From contig JAOZHO010000050.1 in assembly GCA_026014875.1 (NCBI GenBank), forward strand, positions 100,090 to 143,957: 43,868 nt of DNA, written 5' to 3'. Origin of the DNA: Candidatus Bathyarchaeota archaeon. Lineage in GTDB: Archaea > Thermoproteota > Bathyarchaeia > TCS64. A program made the translations under genes and the position numbers. This document shows, one piece after another, positions 1 to 43,868 of this stretch. Positions within the stretch are counted from its first letter, which is position 1. Each line of letters begins with the position of its first letter. The notes beneath the pieces were generated by a model. It worked only from the letters and a program-made list of their open reading frames with translations, was not told the DNA's origin and did not search any database.

Positions 1-1
1 C

Positions 2-619
2 GCCTCGGATCACGGCGGCAAGGCGATGAAGGGCGCCTTCTGCATCAACACATGGCTCGAGGAGCAGGGCCTGCTGAAGCTTAGGAGCCCGGTGGAGAAG
101 GTTGTGAGGCTGAATGACGCTGATGTGGACTGGGAGAAGACGGTCGCATGGGGATGGGGCGGCTATTACGCGAGGGTATTCCTCAATCTCAAGGGCAGGG
201 AGGAGCATGGAATCGTCGATCCCGAGGACTATGAGAAGGTGCGTGACGAGATCGCCGAGGAGCTCATGAAGATCAGGGGGCCCAACGGCGAGGAGTGGGA
301 CACGAAGGTGTTGAAGCCCGAGGATATTTACAGCGAGACCAGAGGAGACCCCCCCGATCTGATGGTCTACTTCGATGACCTGTACTGGAGGTCAGCAGGG
401 ACCATGGGGCAGCCCGATCTATATCTTCCCGAGAACGACACGGGACCAGACGACGCTGTCCATGACAAGATGGGGCTGTTCATCTACTATGACCCCCGAG
501 AGGATCACGGGGGCAAGGTCGTTGACCTGAATATTCTCGATGTGGCCCCCACTCTTATGGAGGTTATGGGTCTCCCCGTTCCTAGGGACATGGAGGGCAA
601 GGCTTTACTGTCCCGCTGA
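2..619 (+). CDS. Alkaline-phosphatase-superfamily phosphodiesterase, C-terminal part
   Basis: The reading frame is open to the left edge, so only the C-terminal ~205 residues are present. It opens with SDHGGKA, the Asp-His metal-ligand motif of the type I phosphodiesterase/nucleotide pyrophosphatase branch of the alkaline phosphatase superfamily (AP-superfamily enzymes with two metal ions that hydrolyse phosphate or sulfate esters). The ending, DVAPTLMEVMGLPVPRDMEGKAL, is the usual close of this family, where a helix precedes the conserved MEG(K/R) loop. A stretch with DPPDLMVYFDD also fits archaeal COG3379-type members. The substrate cannot be told. The first in-frame ATG (26) is internal, not a start. 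A second EDHGG sits near the end and is probably the usual glycine loop, not another metal site. Confidence 0.85.
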   Translation, partial: ASDHGGKAMKGAFCINTWLEEQGLLKLRSPVEKVVRLNDADVDWEKTVAWGWGGYYARVFLNLKGREEHGIVDPEDYEKVRDEIAEELMKIRGPNGEEWDTKVLKPEDIYSETRGDPPDLMVYFDDLYWRSAGTMGQPDLYLPENDTGPDDAVHDKMGLFIYYDPREDHGGKVVDLNILDVAPTLMEVMGLPVPRDMEGKALLSR

Positions 620-758
620 AGATTGCGCGAGCCATCACGGGAAAAGAGTCTGAGGATGGCGTTTGAGAAAAGGTTAAGAGCGTTTCATCGCATGGATTAG
701 ATGATCCACAGGGTGCACATTTGGTCATGACGCCCCTCTCCCGCGGAGTATCCGTTCT

Positions 759-1361
759 ATGAGTGAAATCGAGATAGTAGAGTACACCCCGGTATCCGTC
801 CGCGAGACCCTGATAATGATGAAGGACATCTCGGAGCTCATGATCGACCTCGCCTACTCGGCGGCCCTATTCAACAACCGGGAGCTCGCGGAGGAGGTCA
901 CGGAGCTCGAGGAGAAGATGGACTCCCTTGTATATGTCCTTAATATGAATCTGATGCTCGCCGCGAGGGACAAGGCCGACGCAGAGAGTCTCGCCGGGGT
1001 CGCGAAGGTGGGCGCCCTCACCAACAGCATATCCGATGCAGCCGCCGACATCGCGGGCATCGTTCTCAACGAGATCGGGATACACCCCATCGTGAGGGAG
1101 GTCTTCCAGCGCACCGAGGAACACCTGGCTCGGGTTCAGGTCTCGGAGTCCTCGGTGTTGGCGGGGAAGACCGTAAACGACCTTGACCTAGCAGCCAAGG
1201 TTGGGGCCGACATCATCGCTGTCCGGCGGGGGAAGCACTGGATGATCAACCCCGAGAAGGAGATCGTGCTCCCGGAGGACATCCTATTAGCGCGGGGAAC
1301 CGCCATGGGCCTTAAGAGCTTGGTGAAGGCGGCCCGAGGGGAGGTGGACGAGATTGGCTGA
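759..1361 (+). CDS. PhoU domain plus TrkA-C (RCK_C) domain protein
   Basis: A 200-residue protein with an N-terminal helical PhoU-like half (about residues 10-115, with the repeated pattern DISELMIDLAYSAALF and ISDAAADIAGIVL) and a C-terminal TrkA-C ligand-binding half (about 125-195, SSVLAGKTVNDLDL through VLPEDILLARG). This two-domain layout matches the archaeal COG3273 type. TrkA-C domains bind small ligands and regulate K+ or other ion channels and antiporters; PhoU halves are usually adaptor bundles. No transporter gene is visible next to it, so the partner is unknown. It overlaps the next gene by 8 nt and the two are paralogues, so they are almost certainly co-translated and may form a hetero-oligomer. 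Confidence 0.85.
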   Translation: MSEIEIVEYTPVSVRETLIMMKDISELMIDLAYSAALFNNRELAEEVTELEEKMDSLVYVLNMNLMLAARDKADAESLAGVAKVGALTNSISDAAADIAGIVLNEIGIHPIVREVFQRTEEHLARVQVSESSVLAGKTVNDLDLAAKVGADIIAVRRGKHWMINPEKEIVLPEDILLARGTAMGLKSLVKAARGEVDEIG

Positions 1362-1947
1362 TGAGCTGCTGCTCTTCGAGAAGATAACCCAAGATCTCGT
1401 GGAGCTCAAGGACACCTCCGAGATGATGATGGACCTCGCCTACTCCGCCCTCCTCTTGAACAGCAGGTACTTGGCTGAGGAGGTGAGATTGCTCGAGGAT
1501 AAGGTTGACAGGCTCCACACGGAGTTCGAGCTCCTGGTTCTCTCAAGCAGAGTGGAGTCCCAGGAGACGCGTGGGCTACTGGGGCTGATCCGTATGGGTG
1601 TAGTGACGGAGAGGATCGCTGACGCCGCCGCCGAGATCGCCGAAGTCGTCCTCCGGGGAGGGGAGCCACACCCGGTCCTGAGCATGGTGATCCAGGGCGC
1701 CGAGGAGACCGTGGAGACCGCGGAGCTCGGTGAGGGCTCGCTACTAATGGGGAAGACATTGAAGGAGGCGAGGATCCCCGAGGAGACCGGGATGTGGGTC
1801 CTGGTAGTCAAGAGGGGGGATCGATGGATACGCCCCCGGCCTGACTTGGTTCTCCAGGTAGGAGACGTGGTTATAGCGTCGGGCTATGCGGAGGGTGAGG
1901 AGGACTTTAAGAGTCTGGTCAGTGGAAAGCCCTCTTCAGGCGATTAG
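1354..1947 (+). CDS. PhoU domain plus TrkA-C domain protein, second paralogue
   Basis: A 197-residue paralogue of the preceding gene with the same two-part build: PhoU-like helices (about 5-110; DTSEMMMDLAYSALLL, RIADAAAEIAEVVL) and a TrkA-C domain (about 122-190; GSLLMGKTLKEARIPEETG, VLQVGDVVIASG). The start is a TTG at 1354 inside the end of the upstream gene, preceded by a GAGGTGG-like ribosome site at about 1341; the first ATG frame signals lie too far in. The paired arrangement suggests a tandem duplication kept as two subunits of one regulator. As with its neighbour, the ligand and the regulated transporter are not identifiable from this window. Confidence 0.85.
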   Translation: MADELLLFEKITQDLVELKDTSEMMMDLAYSALLLNSRYLAEEVRLLEDKVDRLHTEFELLVLSSRVESQETRGLLGLIRMGVVTERIADAAAEIAEVVLRGGEPHPVLSMVIQGAEETVETAELGEGSLLMGKTLKEARIPEETGMWVLVVKRGDRWIRPRPDLVLQVGDVVIASGYAEGEEDFKSLVSGKPSSGD

Positions 1948-2028
1948 AACTCCCATTATCGCAGCGAAAAGTGCATTCCACAATTGGAAAGGCTTGTGCT
2001 CTAGGATATACCCATATGTAGAATGCGT

Positions 2029-2445
2029 CTATTCCTGGGCTTCCTGAGCCTCTTCCACAGGCTCCACGGGCTTGGGCTCCGCCTTCTTCTTTTTTTGCCC
2101 CTTAGGCTTCTCGACGATCTTGAAGTTGAGGAAAGTCGTCTCTGCGGTCACGGTGTTCCCCCGGACCACCACCCTCTTCCTCTCCCCCTTGTTTTTGGGC
2201 TTGAAACCCACTCCGCCGCTCAGAACGATCCGGGCCTTGACGCCTCCGTGGACATCTGGACGCATGGGTATCCCGTCCTTGTCGGTGCCCCCTGTGAGCT
2301 GGATCCTGTAGCCGGCGAGATCAGCGACGGTGCCGTCGATGGTCTCTCCGATCCTCAGCCCCACCAGCGAGGACATCCTCGCGTCCTCTAGCTCTCTCTT
2401 CTCGTTCGTCCCCGCCTCGGGGTCAGCAATTATCAACACAGGCAT
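2029..2445 (-). CDS. rps6e: 30S ribosomal protein eS6
   Basis: A structural protein of the small ribosomal subunit, found in archaea and eukaryotes. The core (about residues 1-112) carries the family pattern IADPEAG, LVGLRIGETIDGT, LAGYRIQLTGGTDKDGIPMR and KGERKRVVVRGNTV. It ends in an unusual ~25-residue tail with four lysines followed by a Glu/Ala/Pro-rich stretch, so at 138 residues it is a little longer than typical archaeal eS6. I choose the ATG at 2445 because an AGGTGA ribosome site lies about 6 nt upstream and overlaps the stop of aIF5B; the GTG at 2454 would add three residues (VRK). It is the second gene of an aIF5B-eS6 operon, a pairing known in archaea. Confidence 0.95.
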   Translation of the reverse strand: MPVLIIADPEAGTNEKRELEDARMSSLVGLRIGETIDGTVADLAGYRIQLTGGTDKDGIPMRPDVHGGVKARIVLSGGVGFKPKNKGERKRVVVRGNTVTAETTFLNFKIVEKPKGQKKKKAEPKPVEPVEEAQEAQE

Positions 2446-2454
2446 TTTTCTCAC

Positions 2455-4233
2455 CTAGAAGGCCCAGACCATGTCCTTCTTGCGCTTAACTTCGATGAGC
2501 TCCCTGAGCGCCTCCTGGGCGCCTGCGGTGAGCCGCTCCGAGTATTTGTCCCTGAGCAGCTTCGCGTGTTTTTCGGGAACTTCCACTAGGAGAACATCGC
2601 GCTCTTTTATATGTCTACCGACGATGGGTCGGGGCATCGAGACGGCCACCTCCTTTCCCTCCTCAGCGGTGGAGACAGGGTCCCCGGAGTCCTGGATCTG
2701 GGTGATGAGGCCAAGCCGGTCCCCCTCCAAGTTGACCATCCGTGTGTTCGACGTGATGCTTCCCTTCAGCACCTTGACGCCGAAGATCGCGGGCTTCGCT
2801 CTGCGGAAGATGAACCCGTCCATGATCTCGATCTTCCCGGGCTGCACGAGGGCGTCGTACTCCTTCCGGATCTTCGCCTCTCTCTCCGCTTCCATCCAGG
2901 AGATGTACTCGTCCATGAGGTTGTAGATTATGTCGCTGGTGAAGATGGGGACCTTCTGGTCGTGAGCCTCCTGCTCTGCGTCGGGGAGGGCCTTAACGTT
3001 GAACGCGAGGACCACGCCGTAGAGGGGCTCCTCGTACTTCACTGAGAGGGCCTCCTTCACCTCCCTGCGGCTGATGTTCCCGATGTCGGCGATCCTGATG
3101 GGGACGTTCTTGGCCCTGAGGCTCTCAGTCAGCGCCTCGAGGCTGCCTAGGGTGTCCGTCTTGAGGATGATCCCGAGGTTGTCGGTGGAGATCTTCAACC
3201 GCTCAAGCTCCGATGAGACATCCTCTATCGCCTCCTCAAGGGTCTTCTCGCCCCCCACGGCCACAAGGGGGGCTCCAGGGACCGCCTGCTCCAAGTCGGG
3301 AGCCGCGATCTTGACCCCCGCGGCTGCGGGAACCTCCTGGACTGTGTTGAATTTTTTCTTGGGGTCCCTGATCTCGTCCAGGGGCTGAGGTAGGAGGATC
3401 GCCCGGATGCTGCTGGTGATGGGGCCCTCCTTTCCGCCGATGACGATGATGTCATCCGCCTTGAGGACGCCGTCATAGATGATCGCGTTGATGGTTGTGC
3501 CGAGGCCCACCTCCTCCTTCACCTCTAGGACGGTGCCCAAGGCGGGGCCCTCGGAGACCACGAGCTTGTCCGCCATGTACTGCTGAGTGAGCCCGATGAG
3601 TACAGCGAGGAGCTCCCCGAGGCCCTCCCCCGTCTTTGCGCTCACGGGGACGATCGCGACGTTCCGGGTGAAGTCCCGGACCCTGTCAAAGCGCTCCGAT
3701 GCCATCCCCTCTCGGCTCAGGGTCCCCATGATCATGTACAGGCGGTTGTCCAGATCCTCTTTGACCAGGGGCACCTGCTTGGCGTAGGAGACAAGAAGGG
3801 GGGTGTTCTCCATACTCCTCCAGCCATCGATGCGGTCGATCTTGTTCGCGGCGATGATGAACGGGGTCTTCCTCGACTTGAGGATCTCTAGGCTCTCATA
3901 GGTCTGGTTCTCGAAGCCGTGCATCACGTCCACGACGAGGATCGCGACGTCGGCCACGGAACCCCCGCGCCGCCGAAGGTTGGCGAAGGCCTCGTGGCCC
4001 GGTGTGTCGATGACGAGGAGGCCGGGGATCTTGACTTGGGCCTCGAAGTCCTTTATCTGCTGGCGGGTAATCGCGACGAGGGTCTCTATGGGGAAGAAGC
4101 TGGCGCCGATCTGCTGGGTGAGCCCTCCCGCTTCCCTGAGCTGGACCGCGGAGCCCCGGATCTTGTCTAGGAGGCTTGTCTTCCCGGTGTCGACGTGCCC
4201 CAGCATGCAGACGATCGGCTGCCTTAAACTCAT
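2455..4233 (-). CDS. infB: Translation initiation factor aIF5B (IF-2 family GTPase)
   Basis: The GTPase that promotes ribosomal subunit joining and initiator tRNA placement. G-domain motifs are in order: GHVDTGKTS near residues 11-19, DTPGHEAFANLRRRG, the NKID box (AANKIDRIDGW), and SAK (VPVSAKTGEGLGELL). Domains II-IV follow, ending with LLRDKYSERLTAGAQEAL and the family's C-terminal helices. There is no intein. The frame is open up to 4293, but the ATG at 4233 gives the standard archaeal N-terminus MSLRQPIVCMLGHVDTGKT and a 592-residue protein, the normal family size; a TATA-like stretch lies about 35-40 nt upstream at 4266-4275. eS6 follows directly. Confidence 0.96.
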   Translation of the reverse strand: MSLRQPIVCMLGHVDTGKTSLLDKIRGSAVQLREAGGLTQQIGASFFPIETLVAITRQQIKDFEAQVKIPGLLVIDTPGHEAFANLRRRGGSVADVAILVVDVMHGFENQTYESLEILKSRKTPFIIAANKIDRIDGWRSMENTPLLVSYAKQVPLVKEDLDNRLYMIMGTLSREGMASERFDRVRDFTRNVAIVPVSAKTGEGLGELLAVLIGLTQQYMADKLVVSEGPALGTVLEVKEEVGLGTTINAIIYDGVLKADDIIVIGGKEGPITSSIRAILLPQPLDEIRDPKKKFNTVQEVPAAAGVKIAAPDLEQAVPGAPLVAVGGEKTLEEAIEDVSSELERLKISTDNLGIILKTDTLGSLEALTESLRAKNVPIRIADIGNISRREVKEALSVKYEEPLYGVVLAFNVKALPDAEQEAHDQKVPIFTSDIIYNLMDEYISWMEAEREAKIRKEYDALVQPGKIEIMDGFIFRRAKPAIFGVKVLKGSITSNTRMVNLEGDRLGLITQIQDSGDPVSTAEEGKEVAVSMPRPIVGRHIKERDVLLVEVPEKHAKLLRDKYSERLTAGAQEALRELIEVKRKKDMVWAF

Positions 4234-4261
4234 GTTGAACGCCCGCGAGTTAGACGGAGGG

Positions 4262-4302
4262 CGGATTAATATATCATATGCATCGGCGTACACCCCTTAT
4301 AG
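4262..4302. promoter_or_regulatory. Divergent promoter region between aIF5B and the 4326 gene
   Basis: A short AT-rich patch in GC-rich surroundings. On the minus strand ATATATTA-type sequence (4266-4275) is placed about 35-40 nt before the aIF5B ATG at 4233. On the plus strand CCTTATAGG (about 4294-4302) lies ~27 nt before the ATG at 4326, the right distance for an archaeal TATA box driving a leaderless mRNA. Inferred from spacing only. Confidence 0.5.
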
Positions 4303-4325
4303 GACTGGGCCGTCAGGGTAATCGT

Positions 4326-4796
4326 ATGTTTGACGGCGTCCGGAGATCCTACACCCTGTTGATCCTGTTCCTCAACGAGGTCATCGAGGAGCTGGGGACG
4401 GACAGGGGCCTCGAGATGCTTCAGGCCGCAGTCGAGAAGCAGGCAGAGGTCATCCACAGCGAGCTTCTTAGGGAGCTGTCCCATGATTCGCCTCCGCTGG
4501 AGATAGGTGACGTCGTCTACCGGACTTTTATGGAGGAGGCGGGGGCCGAGATCGTTGTCCACGAGAGGGATGACTCTTCGATTATTTATCGGGTGGCTCG
4601 GTGCCCCTTCTACGAGGCCTTCCTCGACGTGGGGATCGACTGCGGCTACTTCCTGGGAGGGCTGTGCGTCAACCTCACCCTCCCCGCGATCCAGGCCATC
4701 CTCAGCAGGTTCGACGGGCGCCTAAGGGTGGAGTCACGGCTTGTCCGGGAGAGCGCAGAGGAGTTCTGCCTCGAACGGATATTCCTCGGGGCCTGA
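4326..4796 (+). CDS. Small cysteine-containing protein resembling the L-2-amino-thiazoline-4-carboxylic acid hydrolase family
   Basis: About 156 residues. The N-terminal half is helical (RRSYTLLILFLNEVIEELG, LQAAVEKQAEVIHSELL). The C-terminal half has ARCPFYEAFLDVGIDCGYF, then GGLCVNLTLPAIQAI, then RFDGRLRVESRL and an EFCLERI end. A CPF..E..G, then a second cysteine, then a final cysteine in a beta strand is the layout of the ATC-hydrolase-like family (PF14196); V4R-like ligand-binding domains have a similar build and are the main alternative. The frame extends upstream to 4278, but ATG 4326 fits the TATA box at 4294-4302. It sits 35 nt before the CoA transferase gene and may be co-transcribed. 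Enzymatic function is not established by the sequence. Confidence 0.5.
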   Translation: MFDGVRRSYTLLILFLNEVIEELGTDRGLEMLQAAVEKQAEVIHSELLRELSHDSPPLEIGDVVYRTFMEEAGAEIVVHERDDSSIIYRVARCPFYEAFLDVGIDCGYFLGGLCVNLTLPAIQAILSRFDGRLRVESRLVRESAEEFCLERIFLGA

Positions 4797-4831
4797 AAAG
4801 TCTAAAACGTTCTAGACTCCTATGATCCCCC

Positions 4832-6037
4832 ATGTCAAGCAAAGCCGGGGAGTTGCCCCTCAAAGGGATTCGGGTCCTCGACCTGAGCAGGGTCCTCGCG
4901 GGCCCCTTCTGTTCCATGACCCTCTCGGATCTGGGGGCCGAAGTGATCAAGGTGGAGATCCCGGGTCGGGGAGATGACACCCGTGCTTACCCCCCCTTCG
5001 TGAACGGTGAGAGCAGCTACTTCATGTCTATCAACAGGGGGAAGAAGAGCGTCACCCTCAACCTCAAGACCGAGGAGGCCCGGGAGGCCCTTCACAGGAT
5101 CGCGGAGAAGTGCGACGTCTTCCTGGAGAACTATCGTCCCGGGGTCACCGCTCGCCTAGGGGTGGACTACGAGACCCTGAGAGAGGTTAACCCCTGCCTC
5201 GTCTACTGCAGCATCTCCAGCTTCGGCCAGACGGGGCCCTACGCCCAGTGGCCGGGGTATGACCTCATAATCCAGGGGATGGGGGGGCTCATGGGGGTCA
5301 CGGGGGAGCCCGGGGCGGCCCCGGTGAGGATCGGTGTCGCGATCACCGATCTCGGAGCGGGGATGTGGGCCGTGATCGCCATCCTCTCAGCCCTCAGGGC
5401 CCGGGAGAAGACGGGGAAAGGCCAGTATCTGGATGTCTCCATGATCGACGGCTCGGTCTCGTGGATGACTTATATGGCGGGTAACTACTTCGCGACGGGG
5501 AAGGTTTCCCCCAAGATGGGTTCCGCCCATCCCAGTATTGTGCCGTATCAGGCCTTCGAGGCGGGGGACGGGAAGGGTATTCTGGTTGCAGCGGGGAACG
5601 ACCGGCTCTTCGGGATGCTCTGCGACGTATTGGGGCTCGGGGGGCTCAGCGGTGATCCGCTTTATGTGAAAAACGAGGATCGGGTGGCGAACCGGGGGAC
5701 GCTAATTCCCCTGCTGCAGGAGGAGTTCAGGAAGAGGCCTCGGGACGTGTGGCTCGAGGCCTTCAGGGCCATCGGATTCCCCAGCGCCCCAGTCTACTCC
5801 ATGGATGAGATCTTCGCCGACGAGCAGGTGCTCCACAGGGGGATGCTGGTGGAGATGGATCATCCCAAGGCGGGGAGAATCAAGCAGATCGGGCCGGTGC
5901 TCAAGTTTTCGGGGACGCCCTTTGAGGTGGGGTTGCCCCCGCCGGAGCTGGGGGCTCACACCGATGAGGTTCTCGAGGAGATCGCGGGTTACTCCCCCGA
6001 GGAGGTCGAGGGCCTCAGGGAGAGAGGGGCGATCTAA
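4832..6037 (+). CDS. CaiB/BaiF family (family III) CoA transferase
   Basis: A 401-residue enzyme that moves CoA between carboxylic acids through an aspartyl-CoA thioester. The N-terminus LPLKGIRVLDLSRVLAGPF, then LSDLGAEVIKVE and PGRGDDTRAYPPF are classic for the family. The catalytic aspartate is in PGYDLIIQGMGGLM, matching the conserved YD(L/A)..Q..SG region. Further markers are KTGKGQYLDVSMIDGSV and the C-terminal DEIFADEQVLHRGML. Length is standard. The acid substrate is not predictable: family members act on carnitine, succinate/malate, oxalate/formate and aromatic acids. The preceding small cysteine protein is the only close neighbour. A T6 run just after the stop may end transcription. 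Confidence 0.93.
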   Translation: MSSKAGELPLKGIRVLDLSRVLAGPFCSMTLSDLGAEVIKVEIPGRGDDTRAYPPFVNGESSYFMSINRGKKSVTLNLKTEEAREALHRIAEKCDVFLENYRPGVTARLGVDYETLREVNPCLVYCSISSFGQTGPYAQWPGYDLIIQGMGGLMGVTGEPGAAPVRIGVAITDLGAGMWAVIAILSALRAREKTGKGQYLDVSMIDGSVSWMTYMAGNYFATGKVSPKMGSAHPSIVPYQAFEAGDGKGILVAAGNDRLFGMLCDVLGLGGLSGDPLYVKNEDRVANRGTLIPLLQEEFRKRPRDVWLEAFRAIGFPSAPVYSMDEIFADEQVLHRGMLVEMDHPKAGRIKQIGPVLKFSGTPFEVGLPPPELGAHTDEVLEEIAGYSPEEVEGLRERGAI

Positions 6038-6039
6038 CC

Positions 6040-6045
6040 TTTTTT
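6040..6045 (+). terminator. T-rich transcription stop after the CoA transferase
   Basis: A run of six T immediately after the stop codon, followed by an AT-rich stretch. Archaeal RNA polymerase terminates at T runs without needing a hairpin. Position fits; strength is unknown. Confidence 0.35.
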
Positions 6046-6077
6046 CGATATAGTGGTCATGAAGTTTTTCGGTTTAT

Positions 6078-6218
6078 ATGGTCGCCAGTCACGAGTCTGT
6101 TGCTCTTGTTGTCGGCACCGGTGGGGCGGGGTTGAGCGGCGCCATCGAGGCATGGCTCAGACGGGAAGCCCTCAGCCTCAGGGATTCCCAGCCCCTATCC
6201 GCGGTAGGCCTCGTCTAG
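6078..6218 (+). pseudogene. N-terminal stub of an FAD-dependent oxidoreductase (succinate dehydrogenase/fumarate reductase flavoprotein type)
   Basis: From ATG 6078 the frame gives 46 codons. Residues 8-25 (VALVVGTGGAGLSGAIEA) are an unmistakable Rossmann ADP-binding beta-alpha-beta start with GxGGAG, as in fumarate reductase or 3-ketosteroid dehydrogenase-like flavoproteins. After residue ~25 the resemblance ends and a TAG stops the frame at 6216-6218; full-length relatives have 450-550 residues. Nothing later in the 6.2-6.7 kb gap resembles the rest of the enzyme, so an internal deletion or rearrangement removed it. Expression of a 46-residue product cannot be excluded, but it could not be an enzyme. 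Confidence 0.7.
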
Positions 6219-6665
6219 GTCACCTGCATGGACAGCACCGACCTCAGAGACTGGAGCGAATAATTAACTCAATATACCAGCTGGAATACCCTCCATCTTT
6301 TGCGATCATCGCGTGCGAGAACTCCCAATGTAGAGGACAGGGATAACGCGAAAAAATGAAAGATATGTTACCATGAACCCGATAACCCTGAAAAACCGTT
6401 TTTATCAGAAAAGGAGACCGAAAAACAGGCTTTTCGGGTAGGGGGGAGGGGGGGGTCATACGGATCGTGTCTGAAAAACACTCGGATCGACGAAAGAAAC
6501 GAGAAAACAGGTCCGATGCGATCCGATTCATATCAAAAGGAGCACTTATGCAGTACAGAAAAGGACACCAGTACTCTTGGAAGTGCTCTACGCTTCTATG
6601 AGCCCGTCCCTCTCTGAAAAAGGAATCCCAAAAACAATAAAGACGCAGAAGACCGTGAGAGTATT
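6219..6665. other. Gene-poor region
   Basis: About 450 bases with no convincing gene on either strand. Short open frames lack family motifs and have random-looking composition. A G-rich run (6438-6453) and A-rich stretches break it up. It is probably the scar of the deletion that left the flavoprotein stub upstream, plus the promoter of the 6666 gene (AAAACAATAAAGA at about 6630-6642 is the best TATA candidate). Confidence 0.5.
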
Positions 6666-7142
6666 ATGACTGGACTCAGAAGAAAGGAAAAAGAGATCAA
6701 GGACAAGACCGAGATCGAACAAGTCCTAAGGGAAGCCACAGTGGGTAGACTCGGAACAAGCAGAGACGACACCCCCTATGTCGTCCCCGTCTCCTACGTC
6801 TACCACGACGGAAAGATCACAATCCACGGCGCCAAACAGGGGAAGAAGATGGACGACATCGCGGCGAACCCCCGAGTCTGCTTCGAGGTAGACACAAGCG
6901 AGATAATACCATCAGACGACCCCTGCAACTACAGCTACAGATACAAGAGCGTCATAGCCAACGGCACCGCGAAAATACTGGAGGACTCCACTGAGAAACT
7001 CAAGGGGCTCAGGCTCCTCACAGAGAAATACGCCCCTGGAAAAGGGCTCGCCCTCACAGAGGAACACCTCAAGAAGAACTGGAACCTGAACATCGTGGAG
7101 ATCACAATACAAGATATGGTGGGAAAGAAGAGCACCGCATAG
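6666..7142 (+). CDS. Pyridoxamine 5'-phosphate oxidase-like flavin-binding protein (NimA/Pyridox_ox_2 type)
   Basis: A 158-residue split-barrel flavoprotein. Family signatures are EIEQVLREATVGRLGT at the start (the conserved helix plus first strand), PYVVPVSYVYHDGKITIHGA in the core and GKKMDDIAANPRVCFEVD, all typical of PF12900 and the 5-nitroimidazole-resistance (Nim) group. Such proteins bind FMN, F420 or haem and act as small reductases; the substrate is not evident. Length is normal for the family. Third codon positions avoid T and favour C and A, as in the rest of 6.6-11.2 kb. It faces the FTR/glutaredoxin pair tail to tail. Confidence 0.85.
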   Translation: MTGLRRKEKEIKDKTEIEQVLREATVGRLGTSRDDTPYVVPVSYVYHDGKITIHGAKQGKKMDDIAANPRVCFEVDTSEIIPSDDPCNYSYRYKSVIANGTAKILEDSTEKLKGLRLLTEKYAPGKGLALTEEHLKKNWNLNIVEITIQDMVGKKSTA

Positions 7143-7157
7143 CCACGGAGCCAATCC

Positions 7158-7673
7158 CTAGGTCGACCGGACGCCCAACCCCGTATCTATCTCCGCGAAC
7201 ATCTCCCGCTTAGCCCTGCAGATAGGGCAGACATACGGGGGCTCCTCCCTGAACACCACGTAACCACACACCCGACAATAGCGGAGAGTCCTCCCCGTCT
7301 CAACGCTGGATACCTCAGACGGAGACTCCTGACTATCCTCACCGCCCGCAGCCAGCAGCCCCCTCATCTGCATCTCCGGAGGCCTCCTCTCCGGTATAGG
7401 GTCAGCCGCACCCCGCTCAAAAGACGCCTCATCCACATAAAGGCAACAATAACAAGTCCCGAACTCCTGCACATCAGGGTCCCGATAATCACAGGGGCAG
7501 ATAATATCCCGATCCACCTCGAAGACTCCCGACGAAAACCTGCAAGGACAGGAGGGATACCCGTACCTCTCTTCATTCACCCGCAAACCCTCGAGGAGAG
7601 GAGCCAGAAAATCGGGATCAGGATTCAGCCAATAGCCTCGGGACCGGGCGTCCAGCTCATGCCTCCGCTTCAC
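7158..7673 (-). CDS. Ferredoxin:thioredoxin reductase catalytic subunit with C-terminal rubredoxin-like domain
   Basis: This enzyme passes electrons from ferredoxin to a disulfide in a thioredoxin or glutaredoxin through a [4Fe-4S] cluster and an active-site disulfide. All family cysteine pairs are visible: CPC at 42-44, CPC at 59-61 and CYCC at 74-77, within the catalytic-beta-chain pattern YGYPSCPCRF...ICPCDYRDPDV...GTCYCCLYV. After an acidic linker (about 100-128) comes a rubredoxin-like metal site with CxxC at 133-136 and CxxC at 149-152, an add-on seen in archaeal relatives. The start is a GTG at 7673, 14 nt after the glutaredoxin stop. The two genes form an operon and are likely enzyme and substrate. 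Confidence 0.93.
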   Translation of the reverse strand: MKRRHELDARSRGYWLNPDPDFLAPLLEGLRVNEERYGYPSCPCRFSSGVFEVDRDIICPCDYRDPDVQEFGTCYCCLYVDEASFERGAADPIPERRPPEMQMRGLLAAGGEDSQESPSEVSSVETGRTLRYCRVCGYVVFREEPPYVCPICRAKREMFAEIDTGLGVRST

Positions 7674-7687
7674 ATCTTCGACGGAGA

Positions 7688-7972
7688 TCAGAGACCCAGC
7701 GCCCCCCTGAACTCATCGGGCTTAAACCCTGAGATCACCACCTCGTCATCCACTATAGTCACCGGAAACCCTAGGGGCAAATCCCGCTCCTTAAGAATCC
7801 TGCCAACTTCCCGCTTCTCATCCATAGTACATTTATCGACGTCAACATACTCGAAAGCGACGTCATTCTCACGGAGGAACTCTTTAGTCCGCTTACACCA
7901 GCCACACGTGCTCAAGGCGAACACGAACACGCCGTGCTCCGATCTCTCCCCCTCAACCCTAACAGTAGTCAA
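7688..7972 (-). CDS. Glutaredoxin/NrdH-like thiol redoxin
   Basis: About 95 residues in the thioredoxin fold. The active site is STCGWCKRTKEFL (CxxC), followed by a central strand AFEYVDVDKC, the cis-proline region GFPVTIVDDEVV, and a C-terminal SGFKPDEFRGAL, matching glutaredoxin/NrdH. The frame is open to 8038 but the first 22 codons are hydrophobic and unlike the family; the TTG at 7972 gives a normal N-terminus and lies downstream of a TATA-like TTTATACTT at about 8021-8029. That start choice is a judgement. Its operon partner is ferredoxin:thioredoxin reductase, implying that this redoxin is reduced by ferredoxin instead of NADPH or glutathione. Confidence 0.88.
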   Translation of the reverse strand: MTTVRVEGERSEHGVFVFALSTCGWCKRTKEFLRENDVAFEYVDVDKCTMDEKREVGRILKERDLPLGFPVTIVDDEVVISGFKPDEFRGALGL

Positions 7973-8128
7973 CTCACCCAAACCAAATCGCCAACCACAC
8001 AATAAGACGAGAACCGCTCGAAGTATAAATAATGACATTCAGTAATACCTGAGGCTCATCTCCCACCTGTCTAAAGACACCCCACTCAGGCTTTTATCAG
8101 ACCTAGGAAGTCTAATTTACGAAAACGT

Positions 8129-9355
8129 ATGGGCAAAGAGAAAAAATACGACGGCTACAAGGCCTATAGCTACCTCGAGCCAGGCCTCGACTACAAGGAG
8201 TACAAACTGACCAGAGCCACCGACAGAGTAACTCCCTACGTCGTACCCCTGTCAGAGAACGAGGAAGACCATTTCGAGGAATTCGTCGAGAAGAACACCA
8301 TCGTCGATCTCCACGAACACCCCGTGCTCTGGCCCGAGGACATGGGCGAAGCCATGGACCTTAACCACATGGGCCGAGACTTCATGGCCTACGAGGCTCT
8401 GAGCAGGGCAAGGATCGACTGCGTATTCGATCACTTAATGGACGGGACCGCATACATCACGAGCTACAGCGGCTGGAAGTGGAGCGACGTGATCCACGAC
8501 ATCGGGATACGACTCTGCGACCTCCACCACCAGAGCATGGTGACCCACTGCAAAACCGTAAGCGACATAGAATACGCAGCTGAAAACGGGAAGGTCGCGA
8601 TGGTGCTGGCCCTCGAATCGGCGACCCCCATCGAGAACGAGCTGGACAGGATCGACATACTCCACGGCATCGGCATTCGCAGCCTTGGCATCTGCTACAG
8701 CGAGTCCAACATGCTCGGCGGAGGCATGAGCGAGACCAACCAGGACTCAGGCCTCACCGACTTCGGCTACGACTCCGTCAAGCGGATGAACAAAGTCGGG
8801 ATGCTAATCGATGTAGGACACACCAACGACCGCACAGCAATAGAGACAATCGAGGCATCCGACAAGCCAGTCTACAACAGCCACAGCGGGCCTGCAGCCA
8901 TCGCTCAGGGCCACACAAACGGAGACGAGGTGCTCCACGCATTCGCAGAGAACGACGGCCTCCTCGCCGTCGGCGGAGCAGGGAGAGGGCTCAGGACGAA
9001 GGAAAACCCGGTGGGGAGCATCGAGAGCTACATGGAATGCGTCGAGTACTGCATCGACATCATGGGCATAGACTACGTCGCATGCGGCCCAGACACACTC
9101 TACGGAGACCATCAAGGCCTCTACGTGCACTGGTTCGCAAGACACCTAGGTAAACAGACCCGACCCGGGAGACCCAAAGAGGAGGAATACCCGATACCCC
9201 CCGGAGTCACAGACCCCGGATACGTGAGAGGCCTCGAGAACCCCAACGAGTTCATGAACATAGCCCGATGGATGATCAAACACGGATACTCTGACGAAGA
9301 GACAGCCAAGATAATGGGTAAAAACGCACTACGACTGCTCAGGGACGTCTGGTAG
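8129..9355 (+). CDS. M19 (renal/membrane dipeptidase family) metallohydrolase
   Basis: A 408-residue TIM-barrel amidohydrolase of the M19 family, which cleaves dipeptides, sometimes D-residue-containing, with two zinc ions. Recognisable steps are the first metal loop VDLHEHP (61-65), the bridging-acid strand MVLALESATPIEN (E163), HGIGIRSLGICYSESN, IDVGHTN (H231) and NSHSGPAAI (H252), and a late CGPDTLYGD loop. The canonical first motif is HxD; here it is H62-x-H64, an altered ligand. An N-terminal extension of ~50 residues precedes the first strand. No signal peptide is seen, so it is probably cytoplasmic. Family assignment is firm, substrate is not. Confidence 0.85.
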   Translation: MGKEKKYDGYKAYSYLEPGLDYKEYKLTRATDRVTPYVVPLSENEEDHFEEFVEKNTIVDLHEHPVLWPEDMGEAMDLNHMGRDFMAYEALSRARIDCVFDHLMDGTAYITSYSGWKWSDVIHDIGIRLCDLHHQSMVTHCKTVSDIEYAAENGKVAMVLALESATPIENELDRIDILHGIGIRSLGICYSESNMLGGGMSETNQDSGLTDFGYDSVKRMNKVGMLIDVGHTNDRTAIETIEASDKPVYNSHSGPAAIAQGHTNGDEVLHAFAENDGLLAVGGAGRGLRTKENPVGSIESYMECVEYCIDIMGIDYVACGPDTLYGDHQGLYVHWFARHLGKQTRPGRPKEEEYPIPPGVTDPGYVRGLENPNEFMNIARWMIKHGYSDEETAKIMGKNALRLLRDVW

Positions 9356-9367
9356 AGACGCCCCCCT

Positions 9368-9616
9368 TTATTTCCGCCTATACAGCGAAACCAGCACAAC
9401 TAACCAATAACCATAGTTCGGGATAGTCAGAAAAAAGCTCAGCCAATACCCCTCCTGAGCATAAAAAGCCAGCATAAACGAAATGGCCAACGAGATAAGA
9501 ACAGTACCCGCGAAATTGTACCCCCTGAGAACACTGCGATCCATGTACGCGGTATAAAACATCAACACCCCGGAGCAAAACATGAACAGATTCGCCACGT
9601 CCAAAAGAGAAATCAA
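9368..9616 (-). CDS. Small three-helix membrane protein, function unknown
   Basis: 82 residues with three evident hydrophobic segments (about 5-22, 34-52, 56-77) and a short basic end, SLYRRK, suggesting an integral membrane protein with the C-terminus inside. I do not recognise the family. Support for a real gene: it fills the gap between neighbours, has consistent hydrophobic helices, and has a TATA-like TTTATATG at about 9653-9660 on the minus strand, placing transcription start close to the TTG at 9616. No ATG is available near the start, which lowers certainty. It converges tail to tail on the dipeptidase gene, 13 nt away. Confidence 0.55.
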   Translation of the reverse strand: MISLLDVANLFMFCSGVLMFYTAYMDRSVLRGYNFAGTVLISLAISFMLAFYAQEGYWLSFFLTIPNYGYWLVVLVSLYRRK

Positions 9617-9736
9617 AGCATACTCATGATACTCAAATCGCCTAATAATGCTTCATATAAACAAAGCCCCAGGAAAAAGGCTCACGAAGCCCTTAATATG
9701 CTCCGATGAACTAATGAATTCCGTCGGGTGCAGAAA

Positions 9737-11452
9737 ATGAACGCATCCAAAGCACTTTTAGAGATGCTCAAAAGTTACGAGGTGGGCCACGTATTCGGGC
9801 TCCCAGGGGAGACCACCCTGAACCTCTACGAGCAGTGGCACGACTACCCCGAGATCGTCCACGTGATGGCGAGGGACGAGAGGAGCGCCGTATTCATGGC
9901 CGACGGATACGCCAAGGTCAGCTACAAACCAGGCGTCTGCGAGGGGCCCAGCGTGGGCGCCACACACATGCTCCCCGGGGTCGCAGAGGCATACAAGGCC
10001 AGCGTCCCCATGGTGGTCCTCACATCGGACATCCCCCTCCACCTCGAGAAACGCAACATGCTAACCGGAATCGACCAAGCGGCCCTCTTCGGCGGAGTCA
10101 CAAAGGAGACCATCACAGTCACCGACCCCTCTGAGATCCCCCACGTGATCCGGAGGGCGTTCAGACTCGCCACAGGGGGGAGACCGGGACCAGTTCACGT
10201 CCGCCTCCCCATGGACATCCTGGGAGAAGAGATCGAAGACCCCCAGATATACGCCCAGAGAGATTTCGCGGTTTACCCCGGCCACAGATCAACCGCCCAG
10301 GAGGAACGCATACACGCAGCGGTGAAACTCCTGACCTCCTCATCCCGACCCGTCATCGTCTGCGGACAGGGAGTCCTCTGGTCCCAAGCTTGGGACGAAG
10401 TCCAAACGCTAGCAGAGCTCTACGACGCCCCCGTGGGAACCACGATCAGCGCCAAGGGCAGCATCCCCGAGACCCATCCCCTCTCCATCGGAGTCATCGG
10501 GGCCCGAGGAGGGACGACCCTATCCAACGGCGTCGTGGCAGGCGCAGACCTCATCCTATTCATCGGCTGCAACACGGACTCCGCCTCCACGGCCAAGTGG
10601 ACCATACCCCCCCTCGACACGACCGCCAAGATCATCCACCTAGACATCAGCGAGACCGAGGCGGGAAACAACTACCCCACAGACGTCATCCTACTAGGAG
10701 ACGCCAAAGCCACACTGAGAAAGATGATCGACACAGCACCAGGCAAGAGCGACCCCGAAAACGCCTCCAGACTCGAAGCTATCAAAAAAGCGGCGGAGAG
10801 CTATGACCTCCAGATATCCGAGCTATCAGCCACGGACGAGACCCCCGTCCACCCCCTGAGATTCGTGAAGGAGCTGACCGGGGCGATCCCCGACGAATAC
10901 GTGATGGTCGTCGACGTCGGGGTGAGCGCCATCTACACCTCCACATTCTTCAAAGTCAGGAAAGCAGGGCGGAGCGTCCTCTACAACTACGCAATGGGAT
11001 CCCTAGGATACGCCCTACCGACATCCATCGGAGCCCAATTCGCGAGACCCGACAGCTGCATAGTGACCCTGATGGGGGACGGCAGCTTCGGGTTCACCGC
11101 GGGGGAGCTGGAAACCCTCAACAGGCTAGGGGGAAACAATAACGTGATCCTGTTCAATAACTCGAGCTTCGGCTGGATAAAGGCCGCCGCCACGTTCTCC
11201 CACGGCCCCGAGTATGCGAATTTCGCGACGGGGTTCTCCGATGTGGATTACCCGAAGATCGCTGAGGGCTTCGGGTTACGGGCTTACAGCGTGGAGGACC
11301 CCGGGGAGTTGGGTCCGACCCTGAGGGAGGCATTCGCACTGGATGAGCCCACTTTCATCGAGCTCAAGGTGATGCCTGAGGATGAGCTGGTGCCCCCCGT
11401 GCCCTCGTGGATCAAGAGGGCTGGGGGGCTGGGGCTCCGGTACGTGGGCTGA
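9737..11452 (+). CDS. Thiamine diphosphate-dependent enzyme of the acetolactate synthase/benzoylformate decarboxylase family
   Basis: About 571 residues with the full three-domain layout. The N-terminal PYR domain has HVFGLPGETTLNLYE and the catalytic-glutamate loop VMARDERSAVFMADGYAK. The central domain includes RPVIVCGQGVLWSQ and PVGTTISAKGSIPETHPLS. The C-terminal PP domain has the ThDP/Mg motif GDGSFGFTAGELETL followed by NNVILFNNSSFGWIKA (GDG...NN). No acetolactate synthase small subunit is nearby, so a decarboxylase or 2-oxoacid ligase role is as likely as branched-chain synthesis. The ATG at 9737 has GGGTG about 7 nt upstream; a GTG at 9728 is the alternative. Base usage shifts inside this gene at about 11.2 kb. 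Confidence 0.9.
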   Translation: MNASKALLEMLKSYEVGHVFGLPGETTLNLYEQWHDYPEIVHVMARDERSAVFMADGYAKVSYKPGVCEGPSVGATHMLPGVAEAYKASVPMVVLTSDIPLHLEKRNMLTGIDQAALFGGVTKETITVTDPSEIPHVIRRAFRLATGGRPGPVHVRLPMDILGEEIEDPQIYAQRDFAVYPGHRSTAQEERIHAAVKLLTSSSRPVIVCGQGVLWSQAWDEVQTLAELYDAPVGTTISAKGSIPETHPLSIGVIGARGGTTLSNGVVAGADLILFIGCNTDSASTAKWTIPPLDTTAKIIHLDISETEAGNNYPTDVILLGDAKATLRKMIDTAPGKSDPENASRLEAIKKAAESYDLQISELSATDETPVHPLRFVKELTGAIPDEYVMVVDVGVSAIYTSTFFKVRKAGRSVLYNYAMGSLGYALPTSIGAQFARPDSCIVTLMGDGSFGFTAGELETLNRLGGNNNVILFNNSSFGWIKAAATFSHGPEYANFATGFSDVDYPKIAEGFGLRAYSVEDPGELGPTLREAFALDEPTFIELKVMPEDELVPPVPSWIKRAGGLGLRYVG

Positions 11453-11457
11453 GGGTT

Positions 11458-12294
11458 CTAGGCCATCTTCCTTTTCCAGACGCTGTACCAGTGGCGTAGG
11501 GAGCGCTCTCTCCTGTCCCCCGTGGATTCGTAGAAGCTGGGGTAGCCGTCGTGGCTGACGGCCTCCTCCTGGGTGGCTCCCTCTGAGATGAGCCTCCTCA
11601 TCTCGCCTCTCACGGCTTTAAACCACTCTAGCTGAATCTCGATCTCGCCTTTATCGCAGACGGGTCCGTGGCCAGGCACGATGGTGTCCACGTCCATCTC
11701 CAGGATCGCCTTAAAGGAGTCTGTCCACTCGTCGGGATCGGCGGTGGGGTCACCCGCCCAGGGAAATGTCTTCGCGAAGAGGAGGTCCCCTGCGAAGAGT
11801 GTCCTGTCTCCGGGGATGTAGACGACTGCTGACCCGTCGGTGTGGCCTGGGAGATGGATTATCTCGATGCCGTCGAGGGCGTATCGTTCGTCGTATGTGG
11901 AGGTGGGGAGGACTATCCTGAGCCCCTCGAAGAGGGGCGCCCGCTCTGGGCGGTTCTCCCTGATGTCCTCAAGCATCCTCTCTAGGTTTCCGGGGGCCCA
12001 CTCGGTCTCGAGGTTCTCCTCCATCTTCTCCCGGAGGCGTCGGTGGGAGACTATCTCGCAGTCCTCGAATGCTTGGTTTCCGAATATGTGGTCTCCGTGG
12101 ATGTGGGTGAGGAGGAGATGGGTGACGGGTTTGTCGGTTACGGTGGGGATGCTCTTCCTGAAATCTGCCCCCGAGACGGGGTACTGGGCGTCTACGGCGG
12201 CGACGGAGTCCTCCATGAGGATGATTCCCACGTTTCCCCCTGTCTCCCCGTCGCAGTTGGCGTAGACCCTGTCTGATACTTGATCGAGTCTCAT
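11458..12294 (-). CDS. MBL-fold metallo-hydrolase
   Basis: A 278-residue metallo-beta-lactamase-fold hydrolase. Metal ligands are visible in order: THIHGDH (HxHxDH) near 64-70, HLPGHTDGSAV (third histidine), the bridging aspartate in LFAGDLLF, and VPGHGP (last histidine). These define a two-zinc site. The N-terminus VYANCDGETGGNVGIILMEDSVAAVD is the standard first sheet. The C-terminal ~60 residues are helical (EWFKAVRGEMRRLISEGA) and common in the subgroup with quorum-lactonase or SoxH-like members. No substrate can be assigned. It converges on the TPP enzyme gene, with only 5 nt between stops. Confidence 0.9.
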   Translation of the reverse strand: MRLDQVSDRVYANCDGETGGNVGIILMEDSVAAVDAQYPVSGADFRKSIPTVTDKPVTHLLLTHIHGDHIFGNQAFEDCEIVSHRRLREKMEENLETEWAPGNLERMLEDIRENRPERAPLFEGLRIVLPTSTYDERYALDGIEIIHLPGHTDGSAVVYIPGDRTLFAGDLLFAKTFPWAGDPTADPDEWTDSFKAILEMDVDTIVPGHGPVCDKGEIEIQLEWFKAVRGEMRRLISEGATQEEAVSHDGYPSFYESTGDRRERSLRHWYSVWKRKMA

Positions 12295-12393
12295 GATTGT
12301 CGATCTAGATATTACGTGGAAATGTATTAAACGGCTGTGCCGTGGACTCGCCCGTTTTTAGGAGGTTTTAAAGGTCCCGAGTCGGAGTGAGTC

Positions 12394-12978
12394 ATGTTTG
12401 AGATGGACTTCGCGGATATGCTCCTCCTCGGTCTGCCCCTTCTGGTCTTGGCCATCGTTATCGGATATTTCGTGATCGTCTTCAATCGTCTCTACAGGTA
12501 TCGAAATGCCGCGGATGCCACCCTGAATCAGATAGGTGTGGCGCTGAAGAAGAGGCTGGACATGATCGAGCAGCTCCTGGGGGCGGTGAAAGGGTATGTG
12601 AGTCATGAGAGGGAGCTGTTCGAGTCGATCGCGAGTCTGAGGGCGAGCATGGCGGAAGTGGGGGCCAGGGGGCTCGACGACGTGAATAGGGAGTCCTACA
12701 GGATCACGGGGAACATATTAGCTATCGCTGAGGCTTATCCTGAGCTGAGGGCGAATGAGACCGTGACGAAGCTTATGGATGCGATCGTGAGCGTGGAGGA
12801 GGAGATCGCGAGGCAGAGGTACACGTATAATAATGTGGTCCAGGAGTTTAACACGATGGTGGACACCATCCCCTCGAATTTCGTGGCCCGGACCCAGGGG
12901 ATGGGGAAGCTGGATTATCTGGAGTTCGAGGAGGGGTCCGGGCGGAGGCCTGACGTTTCGGGAATTGCCGGGAATTGA
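12394..12978 (+). CDS. lemA: LemA family membrane-anchored protein
   Basis: 194 residues: an N-terminal transmembrane helix (about 9-32) followed by the LemA four-helix bundle with NRLYRYRNAADATLNQIGVALKKRLDMIEQLL, YPELRANETVTKLMD and the closing VVQEFNTMVDTIPSNFVA. The pattern NxL...R..A......V.LK.R.D.I..L is diagnostic. LemA proteins are membrane-tethered, with the bundle facing outward or the cytoplasm depending on lineage, and their biochemical role is unresolved. It overlaps the DUF2207 gene, its usual partner, by 4 nt (TTGA), so the two are translationally coupled and probably act in one membrane complex. Confidence 0.92.
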   Translation: MFEMDFADMLLLGLPLLVLAIVIGYFVIVFNRLYRYRNAADATLNQIGVALKKRLDMIEQLLGAVKGYVSHERELFESIASLRASMAEVGARGLDDVNRESYRITGNILAIAEAYPELRANETVTKLMDAIVSVEEEIARQRYTYNNVVQEFNTMVDTIPSNFVARTQGMGKLDYLEFEEGSGRRPDVSGIAGN

Positions 12979-14792
12979 GCGAGCGAAGGCAGATTCTCAC
13001 CCTCGTGGCTGTATCCCTGGTTCTGGGGGTCACGGGGCTAATTGTGATCGAGTATCTCCCTAGGGTGTTCAGGGATGACTCCGCCTACGTGGAGAGCTAC
13101 CGGGCGGTGCTGTATCCTGATGGTAGGCTCGAGGAGGAGTTCACGTATAGGCTGAACGAGGAGGAGTTCAGGATGCTCTTCAGGCTCTGGAGGGCGCCGT
13201 TGTCTTTGGAGCCTTTGGATAGGCCTTATGTCATGGTCCTGGGTGTCGTGGGGCCTCCTGGGGCTGTCGGTTATGTTAGAGATCACACGTCTGAGCCTTT
13301 CATCATTTCATCGTCGGGGGGCAGTCCCTCTGAGTACTGGGATCTTCTCATGTTGGCTGAGGCTAATGAGGTGGGGGTCCTGGATCCCCGTAGGTTCGAT
13401 CCCGGAGCATATCCGGTAGATTTCTTGTTTGATGTGCATCCGCCCCTTGAGTTCGATGACGATGTCGGGCATCTGAACCTGATGCTGGCCGATGAGCACC
13501 TGGAGTACAGAGAGGTGGAGATCGTGCTGGCGGACGCTGATTACATTCAGGAGGTCTATCCTCACCCTCCGTCGCTGCGGGTGGAGAGGCGGGGAGGGGA
13601 TATCCTCCTGACTGGGAGGTCGGGGAAGGATATGCTGCTGGAGGTGGAGATGCTCGTGGACCTCGATGCCCTTGGGGGTTTCGATGGGTTCCCGAGCCGT
13701 GTCGATGATGTGAGGGGGCAAACTGTGCGGGCTAATTCGGCGTATTCGAGGGAGTACTTCTTTGCTCTGCTGCTCAGGGATGGGGCTCGGGCGCTGGCGC
13801 TGTTGACGCCCCTGCTGCTGTACGCCGTCTATCATCGTTACGGGCGGGAGAGGGAGTATACTGTGCCGAGGTATCTCAGCACTGTGCCGAATCGGGAGAG
13901 GCGTCCCTGGCTCGTTAATCAGATCTTTAAGAGCGACGCCCTAGACTATGATGCGGACGGGTTCTATGCGACTATCCTCGACCTCCACAGGAGGGGAGTT
14001 GTCCGGTTGGATTCGAAGCCCGGGGGGCTGCTCATCACGCTCATCGGTGAGGAGGTGGATGATCCATATGAGCGCAGGGTGCTGGGATTCCTGAGGGCTC
14101 TCAGCGTGGGGGGCGTCGTCGATACGGATAGGCTTGGGAGCATGACCGAGTTGATCCGGGAGGGGGGCGAGTCGGCTGCGAGGGCTTTCGAGCTCCAGAA
14201 TCGGCTTGAGAGCCTCACTACGGAGGTCAACATGGATGTGGCATCGGAGTTCATGGTCAGCGGCAGGAGTAGAGTTCTTCCGCTGCTCGTGTTGCCCTGT
14301 CTCGTTCTGGCAGCAGCATTTTTGTTTGCCTCGGATCCGAGTTTCTTCCCGATTCGTTCAGCCGCTGTCGCTGCCTCCGTGATCCCGATTGTGCAGGTGG
14401 TTGTTGCCATGGGTTTTCCGTCGAGCCTGTTCGGGATGTGGAGGGGGGACTCGTATCGGGAGAAGTTGGAGTGGGATGCTTTCACCCGGCATCTCGACGA
14501 TCTGTCTCAGATCGAGAGGTATCCTCCTGAGGATATCGGGATGTGGGGGGAGTGGCTGGTCTATGGGACGGCGCTGGGGGTGGGGGACGCGGTGGTGAGG
14601 GCTCTCAGGGTGCTGGAGATCGATCTCCCGGAGGCCCGGTATATGAGGGCGATGCCCGTCTATTTCCATCCGTTCGTCGTGGCGAGCACTCGGAGGGTCT
14701 CCAGCAGCGGGGGGCGGGCCTCGGGCAGCTTCGGGGGAGGGGGATTCGGCGCCGGGGGAGGCTTCGGCGGCGGTGGCGGGGGAGTCAGATAG
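12975..14792 (+). CDS. DUF2207 membrane protein with glycine-rich C-terminus
   Basis: 605 residues. An N-terminal hydrophobic segment (about 8-26) precedes a long extracytoplasmic beta-rich region beginning YVESYRAVLYPDGRLEEEFTY, the usual DUF2207 opening. A transmembrane segment lies near 275-295 (ALALLTPLLLYAVYHRYG), then a cytoplasmic winged-helix-like domain (DGFYATILDLHRRGVVRL), then more helices around 425-475. It ends in a Gly-rich, serine-containing tail (GGGFGAGGGFGGGGGGVR), also normal for DUF2207. The start is TTG at 12975, overlapping lemA's stop. LemA-DUF2207 pairs are common in archaea and bacteria; the function, perhaps envelope homeostasis or sorting, remains unknown. Confidence 0.9.
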   Translation: MSERRQILTLVAVSLVLGVTGLIVIEYLPRVFRDDSAYVESYRAVLYPDGRLEEEFTYRLNEEEFRMLFRLWRAPLSLEPLDRPYVMVLGVVGPPGAVGYVRDHTSEPFIISSSGGSPSEYWDLLMLAEANEVGVLDPRRFDPGAYPVDFLFDVHPPLEFDDDVGHLNLMLADEHLEYREVEIVLADADYIQEVYPHPPSLRVERRGGDILLTGRSGKDMLLEVEMLVDLDALGGFDGFPSRVDDVRGQTVRANSAYSREYFFALLLRDGARALALLTPLLLYAVYHRYGREREYTVPRYLSTVPNRERRPWLVNQIFKSDALDYDADGFYATILDLHRRGVVRLDSKPGGLLITLIGEEVDDPYERRVLGFLRALSVGGVVDTDRLGSMTELIREGGESAARAFELQNRLESLTTEVNMDVASEFMVSGRSRVLPLLVLPCLVLAAAFLFASDPSFFPIRSAAVAASVIPIVQVVVAMGFPSSLFGMWRGDSYREKLEWDAFTRHLDDLSQIERYPPEDIGMWGEWLVYGTALGVGDAVVRALRVLEIDLPEARYMRAMPVYFHPFVVASTRRVSSSGGRASGSFGGGGFGAGGGFGGGGGGVR

Positions 14793-14877
14793 GTCCTATC
14801 TGACTTCGCTCACTTGGTTTTCAGCACCCGCATCTCTTTGGGCAGCTTCTCGGAGGCTGTCTGGGTGCTCACGGGGG

Positions 14878-15297
14878 TTATCCGACTCGGAGGAGTTCGT
14901 CGAGGATGCTGAGTTGTGTGGGGCTGTTGCGGACGATGTCGCTGCTGGTGATTATGCCGAGGATCTTGTGTTTATCGACGATGGGGAGGGTTTTGATGGT
15001 TTTGGTGGCCATGATCTTGGCTGCTTCGTCGATGGCGGTGTGGGGGTCGATGGTGATGAGGGGGTGGGTCATGATGTTCTTGGCTTTGATGGTGGCGGGG
15101 TCGTGGCGGGGTTCCACGATCTTTTGGAGTATGTTTCGTTCGGTGATGATGCCGACGGGTCTTCCGCTGTTGACGACGATGACTGAGCCGATCCGGAACT
15201 TGTTCATCTTCCGGACGGCGTCGAGGGCGGTGTCGTCGGGGCGTACGGTTTTGACGTTTCGGGACATGATGTCTCTGACTATCATTATTCCGCTCAT
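14878..15297 (-). CDS. CBS-domain pair protein
   Basis: 139 residues made of two CBS motifs. The first begins VRDIMSRNVKTVRPDDTALDAVRKM and ends GRPVGIITERNIL (about 6-62); the second begins KAKNIMTHPLITIDPHTAIDEAAKIM and ends HKILGIITSSDIV (about 70-125). Together they form a Bateman module that binds adenine nucleotides or S-adenosyl compounds. There is no fused effector domain, so it would act by contact with another protein. A TATA box (CGTATAAT on the minus strand, 15341-15348) lies ~45 nt upstream of the ATG at 15297. The repeat at 15384-15402 lies just beyond that promoter. Confidence 0.92.
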   Translation of the reverse strand: MSGIMIVRDIMSRNVKTVRPDDTALDAVRKMNKFRIGSVIVVNSGRPVGIITERNILQKIVEPRHDPATIKAKNIMTHPLITIDPHTAIDEAAKIMATKTIKTLPIVDKHKILGIITSSDIVRNSPTQLSILDELLRVG

Positions 15298-15340
15298 AGA
15301 ATCACTTCATAAGTCCATTTAGTCGTTTGGTTGGACGGTT

Positions 15341-15348
15341 ATTATACG
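15341..15348 (-). promoter_or_regulatory. TATA box for the CBS protein gene
   Basis: CGTATAAT on the minus strand about 45 nt upstream of the ATG at 15297; transcription would start near 15318, leaving a ~20-nt leader with GTGAT as a weak ribosome site. Confidence 0.5.
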
Positions 15349-15383
15349 TTTCTTTGAGGCGGCGGTTGATATGAGCTGTAGCA

Positions 15384-15402
15384 TAGGATAAGGGTTCCCG
15401 GG
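15384..15402 (+). repeat. Dispersed 19-bp repeat, copy A
   Basis: TAGGATAAGGGTTCCCGGG occurs here and, identically, at 34910-34928. In both places it lies just upstream of the promoter of a minus-strand housekeeping gene and 60-150 bp before an 11-bp repeat array in the same orientation. Confidence 0.8.
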
Positions 15403-15536
15403 CTAGGGGGTGGGTCTCTGGTGTGGTGGGTGTTGCTGCACTTTTTTTGTTTTTGTGGGGGTGTCTGTTTAGGGTTGTTTTTTGGGTTGTTTTGTTGTTT
15501 GGCGGGTTTTTCTGGTTTGTTTTGGTGTTGGTTTGG

Positions 15537-15640
15537 TACTGTTTTGCTACTGAATAGCTACTGTTTTGCTTGGGGGGTTGGTGGGGGGTTGTTTCCGGGT
15601 GTTTTTCGGGTTCCTTCCGGTGTTTGGCTGTGTTTGCAGG
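15537..15640 (+). repeat. G/T-rich dispersed repeat with 11-bp units, copy 1
   Basis: Begins with three 11-bp units, TACTGTTTTGC, TACTGAATAGC, TACTGTTTTGC (15537-15569), then GGGTTGGTGGGGG and TGTTTTTCGGGTTCCTT. About 100 bp is similar to 20098-20210; the unit array is also related to 34970-35024. The surrounding 15.42-15.64 kb is almost devoid of C and A on the plus strand and contains no credible gene. It marks the left edge of the accessory block that starts with the transglutaminase gene's 3' end. Confidence 0.8.
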
Positions 15641-15804
15641 TGTGGATGCTTGACCTCCTATCGTTCGGGGGGAATGTTTCGATCCTTTTCGTGGAAGGGG
15701 TACGGATCGTCTTTACAGACGTATTTTTCCTTTTTTCTGCTCTGTGGATGGTCTGTTTGATGAGAATCTTGAAAGAAATTGGCGGGTTCAGGATTCGTGG
15801 TGAA

Positions 15805-18300
15805 CTATGGCTTCATTATTATGCGATGTAATCCCAGGATTAAAGCCCCGGCAAGGATGCCGATCATTACCGATATGGGGGGGAAGCCGGGTATTCCTTT
15901 CTGTTCAGGCTCTGATTCAATGATCCTGAAAGATGCGGTCTCACTGGTAGAGTCTCTATATGTTGAGTCGCCTTGCCGGGACGCAATGACGCTCCATGAT
16001 CCTGTCTCAGTCGAAATATGCGATTCCGAGTAGGAGCCATTTGAATCGGTGGAAACGGTTCTTATGGACGTTGAGCCATCTGGCTTCGTAAAAGCTATGG
16101 CTACATCAGCTCCTGAGATCGCGGGGAATATTGACCCCGAAACTGTAACCGAGTCTCCTTCAGTGAGTTGAGATTCAGAAGTCTGGATCGATATGCTTGA
16201 GGGTATTTTTGTTACCGTGAAATGAACGACAGGGCTGGTTGATCCTTCAAACCCTCTATCGCCCTCCCAACTTGTATTTACTTTCCACGAGCCAATAACA
16301 TGTGGAGTGAATGAAAAGTAAAATGAACCATCGGACTCTGTGTTGACGGATCTCGTGGCAGTCTCTCCGTCTGGTTTGATAAATGATAAAATAACGTTCT
16401 TATCAGGGCATGATGGGGTTATGAATCCTTGTATACTGATATTGTTGGCCATTATAATTTCAGATGGTAAAACACTGCATGAGATATCGGTTATCGACTT
16501 TTTAATTGAAAAATTATACAGGTACTGTTGGACCTCTATCCCCCCGTCATTTGTTTGATACTTGATAGATGCTTCAACAGATGCATTGCCTAAAGAGTGC
16601 GCTCTCATGAATAAGTTAAGCTCATGTACTTCATATCCGTGCAGTTTTCCGAGCGAGTGGATAGACTCATTGAGGAGCATTAACCCATCAGGTGCACTGA
16701 TAGTAACGTTAGTCGAATATGCGGTGCCGTTGCCATTATTCCGAATTATCAGCTTTAATTTTACGTCTTTGTCAAAAGAGGTCTCATTTTCGTAGCTAGC
16801 GGAGACTGAAACATCAGGTATGAAAATCCCTAAAGTCTCCAGTAGGCTGACGTCATACTTCATATCGTAACTAAATTGCTCGTAAACTTGCCATTGGACT
16901 TGTTCGACTTCAGACGAATCCCTTTTAATTAACTCCGAAATATGTCGTCCATCTAGAATACCAAAAAGTTTCCATGTCGGATCAACAGGTAGCCATCCAT
17001 ACTCGGGAATAAAGACCTCCGTCCATCCGTGAGCATTATCTGTCTGGTTAAACTGCCCATCGTTTTTGTAGACGAAACCACTTACTACGAGAGCAGGTAT
17101 CCCTGAAGCTCTACATAAGGAAACGAAAAGATCGGAGTAATCTGAACATACGCCTTTCCTCAGATTATAAGTCGTAATTGCCCCGTATCTTCCGGTCTCT
17201 TCCCCGCTAAGGATCTTTTCGTATTTATCATAATCGTACTCAATATTGTCGGCAACGAAATCATATATCGCCTTTACTTTATTGATGACGCCTATTTTTC
17301 CTTCCGTAAGGTTCTTAGAGAGGCTGTTAATCGTCGGATTATCTACCTCCCAATACTCATCTGCTGTCGTATATTGTAGTAAATTCGAAGGTAGCTTGTC
17401 CAATTGTACACTGTATGATTCATTATAATCCGGTGAGAGCCTAATTTTTATGAGAGCATGCATGGTTATCGTTGTTTGCTCGCCCGAATCAATAGGTCCT
17501 ATAACGAACGTATATCTGGGATTTCCAGACTCGTCATGGGATATGGAAAAAGGGGGAGGTATGCAGTCTATCTGTAGGACTTCCTGAAATTCCCCTTCTA
17601 AGGGACCAGGTACTGTAAATTCACCTAATTTCTCGGTTTTAGAGCCTTCATTAGTAAAAGTGTATTTGTAGGTGACATTATAATGTACAACTGTGTCCGC
17701 TAACTTTACATTTAGATAGTATTGTTCCTCTGCACTAACTCCGAGCATTTGCCCAGACAGTATAGTGCTATCCGCGCTCTCTCTCATGCTAAGAAAGGAT
17801 GGTTCGTACTTTACTAGACCATAACTTTGCGGGATATTAACCGTTAGTGTTACGTTTTCCTTGTAAACATCGTCCGTTACCGTCCATATCCCTAGGGATT
17901 TTTCTGAACCCGTTATCGTTATCCTATCATCGGCATAGAAATTTACTTTTAGGAGATAGGTTTGATTAGCATATACTTTTCTACCTAAATCGATGGTAAG
18001 CAGAGTCCAATTACCTTCGACAGCTTTATTAAAATTTAGAGGACCGTACTCATTCTCGACTGATATTTGTTGAGTGTCTGCCGTGTGAATGTACATGGAC
18101 CAAGTGTCGAAATAATACCTCTCCTCTATCAAAGGAGTAAAAATATAATTTAATTGAACTTTTACTGATAGGTCATCACGTATTGTAACTGTCTCATCAT
18201 AAAGTAATATCTTGTAGTTTTCAGATGAAGAATTTACGGGATAAGGGGTAGCGAGGACAGTGAAAAATATGAGTAGACAGAATAGGCGCATTTTTTTCAA
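15805..18300 (-). CDS. Secreted, membrane-anchored transglutaminase-like protein with CARDB and Ig-like repeats
   Basis: 831 residues. A signal peptide (KKMRLFCLLIFFTVLATP) leads to a large extracellular part. Near 370-445 is a transglutaminase core: GVCSDYSDLFVSLCRASGIPA (catalytic Cys), NAHGWTEVFIPEYGW (His) and LPVDPTWKLFG (Asp), a complete triad. A CARDB-like domain follows (LIIRNNGNGTAYSTNV), then two ~85-residue Ig-like repeats, each with KPDG followed by TxSDGS/TDSNGS and a GSW strand. The end is GIPGFPPISVMIGILAGALIL and a short basic tail, a probable surface anchor. Such proteins act as cysteine peptidases or cross-linkers at the cell surface. Composition is much more AT-rich than the chromosome, implying acquisition. 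Confidence 0.88.
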   Translation of the reverse strand: MKKMRLFCLLIFFTVLATPYPVNSSSENYKILLYDETVTIRDDLSVKVQLNYIFTPLIEERYYFDTWSMYIHTADTQQISVENEYGPLNFNKAVEGNWTLLTIDLGRKVYANQTYLLKVNFYADDRITITGSEKSLGIWTVTDDVYKENVTLTVNIPQSYGLVKYEPSFLSMRESADSTILSGQMLGVSAEEQYYLNVKLADTVVHYNVTYKYTFTNEGSKTEKLGEFTVPGPLEGEFQEVLQIDCIPPPFSISHDESGNPRYTFVIGPIDSGEQTTITMHALIKIRLSPDYNESYSVQLDKLPSNLLQYTTADEYWEVDNPTINSLSKNLTEGKIGVINKVKAIYDFVADNIEYDYDKYEKILSGEETGRYGAITTYNLRKGVCSDYSDLFVSLCRASGIPALVVSGFVYKNDGQFNQTDNAHGWTEVFIPEYGWLPVDPTWKLFGILDGRHISELIKRDSSEVEQVQWQVYEQFSYDMKYDVSLLETLGIFIPDVSVSASYENETSFDKDVKLKLIIRNNGNGTAYSTNVTISAPDGLMLLNESIHSLGKLHGYEVHELNLFMRAHSLGNASVEASIKYQTNDGGIEVQQYLYNFSIKKSITDISCSVLPSEIIMANNISIQGFITPSCPDKNVILSFIKPDGETATRSVNTESDGSFYFSFTPHVIGSWKVNTSWEGDRGFEGSTSPVVHFTVTKIPSSISIQTSESQLTEGDSVTVSGSIFPAISGADVAIAFTKPDGSTSIRTVSTDSNGSYSESHISTETGSWSVIASRQGDSTYRDSTSETASFRIIESEPEQKGIPGFPPISVMIGILAGALILGLHRIIMKP

Positions 18301-18562
18301 GAGGTATCATTCCCCTTCTTAGTTATCGTGCGCTCCTCGTATGTATTTATTTTGCACTTCACAATTATTTCAGAGTTGACAAAGAACTCTGAAATGGGTG
18401 GAAGATTCGTCTTTCGTAGTGAAAGGCGAAATTCTCCCCCATACTCTTTTTCTCACTCCACGCGCTCGTAAGTTTTAATCGGTGATGCCCCCCCCGAGGC
18501 TCGTAGCTGCCGTCTCTGGTAAAGATTAAATGGCGAAAAACACCAGTAAATGGTGAAAGAAA
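18301..18562. promoter_or_regulatory. Divergent control region of the surface-protein genes
   Basis: 262 bp between the divergent transglutaminase and collagen-like genes. It holds the inverted repeat at 18368-18394 and a C-run (18488-18495). The sequence CCCCATACTCTTTT at about 18438-18451 recurs at 19978-19991. GGTGA at 18552-18556 is a suitably spaced ribosome site for the ATG at 18563. No gene is seen. Confidence 0.5.
18368..18394. repeat. Perfect inverted repeat, partly copied at 20005-20023
   Basis: TTTCAGAGTT (18368-18377) and AACTCTGAAA (18385-18394) are exact reverse complements around a 7-base spacer GACAAAG. The right part TTGACAAAGAACTCTGAAA recurs exactly at 20005-20023, but there the left arm is missing. 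Between divergent promoters, this could be an operator; the damaged second copy suggests it is also a duplicated piece of the accessory block. Confidence 0.75.
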
Positions 18563-19285
18563 ATGTCTCAAGGAGTATCTAAAAATTACCTAATAGCATC
18601 TCTAATCACGGTCCTCATCCTTTCACTGATATTAAACTACAGCATTTTAACCACATTCATAAAAACGGGTCCTGAAGGTGAAACCGGGGATATGGGACCT
18701 CAGGGAGAAATGGGGTTAATAGGATCCACCGGGGAAACAGGAGAGCGGGGCTTGATTGGCCCAGTAGGACCAGAGGGGTCGAAAGGCGACAAAGGGGATA
18801 GAGGCCCAACGGGATCCATCGACGGAGAGGATCTTGAACTTGTCGATTTTGTTGCGAGGCTGGATGACCTAGATTTTCGCATGGGTAAATCGGAAGCCTA
18901 TCGAATTTTAAAAAGGACATTGACATTATCTAAGCCAGAGTCGTACCTCATTGAATCTGTAATAAATGAACTATTTGACGAACTCAAAATAACATATCCG
19001 CTCATAGAGAATTTTGAGGTTAAAATTAAACAATTATTATCCGACGTTCTTAATGCAGGAAACCCGTCCCTTTCATGGTATAGCGAGTCTTGCGAACAGA
19101 TTAATTCAAACACTTATCTAACAATTGTAAAAACTTATTTTTCTTTAGAGGTCGATACAGGCGTTCCAGTTATTGGTGAAATTGTCGTTGCTAGGATTGC
19201 CCTCACTGTAACGGGAAATGTGGATGTCTCTAGGAACATAGTAATTGAAAACTCAATTGGTGTTGTATCTGTAGTGATAGAGTAA
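18563..19285 (+). CDS. Membrane-anchored collagen-like protein
   Basis: 240 residues. A single N-terminal transmembrane helix (about 10-31, [17 protein letters not shown]) anchors a collagen-like stretch of roughly 17 Gly-X-Y triplets (about 36-88: [17 protein letters not shown] ... [13 protein letters not shown]), rich in Glu and Lys in X/Y positions as in bacterial and viral collagen-like proteins, where charge pairs stabilise the triple helix without hydroxyproline. A C-terminal globular domain of ~150 residues follows and is not recognised. It may trimerise as a surface stalk. ATG 18563 has GGTGA 6-7 nt upstream. AT-rich composition matches the transglutaminase gene opposite. Confidence 0.85.
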
Positions 19286-19733
19286 TGGATTCAGCCGCGC
19301 GCGCGCACCGGGAAGGCAGGGCTCCACGAGCACACCCCCCAGGGCATTCCCTATCAATATACTATCTGAATATATTGCGCCTTGGGCTCTCCCAAGAGAA
19401 GATATACCTATACATTTAGTCTGGGAGGCATCATTTAGTTTTGATAATATACAGATAGATTTGCCTGAGGACATGATTATAACGGAATTTTTCAATGTAA
19501 ATATCTATGAGACCAAAGGGCAAATGACAATAATCCAGTCCCTAAAATCAGAGACTTATTTTGGCTTCGTCACGTCTTCGAAAGACATTTTTGAGGAACC
19601 TCATGTTACACGAGATATCCACGTGAAATTTACGAAAAGCGCGCGCGCCCGTTGGTATTCAATAGCAAGCGCTCATCACTGTTTCTCAATAACAACCCCG
19701 TACGACCCGTTGTTCAGCGCGAGAAATCGCTGA
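19279..19733 (+). pseudogene. Remnant of an AT-rich gene between two GC-dinucleotide tracts
   Basis: An open frame without a normal start runs from just inside the collagen-like gene's end to 19733. Its middle (about 19340-19630) reads like real protein with alternating hydrophobic strands: ILSEYIAPWALPREDIPI, IQIDLPEDMIITEFFNV, TYFGFVTSSKDIFEE. The ends do not: they run into CGCGCGCGCGC at 19296-19306 and GCGCGCGCGC at 19639-19648, after which the translation looks random. A second fragment in another frame at about 19812-19934 (VGKFIETELDANTGFLVPP) may belong to the same broken gene. I do not recognise the family; a surface protein is a guess from the neighbours. Confidence 0.4.
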
Positions 19734-20097
19734 CCGTGCGAACTGACTTTGATTTGCCTCTTTGAAACAGTTCAGAAAAGGTCGTGACCTCTGAGGTAGA
19801 ACCGGCTGAGTTGCTGGGCTTAGAAATGTCTGGAAAATTGTCGGGAAATTCATCGAAACGGAGTTGGATGCAAACACGGGATTTCTTGTTCCACCACTGA
19901 TTCATTATGGGTCGAATAGTGCCCAGTCATTTAACGCATAGGCATAGCGGGAGAGGAGAGGGGATGGAGGATGTGCACCCCATACTCTTTTCTTCACTTC
20001 GCCTTTGACAAAGAACTCTGAAACGAGCAGAGACACCAGATTGTAATGGATCTTGCACAGGATTATATCTCGTGCGGGGCATTCTGTCTTATTTTAG
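19734..20097. other. Debris region without an intact gene
   Basis: Holds short coding-like fragments in shifting frames (19785-19850 and 19812-19934), the copied half inverted repeat at 20005-20023, and a copy of CCCCATACTCTTTT. The mix of copied control elements and broken frames suggests a duplication of the 18.4 kb region followed by decay. Confidence 0.45.
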
Positions 20098-20210
20098 TTT
20101 TGTTTTGCTACTGTTTAACTACTGAATAGCTACTGTTTTGCTCGAGGGGTTGGTGGGGGTGGTTTCCGGATGTTTTTCGGGTTCCTTTCAGGATTTGGCG
20201 GTGTTTTCAG
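20098..20210 (+). repeat. G/T-rich dispersed repeat with 11-bp units, copy 2
   Basis: TACTGTTTAAC, TACTGAATAGC, TACTGTTTTGC (20109-20141) are followed by GGGTTGGTGGGGG and TGTTTTTCGGGTTCCTTTC, similar to copy 1 at 15537-15640 in the same orientation. A partial further copy of the second half, TTTTTGGGTTCCTTTCGAGG, lies at about 20333-20352. It closes the accessory block on its right side. Confidence 0.8.
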
Positions 20211-20355
20211 ACAGGGATGGTATGGCTCCCTTTACATTTCTAAAAGAATTGTGCGTGTTTTGGTCTAGGGTTCTTTCATTCGGTTTGTTGGAGCGGTTTT
20301 CAGGTCAACGGTGTTGAAAGAGGGGAAAAGTCATTTTTGGGTTCCTTTCGAGGTT

Positions 20356-20544
20356 TTAAGAGTTTTTCAAGGATATATGACGACCACTAATTCGAGCCCG
20401 GCTCGCGAACCTCTCCACTATCTTGCCTCCATCGAGGGCCTTCGCGTCGTGGCCGGCCATCCTCCTCTTTTGGACGTCCCATGACTCCGGGAACTCGAAG
20501 TCCTCCCCGCCGTACCACTTGTTTGCGGGCACATGGAGTTTCAT
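20356..20544 (-). pseudogene. N-terminal stub of a LarA-family (DUF2088) protein
   Basis: From ATG 20544 the first ~46 residues (HVPANKWYGGEDFEFPESWDV, RRMAGHDAKAL, GGKIVERF) match the start of LarA-family nickel-pincer-dependent racemase-like proteins; compare the intact gene at 29250, whose start has FPAKWEIKRCRMACEGYPGMS. At about 20407 the resemblance stops, just where the next block should read PIGT, and the frame closes 16 codons later. Full members have ~420 residues, so this is a truncated gene. The breakpoint coincides with the right end of the accessory block and its G/T-rich repeats, so the block's arrival or rearrangement probably destroyed the gene. Confidence 0.75.
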
Positions 20545-20569
20545 TTCGCAACGGGTACGGGTTTGCTTA

Positions 20570-20590
20570 GGGTGAATTAAGGGTTCACCC
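20570..20590. promoter_or_regulatory. Inverted repeat between the LarA stub and guaA
   Basis: GGGTGAA (20570-20576) and TTCACCC (20584-20590) are perfect inverted arms around a 7-base spacer, in the divergent intergenic space. Its size suits a dimeric transcription-factor operator. Function inferred only from symmetry and position. Confidence 0.45.
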
Positions 20591-20633
20591 CCCTGTTAAG
20601 AATAAACAAACGTGCAACGAAACCAATTAATGC

Positions 20634-20647
20634 CCCCTCGAAAGGGG
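20634..20647 (+). promoter_or_regulatory. Small hairpin overlapping the guaA ribosome site
   Basis: CCCCT-CGAA-AGGGG forms a 5-bp stem with a tetraloop, 8 nt before the guaA ATG at 20656. The right arm AGGGG is also the only plausible Shine-Dalgarno-like element, so folding could limit initiation. Confidence 0.4.
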
Positions 20648-20655
20648 ATATCGAT

Positions 20656-22218
20656 ATGGGGACCTCTGAACAAGGGAAACCCGACGGCATTGCGATACTG
20701 GACTTCGGCGGCCAGTACTGCCACCTCATCGCCCGCCGGGTCCGGGAGATGAGCGTCTACTCCGAGATTCTCCCATGCGACGCAACCCCGGAGGAACTCG
20801 ACGCCCTGAAAGGCGTCATGAACCTGAAGGGGATCATCCTCTCCGGGAGCCCCGCAAGCCTCAGGCTCAAAGACTCCCCGAGGCTCAGCGAAGGAGTATT
20901 GGAGACCGGGCTCCCCGTCCTGGGCCTCTGCTACGGCCACCAGCTCATTGCCCACCTTCACGGCGGCGAAGTGAGGCGAGGGGAGAAACGAGAGTACGGG
21001 ATCACCGAGGCCACAATCGACGCCCCCGAGGGGGTCCTCAAGGGGCTGGAGCCCCGGGAACGGGTCTGGATGAGCCACGGCGACACCGTGTTCAGCCTCC
21101 CCGACGAGTTCCAGGTCCAAGCCCACACCGACATCTCCCCCGTCGCCGCCTTCAGACACAAGACCAAGCCCCTCCACGGCCTCCAGTGGCACCCCGAGGT
21201 GGTCCACACACAGAAGGGGAAGGAGATGCTCGCCAACTTCGTCCTCGACATCTGCGGCAGCAAACAGAACTGGAGGCCCACCGACTCCATCGAGACAGCG
21301 GTCAAGGAGATCCGGGACGCCATCGGCGACTCCAAGGCTATAATCGCGCTGAGCGGAGGAGTCGACTCCAGCGTCGCCGCAGCCCTCGCCGCTAAAGCCC
21401 TCGGGGACAGGCTGGTCGCCGTCCACGTGGACCACGGCCTAATGAGGATGAACGAATCCGACAACGTCGAGGAGACCTTCAGCAAGATGGGCGTAAACCT
21501 CATCGTCGCGAGGGTCCAAGACCGCTTCCTCGAGAAACTGCGGGGAGTCCCCGACCCCGAGGAGAAGCGGAAGATCATCGGCGAGGAGTTCATCCGGGTC
21601 TTCGAGGCCGAGGCGAGGCGCACCGGCGCAGAGTACCTCATCCAGGGCACCATCTACCCGGATCGGATAGAGTCGGGCTTCCGGAGCGGCTCAGACAGGA
21701 TCAAGACCCACCACAACGTCGGGGGCCTCCCCCTCGACATCGAGTTCAAAGGGATCATCGAGCCCCTCCGGGACTTCTACAAGGACGAGGTCCGAGCCCT
21801 CGGCGCCCGCCTCGACCTCCCCCCCTCCATCGTGGAGCGGCAGCCCTTCCCCGGCCCCGGCCTCGCCGTCAGAATCATCGGAGAGGTCACCGAGGAGAAG
21901 CTGGACTCACTGAGGCGGGCCGACGCCATCGTCTGCGAGGAGGTGGAGGCCTCGAGCCTCCGGGACACCGCCTGGCAGTACCTCGCCGTACTCACCGACA
22001 CAAGGAGCACCGGTGTGAAGGGGGACGAACGGGACTATGGGCTCACCGTCGCCGTCCGCATCGTGGAGAGTGTCGACGGGATGACCGCGAGCTTCTCCAA
22101 GGCCCCCTGGGACGTCCTGGAGCGGATCTCAACGAGGATCACCAACGAGATCCCCGGGGTCACCCGGGTCGTCTACGACATCACTCATAAGCCCCCGGCC
22201 ACCATAGAATGGGAATGA
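20656..22218 (+). CDS. guaA: GMP synthase, glutamine-hydrolysing, single-chain
   Basis: 520 residues; converts XMP to GMP with ATP and ammonia from glutamine. The N-terminal class I glutamine amidotransferase has IAILDFGGQYCHLIARRVRE, the nucleophile Cys92 in LGLCYGHQ, and the His-Glu pair in QWHPEV (~178). The ATP pyrophosphatase domain has the P-loop LSGGVDSSVAA (~233), VDHGLMRMNE, and the dimerisation part KTHHNVGGLP and RQPFPGPGLAVRI. It ends in PPATIEWE, the normal terminus. Many archaea split this enzyme into two genes; here it is fused as in bacteria. It overlaps the archease gene by 10 nt. Confidence 0.97.
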   Translation: MGTSEQGKPDGIAILDFGGQYCHLIARRVREMSVYSEILPCDATPEELDALKGVMNLKGIILSGSPASLRLKDSPRLSEGVLETGLPVLGLCYGHQLIAHLHGGEVRRGEKREYGITEATIDAPEGVLKGLEPRERVWMSHGDTVFSLPDEFQVQAHTDISPVAAFRHKTKPLHGLQWHPEVVHTQKGKEMLANFVLDICGSKQNWRPTDSIETAVKEIRDAIGDSKAIIALSGGVDSSVAAALAAKALGDRLVAVHVDHGLMRMNESDNVEETFSKMGVNLIVARVQDRFLEKLRGVPDPEEKRKIIGEEFIRVFEAEARRTGAEYLIQGTIYPDRIESGFRSGSDRIKTHHNVGGLPLDIEFKGIIEPLRDFYKDEVRALGARLDLPPSIVERQPFPGPGLAVRIIGEVTEEKLDSLRRADAIVCEEVEASSLRDTAWQYLAVLTDTRSTGVKGDERDYGLTVAVRIVESVDGMTASFSKAPWDVLERISTRITNEIPGVTRVVYDITHKPPATIEWE

Positions 22219-22643
22219 CCATGGGCTACAGCTACGCCGAGGATGGACCCACCGCCGACCTCACCGTGGACACCTGGGGAGAGACCCTGGAAGATGTCTT
22301 CAGGCAGTCTGCCATCGCTCTGTTCAACGCGGTGACTCCCCTCGAAGGGATCGGCCAGAACGAGACCAGGGAGTTCCAGGTGGAAGGCGACGACCTCGGA
22401 GCCCTCCTATTCAACTTCCTCGACGAACTCCTCTACCTCCACGAGGTGGAACTCATCGTATTCTCGGGCTTCGACTTGGAGATCGACCGGGAAAACTTCA
22501 TCCTCAAGGCCGTCTGCCGAGGCGAGTATTTCGACGTAAACCGCCACGTCCGAGGCATCGCCATCAAGGCAGTCACTTTCCACCTGATGAAGTTTGAGCA
22601 AACAGATGAGGGCTGGAACCTCAGGGTAGTCTTGGACACCTGA
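22209..22643 (+). CDS. Archease
   Basis: Up to 144 residues. Archease activates the RNA ligase RtcB, speeding guanylylation and turnover in tRNA splicing and RNA repair. The family pattern is clear: DGPTADLTVDTWGETLEDVFRQSAIALFN, the central FNFLDELLYLHEVE and VKAVTFHLMKFE-like KAVTFHLM near the end, with acidic residues for metal binding. Three in-frame ATGs at 22209, 22215 and 22221 are possible starts; the last gives the most family-like N-terminus (MGYSYAEDGPTADL). The first overlaps guaA, so the two genes are co-transcribed. RtcB itself is not in this window. Confidence 0.93.
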   Translation: MGMTMGYSYAEDGPTADLTVDTWGETLEDVFRQSAIALFNAVTPLEGIGQNETREFQVEGDDLGALLFNFLDELLYLHEVELIVFSGFDLEIDRENFILKAVCRGEYFDVNRHVRGIAIKAVTFHLMKFEQTDEGWNLRVVLDT

Positions 22644-22786
22644 GCCCCGCATCAATAGCCCAGATCCAGATCAAAGGTACAGATCAGGCCTACGATTCAC
22701 TTAATTTAAGAAACCCATCCCAGACTCTAGCCGAGCATCCCAGCTAGGCTGAGAGGAATCAAGCGTTCGAGGGGGATAACAGAGGA

Positions 22787-24118
22787 TTGACTGACCCGAC
22801 AGGCAGCAACATGGAGAGCCCACGCAGAAACGTCAGCAGCATAGTCCCCCAGGACAACCACGGCGAAACACCCTCACCCAGAGACGACCCCGTCAGCATT
22901 CTTCTCGTAGATGATGACAAGCACCATTGCGACGGCCTGACAGCCCTCCTCAGGCTAAGCGGATACGACGTCGTCAACGTCTACACGTGCGAGGACGCCC
23001 TCTCGATCTCCGTCACACGGATTTTCGACGTAGCCATCATCGATATGGTTCTCCCGGATGTCGACAGCGCAGAGGTTCTCAAAGAGATATTATCCCGGGA
23101 CGGACCCGCGGGAGTACTGATGCTAACGGGGAGGACATCGTTGAGCCATGCGGCCGATGCCCTGAACCACGGAGCCGACGCGTTCATCGTGAAACCCGCA
23201 GAGCCCCACGCCATGATAGCCATAATCGAGAGAGCCGCCCGGGTCAAGCGGCTTGAAAGGGAGCTCAAAGCCTCGGAGGCGAGATACAGGGAGCTCTTCG
23301 AGGGCCTGGGAGAAGGCGTGTTCCGGGTCGACGCCAACGGGATGCTGGTCTCGATGAACCAGGTCGGCGCAGAAATACTGGGCTACGCGAGCCCCCGCGA
23401 GACACTCGGGGGAGCCCTGAACTTCTGGGAGCCCCTCGAAGCTAAAGCGTTCAGTGAGAACAAGGTCATACGCGAAACCGTGAGATTCAGGACGAGAACT
23501 GGGAGCCTCGTATGGCTAGAGGTGACCGTCAAAGCCCGGATGAGCGAACACGGGGAAGCCCTCGGGCTCACGGGGATCTTCAGGGACGTCTCCGAACAGG
23601 TCCGCTCCCAGGAGATGCTCGAGGCGGTCAACGGGCTAGGGGCGGATCTGGGGGAAGCCGACTCCCTGGAGGAGGTGGGGGGGCTCACCCTCGACTTCCT
23701 GAAGACCATGCTGGGAATCGACCGGGGGAGGCTCTCAGTTGTCGGTGGTGAACTGATCAGGCCCCTGGGGGCATCAGCCAACCCTTCCCGGGAATTTCAT
23801 TTGATGGGCCACGGCTTGGCCTCGAAGGCGGTGAAGACCGGAGGGCCTCAACGGTTCCCCGATCCAAGAATAAGCCTCGAGGAGGGACCGGTCGCCCCGG
23901 ACCGGGTCCGCTACCTTGCCCAGCTCGCGGTCCCCATATTGATGACGGGAGGAGTCGGGGGTGCCATCCACGTCTCCAGGACCCGAGGGAAGCCATTCTC
24001 CGACGAGGACGTGAAACTAGCGGAGGCTGTCTCCGAGCAGGTGGCGATGGCCCTCGAGAGGCTCGTCAGGTACAGGATAGGGCTGAACCATGGCTTGAGT
24101 CTCGGAGACTTCCTGTAG
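22787..24118 (+). CDS. Response-regulator receiver-PAS-GAF protein
   Basis: 443 residues. A receiver domain (about 36-150) has the acidic pocket VDDDKHH, the phosphoacceptor Asp in DVAIIDMVLPD and the conserved Lys in FIVKPAEP. A PAS domain follows (about 160-275; YRELFEGLGEGVFRVDANGML ... GLTGIFRDVSEQ) and then a GAF-like domain (about 285-435; GADLGEADSLEEVGGLTLDF ... DVKLAEAVSEQVAMALERL). There is no histidine kinase or DNA-binding output, so it likely signals by protein contact. The TTG start at 22787 has GAGG a few nt upstream; ATG 22811 is the alternative. No partner kinase is present here. Confidence 0.9.
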   Translation: MTDPTGSNMESPRRNVSSIVPQDNHGETPSPRDDPVSILLVDDDKHHCDGLTALLRLSGYDVVNVYTCEDALSISVTRIFDVAIIDMVLPDVDSAEVLKEILSRDGPAGVLMLTGRTSLSHAADALNHGADAFIVKPAEPHAMIAIIERAARVKRLERELKASEARYRELFEGLGEGVFRVDANGMLVSMNQVGAEILGYASPRETLGGALNFWEPLEAKAFSENKVIRETVRFRTRTGSLVWLEVTVKARMSEHGEALGLTGIFRDVSEQVRSQEMLEAVNGLGADLGEADSLEEVGGLTLDFLKTMLGIDRGRLSVVGGELIRPLGASANPSREFHLMGHGLASKAVKTGGPQRFPDPRISLEEGPVAPDRVRYLAQLAVPILMTGGVGGAIHVSRTRGKPFSDEDVKLAEAVSEQVAMALERLVRYRIGLNHGLSLGDFL

Positions 24119-24166
24119 ACCTGTCTCTAGATTTGAATCTGGAAAAACTTGAAAAAATGTGAGGCG

Positions 24167-25354
24167 TCAAGCCTCTGTCATGTGGGTCGTGAGGATCTTC
24201 TCGGCTGCGCCCACCCCTGATCCGGGCTCCATGTCGTAGCCGAGCTCCATGAGGCTCATCTCGAGGGCGGACAGCGTCGCAGTTATGTCGTTGGTCGTCA
24301 CGTTTCCCATGTGGCCCACCCTCACCGTCTGTCCCCCGAGCTTCCCGAGGCCCCCGGCGATGATCACCCCATACTTGATCCTCATCAGCCCCCGCATGTC
24401 GGCGTCGTCGATCCCCTCCGGTATCTTGGGCACTGAGAGGGTGTGGGCCTCCGAGCCCTTCGCCGGGAACTGGCCCAGCCCCAGGGCCTCGATCCCCGCC
24501 TTGAAGGCGTCGGAGAAGACTTCGTGGCGCCTCCACCGGGCCTCGAGCCCCTCCTCATGGATCATCTTGAGGGCCTCCAGCATGCCTAGGACGTTCCCCG
24601 TGGCGGGGGTGGCGAAGTAGCCCCTCGGGTTCTCCATGATGGGCTTCCACCTCGTCAGGTTGCAGTAGTAATCGGAGATGGGGGTCTTCCTATTCTCGAT
24701 GGCCCCCCAAGCCTTCTCGTTGAGGCAGAACATGGATGTCCCCGGGGGCGCCGCGATTGCCTTCTGGCTCCCCGTGAGGCAGAAGTCGATGTTCCACTCG
24801 TCCATCTTCACCGGCATACCCCCGACTCCGCAGACGCTGTCCACGATGTAGAGGGCGTCCGTGTTCTTCGCGAGCTCCCCCACCTTGTCTAGCCGGTTAG
24901 CGATCCCCGTGGAGGTGTCCACGTGCTCCACGGTGAAGGCCTTGTACTCATTAGACGAGAGCTTCTCCTCGACCCGCTTGAGATCGAGGGCCTCCCCCCA
25001 CTCGAACCTGAGCCGGTCCACGACCCCGCCGTGGCCCTCCACTATCTCCGCCCATTTCTCCCCGAAGAATCCGTTCTCGACGCAGAGGACCTTCTCCCCC
25101 CTCTCCACGAGGTTGGCGATGGCGGCCTCCATCCCCAGGGTCCCGCTGCCCGAGAGCATGAAGGGAGTCCCCTCCGTGCCGAAGAGCTTGTTCTGCAGCT
25201 TCAATGCCTCGACGTAGCCGTCCACGAACTCGCCGCTGACGTGGCTGAGGACGGGCTTTGCGAGGATCCTGAGGACCCGAGGTGAGACCATCGTCGGCCC
25301 CGGGATCATTAAAAGTTCACGCTCGTTTCCCAAATAGTCCACCATTCCCATCAT
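24167..25354 (-). CDS. Class V aminotransferase (serine/alanine-glyoxylate type)
   Basis: 395 residues, PLP-dependent fold type I. Markers: the N-terminal MIPGPTMVSPRVL typical of alanine-glyoxylate/serine-pyruvate aminotransferases, SGSGTLGMEAAIANL binding the phosphate, HVDTSTGIAN, the PLP-ring aspartate in IVDSVCGVGG, and the Schiff-base lysine in TGSQKAIAAPPG. The C-terminal small domain ends with VRVGHMGNVTTNDI, also diagnostic. It could serve glyoxylate/serine metabolism or a related transamination such as phosphonopyruvate or hydrogenase-linked alanine chemistry; the sequence alone does not separate these. Starts at 25354, 25351 and 25345 are all possible. Confidence 0.93.
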   Translation of the reverse strand: MMGMVDYLGNERELLMIPGPTMVSPRVLRILAKPVLSHVSGEFVDGYVEALKLQNKLFGTEGTPFMLSGSGTLGMEAAIANLVERGEKVLCVENGFFGEKWAEIVEGHGGVVDRLRFEWGEALDLKRVEEKLSSNEYKAFTVEHVDTSTGIANRLDKVGELAKNTDALYIVDSVCGVGGMPVKMDEWNIDFCLTGSQKAIAAPPGTSMFCLNEKAWGAIENRKTPISDYYCNLTRWKPIMENPRGYFATPATGNVLGMLEALKMIHEEGLEARWRRHEVFSDAFKAGIEALGLGQFPAKGSEAHTLSVPKIPEGIDDADMRGLMRIKYGVIIAGGLGKLGGQTVRVGHMGNVTTNDITATLSALEMSLMELGYDMEPGSGVGAAEKILTTHMTEA

Positions 25355-25488
25355 CCCCCTCGGGCTGATAACATTTTCCGAGGCCCGGGCTCCAAAACCG
25401 TGATGTACAATGCGTTAAGCTGTTCCTGGTTCCCGGGGCTTAGCCGGGGGAATTAATAGGCTTCCATGGGAGTATCTAATTGATCTTT

Positions 25489-27093
25489 ATGGGCGCATTG
25501 AACTCGTATTCTGATGCGTTCCTCAGGTTACCAGTCACCAGTAACATGAAACCCGACCCCCCACAGTCCAGCCCAGAGTCCTCCATCTCCAATGTCGTAG
25601 AGATCATGATGAGCGAGGACACTGGGGCAGTCGTCATCGTCGAGGAGAGTCGCTCCGTCGGGATCATAACTGAGAAGGACATTCTGAGGAGAGTGGTCAA
25701 GACCGCCAGGGACTTTGAGGAGACCTTAGCTAAGGATGTCATGACTAAACCCGTCATCACCATCGAAGCGGAGCGCCCGATTAGCGACGCCCTTGAGATG
25801 CTGAGGGAGAACAACATCAGGAGACTGGTCATCACCGAAGAGGGGGCCCTCGTCGGCCTCACCACCGAGAGGAGGCTCCTCGAGGTCGTCAACGAGCAGT
25901 ACCGGATGAACAGCCTCAGCAGGCTGACCCGGGTTATGCTTGATGAATCGGCTAGGTTGAGAGTCGCCTACATCAGCACCTTCCCACCGAGGGAGTGCGG
26001 TATAGCGACCTATACGAACGACCTCGTCGACGCCATCTCCCGGCTCTATGTCACCAAGTCCCCGACCATTGTCGCGATCAACGACAGAGGGGGCTACTAC
26101 AACTACCCCTCCCTCGTGGGGTTCCAGATCGACAGAGAGGAGGTCGACTCATACATAGAGGCGGCCGAGTACATCAACCGATCAGACATCGACATCGTTA
26201 ACCTGCAGCATGAATACGGCCTCTTCGGAGGAATCTGGGGTGAGTACATCCTCACCTTCCTTGAGAGGGTCGAGAAGCCCGTTGTCACGACGTTGCACAC
26301 GGTGCTGCCGGAGCCTGGTCCCGATGCGCACAGGGTCCTCGAGGGGATCCTCCGGCTCAGCGAACACGTTACCGTGATGGCGAGGGTCGGGATAGGGATC
26401 ATCGAGGAGCTCTACCTCACGTTCGGTGACAAGGTGCAGTACATCCCCCACGGGTGCGTGAACGTCCCCTTCATCAGCAGCGTCCCCGTGAAGAAGGGTC
26501 TGGGGCTCGAGGACAGGGTCGTCTTGTCCACGTTCGGCCTGATAAGCAGGGGGAAGGGGATCGAGTACGCGATCAGGGCTCTGCCTCTCATCGTCAAGGA
26601 GGAGCCCAGGGTCCTCTACCTCGTGATCGGGGAGACCCATCCGGAGGTGAGGAAACACGAGGGTGAGAGCTACCGCCAGTCGCTGCTGGACCTCGTAGGG
26701 GACTTGGGGATAGATGGGAACGTCAGGTTCGTGAACAGGTTCCTCGAGAAGAGCGAGCTCATAAGCTTCCTACAGGCCACGGACATCTACATCCTCCCCT
26801 ACCCGAACAAGGATCAGATCAGTAGCGGGACCCTCCTGTACGCCCTCAGTACCGGTAAGGCGATCGTCTCCACGCCCTTCCTGCACGCGGAGGAGGTGAT
26901 GTCCGAGGGGGCTGCGATGAGGTGCGAGTTCAGGGACCCTGAATCCATCGCGGACTCGGTGATCAACCTCCTCCAGTTCGGCGATGTCCACGACAAGATC
27001 GAGAGGAGGGCCTACCAGTACAGCAGGGAGATGATCTGGCCCAACGTCGGAATGCGGTATGTCAACTTGTTCCACAAGACGCTGGGCCTTTAA
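25489..27093 (+). CDS. CBS-domain pair fused to a GT4-family glycosyltransferase
   Basis: About 534 residues. The N-terminus (about 12-135) is a CBS pair: VEIMMSEDTGAVVIV, SVGIITEKDIL, AKDVMTKPVITIEAERPI, ALVGLTTERRLLEVV. The rest is a GT-B glycosyltransferase of family 4: the donor-site opening VAYISTFPPRECGIATYTNDL, QHEYGLFGG, TLHTVLPEP, IPHGC, then STFGLISRGKGIEYAI and QISSGTLLYALSTGKAIVSTP in the nucleotide-sugar half. CBS domains usually sense adenine nucleotides, so glycosyl transfer may be tied to energy state. Next come a toroid glycosidase-like gene and a GH130 gene on the same strand. ATG 25489 fits the TATA-like AATTAATAGG at 25451-25460. Confidence 0.9.
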   Translation: MGALNSYSDAFLRLPVTSNMKPDPPQSSPESSISNVVEIMMSEDTGAVVIVEESRSVGIITEKDILRRVVKTARDFEETLAKDVMTKPVITIEAERPISDALEMLRENNIRRLVITEEGALVGLTTERRLLEVVNEQYRMNSLSRLTRVMLDESARLRVAYISTFPPRECGIATYTNDLVDAISRLYVTKSPTIVAINDRGGYYNYPSLVGFQIDREEVDSYIEAAEYINRSDIDIVNLQHEYGLFGGIWGEYILTFLERVEKPVVTTLHTVLPEPGPDAHRVLEGILRLSEHVTVMARVGIGIIEELYLTFGDKVQYIPHGCVNVPFISSVPVKKGLGLEDRVVLSTFGLISRGKGIEYAIRALPLIVKEEPRVLYLVIGETHPEVRKHEGESYRQSLLDLVGDLGIDGNVRFVNRFLEKSELISFLQATDIYILPYPNKDQISSGTLLYALSTGKAIVSTPFLHAEEVMSEGAAMRCEFRDPESIADSVINLLQFGDVHDKIERRAYQYSREMIWPNVGMRYVNLFHKTLGL

Positions 27094-27169
27094 ATCTGCA
27101 AGTAACGGGGATGGGTACAGAAAAAATGGGGGAGGCATTTATCTGGGGGTAAGGGACGTGAGTTATGGC

Positions 27170-28204
27170 ATGAGGCCTTCATATCTTACTCTCGATGGCT
27201 TGAGTGTGTTGACCGACGAGGTCGGCATGTTCCAGCATAAAAAATTCTCGACTATCGCCCGCAAGGAAGGATACACGACCGATGATAACGCCCGGGCCCT
27301 CATCGCAGCCCTGATGCATCATCGCAACATGGGGGACCCCGACTCCCTCCGGCTCGCTGAGACCTACCTCTCATTCATGCTGCACATGCAGAGGGAGGAC
27401 GGACTGTTACACAACCTCATGGGGTTCGACAGGAGATTCCGAGACGATTTCGGTTCCGAGGACTGCATGGGCCACGCCCTCTGGGCTTGCGGATACACCT
27501 TGAGTGTAGATGCCCCAGAGGAGATGAGACTCGTCGCAAAGGAGATATTCGACAGGTGCCTGCCCCCCTCGCGTCTATTCATATCGCCCAGGGCCAAAGC
27601 CCTCACGATCCTTGGGCTCCATCATTACCAGAGCGCTTTCCCAGAAGATCGAAATCCGTCGAGGCATATAGAGGAGCTCGCCGGCGAGCTGATAGCCCAG
27701 TACGGGGTTGAGGCCGATGCCGAGTGGCGATGGTTCGAGTCCTATCTCACCTACGCGAACGCCAGGCTGCCCCAGGCGCTCCTCGTCGCCCATCTTTCCA
27801 AGGGGGGGCCTTCATGTCTCAAGATAGCCTTGGACTCGCTTGATTTCCTGGTGGAGACCCATATTGTTGACGGAATCTTCATGCCGATTGGGACCGAGGG
27901 CTGGTATGTCAAGGGTGGGGAGAGGGCTGTCTACGACCAGCAGCCCATCGAGGCGTCCTGCATGGTGGAGGCTGCTGTGGTGGCATATGTCATCACCGGG
28001 GAAAATAAGTATCTCGAGGCGGCGAAGACTGCTTACGAGTGGTATCACGGGGGGAACACTTTGGGCGTCGTGCTCGTCAACGGCGTGACGGGGACCTGCT
28101 ACGATGGGATAACCCCTGAGGGCCTGAACCGGAATCAGGGGGCCGAGGCGACCCTCTCCTATTACCTGGCATCTCTGACCCTGCTGGAGAATGACCTTCT
28201 CTGA
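27170..28204 (+). CDS. Alpha/alpha-toroid glycosidase-like protein
   Basis: About 345 residues, nearly all helical, with repeated helix-loop units and conserved aromatic/acidic loops: ARKEGYTTDDNARALIAAL, QREDGLLHNLMGF, SEDCMGHALWACG, YDQQPIEASCMVEAA and YDGITPEGLNRNQGAEATL. This is the six-hairpin toroid used by GH88/GH105-type hydrolases and sugar epimerases. Proteins of this kind commonly sit between a GT4 and a GH130 gene, as here. Whether it hydrolyses, phosphorolyses or only binds sugar is unclear. The ATG at 27170 lies ~30 nt after a TATA-like GCATTTATC, suggesting a leaderless mRNA; a GTG at 27158 is the alternative. Confidence 0.7.
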   Translation: MRPSYLTLDGLSVLTDEVGMFQHKKFSTIARKEGYTTDDNARALIAALMHHRNMGDPDSLRLAETYLSFMLHMQREDGLLHNLMGFDRRFRDDFGSEDCMGHALWACGYTLSVDAPEEMRLVAKEIFDRCLPPSRLFISPRAKALTILGLHHYQSAFPEDRNPSRHIEELAGELIAQYGVEADAEWRWFESYLTYANARLPQALLVAHLSKGGPSCLKIALDSLDFLVETHIVDGIFMPIGTEGWYVKGGERAVYDQQPIEASCMVEAAVVAYVITGENKYLEAAKTAYEWYHGGNTLGVVLVNGVTGTCYDGITPEGLNRNQGAEATLSYYLASLTLLENDLL

Positions 28205-28293
28205 CCCGTCCTCGGGTGGGCTGTAAACTCATCCAGCGGTGATGTTGTCGCTAACCACATAACATATATCTGTATTCGCGGTGGAATAGGGAG

Positions 28294-29175
28294 ATGGTTC
28301 GATTCGAGGGAAATCCCATCCTCGAGCCCATAGAGGATCATCCATGGGAGTCTAGGTACGTCTTCAACACGGCGATGATAGGCCTCGGGGGGCGCATCCA
28401 CTACTTCTATAGGGCCATGGGGGAGGACAAGGTCTCCCGCATCGGGTACGCCTCCTCGGAGGACGGCTACCACATCGACCTGCGCCTTCCCAATCCTGTG
28501 TTCGAGCCATCCTGTTCCCTAGAAAAGTATGGCTGCGAGGATCCCCGGCTTACCCTCATCGGGGACAGGTATGTGATGACCTATACTGCGTACGGCGACA
28601 TCTTCCAGGTGGGCATCACGTCGATATCCTCCGCAGACATCCTGGAGATGAACTGGGCCTGGGGGGAGAGGTGGTTTCCCTTCCCGAACACGTGGAACAA
28701 GAATGCGGTCGTTTTCCCTCGGATGATTGGGGGGCGTTACGTCATGCTCCACAGGCACGAGCCGGACATATGCATAGCCCACTCGGGGGACCTCTGCAGT
28801 TGGAACCATACCGATATCATGATGAGGCCGAGGCAAGGTCGCTGGGACAGTGCCAAGATTGGGGCTGCCGGTCCACCGATGGAGCTGGAGGACGGTTGGC
28901 TCCTCGTTTACCACGGGGTCGACGACGATAGAACGTATCGCTTAGGTGCGGCTATCCTCGATAAGGACGATCCCGGGAAGGTCCGGGGTCGAACCGATGA
29001 GCCGATCCTCGAACCACGGGAAGAGTATGAACGGTTCGGGCAGGTCCCCAACGTGGTGTTCAGCTGTGGATCGGTCATCGTAGACGAGGAACTTCTAATA
29101 TCTTACGGAGCCGCGGATACGGTGATCGGTGTGGCTTCTTTCAGTCTAGACGAGATATTGGAATTCTGTGTTTAA
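28294..29175 (+). CDS. GH130-family glycoside phosphorylase/hydrolase
   Basis: 293 residues forming a five-bladed propeller. Diagnostic segments are FEGNPILEP at the start, NTAMIGLGGRIHYFYRAMG, the GH130 hallmark EDPR in KYGCEDPRLTLIGDRYVM, NKNAVVFPRMIGGRYVMLHR, LVYHGVDDDRTYRLGAAILD and the closing VPNVVFSCGSVI...LISYGAADTVIGVA. GH130 enzymes phosphorolyse or hydrolyse beta-mannosides, giving mannose 1-phosphate. With the GT4 and toroid genes this points to synthesis and recycling of a mannose-containing oligosaccharide. The ATG is ~27 nt after a TATA-like CATATATCT (28263-28271), so the gene has its own promoter and likely a leaderless mRNA. Confidence 0.9.
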   Translation: MVRFEGNPILEPIEDHPWESRYVFNTAMIGLGGRIHYFYRAMGEDKVSRIGYASSEDGYHIDLRLPNPVFEPSCSLEKYGCEDPRLTLIGDRYVMTYTAYGDIFQVGITSISSADILEMNWAWGERWFPFPNTWNKNAVVFPRMIGGRYVMLHRHEPDICIAHSGDLCSWNHTDIMMRPRQGRWDSAKIGAAGPPMELEDGWLLVYHGVDDDRTYRLGAAILDKDDPGKVRGRTDEPILEPREEYERFGQVPNVVFSCGSVIVDEELLISYGAADTVIGVASFSLDEILEFCV

Positions 29176-29249
29176 GATAACAGGGCAGATCCTCCCCGAA
29201 AGTCGAATGCGACGGGTTCTGGATAAGTTTAAAGTAGAATGGAGCGATT

Positions 29250-30536
29250 GTGAAAGGCAATCCAGAAGGTGGCAAGTTGGAGACGAAGGAGGTCACCGTT
29301 CCGAGCCTCGAGTGGCATGGGGACGAGCCGTTGACGCTGAACTTCCCGGCGAAATGGGAGATCAAACGGTGCAGGATGGCATGTGAGGGCTACCCGGGTA
29401 TGTCTAAGGAAGAGATCAGAGCTGCGATCTCCAACCCCATCGGGACACCTACTCTGGAGAGCCTCGCCGAGAAGGCCGAGGAGGTCGTCATCATCATCGA
29501 TGACATGACCCGCCCCACAAAGTCCCACCAGTACGCCGCTCCGATTCTGGAGACCCTCCACCGGGCGGGCATACCCAGGGACAACGTCCGTTTCATCATC
29601 GCCCCGGGGACCCACGGCACCTTCGGACGCCTCGACTTCGTGAAGAAGCTCGGGGAGGAGATCGTGGACGAGTACCAGTGCTACAACCACAACCCCTACG
29701 AGATGCTCGACTACCTCGGGGAGACGAGCTACGGCACCCCCGTCTACGTGAACTCCGAGGTGATGAGGTGCGACCTCAAGATCGGGATAGGCACCGCCCT
29801 CTTCCACAGACTAATGGGATTCAGCGGAGGCGGCAAGATCATCAGCCCCGGAGTCGCAGGGATCGAGACGATCCGCCACAACCACGGCCCCCTCGGAGGC
29901 TTCGGCCCCGACTTCACCCCCCACGAGTCCACGGGCTACCTGAAGAACGAAGGGAACGTGATGCGCCTCGACGCCGAGGAATCCGCCCGGATGGCGGGGC
30001 TCACCTTCAAGGTGGACACCGTCCTCAATCTGGAGAGGGCCCCCCTCGAAGTCCACGCAGGCGACTTCGTCGCGACCCAGCGCAAAGCCTCGGCCGGCGC
30101 ACTGAAGTGGCACAGATGCGAGTCCCCCGAGGCCGAGATCGTCGTCGTGAACAGCTACATGAGGGAGAACGAGCCCTACCTCGGGTTCTGGCCCGCATTC
30201 AACTCCGTGACCCGGGACGGCACCGTGGTTCTCATCGCCAAGGACCCCGACGGGGACATCAACCACTGGCTATTCAATCACCACGGCAAGTACACCGGCT
30301 CCAGCCTCTGGAGCGGGAAGACACGGCACCTCAGCAGGGGGGCGAGGCTCATCATCCACGGCCCCCGATTCAGGAGCCTCGAGATGCGACTCGGCTCCCC
30401 CGAGACCACAACGTGGATCAAGGACTGGGACGACGTCATCGAGAAGCTCGAGAACCACCACGGCCCCGGATCAAGGGTCGCCGTGCTCCCCGACGGGACT
30501 TCGGGCATCCCGGAGAAGGCGATCCAGAGCCTCTAG
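29250..30536 (+). CDS. LarA-family (DUF2088) nickel-pincer racemase/epimerase-like protein
   Basis: About 428 residues. LarA enzymes use a covalently bound nickel-pincer nucleotide to racemise 2-hydroxyacids. Present are IIIDDMTRPTKSHQ, the catalytic-histidine loop APGTHGTF, and HRLMGFSGGGKIISPGVAG with the histidine and the cofactor-binding lysine in their expected places (lactate racemases have GGRK; here GGGK), then IRHNHGPLGG with a further histidine. The start GTG at 29250 has GGAG about 5 nt before it. Pincer-making genes (larB, larC, larE) are not in the window. Substrate probably a hydroxyacid or sugar acid; the UxaA pair downstream is consistent with sugar-acid metabolism. Confidence 0.88.
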   Translation: MKGNPEGGKLETKEVTVPSLEWHGDEPLTLNFPAKWEIKRCRMACEGYPGMSKEEIRAAISNPIGTPTLESLAEKAEEVVIIIDDMTRPTKSHQYAAPILETLHRAGIPRDNVRFIIAPGTHGTFGRLDFVKKLGEEIVDEYQCYNHNPYEMLDYLGETSYGTPVYVNSEVMRCDLKIGIGTALFHRLMGFSGGGKIISPGVAGIETIRHNHGPLGGFGPDFTPHESTGYLKNEGNVMRLDAEESARMAGLTFKVDTVLNLERAPLEVHAGDFVATQRKASAGALKWHRCESPEAEIVVVNSYMRENEPYLGFWPAFNSVTRDGTVVLIAKDPDGDINHWLFNHHGKYTGSSLWSGKTRHLSRGARLIIHGPRFRSLEMRLGSPETTTWIKDWDDVIEKLENHHGPGSRVAVLPDGTSGIPEKAIQSL

Positions 30537-30806
30537 GCTCCATCATCCTTCCTGTATTCGCAGGCACGGCGAAAGCCTACAAAGCTCAGAGAGCCGCCCC
30601 TCATTCCTGAACGCCAATCCGTGACAAAGCCCTTGGACAGGTACGCATTAACCTCCGCCAACCGTGGCGGCATGTCTGAAAACTCGTCGCAGTCCCAGGA
30701 GCAAAAAGCTCACACCGGGTAGCACTTATCGATGAAGTTTCTCCGGTGGTCTGAATCTTTCTCGGTATATTTACTTACATCCACAATGACCATTTATGAG
30801 ATTGGC
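30537..30806 (+). other. Intergenic region with a small hairpin
   Basis: 270 bp without a gene. CCGCCA-accg-TGGCGG at 30655-30670 forms a 6-bp GC-rich hairpin. GGTATATTTAC at about 30764-30774 is the best TATA box for the UxaA operon. Confidence 0.45.
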
Positions 30807-31115
30807 ATGGCTAAGGCGATCCAGATAGACGACCAAGACAACGTCGCCACTGTGACCTCGAAGGTCTCGAAGGGGGCGCAGGTGGAGGTCCTGTCCCCAG
30901 AGGGCTCGATCCTGATGAGGCCAGATGCTCTCGGGGATGTTCCTTTCGGTCACAAGATTGCCCTCAAACCTCTCGCCCGGGGCGACGAGGTCATGAAGTA
31001 CGGGGAGGTCATAGGCGTCGCATCGGCAGGCATCGAAGTCGGAGAGTGGCTCCACACCCACAACGTGGAGAGCATCAGGGTCCCCACGTCCAAGCTCCAG
31101 GAGGCAGAGGCATGA
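30807..31115 (+). CDS. UxaA-family hydrolase, small (SAF-domain) subunit
   Basis: About 102 residues matching the N-terminal SAF domain of altronate/galactarate dehydratases: AIQIDDQDNVATVTSKVSKG, then FGHKIALKPLARGDEVMKYGEVIGVASAGI and the conserved GEWLHTHNVE, whose histidines belong to the active site region. Usual length is 90-105 residues. ATG 30807 is chosen because the residues before it do not match the family; ATG 30786 is possible. Its stop overlaps the large-subunit start by ATGA, so both make one enzyme. It would dehydrate a sugar acid such as altronate, or a shorter hydroxyacid in the related families. Confidence 0.88.
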   Translation: MAKAIQIDDQDNVATVTSKVSKGAQVEVLSPEGSILMRPDALGDVPFGHKIALKPLARGDEVMKYGEVIGVASAGIEVGEWLHTHNVESIRVPTSKLQEAEA

Positions 31116-32287
31116 CTGAGTTCTACGGCTACGAGCGACCGGACGGCTCCGTGGGGGTCAGGAACCATCTTCTCGTATTGACGCCCATGGACTGCAGCAT
31201 CGAGCCGGCCCGGAAGATCGCCGCCCAGGTGGAGGGAGCCGTGGCGGTGACCCAGCACCACGGCTGCAGGAACGACCCGATGATAGCGAACACCCTCATA
31301 GGCACAGGGAAAAACCCCAACGTCGCCGGGATCCTCCTAGTGGGGCTGGGCTGCGAATCCTTGACCTGCGAGATCGTCGCCGAGGGCATCAAGCCCACGG
31401 GGAAGCCCATGGAGACCCTGGTGATCCAGGAGGAAGGGGGCACCATCAAGACCACGGAGAAGGGGGTGCGAATCCTCCAAAAGATGGCCCAGGAGGTCGC
31501 GGAGCTCAAGAGGGAGCCCTTCCCCCTATCGGAGCTGATCCTCGCCGTGGAGTGCGGGGGCTCGGATGCGACTTCGGGGCTCGCCGCGAACCCTGCTGTG
31601 GGTGTCGCAGCTGACATGATCATCGATGAAGGGGGGACGGTGATGTTCGGGGAGACCCAAGAGATGACGGGGACCCAGCACATCCTCGCCCGCCGAGCCG
31701 TGAACGACGATGTGGCGAAGGATATCATCGCTATGATCGAGCGGCAGGAGGCCCGGATGCGGGCGATGGGCATCGACAGCAGGTACATGTCCAAGGGGAA
31801 CCAGGACGGGGGGCTCACTACCCTCGAGGAGAAGAGCCTCGGGGCCATCCGGAAGGGAGGCACCCGGCCCATCCAGGGGGTGCTCAGGAACGACAGGGAG
31901 GCCCTGGACGAGCCGGGCCGGTCGGGGCTCTGGCTCCAGGACGGGACCGGGTGGGATGTGCCCTCGGTGACTCACATGGTGGCGGCGGGTGCCCAGGTCG
32001 TGGTGTTCACCTCGGGGAGGGGGTCTACGACGGGCCACGCGATCGCTCCGGTGCTGAAGGTGACGGGGAATCCTGCGACCTATAGGAATCTCGTGGATAA
32101 TATCGATGTGAACGCGGGGACGATCCTCGACGGAGGGGAGTCCTTGAACTCGGTGGGCGGGAGGATATTTAGCTCGGTGGTGGATGTGGCCTCGGGTAGG
32201 CTGACGAAGGCGGAGACCCTTGGGTTTCACGAGTTCATAGTATTCAGGACCGACCGGGCGGCGGAGACGCTCCTGGGTCACTGCTGA
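31112..32287 (+). CDS. UxaA-family hydrolase, large subunit (altronate/galactarate dehydratase C-terminal domain)
   Basis: 391 residues. FYGYERPDGSVGVRNHLLVL is the diagnostic start; QHHGCRNDP, GLGCESLTCE, LILAVECGGSDATSGLAANPAVG and VVFTSGRGSTTGHAIAPVLKV cover the rest of the family's conserved cysteine/histidine and glycine positions. The catalytic unit requires the small SAF subunit encoded just before it, with a 4-nt ATGA overlap. Context (LarA upstream) suggests a hydroxyacid or sugar-acid degradation step. Third-position base usage moves from C/A-rich to G/T-rich within the gene at about 31.6 kb. Confidence 0.9.
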   Translation: MTEFYGYERPDGSVGVRNHLLVLTPMDCSIEPARKIAAQVEGAVAVTQHHGCRNDPMIANTLIGTGKNPNVAGILLVGLGCESLTCEIVAEGIKPTGKPMETLVIQEEGGTIKTTEKGVRILQKMAQEVAELKREPFPLSELILAVECGGSDATSGLAANPAVGVAADMIIDEGGTVMFGETQEMTGTQHILARRAVNDDVAKDIIAMIERQEARMRAMGIDSRYMSKGNQDGGLTTLEEKSLGAIRKGGTRPIQGVLRNDREALDEPGRSGLWLQDGTGWDVPSVTHMVAAGAQVVVFTSGRGSTTGHAIAPVLKVTGNPATYRNLVDNIDVNAGTILDGGESLNSVGGRIFSSVVDVASGRLTKAETLGFHEFIVFRTDRAAETLLGHC

Positions 32288-32339
32288 TCCTCTTCTCCGG
32301 GGAAAGGGATAATATCCCACGGTTCCGGTTGGGGTATTC

Positions 32340-33170
32340 ATGCGGCGGGACGGCTACTGGGTCGAGGTGATCTCCACGGGGGATGAGATTCTCTTCGGGC
32401 GTATCGTTGACACTAACTCGGCCTGGATCGCGAGGAGGGCGGCGGAGCTGGGGGTCTGGCTGAGGCGGGTCACCAGCGTCGGGGACGACCTCGGGGAGAT
32501 CTCGGGGGTCCTGAGGGAGGCCCTGGGGCGGGGGCCGGATCTCGTATTGTTCACGGGGGGGCTGGGGCCGTCCGAGGATGATCTGACCGTGGAGGCGATC
32601 GGGCTGGCTCTGGGGCGGGATGTGGTCTTGGACCAGGGGGCGGTGGAGAGGATCCGGAGGAGGTACGAGGAGAGGGGGATCCATGATACGGTCCGGGGGG
32701 AGAGGATGGCCCGGGTGGTGGACGGATCCAGGGCGCTGGAGAACCCTGTGGGGATGGCGACGGGGATGGAGGTGGTGGAGGGGGGGTCCACCGTCATGAC
32801 GTTTCCCGGTGTCCCCTCGGAGATGAAGGCGATGTTCGATGCGTATGCCGCTCCATTGATCGAGGGGAGGACCACCTCGCGTTTCGCGGCTAACACCGTG
32901 GTGGCCCGGGTGGTGTTCAGAGATTTCTTCCCGGTCTACCGGGGGATGCAGGCCGACTATCCGGATGTCTACATTAAGAATGCGGCGACGCCCCCTGAGT
33001 CCCCGGAGGAGAGGGTGCGGATGAAGGACATCACGGTGGACGTGGTGGCGGAGGGGGGGAGCCGGGAGGAGAGTGAGTTGATCCTGGGGGAGGTGTTGGC
33101 GGAGTTCGGCCGGCGCCTCGGGGAGGTGGGGGGCAGGCTGATCCTGGACGCCGAGGTGCGGCGAGCGTAA
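32340..33170 (+). CDS. CinA-type MoCF (molybdopterin-binding-like) domain protein
   Basis: 276 residues. The domain related to MogA/MoaB is clear: VEVISTGDEILFGRIVDTNSAWIA, VTSVGDDLGEISGVLREAL, VLFTGGLGPSEDDLTVEAI, and ENPVGMATGM plus FPGVPSEMKAMFD. This corresponds to the CinA N-terminal half (COG1058), which in bacteria hydrolyses ADP-ribose; the C-terminal nicotinamide-nucleotide amidase domain is absent, as is usual in archaea. The ATG at 32340 follows a TATA-like GGATAATATC about 30 nt upstream. The stop is 38 nt before a lipoate-ligase stub. Confidence 0.88.
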   Translation: MRRDGYWVEVISTGDEILFGRIVDTNSAWIARRAAELGVWLRRVTSVGDDLGEISGVLREALGRGPDLVLFTGGLGPSEDDLTVEAIGLALGRDVVLDQGAVERIRRRYEERGIHDTVRGERMARVVDGSRALENPVGMATGMEVVEGGSTVMTFPGVPSEMKAMFDAYAAPLIEGRTTSRFAANTVVARVVFRDFFPVYRGMQADYPDVYIKNAATPPESPEERVRMKDITVDVVAEGGSREESELILGEVLAEFGRRLGEVGGRLILDAEVRRA

Positions 33171-33207
33171 TTATTGTCTGGGTGCCCCGTTTCTTGGTGT
33201 GAGGGTT

Positions 33208-33321
33208 ATGGGGAGGCTTCTGGACCTCGGGGCCATAGACGGCTACACCATGACGAATCTGTATGAGGCCGTGGCAGGGGGATTTCGTGGCGGCCCTGCT
33301 GAAGGCCCGGGTGAGTCCTAG
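33208..33321 (+). pseudogene. N-terminal stub of a lipoate-protein ligase-like gene
   Basis: From ATG 33208 there are 37 codons. Residues 1-23 (GRLLDLGAIDGYTMTNLYEAVA) look like the start of lipoate/biotin protein ligase-family proteins (pattern RLLDxGxxDG..M..YEA). After a G run the sequence turns into low-complexity Gly/Pro and stops; in the next frame DFVAALLKARVS looks like a different coding piece, so an internal deletion or frameshift joined two ends. Its TAG (33319-33321) overlaps the glycyl-tRNA synthetase stop from the other strand. A full family member has ~250 residues. Confidence 0.55.
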
Positions 33322-34841
33322 TCTCTCTCTATCTTCTCGCCTAGGTCCAGTATCTCGAGTCGTCCGCTGAAGTATCCCTGGAGTTTTTCGGGCAGTTCTT
33401 TGATGGGGGTTCGTACCTGGGTCCATGTGTCTCTGTCTCGTATGGTGATGGTTTGGGTGTCTTGGGTGTCGTAGTCGATGGTGATGCTGAGGGGTGTGCC
33501 GATCTCGTCGGCTCGGGCGTATCGGCGGCCGATGCTGCCTGATTGGTCGTATTGGGTGGTGTAGCCTGCTTCCTGTAGGGTTGCGTGGATCTCCCTTGCC
33601 TTCTCGGGGAGGCTGTCGCGGGTGACGAGGGGGTTGACTTGGATCTGGATGGGGGCGAGGTCCCGGGGGAGGCGGAGGATGTTGCGTTTGCCCCGGCGCT
33701 CGTAGGCGTGCTCGAGGGCGGCGAGGAACTGGCGGCCTAGGCCGAAGCTGGGCTCGACGACGTGGGGTACGAATCGGGTTCCGTCTTCCCTGAGGACGGT
33801 CATGTCGACCTCCGCTCCTTTCTGGTGGGATTTGAGGTCGTAGTCTGTGCGGTAGGCGTGGCCTGAGACTTCGAGCCATCCGAAGCTCATCTGGACTTCG
33901 TGGTCGTAGGTCTGGGCGGAGTAGTGGGCCCTTTCGTCGGGTAGGTGGGCGCGGAAGCGTTGTTTCTCGGGGGGTACGCCGTAGCCTGTGACGAAGCGTT
34001 TGGAGACGCCGATGTAGTATGCGTTCCACTCGGTGAGGATGAGGCCGTCGTCGACGGCGTCTCTGATGGTGGTTTCGATCGGGGTCTTCTCTCCGTCTGC
34101 CTGCATGGATTCGGTGAGGAGGTTTACGGTCTCGTCTTCGACCTCGTGGAGCCAGGGGCATCGGGGGTTCTGGGGGTCGAAGAAGAGCTCGAGCTCCATG
34201 ATGGTGAATTCCCGGGTGCGGGCGAGGCCTCGGCGGGGGCTGATCTCGTTGCGCATGACTTTGCCGATCTGGGCTAGGGCGAAGGGTAGGCGTTCCCGGG
34301 CGTGTTGGTGGCCCCGTTTGAAGTTGATGAACATGCTCTGGGCGGCTTCGGGTCGGGCGTAGCCGGTTAGGCCGCCTGTGGCGCCGATCTCGGTCTGGAA
34401 CATGGTGAGGATGAGTGTGGGGTCTGCGAGGGGTCCGCCGCATCGGGGGCATTTGATCTTGTGCTCTCGGAGGAGGCGGGTGATGGCGTCTCCGCCCATG
34501 GCTTCGACGTTTTCGAGGGGGGTTTTGTCTTCGATGAGGTGGTCGGCTCTGTGGCTGCGGTGGCATTGGGTGCATTGGGTGGAGTGTTCTTTGAAGTTGG
34601 CGATGTGGCCGCTGGCTTGGAAGACGATCTCGGGGTTGATGATGGGGGCGTCGATCTCGAGGACGTTCTGGCGGGCTGTGAAGTGGCGGCGCCATTGGGC
34701 GGTGATGTTGCGTTTGAGTTTGGTGCCGAGGTCGCCGTATGTGATGTAGCCTGATTGGCCGCCGTAGATTTCGTAGCTGGGCCAGTAGTATCCTCGTCGT
34801 TTGGCGAGGGCGTTGATGGTGTCTTGGAGGTTCTGGGGCAT
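33318..34841 (-). CDS. glyS: Glycyl-tRNA synthetase (alpha2 type)
   Basis: 507 residues, class II synthetase charging tRNA-Gly. It starts LAKRRGYYWPSYEIYGG, the archaeal/eukaryotic type, with motif 1 around NVLEIDAPIINPEIVFQASGH. A zinc-binding insert has CTQC and CPRC. Motif 2 is QIGKVMRNEISPRRGLARTREFTIMELE, and motif 3 is VEPSFGLGRQFLAAL. The anticodon-binding domain is at the end (LAPIQIQVNPL ... GTPLSITIDYDT). It is a little shorter than many archaeal forms (~570). The sense strand is strongly A/C-rich at third positions. Its promoter (34875-34883) lies just inside the 19-bp repeat. Confidence 0.96.
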   Translation of the reverse strand: MPQNLQDTINALAKRRGYYWPSYEIYGGQSGYITYGDLGTKLKRNITAQWRRHFTARQNVLEIDAPIINPEIVFQASGHIANFKEHSTQCTQCHRSHRADHLIEDKTPLENVEAMGGDAITRLLREHKIKCPRCGGPLADPTLILTMFQTEIGATGGLTGYARPEAAQSMFINFKRGHQHARERLPFALAQIGKVMRNEISPRRGLARTREFTIMELELFFDPQNPRCPWLHEVEDETVNLLTESMQADGEKTPIETTIRDAVDDGLILTEWNAYYIGVSKRFVTGYGVPPEKQRFRAHLPDERAHYSAQTYDHEVQMSFGWLEVSGHAYRTDYDLKSHQKGAEVDMTVLREDGTRFVPHVVEPSFGLGRQFLAALEHAYERRGKRNILRLPRDLAPIQIQVNPLVTRDSLPEKAREIHATLQEAGYTTQYDQSGSIGRRYARADEIGTPLSITIDYDTQDTQTITIRDRDTWTQVRTPIKELPEKLQGYFSGRLEILDLGEKIERD

Positions 34842-34874
34842 GGTGGTTCTGTTATCTGTGTTGGGGGTGTGGGT

Positions 34875-34883
34875 CTTATAAAT
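34875..34883 (-). promoter_or_regulatory. TATA box for the glycyl-tRNA synthetase gene
   Basis: ATTTATAAG on the minus strand, centred ~38 nt before the ATG at 34841, predicting a leader of about 12 nt. No Shine-Dalgarno sequence is seen in that leader. Confidence 0.55.
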
Positions 34884-34909
34884 CTGGGTGTGGGGGCGTG
34901 CGCCTGGCT

Positions 34910-34928
34910 TAGGATAAGGGTTCCCGGG
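34910..34928 (+). repeat. Dispersed 19-bp repeat, copy B
   Basis: TAGGATAAGGGTTCCCGGG, identical to 15384-15402. As there, it lies between a minus-strand housekeeping promoter and an 11-bp repeat array. Confidence 0.8.
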
Positions 34929-34969
34929 TTAAACCGTTTATTTGGGTATTTGGCTTGGGGTTGTTTTGG

Positions 34970-35024
34970 TACTGAATTGCTGCTGAATAGCGATTGAATA
35001 GCTACTGAATAGCCCTTGAATTGC
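34970..35024 (+). repeat. Array of five 11-bp direct repeats
   Basis: Five contiguous 11-mers: TACTGAATTGC, TGCTGAATAGC, GATTGAATAGC, TACTGAATAGC, CCTTGAATTGC. Consensus TACTGAATAGC, the same as the central unit of the copies at 15537 and 20109. The 11-bp spacing puts each unit on the same face of the helix. There are no spacers, so it is not a CRISPR array. It marks the left edge of the AT-rich PIN/helicase block. Confidence 0.85.
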
Positions 35025-35168
35025 ATTTGTGATGAGAGGAAGGTCAGAGTGGGACTTCTATGGATGCTGTTAGTGGTGTAATATTACAGATCGTGGGGAG
35101 GATCAGCATGGTGGTGCTCCTCACGAAACTCGAAGTGAAAATGAAACGCTCGTCCTTTCAATGAATGC

Positions 35169-36188
35169 CTACTGAGCATGTAATTGCATTCTAAGCCGAT
35201 TGTTACCCCAGTCCATGATATCTTTTCCCGACCACATACCTTCAATAAGTAGATCATGATCATCCCATAAACCAACCACTCGAATTTTGTCGAACGTTAT
35301 GGCAGTCTCTCTGATAATCTCTGGAAAATTAGTAACTTCGAACTCAGTTTTTTCGGGATTTGCTGGACAAAAATAGAATGCATCAATGTCCTCGGCGCTG
35401 GCTGTACTCGCCATTAAAAGGTCTCTTGTAATCAGAATCATAGATTTGAACCTTTTTCGATGGTCCCACATTTCAGTCCTGATTAAACTATCAATAATGC
35501 CGCTCCCTGCGAGTTGAGAAAATTGAGCTTGTAAATCTGCTCTAACTGGATTTGGGAAAGGTAACGCATCAAAATTTAATCTAAGTCTACGAATTTCATT
35601 GAATGCCGAAAACACAAGTCTTTTTTCCTCTTTATTTCTTTCCACCTTATCTTGAAATCGTCTAGCCTTTGCTTCTAACTCAAGAATCACAAACCTAGGT
35701 ATTCTAATTGGATATTCTCCTCGCAAACGTGGTAAAATTACCTCATTTAAATAATGTTCAATGATAATGCATGTATCAGGCACAATAATGCTGTCTTCAA
35801 CCCAACTTGAAAACCAATCATCAAAAGTACGAAAAGTTCCCGTTTTAAACGTTTGATCTATATTCGAATATTTGACGCCTAATTGCTCATATTTGTCAGA
35901 TTGCTGAGATGCCATTGATGGGTAATACTCGCATCTATATGGAACTCGAGCTCCTGCACGATCTAAAGAAGCCAGCATTTTGTTTTTTTCAGGGCTTTCT
36001 TGGATTCTAATATTGCCCTCCCCCATGAAAAAATCACTCTTAAATAATCTATTTTCTCCATGAAAACACGTGATCTCTTGACGTCTCAATTCAGGTGGTG
36101 GTATGCCATCGAATAGTCTTCGTATATTGTTTCTCGCCCGGATTCTAAGAAACTCCTCAAATGAAATTGTATTAATAGGGTGAGCCAT
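35169..36188 (-). CDS. PIN-domain protein, probable ribonuclease, with a novel N-terminal domain
   Basis: 339 residues. The C-terminal part reads as a PIN nuclease with all four acidic positions: IIVPDTCIII (D138), RIPRFVILELEAKA (E170/E172), GIIDSLIRTE (D233) and SMILITRDLLMA (D256). PIN domains are Mg-dependent RNases found in VapC toxins, RNA decay factors and some defence proteins. The N-terminal ~125 residues (FEEFLRIRARNNIRRLFDG, RVPYRCEYYPSMAS) are not recognised; the protein is far longer than VapC (~130), and no antitoxin gene is adjacent. ATG 36188 is chosen by homology-like sense and position. It is divergent from the helicase-nuclease gene with a shared upstream region. Confidence 0.75.
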   Translation of the reverse strand: MAHPINTISFEEFLRIRARNNIRRLFDGIPPPELRRQEITCFHGENRLFKSDFFMGEGNIRIQESPEKNKMLASLDRAGARVPYRCEYYPSMASQQSDKYEQLGVKYSNIDQTFKTGTFRTFDDWFSSWVEDSIIVPDTCIIIEHYLNEVILPRLRGEYPIRIPRFVILELEAKARRFQDKVERNKEEKRLVFSAFNEIRRLRLNFDALPFPNPVRADLQAQFSQLAGSGIIDSLIRTEMWDHRKRFKSMILITRDLLMASTASAEDIDAFYFCPANPEKTEFEVTNFPEIIRETAITFDKIRVVGLWDDHDLLIEGMWSGKDIMDWGNNRLRMQLHAQ

Positions 36189-36247
36189 CGTGACCTGAAA
36201 AGTAAATCGTCATGTAAATAATATACTTTGGTTAAAATTGTCGAATA

Positions 36248-36454
36248 ATGCATTCGCGCGCTGGGCTTATTGTGCAGGTGAACAATATTCTGCATGGGTT
36301 CACGGGGGTCGCGAGGCTCGCTGGGGAGGTGGGAATGCTCTGGGTGCTGTTTGTGGTGGATTATTACATGTTCGTGAGGGGGAACAGCGCGGTGAGCATC
36401 TACATGGAGTGCTTGGATCTTAAAAGAAACAAGTTGAGAACTCCTGAAATGTGA
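36248..36454 (+). CDS. Short GC-rich open frame, possible gene fragment
   Basis: 68 codons inside the AT-rich island, yet about 36285-36420 is GC-rich with G/T-ending codons like the chromosome. The protein is sensible: ILHGFTGVARLAGEVGML followed by a hydrophobic helix WVLFVVDYYMFV. I do not recognise it. It may be a piece of a chromosomal gene carried into the divergent promoter region, or a small membrane protein of the system. The end (KRNKLRTPEM) runs into AT-rich sequence and looks accidental, favouring a fragment. Confidence 0.35.
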   Translation: MHSRAGLIVQVNNILHGFTGVARLAGEVGMLWVLFVVDYYMFVRGNSAVSIYMECLDLKRNKLRTPEM

Positions 36455-36523
36455 TTTTCCAGATTTTATTCGTTCATAAAGAGTAAAAAAAATTGTTGTA
36501 AAAGGATATCCTGAGAAATTTTA

Positions 36524-36534
36524 AACTTTAAATA
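36524..36534 (+). promoter_or_regulatory. Probable TATA box for the helicase gene
   Basis: TTTAAATAATT about 25-30 nt before the ATG at 36559, suggesting a leaderless transcript. The surroundings are AT-rich, so other placements are possible. Confidence 0.4.
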
Positions 36535-36558
36535 ATTTTAATTTCTTTTATATTTAAC

Positions 36559-39282
36559 ATGGATATTTCAGATTTAGTTTCCTATAATATTCCTGAAACA
36601 ATCGTATCTGACCTTGAAAAGCGAGGATATAAAAAACTAACCAGAATTCAAGAGAGTGCATTAAAAACTGGAATGTTTGACGGTCGAAGCTTAGTGATTA
36701 GCGCACCAACAAATACTGGAAAAACTTTCATCGCTGAATTAGTAATAATAAATGCCGCAATTTATCGATCAGTATCTAAAACATTCTATTTACTACCTCT
36801 TAAAGCTCTAGCTGAAGAAAAGTTTCATGATTTCAACGAAAAATATTCAGAATGGGGCCTTCAAATTGCGATATCGACAGGAGATAGATCTAAATATGAT
36901 GGAGAACTAGAGAATTTTGATGTAATCATTGCTACCTATGAAAAATTATTAACATTGCTCATTAGAAATCCCAGATTAATTAATCAAATTGGGGTGGTCA
37001 TAATTGATGAAATACAAAATATTGGAGATTCCCATAGGGGAGTTAATGTTGAATTATTGTTATCTATGTTAATCACAGAAGGGATCGAAGATTTACAAAT
37101 AATAGCTCTATCCGCAACAACACCGAATGCTAGCGAACTTGCTGATTGGTTAAAAGCAGACTTGGTTACATCAGATTTTAGAGAAATAGAATTGCGAGAA
37201 GGGATAGCCTATATAGGAGATGCAGATGTATCATTTCAAAACTACGAAATTAAAAATGGTGATTTCGTTTTTCAAGAACACAATAGTAAACAAATAAATG
37301 TCGAAAAGCAGTTCGATGTAAATTCATTTAATTTTATTATACCATTATCTAACGACGAACAAATTATTACGTTTGAACCTACAAGAAACGACGCTGAAAG
37401 ACTTGCTCAAAGATTATCAGCAAATATGGAAAACGCAGAGAATGACGCCTATCTTGTCGAAATGGAATTGACGACTGAACCTACTCCAACGTCAGTTAGA
37501 TTATCCCGGTGTGTACGAAACGGTGTTGGCTTTCATCATGCTGGATTGCTAGCAAATGAAAAATCAATAGTTGAGAATGCTTTCTCTCAAGGAGATATTC
37601 GAATTATATGTGCCACAACAACTCTTGCCGCTGGAGTAAATACCCCCGCTAAAAATGTCATCATGAGATCACACCAATTTTGGGGGGGTGATTTACCTCT
37701 TACTAGCTACAAAAATATGGCTGGTCGTGCTGGCCGTATTTTTCAACATGATGATTTTGGTAGGTCTATATTATTTGCGCATAACGAAAAAGAACTCCAT
37801 TATTTGTGGAATAAATATATTATAGCTACAGTTGCACCTGTAGAATCACAAATACCAAGTTATGGAGATATTGGATTACCCCTTTTGATAATACTATCTT
37901 TTTTTGAATGTAAAGAAATAAGTGAAATATTAGATGTGATTGAAAATACCTTTTTTGGGTATACCTATTCTGGTAAAGATGATGTAATAAGAAGAGCGTT
38001 TGAAGAAGGTATAAGGAAAGAACTGCTTAGATTGAATGATGGTAATTTTATAGAATTATTGGATGATGTTGTAACTATCACTGAATTGGGACGGTGTTGT
38101 GTGAATGAATTGATTTCCCCCATGACTGCCCGTTTATTAGTTGAAGGGTTCACAACGTTACAAGATAATATTGAAGACTATGGTGATTTAGATGAGTCAA
38201 TTATACATTTGGTATGTAATACCTATGATGCAATAAGATCAAATTCTTTATTATATATCAGAAATCATAGAGATGTTTTAAAATATGCAAGAGTAAATTC
38301 TGATAAATACCTAGTAACGATAAATGATCAAAATTTATTCTTAAGGTCCGTATTTACGACTCAATTAGTATTAGATTGGATAGCAGGAACTCCATATAAT
38401 GAGCTTAGGAGGTATGGCCTACCTTCAGGACAAATAAAAAGTAGAACTGAACGAATTTCGTGGATACTAAGAGGAGCAACTGCATTAGCAAAATGTACTT
38501 TCTTTTCATTTGATGATAATTTTCTTAATTTTCTTGATAATTTGACCGAGCAAGTTCTATTTGGCGTTCCTGTTGATGTACTAAACTTAGTTCGTCTCAA
38601 TCTCCCGGTCGTTCATCGGACAAGGGCAATAAGTTTGTATGATGCTGGATTACCGGACATTGACAGTCTCATTAATGTGTCATTAGATGACTTGATAAAA
38701 ATCGATGGTATCGGTAATCGAGTAGCAACTAGAATTAAATCTGATATTGAATCCTATATCTTGAGTGAAAGTGATAGAAGATATCAATCCCAGGTTAGGG
38801 AAGCAAAAGAGGTAGGATTGGATGTTTCTTTAATTGAGAGATTATATCATGAACAAGGTGACGATTTTGTAAAAATATTCATTGAAATATTGGTGGATCA
38901 TTTTAAACTACCCGCTAGTTATGTAGGTGATTCTCGCCCACATGATGTTGACGGAATAATTACTCTTGATAAGGGAATTATTGTAATAGAAGGCAAAAGA
39001 CAGAAGAATGATAAAGTGGGGCCCGTAAAAGCTGAAGAAGTATGGGGTAAAGGAAAAAAATATGATCCAATTGCTTATGTAACGATAGGATATCCTGATT
39101 TTTCTACAGGTTCAATAAATAATGTTCATAATACAAAGATTACTCTATTACCTCATTATATAATTGGAAAAATGTTATTAGATTTTTATCAAGGGCGGAT
39201 CTCTCAAGATGATGTTCTAGGTATGATGATGAGTGGCACATATTTGGGTTATAGAAAAATCACAAAACAGACAATCACTTGA
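36559..39282 (+). CDS. Ski2/Hel308-like SF2 helicase fused to a C-terminal PD-(D/E)XK-like nuclease domain
   Basis: 907 residues. All helicase motifs are intact: Q region TRIQESAL (28-35), Walker A APTNTGKT (49-56), LPLKALA (79-85), motif II DEIQ (150-153), SATT (185-188), GFHHAGLL (324-331), TTTLAAGVNTPA (353-364) and NMAGRAGR (386-393), characteristic of the Ski2/Hel308 group. A winged-helix/ratchet part follows, then helix-hairpin-helix sequence (about 680-735, IDGIGNRVATRIKSDIE). Beyond this, where Hel308 ends, an extra ~150 residues include HDVDG (D798) and IVIEGKR (E811-x-K813), the D...ExK pattern of restriction-endonuclease-like nucleases. ATP-driven DNA or RNA unwinding coupled to cleavage is inferred. 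Hachiman-type HamB helicases are the closest known defence analogue. Confidence 0.85.
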   Translation: MDISDLVSYNIPETIVSDLEKRGYKKLTRIQESALKTGMFDGRSLVISAPTNTGKTFIAELVIINAAIYRSVSKTFYLLPLKALAEEKFHDFNEKYSEWGLQIAISTGDRSKYDGELENFDVIIATYEKLLTLLIRNPRLINQIGVVIIDEIQNIGDSHRGVNVELLLSMLITEGIEDLQIIALSATTPNASELADWLKADLVTSDFREIELREGIAYIGDADVSFQNYEIKNGDFVFQEHNSKQINVEKQFDVNSFNFIIPLSNDEQIITFEPTRNDAERLAQRLSANMENAENDAYLVEMELTTEPTPTSVRLSRCVRNGVGFHHAGLLANEKSIVENAFSQGDIRIICATTTLAAGVNTPAKNVIMRSHQFWGGDLPLTSYKNMAGRAGRIFQHDDFGRSILFAHNEKELHYLWNKYIIATVAPVESQIPSYGDIGLPLLIILSFFECKEISEILDVIENTFFGYTYSGKDDVIRRAFEEGIRKELLRLNDGNFIELLDDVVTITELGRCCVNELISPMTARLLVEGFTTLQDNIEDYGDLDESIIHLVCNTYDAIRSNSLLYIRNHRDVLKYARVNSDKYLVTINDQNLFLRSVFTTQLVLDWIAGTPYNELRRYGLPSGQIKSRTERISWILRGATALAKCTFFSFDDNFLNFLDNLTEQVLFGVPVDVLNLVRLNLPVVHRTRAISLYDAGLPDIDSLINVSLDDLIKIDGIGNRVATRIKSDIESYILSESDRRYQSQVREAKEVGLDVSLIERLYHEQGDDFVKIFIEILVDHFKLPASYVGDSRPHDVDGIITLDKGIIVIEGKRQKNDKVGPVKAEEVWGKGKKYDPIAYVTIGYPDFSTGSINNVHNTKITLLPHYIIGKMLLDFYQGRISQDDVLGMMMSGTYLGYRKITKQTIT

Positions 39283-39404
39283 GTATTAATGAAAATTTCA
39301 GTAAAATGAAGGTGCCCCTGCGTTCCCATACAGAGAGAGAAGTTTTCTACTCGACTACAGCCTCGTAGACCTTTCAGGCTCGCCTCTAGCCTACGAGCGC
39401 GATA

Positions 39405-39603
39405 TTAATCCTGTTTTTCGATGGGGCAGTAGATATCGATCCTGACCCCGAACGGGTCATCCACACACGCAAACCTCATGGGCTCATACATCCAAGTATC
39501 CTCAGGCTCACGACAAACCTCGGACCCCAGATCCAACAACCTGCGGTACAACGCGCCCCCCCCTTCCAGCAGTACAAATAAACGCTCCCGGGTGCAACCC
39601 CTA
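39405..39603 (-). pseudogene. C-terminal remnant of a VOC-superfamily (glyoxalase-like) protein, frameshifted
   Basis: On the minus strand the last ~55 codons read ALYRRLLDLGSEVCREPED, EPMRFACVDDPFGVRIDIY and end CPIEKQD, the classic C-terminal half-module of glyoxalase/bleomycin-resistance proteins. The preceding strand SVYLY is in a different frame (VAPGSVYLYCWKGG), the shift falling in a run of G at about 39557-39565. The N-terminal half is missing. The gene therefore lost its first half and acquired a frameshift. It abuts the right edge of the AT-rich island, suggesting damage during insertion or deletion there. Confidence 0.6.
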
Positions 39604-39625
39604 GATCGGATGTCGGTGTCGCATT

Positions 39626-40999
39626 ATGAGTGTCGTTAAGGTCTCTGCAATCCTGCTGATGGTCCTCGTGGCGCAGGGCGTCCACGCGGGTGACACGGGG
39701 AGCGCCGTCCCCTATCTGGAGAGATGGGGGATCTACGAGCTGGACCCTGTTACATCGCAGGTCACGCAGGTACTCACCAGCCCGAAGGAGATCTCGAAGC
39801 TCAGAATCAACTCAGCCGGGGACACCTTCGCCTTCTCGATGGAGGTTGACGGGGACGCCCTCGAGATATGTACCTTCGACATGACGGAAAGAAAATTCAC
39901 CAGGCTCACCGAGAACGGTCACATGGACGTCTACCCGTCGTGGTCCCCCGACGATTCAATGATCGCTTACCTCTCGTGGCCCGGGGACACACTGGACATC
40001 TACGCGATGGACGCCGACGGGGGAAACCAGAGGCTCCTGTATGACTCCGGGTTCCACGATGCGGACCTCCACTGGGCGGGGGACAAGATCGCCTTCACAC
40101 GTAACTCCCAGATCTGGATCATGGAGGAGGACGGAACCGGCGCCACCCGGCTCACGGACCCCCCCAAGGCCGGCGAATGGGGCGACGCGGTCCTCCCCTT
40201 CGGCGACTACGATCCCCGGATAAGCCCCGACGGGGAGAGGATCGTCTTCGAGAGGATGGTGGACGACTCCAGCCCCCACGGCAACTACGATCTGTTCATC
40301 ATCGACTCGGATGGATCCAACGAGAAGCGCCTCACCGATAGTGGCTGGACCCAGGGATTAGCGGTATGGTCCCCTTCCGGTGACAGAATTGTCTACTCCG
40401 TCGCCGCAATGGGCGAGGAAGGAAGATACGACATCTACACGATGAACAGCAACGGATCCCAGATCCAAGACCTGACATCCCAGCATTTCCCCCCGGGTTT
40501 CCTCGCCCATGAGCCCATGTTCTCGGCTGACGGCTCCAAGATATTCTTCATAGGAGAGTGGTGGGACTGGAGAGTCCTCGAAACGGAGATCACATGCTCT
40601 CTTTCATCGTCCGAAGTGGTGCCCGGTGAAGAGGTTAGCGTCAGCGGGGGAATCGAGCCCGCCGTACCGGAGGCGGCAGTCACATTGACCATCGTAGGGC
40701 CAAGTGGTTCGACTATAACGAGGACATTGGACCTCGATTCTGAAGGCGCCTATGCAGAGGTCTTGGAGCCATCCGAGATCGGCCAGTGGGCCGTCAAAGT
40801 TTCGTGGGAGGGAGACCTCGGACATCATGCTTCGGAGAGCCAGACCACGTATTTAGTCGTGGAGGAGCCCCAGGATGGGGGTAGCGGAATTCCAGGCTTT
40901 CCAACCCAGTCAATTATGCTCGGGGTACTAGTGGGAGCACTTCTATATTCCATTACGAAGCGCGTGCATCCTCTGAACTCGTACGCAAAGTCCCCCTAA
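39626..40999 (+). CDS. Secreted TolB-like beta-propeller protein with Ig-like domain and C-terminal anchor
   Basis: 457 residues. A signal peptide (VVKVSAILLMVLVAQGVHA) is followed by a six-bladed TolB/WD40-like propeller (about 30-320) with blade motifs PSWSPDDSMIAYLSW, DIYAMDADGGNQRLL, PRISPDGERIVFER, LFIIDSDGSNEKRLT and VWSPSGDRIVYS. An Ig-like domain comes next (about 325-415; GPSGSTITRTLDLDSEG, GQWAVKVSWEGDLG), then a short linker and GIPGFPTQSIMLGVLVGALL. The Ig module and the anchor closely resemble the end of the transglutaminase protein (15805-18300), so both are probably displayed on the surface by the same route. The propeller likely binds protein or sugar. Confidence 0.85.
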   Translation: MSVVKVSAILLMVLVAQGVHAGDTGSAVPYLERWGIYELDPVTSQVTQVLTSPKEISKLRINSAGDTFAFSMEVDGDALEICTFDMTERKFTRLTENGHMDVYPSWSPDDSMIAYLSWPGDTLDIYAMDADGGNQRLLYDSGFHDADLHWAGDKIAFTRNSQIWIMEEDGTGATRLTDPPKAGEWGDAVLPFGDYDPRISPDGERIVFERMVDDSSPHGNYDLFIIDSDGSNEKRLTDSGWTQGLAVWSPSGDRIVYSVAAMGEEGRYDIYTMNSNGSQIQDLTSQHFPPGFLAHEPMFSADGSKIFFIGEWWDWRVLETEITCSLSSSEVVPGEEVSVSGGIEPAVPEAAVTLTIVGPSGSTITRTLDLDSEGAYAEVLEPSEIGQWAVKVSWEGDLGHHASESQTTYLVVEEPQDGGSGIPGFPTQSIMLGVLVGALLYSITKRVHPLNSYAKSP

Positions 41000-42024
41000 T
41001 CCACGTCGACCCTGTAGGCCCTGTCGATGGTGAGCTCCGCGATCCTCGCAGCATGATGGCTGATCTTCCTCAGGCACTCCCTGACGTTTACCACATCCGA
41101 GAGAACACCGGTCGCCCCCGACCCCCCGAACACCGGCAGAGGAGTCACCCCCCTGTAGATCTCATCGATCACCCTCTTCATCCCGATGATCTCATCGGTG
41201 TCCTCGATGTTCCTCGAGAGAAACCCCTGCACCGCCCGATCATACGACGAGAAAGTGATCTCCGCAGACTCCGTCAGCGCCTCGAAGACCTCCACAGGCA
41301 CCACGATACCGCTCTCGATGACACGGATAACGCTCTCAGCGATGCTCGTAGCGTGATCCCCTATCCTCTCGATAGTCCCCACCAGAGTCTGATACTCGAG
41401 GCAGTCCAGCGCATCCACCCCCAGCCTCCTCCCCAGCACGGGGTCCACGGCCACCCTCCGGATCAGCCTCAGCAGCAGGAACCTCAGCTGATCGATGTCC
41501 TCCTCCAGCGAGAGCACTGACCTCGCCAGCCCCACGTCCCCCTCCCGGAAGGCCACCAGGATGTCCCGGCACATCGAATAAGCGATCGCGTGCATCCTCT
41601 CCACGCTCGAGGCCAGCGAGGCCTGAGACTCGTCCACCAGGGTCTGGAGCACGATGCTCCTCGCCTCCGACTCCAGCACCATCATGAATAGCCTCCCCGC
41701 CACCTCCCGCACGACCCTCTGCTGACCCGGCGAGAACACCTCCCCCGAGGAGAGCTTCACCACGGTGCAGCCGTCCAGGAAAGCCCCGACGATCCGCCTC
41801 ACGATGGACCCGTCCGCCTCCCCCGCCTCCACCCCCAGATGGATCTCCCGCCCCCGCCCCCCCCTCTCCAGCGTCGACTGGATCACCAGGGAGCCGTCCG
41901 ACTGCACATCCATGGAGACCTCGTCCCCCTTCCCCAGCCCGTGGAGCTCCAGCCACGCCTTGGGCATGGAAACCACCAGGGACGACCTCCCCAGGGCCAC
42001 GATCTTCCTCCGCTCCGAAGTCAT
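40996..42024 (-). CDS. AbrB-domain plus PhoU-domain regulator
   Basis: 342 residues. Residues 4-50 form a SpoVT/AbrB-type swapped-hairpin domain (RKIVALGRSSLVVSMPKAWLE, LGKGDEVSMDV, GSLVIQS), a DNA-binding or dimerisation unit. Two PhoU-like three-helix repeats follow (about 110-340), with EEDIDQLRFLLLRLIRR, ERIGDHATSIAESV and KISHHAARIAELTIDRAY. This AbrB-PhoU arrangement is common in archaea and is linked to phosphate-uptake control, often near pst genes, which are absent here. ATG 42024 lies ~27 nt after the TATA box TAATATATACG (42046-42056), so the mRNA is probably leaderless; the frame's earlier start is not likely used. Its stop overlaps the neighbouring gene's end by 4 nt. Confidence 0.92.
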   Translation of the reverse strand: MTSERRKIVALGRSSLVVSMPKAWLELHGLGKGDEVSMDVQSDGSLVIQSTLERGGRGREIHLGVEAGEADGSIVRRIVGAFLDGCTVVKLSSGEVFSPGQQRVVREVAGRLFMMVLESEARSIVLQTLVDESQASLASSVERMHAIAYSMCRDILVAFREGDVGLARSVLSLEEDIDQLRFLLLRLIRRVAVDPVLGRRLGVDALDCLEYQTLVGTIERIGDHATSIAESVIRVIESGIVVPVEVFEALTESAEITFSSYDRAVQGFLSRNIEDTDEIIGMKRVIDEIYRGVTPLPVFGGSGATGVLSDVVNVRECLRKISHHAARIAELTIDRAYRVDVD

Positions 42025-42045
42025 CAAACCACCATCGGGCGCCTT

Positions 42046-42135
42046 CGTATATATTATTGACGGTTTCCTGAAAAAATATTGCGTATATATACAAATATAA
42101 TCGAACACGCCGATATAGCGACAACGTATATATTA
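42046..42135. promoter_or_regulatory. Divergent promoter with three TATA-like boxes
   Basis: CGTATATATTA occurs at 42046-42056 (minus-strand gene, ~27 nt to ATG 42024) and again at 42125-42135 (plus-strand gene, ~40 nt to ATG 42170). A third, GCGTATATATAC, lies at about 42081-42092. The two near-identical boxes could be used by the same factors to balance the two directions. Confidence 0.55.
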
Positions 42136-42169
42136 CTCAGACGGCCCTACCTCGCCCGAGGTAAAAGAC

Positions 42170-42313
42170 ATGATGTATAAGTGCCTAAAGTGCGAAAACG
42201 AGTTCGAAGTCTTCCAAGATGCGACCTGCCCCAAGTGCGGAGCGACGGACTACGACGTGGAGACCCTCAGAAAATGGAAGATGGCCCACCCCGTCGCGGG
42301 CGACGAGGCTTGA
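42170..42313 (+). CDS. Small zinc-ribbon protein
   Basis: 47 residues, MMYKCLKCENEFEVFQ then ATCPKCGATDYDV, with two CxxC pairs forming a rubredoxin-like zinc ribbon. A GAGGT ribosome site at 42158-42162 lies 8-11 nt before the tandem ATGs at 42170/42173. Such tiny archaeal ribbons may bind nucleic acid or other proteins; no function can be named. The next gene overlaps by TTGA and encodes a second, shorter ribbon of the same layout, so the two are translated together. Confidence 0.8.
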   Translation: MMYKCLKCENEFEVFQDATCPKCGATDYDVETLRKWKMAHPVAGDEA

Positions 42314-42429
42314 AATTCAAGTGCAATAAATGCGAGACCGAGTTCGAGGCTAAGATAACCGCCCGATGCCCCAGCTGCGGCGAGACCATGGACATAACTC
42401 CCATCCAAAAGCACAGGGCCCCCATCTGA
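42310..42429 (+). CDS. Second small zinc-ribbon protein
   Basis: 39 residues starting at TTG 42310: KFKCNKCETEFEAKI, then ARCPSCGETMDI, giving two CxxC pairs at 5-8 and 20-23. It resembles the preceding gene (CxxCexEFE...CPxCG), suggesting duplication. The 4-nt TTGA overlap with the upstream stop indicates translational coupling. It is well below usual gene-finder limits and could be missed. Confidence 0.75.
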   Translation: MKFKCNKCETEFEAKITARCPSCGETMDITPIQKHRAPI

Positions 42430-42478
42430 GCCCCCGCACCCCAGCCAGAAGCAACCCCACAGACCCAGCGGAAGCCCT

Positions 42479-43336
42479 TCAGCCCAGCATCGCGTTCGCC
42501 TTGAGCCCCTTGGGCGTCTTGAACTCCACCACGCAGGACTCCAGATCGTCCCCCACCACCACGGGATCCAGGCTCCCCAGCCCGTGCCCCGCCGCCTCCA
42601 CGATATGCCGGACCCTCCCCGGGTCGAACCCCATCACCCTCGCCATCGTCGCGTCCACGGAGACCGGGTTCCTACCCAGGATGACGCACCCCAGTCTCCG
42701 GGGGTTGCCGCTGATCACCCCTTCGAGCCCCATCCTGCCATCTATCAGGCACAGCCCGCTCCTGAACATCCTGTTCAGATCCAGGATCACCTCGTGGATC
42801 TCCGGATGATAGAAACCCTGATCCTTCCTCGGCAGCAAACCGAACATGTTCTTCAACGCCCCCGTGACCCATGTGAGACTGTGGGTCTTAGCCAACGCCA
42901 CCGAGACGAAGCTCCCGGCATCGGCTAGAGGAACGGGTAGCTCGGGGTCCTTGAAGTAGCATCCATCGAAGTCGAACTTGGTCAACGGCGAGCCGCTGAG
43001 GTTAATGAGGGAGATGTTCACCCCCCGACCCTGAAGCCTTTCAACGTAAGCCCCGTAACCGTACCTCTCGAAGGCCCTGTCGGCGTACTTGGACATGCTG
43101 TCGGATTCAACGATCCTGATCTCGAGACCCCCGTCCTCCTCGAGGACGTAATCCACCAGAGCCTCCACCACCCCCACCTTCACGTTGGCGCACCCCGTGT
43201 GATCGTTGCCCGTGCAAATATTCGGCTTGACGATCAACGGGGATCCCAGATCCCCCAACCCCCCGAGTAGCTCGATAGCCTCCCCCAGAGCCTCCCCAAA
43301 ATTATCTCGGCATCCCACCAGAGCAACAGTATCCAT
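42479..43336 (-). CDS. DUF362-domain protein
   Basis: 285 residues. The DUF362 pattern includes LIVKPNICTG (the KPN loop), VEALVDYVLEEDG, IRIVESDSMSKYADRAFERYGYG, SVALAKTHSLTWVTGALKNMFGLLP and GLCLIDGRMGLEG followed by NPVSVDATMARVMGF. Many family members carry a C-terminal ferredoxin domain; this one does not. The function of the family is not settled (iron-sulfur or cofactor-related roles have been suggested). ATG 43336 gives a normal start. The downstream partner on the same strand is not close. Confidence 0.85.
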   Translation of the reverse strand: MDTVALVGCRDNFGEALGEAIELLGGLGDLGSPLIVKPNICTGNDHTGCANVKVGVVEALVDYVLEEDGGLEIRIVESDSMSKYADRAFERYGYGAYVERLQGRGVNISLINLSGSPLTKFDFDGCYFKDPELPVPLADAGSFVSVALAKTHSLTWVTGALKNMFGLLPRKDQGFYHPEIHEVILDLNRMFRSGLCLIDGRMGLEGVISGNPRRLGCVILGRNPVSVDATMARVMGFDPGRVRHIVEAAGHGLGSLDPVVVGDDLESCVVEFKTPKGLKANAMLG

Positions 43337-43424
43337 CGAACAGCCCCAACCTACTCAAGGACACCAGAACATAATAATTGGCGCACGCAACCCCGGGACA
43401 ACCTACTCCCCACTGCTTCAAAAC

Positions 43425-43480
43425 ACAACAAAAAACGCGCCTCAAAAAACGCGCGGGAACTCAACCGTGACTAAATCACG
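43425..43480 (-). terminator. Terminator region of the zinc-ribbon gene
   Basis: On the minus strand, just after the stop at 43486, comes CGTGA-tttag-TCACG (43466-43480), then two GCGCGTTTTTT elements (about 43445-43455 and 43429-43440). Hairpin plus T runs fit archaeal termination, and the direct repeat gives two chances. Confidence 0.5.
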
Positions 43481-43485
43481 AAAAG

Positions 43486-43647
43486 CTAGTACCTTGGGGG
43501 CCTATGCTTCTGGAAACACTCCCGACAATAGACGGGGCGCCCCTGCGTGGGCTTGAACGGGACCTCTGCCTCCTTGCCGCAGTCGTCGCAGGTGATCTTA
43601 TGCATCTCCCTGGGACCCCGATCGTTCCCCCTGTCTCTATAACCCAT
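43486..43647 (-). CDS. CxxC zinc-ribbon protein of the small archaeal VPFKPT..RPVYC family
   Basis: 53 residues. After a basic N-terminus come ITCDDCGKEAEVPFKPT and GRPVYCRECFQKHRPP, two CxxC pairs separated by 17 residues. This is a well-known, highly conserved small ribbon in archaea and some bacteria (often annotated CxxC-x17-CxxC), thought to bind RNA or the ribosome. The ribosome site GGAGGG sits 5-6 nt before the ATG, one of the strongest in the window. A terminator lies right after the stop. Confidence 0.9.
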   Translation of the reverse strand: MGYRDRGNDRGPREMHKITCDDCGKEAEVPFKPTQGRPVYCRECFQKHRPPRY

Positions 43648-43868
43648 AATTTCCCTCCTTTTCAGCCAGTTATACCAAAGAAATTGAGAACCAACTCTCC
43701 GCTATACCACAGAAATAGCCTGAATTAACCCATTTAAAACTAACGCTCCACCATAACCGTCGCTCAACCCTCGGGAACGAAGGCCACAGCCCTCAACGGC
43801 AACCCCACGGAGAACGCCCCCCGGGCAATCCATTGTTAAATACGGAGTTGATGAATACATTTCATCTC
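43648..43868. other. Right-edge region without a clear gene
   Basis: 221 bases holding the upstream control region of the zinc-ribbon gene. A minus-strand frame with about 21 residues ending VAFVPEG may be the end of another gene or remnant, but an in-frame stop lies just before it, so I do not call it. TGTTAAATACG at about 43834-43844 could be a promoter for a gene beyond the edge. Confidence 0.35.

Follow-up and report, generated by a model that had tools for sequence, protein, structure and literature searches.

The stretch of DNA analysed here (the window, 43,868 nucleotides from a Candidatus Bathyarchaeota archaeon) carries two large genes standing back to back, one for a PIN-domain protein and one for a Hel308-type helicase with a predicted C-terminal nuclease domain. 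The features of the locus are as follows:

35049..35113, + strand: left copy of an imperfect 66-nt direct repeat (79% identity, E 1e-9)
35169..36188, - strand: PIN-domain gene (ORF, 339 aa)
35376..35786, - strand: PIN domain (residues 135-271; D138, E170, D233, D256)
36189..36558, no strand: divergent intergenic region, a 370-bp gap between the back-to-back ORFs
36329..36394, + strand: right copy of the direct repeat, between the PIN and helicase genes
36559..39282, + strand: helicase-nuclease gene (full-length ORF, 907 aa)
36559..37818, + strand: two RecA-like helicase domains (residues 1-420; motifs I-VI, DEIQ in motif II)
37819..38619, + strand: Hel308-type accessory region (residues 421-687; archaeal helicase domain 4, PF21280, E 3e-7)
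38620..38748, + strand: helix-hairpin-helix (residues 688-730; PF14520)
38767..39279, + strand: predicted Mrr-type PD-(D/E)XK nuclease domain (residues 737-907; profile-profile comparison)
38950-38952, + strand: catalytic candidate D798 of the D...ExK signature
38989-38991, + strand: catalytic candidate E811 of the same signature
38995-38997, + strand: catalytic candidate K813 of the same signature

The sequence-only reading had described two AT-rich genes set back to back in a GC-rich chromosome, and both coordinates and base composition agree with it. GC content is 38.0% in the PIN gene and 33.8% in the helicase gene, with 61% in glyS and 59% in the TolB-like gene on the flanks; third-position GC is 31%, 22% and, for glyS, 80%. 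The island site is empty in a genome of the same genus, where the order is glyS, another gene and a DUF362 gene. No RNA family matches were found within the window. An AT-rich, TATA-like stretch about 30 bases 5' of the helicase ATG suggests, as far as sequence can, a leaderless archaeal transcript.

Every Ski2/Hel308 motif claimed for the larger protein is present (I, SAPTNTGKT; II, DEIQ; III, SAT; IVa, FHHAGL; VI, GRAGR), together with matches to the NCBIfam Hel308 (E 4e-92), Pfam DEAD (E 5e-28) and Helicase_C (E 5e-8) profiles, the Hel308 matches reaching residue 705-740. The helix-hairpin-helix, likewise claimed, scores just under the cut-off in this protein (E 7e-5) and clearly above it in relatives (E 3.5e-9 and 3e-10). 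The protein was rejected as an archaeal housekeeping Hel308: it groups outside the Hel308 clade, which stands separate in the tree (support 100/99), and it falls short of the NCBIfam equivalog cut-offs (309.6 bits versus 1200 for the Hel308 model and 432.5 versus 887 for the best-scoring model). The host genome carries a separate housekeeping Hel308 of 754 aa without an extra domain, and among the 27 searched genomes of the family, most likewise have a housekeeping Hel308 without the extra domain.

In the C-terminal domain the proposed signature, D798...E811-x-K813, is not a chance pattern: E811 and K813 do not vary among the five full-length homologues, and position 798 is D in three of them and E in two. 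When the domain was compared with six archaeal Mrr_cat proteins by hhalign, it matched with 94% probability (E 1.1e-7) over 134 columns, with the catalytic D...ExK residues in register, and reversed-profile controls gave no match. Pfam Mrr_cat alone stayed sub-threshold (E 0.007, 16.9 bits versus a gathering score of 21), a PDB search with the nuclease-domain profile returned no significant match, and an AlphaFold model built from the single sequence without an alignment was poor, with a pLDDT of 42. Scans of genome contigs and viral contigs with back-translated patterns of the domain, which depend on short conserved stretches and are weak for divergent domains, found no relatives. On the profile evidence the domain is a predicted member of the Mrr branch of PD-(D/E)XK nucleases. 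The suggestion that a nuclease is fused to a Ski2/Hel308-type helicase holds up, the Hel308 and Mrr-type matches lying in one 907-aa chain.

Four full-length relatives were found: two come from other families of the class, and the other two are carried by haloarchaeal plasmids. Haloarchaeal homologues include those of Halorarius and Natronosalvus. Within the class the gene occurs in 3 of 257 genomes, in three families (window gene included). At four of the five loci its AT content exceeds that of the flanks, and a foreign origin and sporadic distribution are supported. The region around one haloarchaeal plasmid copy also encodes a PemK-like toxin, a restriction endonuclease and a type III restriction-modification pair, and the member labelled G327 stands in an operon-like run with HTH proteins and a HEPN_Swt1 RNase gene whose motif, RNVIAH, is intact. 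The window copy and the one labelled G249 (two of the five members) have housekeeping neighbours and no known defence gene.

Helicases of the Hel308 type work in DNA repair, where fusions of a helicase with a nuclease also occur, such as Hef. The protein could be a repair or recombination enzyme, a Hel308 paralogue whose nuclease processes stalled forks or crossovers in a Hef-like manner, with no defence role; its motor belongs to the Hel308 family, and the G249 copy is flanked by housekeeping genes on a 1.7-Mb contig. However, the gene is missing from almost all relatives, which manage with Hel308 alone, its AT-rich composition is foreign, some copies are plasmid-borne, and the same helicase branch bears alternative effectors (see below). 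We consider a repair role unlikely. Alternatively, the gene may serve a mobile element in replication, integration or the exclusion of competing elements, as might be imagined from the two plasmid copies, the Orc1/Cdc6-like gene that shares a small contig with the G327 member, and, close to the Halorarius copy, DpdA-like and methylase genes. Yet no integrase, replication gene or tRNA adjoins the window's island; the nuclease domain had no relatives in viral contigs by back-translated patterns, which are weak for divergent domains, and its matches among plasmids were only three haloarchaeal records. This explanation appears distinctly unlikely to us.

The domain of the PIN protein is matched by Pfam PIN_4 (E 1e-6), and of the acidic tetrad proposed for it all four acids are present, in register with the acidic positions conserved among archaeal PIN domains; the second one, left between two residues, is E170 and not E172. 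Residues 1-130, taken to be an unrecognised domain, indeed gave no family match in domain searches, and an alignment-free AlphaFold model of the PIN protein was uninformative. No full-length relative of the PIN protein was found in genome contigs, viral contigs, plasmids or phages, and in 300 genomes of the phylum the matches were confined to the PIN domain and look like PIN-containing PRK13764-type ATPases. A VapBC toxin-antitoxin reading was set aside, no VapB-like antitoxin gene being recognised alongside; just a 68-codon ORF lies between.

The sequence-only reading had joined the PIN gene and the helicase gene in one anti-invader module. The two would then cooperate, with the RNase attacking transcripts or tRNA once the helicase is triggered. 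They are divergent neighbours in one AT-rich island, the PIN tetrad is intact, and a HEPN RNase gene stands beside one other member. Against this, the PIN protein has no full-length relative, and the direct repeats bracket the PIN gene separately. The pair was found at no other helicase-nuclease locus and is unsupported, because the PIN neighbour is missing at all four relatives; cooperation between the two seems to us quite improbable. Absence of the pair elsewhere, which the sequence-only reading had named as a refutation, is what the other four loci show. We regard the PIN gene as RNase-type cargo carried independently by the same island, probably just a neighbour of the helicase-nuclease and possibly an auxiliary to it.

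Kinship with Hachiman, also suggested at the outset, did not survive comparison. Aligned with HamA by hhalign, the nuclease domain reached a probability of 1% (0.2% against one HamA), and no HamA-like ORF adjoins the gene. A PF08878 (HamA) search of the genome itself came back empty, but the control was silent too, and the absence is only indicated. The helicase core starts at the N-terminus, residue 27 already lying at position 269 of the 1104 in the HamB profile, and the N-terminal HamA-binding (NAH) region of HamB is missing ahead of it. A clade of the window helicase with three HamB proteins was rejected by the AU test (p 0.0018). A Hachiman variant with HamA fused to HamB would account for a Ski2-type helicase with a PD-(D/E)XK nuclease, and PADLOC HamB profiles do match the core; these matches are unspecific, however, because the housekeeping Hel308 of the same genome scores as high. 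Refuted on the features tested (HamA, the HamB N-terminal region and the tree), this variant has next to no chance of being correct. A PADLOC PDC-M23B match was likewise dismissed as unspecific, the housekeeping Hel308 giving the same.

The helicase tree points elsewhere. The three helicases of the class are sister to bacterial fusions of a caspase-like protease with a helicase (support 100/98), DExQ in motif II being common to both groups, and because of this sister relationship a single helicase chassis appears to bear alternative effectors. The haloarchaeal members carry the same nuclease type on a different Ski2 branch; the nucleases are homologous (E 4e-9), and a single clade of haloarchaeal and class-trio helicases was rejected (AU p 0.0014). 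We tentatively suggest, as a possibility that may well prove wrong, that a Ski2/Hel308-like DNA-surveillance helicase forms an undescribed immune chassis of archaea and bacteria, grafted to an Mrr-type nuclease in archaea or a caspase-like protease in bacteria. The Mrr-type nuclease would then have been grafted in archaea at least two times, on two helicase branches. If this is true, DNA-structure sensing by the same motor type would be coupled either with destroying DNA or with killing the cell by proteolysis, and the bacterial sister group suggests one sensor helicase with interchangeable killing domains.

We think it fairly probable that the helicase-nuclease is a stand-alone defence protein gained horizontally. 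It is most likely a single-chain DNA-surveillance helicase-nuclease, working like Hna or Hachiman and independently built on a Hel308-like motor, and an anti-virus or anti-plasmid role is very plausible. The Hel308-like 3'-5' DNA motor and helix-hairpin-helix would engage single-stranded ends, forks and recombination intermediates, structures that are plentiful during virus or plasmid replication. ATP-driven movement or a conformational change would then deliver the attached Mrr-type nuclease to the DNA, and cleavage would ruin invader DNA or, if unrestrained, cellular DNA as well. Observed are the make-up of the domains, the conservation of the catalytic residues, the sporadic distribution and foreign look of the gene and its tie to alternative effector fusions; the DNA substrate, polarity, trigger and autoinhibition, and defence itself, are what we infer. 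Counting against defence are the size of the family (five full-length members in total, too small a set for statistics on defence-island association, two of them in housekeeping surroundings), the service of Hel308-type helicases in repair and the known Hef-like repair fusions. Archaeal antiviral defence is poorly charted, and a defence role would connect immunity with a conserved family of DNA-repair helicases.

Precedents for such a mechanism are Hna (PMC13381803) and Hachiman (PMC12278908), each with a helicase and a nuclease. Hna is a single protein with an N-terminal SF2 helicase and a C-terminal PD-(D/E)XK domain that makes cells resistant to phage through abortive infection (PMC13381803), and the window protein is also one chain, with an SF2 helicase followed by a C-terminal PD-(D/E)XK nuclease. 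Hna, however, has 845 aa and a DinG/XPD-like helicase with a reduced Arch domain, whereas the window protein is of Hel308/Ski2 type over its full helicase length and has a helix-hairpin-helix and an Mrr-type nuclease; phage resistance, ssDNA exonuclease activity and SSB activation are traits of Hna itself. In Hachiman a Hel308-like helicase of Ski2 type acts as the sensor, together with a PD-(D/E)XK-like nuclease (PMC12278908). The combination is shared by Hachiman (HamA/HamB) and AbpAB, but these are two separate proteins and the window system is a single chain, with a nuclease domain dissimilar to HamA (DUF1837) and without the HamA-binding region of HamB. The bacterial caspase-like protease/Ski2-helicase fusions (e.g. 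Bradyrhizobium pNK6d BAR63598.1 and Agrobacterium pusense WP_077987718.1), uncharacterised and the helicase's nearest kin in the tree, lie on plasmids in variable neighbourhoods; their chain stops after the helicase, without a nuclease, and the effector is the N-terminal protease, with His/Cys intact. They were ruled out as Hna, whose helicase is DinG/XPD-like. Archaeal Hel308 (HELQ/Hjm) resembles the window protein in its helicase at family grade, in domain 4, in the helix-hairpin-helix and in motif IVa, FHHAGL, but is a housekeeping protein of about 750 aa without a nuclease and has a clade of its own (99-100% support). Mrr-type type IV restriction endonucleases share the nuclease domain, with D...ExK in register, but their winged-helix targeting domain is not recognised here; targeting of the nuclease would come from the helicase in its place. 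With its Hel308-like motor and restriction-type nuclease in one chain, the window protein would make a compact counterpart of Hachiman and Hna.

The 907-aa helicase-nuclease encoded at 36559-39282 (+) combines a DNA motor with a fused effector. Its residues 1-740 match Hel308-type helicases lengthwise (best E-values 3e-129 with NCBIfam profiles and 7e-89 with PDB Hel308/Hjm structures), and profile and motif comparison bore out the claim of the sequence-only reading that every Ski2/Hel308 motif and a helix-hairpin-helix are present, together with archaeal domain 4. Since its NCBIfam scores fall well under the equivalog cut-offs, and the genome carries a second, ordinary Hel308 (754 aa, 33% identity) that terminates where the extra C-terminal domain would start, the window helicase is, by sequence, a Hel308-like paralogue and not the housekeeping copy. 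On the C-terminal domain Pfam gave only sub-threshold matches (Mrr_cat, E 0.007; NERD, E 0.02-0.14). Genome searches with this domain recovered a full-length relative in the Bathyarchaeia genome G249 (904 aa, 40% identical), a profile search found another in G327 (919 aa), of the same class, and tblastn of plasmids yielded a haloarchaeal pair (933 and 941 aa), from Halorarius and Natronosalvus, with the E-x-K and TIG-x-P-x-F motifs again present at the C-terminus. The nuclease domains of the three Bathyarchaeia proteins (the class trio) and of the two from haloarchaea, each set aligned independently of the other, match at hhalign E 4e-9. The five-sequence profile matches six archaeal Mrr_cat proteins (probability 94%, E 1.1e-7, 134 columns; reversed-profile control at most 0.2%) with D798, E811 and K813 on the catalytic positions; E811 and K813 are invariant in the five full-length members, and the D798 position is Glu in haloarchaea. 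Because the catalytic residues are in register and the reversed control is null, the PD-(D/E)XK-like nuclease first proposed can be narrowed to a predicted fold of the Mrr branch. The domain occurs once more in haloarchaea, unannotated and straddling the record origin of Salarchaeum plasmid pJOR178 (L121/L074), at 47% identity to the Halorarius copy.

In a tree of the helicase part only (23 proteins, 657 columns), the class trio is sister to bacterial helicases that bear a caspase-like protease at the N-terminus (support 100/98), and it has DExQ in motif II in common with them; Hel308 is the next group. These bacterial proteins, of ~1,000 aa with an intact His/Cys dyad and a Ski2-type helicase, are themselves candidates for a defence role and are encoded on plasmids:

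L049:5224-8241, caspase-like protease/Ski2-helicase
L051:5230-8238, caspase-like protease/Ski2-helicase
L053:3659-6712, caspase-like protease/Ski2-helicase
L055:5221-8250, caspase-like protease/Ski2-helicase

The haloarchaeal helicases are placed elsewhere, and a single clade of all five helicase-nucleases was rejected (AU p 0.0014) despite their homologous nucleases, which points either to two separate fusions of one nuclease type or to a domain exchange, as far as these sequences indicate. HamB stood separate and its joining to the trio was also rejected (AU p 0.0018), which leaves the proposed kinship with Hachiman unsupported on the helicase side; a caveat is the small sampling, with long branches for HamB and the haloarchaeal proteins. 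Conflict systems typically swap effectors on a shared motor, and of the indirect signs of defence this exchange is the strongest.

The helicase-nuclease is a mobile gene, found in 3 of 257 genomes of the class, each from a different family; within the window's own family the 26 remaining genomes gave no match, and a sample of 398 genomes from across the phylum added none beyond those three. It is AT-richer than its flanks at 4 of the 5 loci. In the window it stands divergent from the gene of a 339-aa PIN protein, 35169-36188 (-), between archaeal glyS (glycyl-tRNA synthetase) and the gene of a TolB-like surface protein. The AT-richness of this pair within a GC-rich chromosome was confirmed (PIN gene 38.0% GC, helicase-nuclease gene 33.8%, against ~60% in glyS; at third positions 31% and 22% against ~80%). 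No tRNA or integrase marks the island in the window. In G307, a genome of the same genus, the order altronate dehydratase-cinA-glyS is retained and a DUF362 gene lies one gene past glyS; a DUF362 gene closes the island stretch in the window. Since neither island gene is present at the matching G307 site, the simplest reading is that the island arrived recently, at a variable site. Another AT-rich island of the window, at about 15.5-20.5 kb and about 41% GC, contains:

15805-18300 (-), large surface protein, transglutaminase-like in appearance
18563-19285 (+), collagen-like repeat protein

The surface proteins 15805-18300 (-) and 39626-40999 (+) have similar C-terminal GIPGFP... hydrophobic tails, by eye resembling the archaeosortase PGF-type sorting signal. 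A dispersed repeat whose boxes include GCGCCTGGCTTAGGATAAGGGTTCCCGGG and TACTGAATTGCTGCTGAATAGC (34900-35020, 15381-15405 and 15514-15563; about 42 genome matches) has copies adjoining both islands.

The PIN protein retains an intact active site, with the acidic tetrad complete as first described. Its proposed partnership with the helicase in a two-gene module is unsupported, because no PIN gene was recognised at the four other helicase-nuclease loci, no full-length relative was found in genome contigs, viral contigs, plasmids, phages or 300 genomes, and the gene is bracketed by its own imperfect 66-nt direct repeats (35049-35113 and 36329-36394). A 68-codon ORF (36248-36454, +), which includes a hydrophobic stretch, contains the right copy; a stop interrupts the left one. 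In G249 the helicase-nuclease gene stands alone amid housekeeping genes. In G327 it belongs to a compact run of same-strand genes that also encodes HTH proteins, a 502-aa protein without Pfam match and a HEPN_Swt1 protein with an intact RxxxxH motif (RNVIAH), and an Orc1/Cdc6-like gene lies farther along. An RNase-type companion is thus seen at 2 of 5 loci (PIN in the window, HEPN in G327), at most a hint. On the Halorarius plasmid, a DpdA-like gene and one for a DNA methylase lie within about 7 kb, and the locus on the Natronosalvus plasmid has a type III restriction-modification pair, a restriction endonuclease and a PemK-like toxin gene.

Hel308 and the Hel308-like HamB unwind DNA 3'-5', acting on forks and free 3' ends. 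The motor of the helicase-nuclease may survey DNA, and its loading on an invader's replication or recombination intermediates would lead to cutting by the tethered nuclease. A Hef-like role in DNA repair and housekeeping for a mobile element stand as rival explanations; we regard a defence role, as judged from sequence, as likely but unproven. Hachiman degrades DNA once its helicase encounters DNA that is damaged or altered by phage (PMC12278908), and Hna, which joins an SF2 helicase and a C-terminal PD-(D/E)XK domain in a single chain, is kept inactive as an ATP-stabilised dimer (PMC13381803). A Nostoc plasmid, pn3, encodes a single 1,409-aa protein (L071:2396-6625), annotated HamA, that appears to be a fused Hachiman with HamA-like and HamB-like parts. 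In the limited literature searched, to which most subscription journals do not belong, no description of a Hel308-Mrr fusion was found. Although it lacks defining features of both Hachiman and Hna, the helicase-nuclease resembles the former in its motor and the latter in its architecture.
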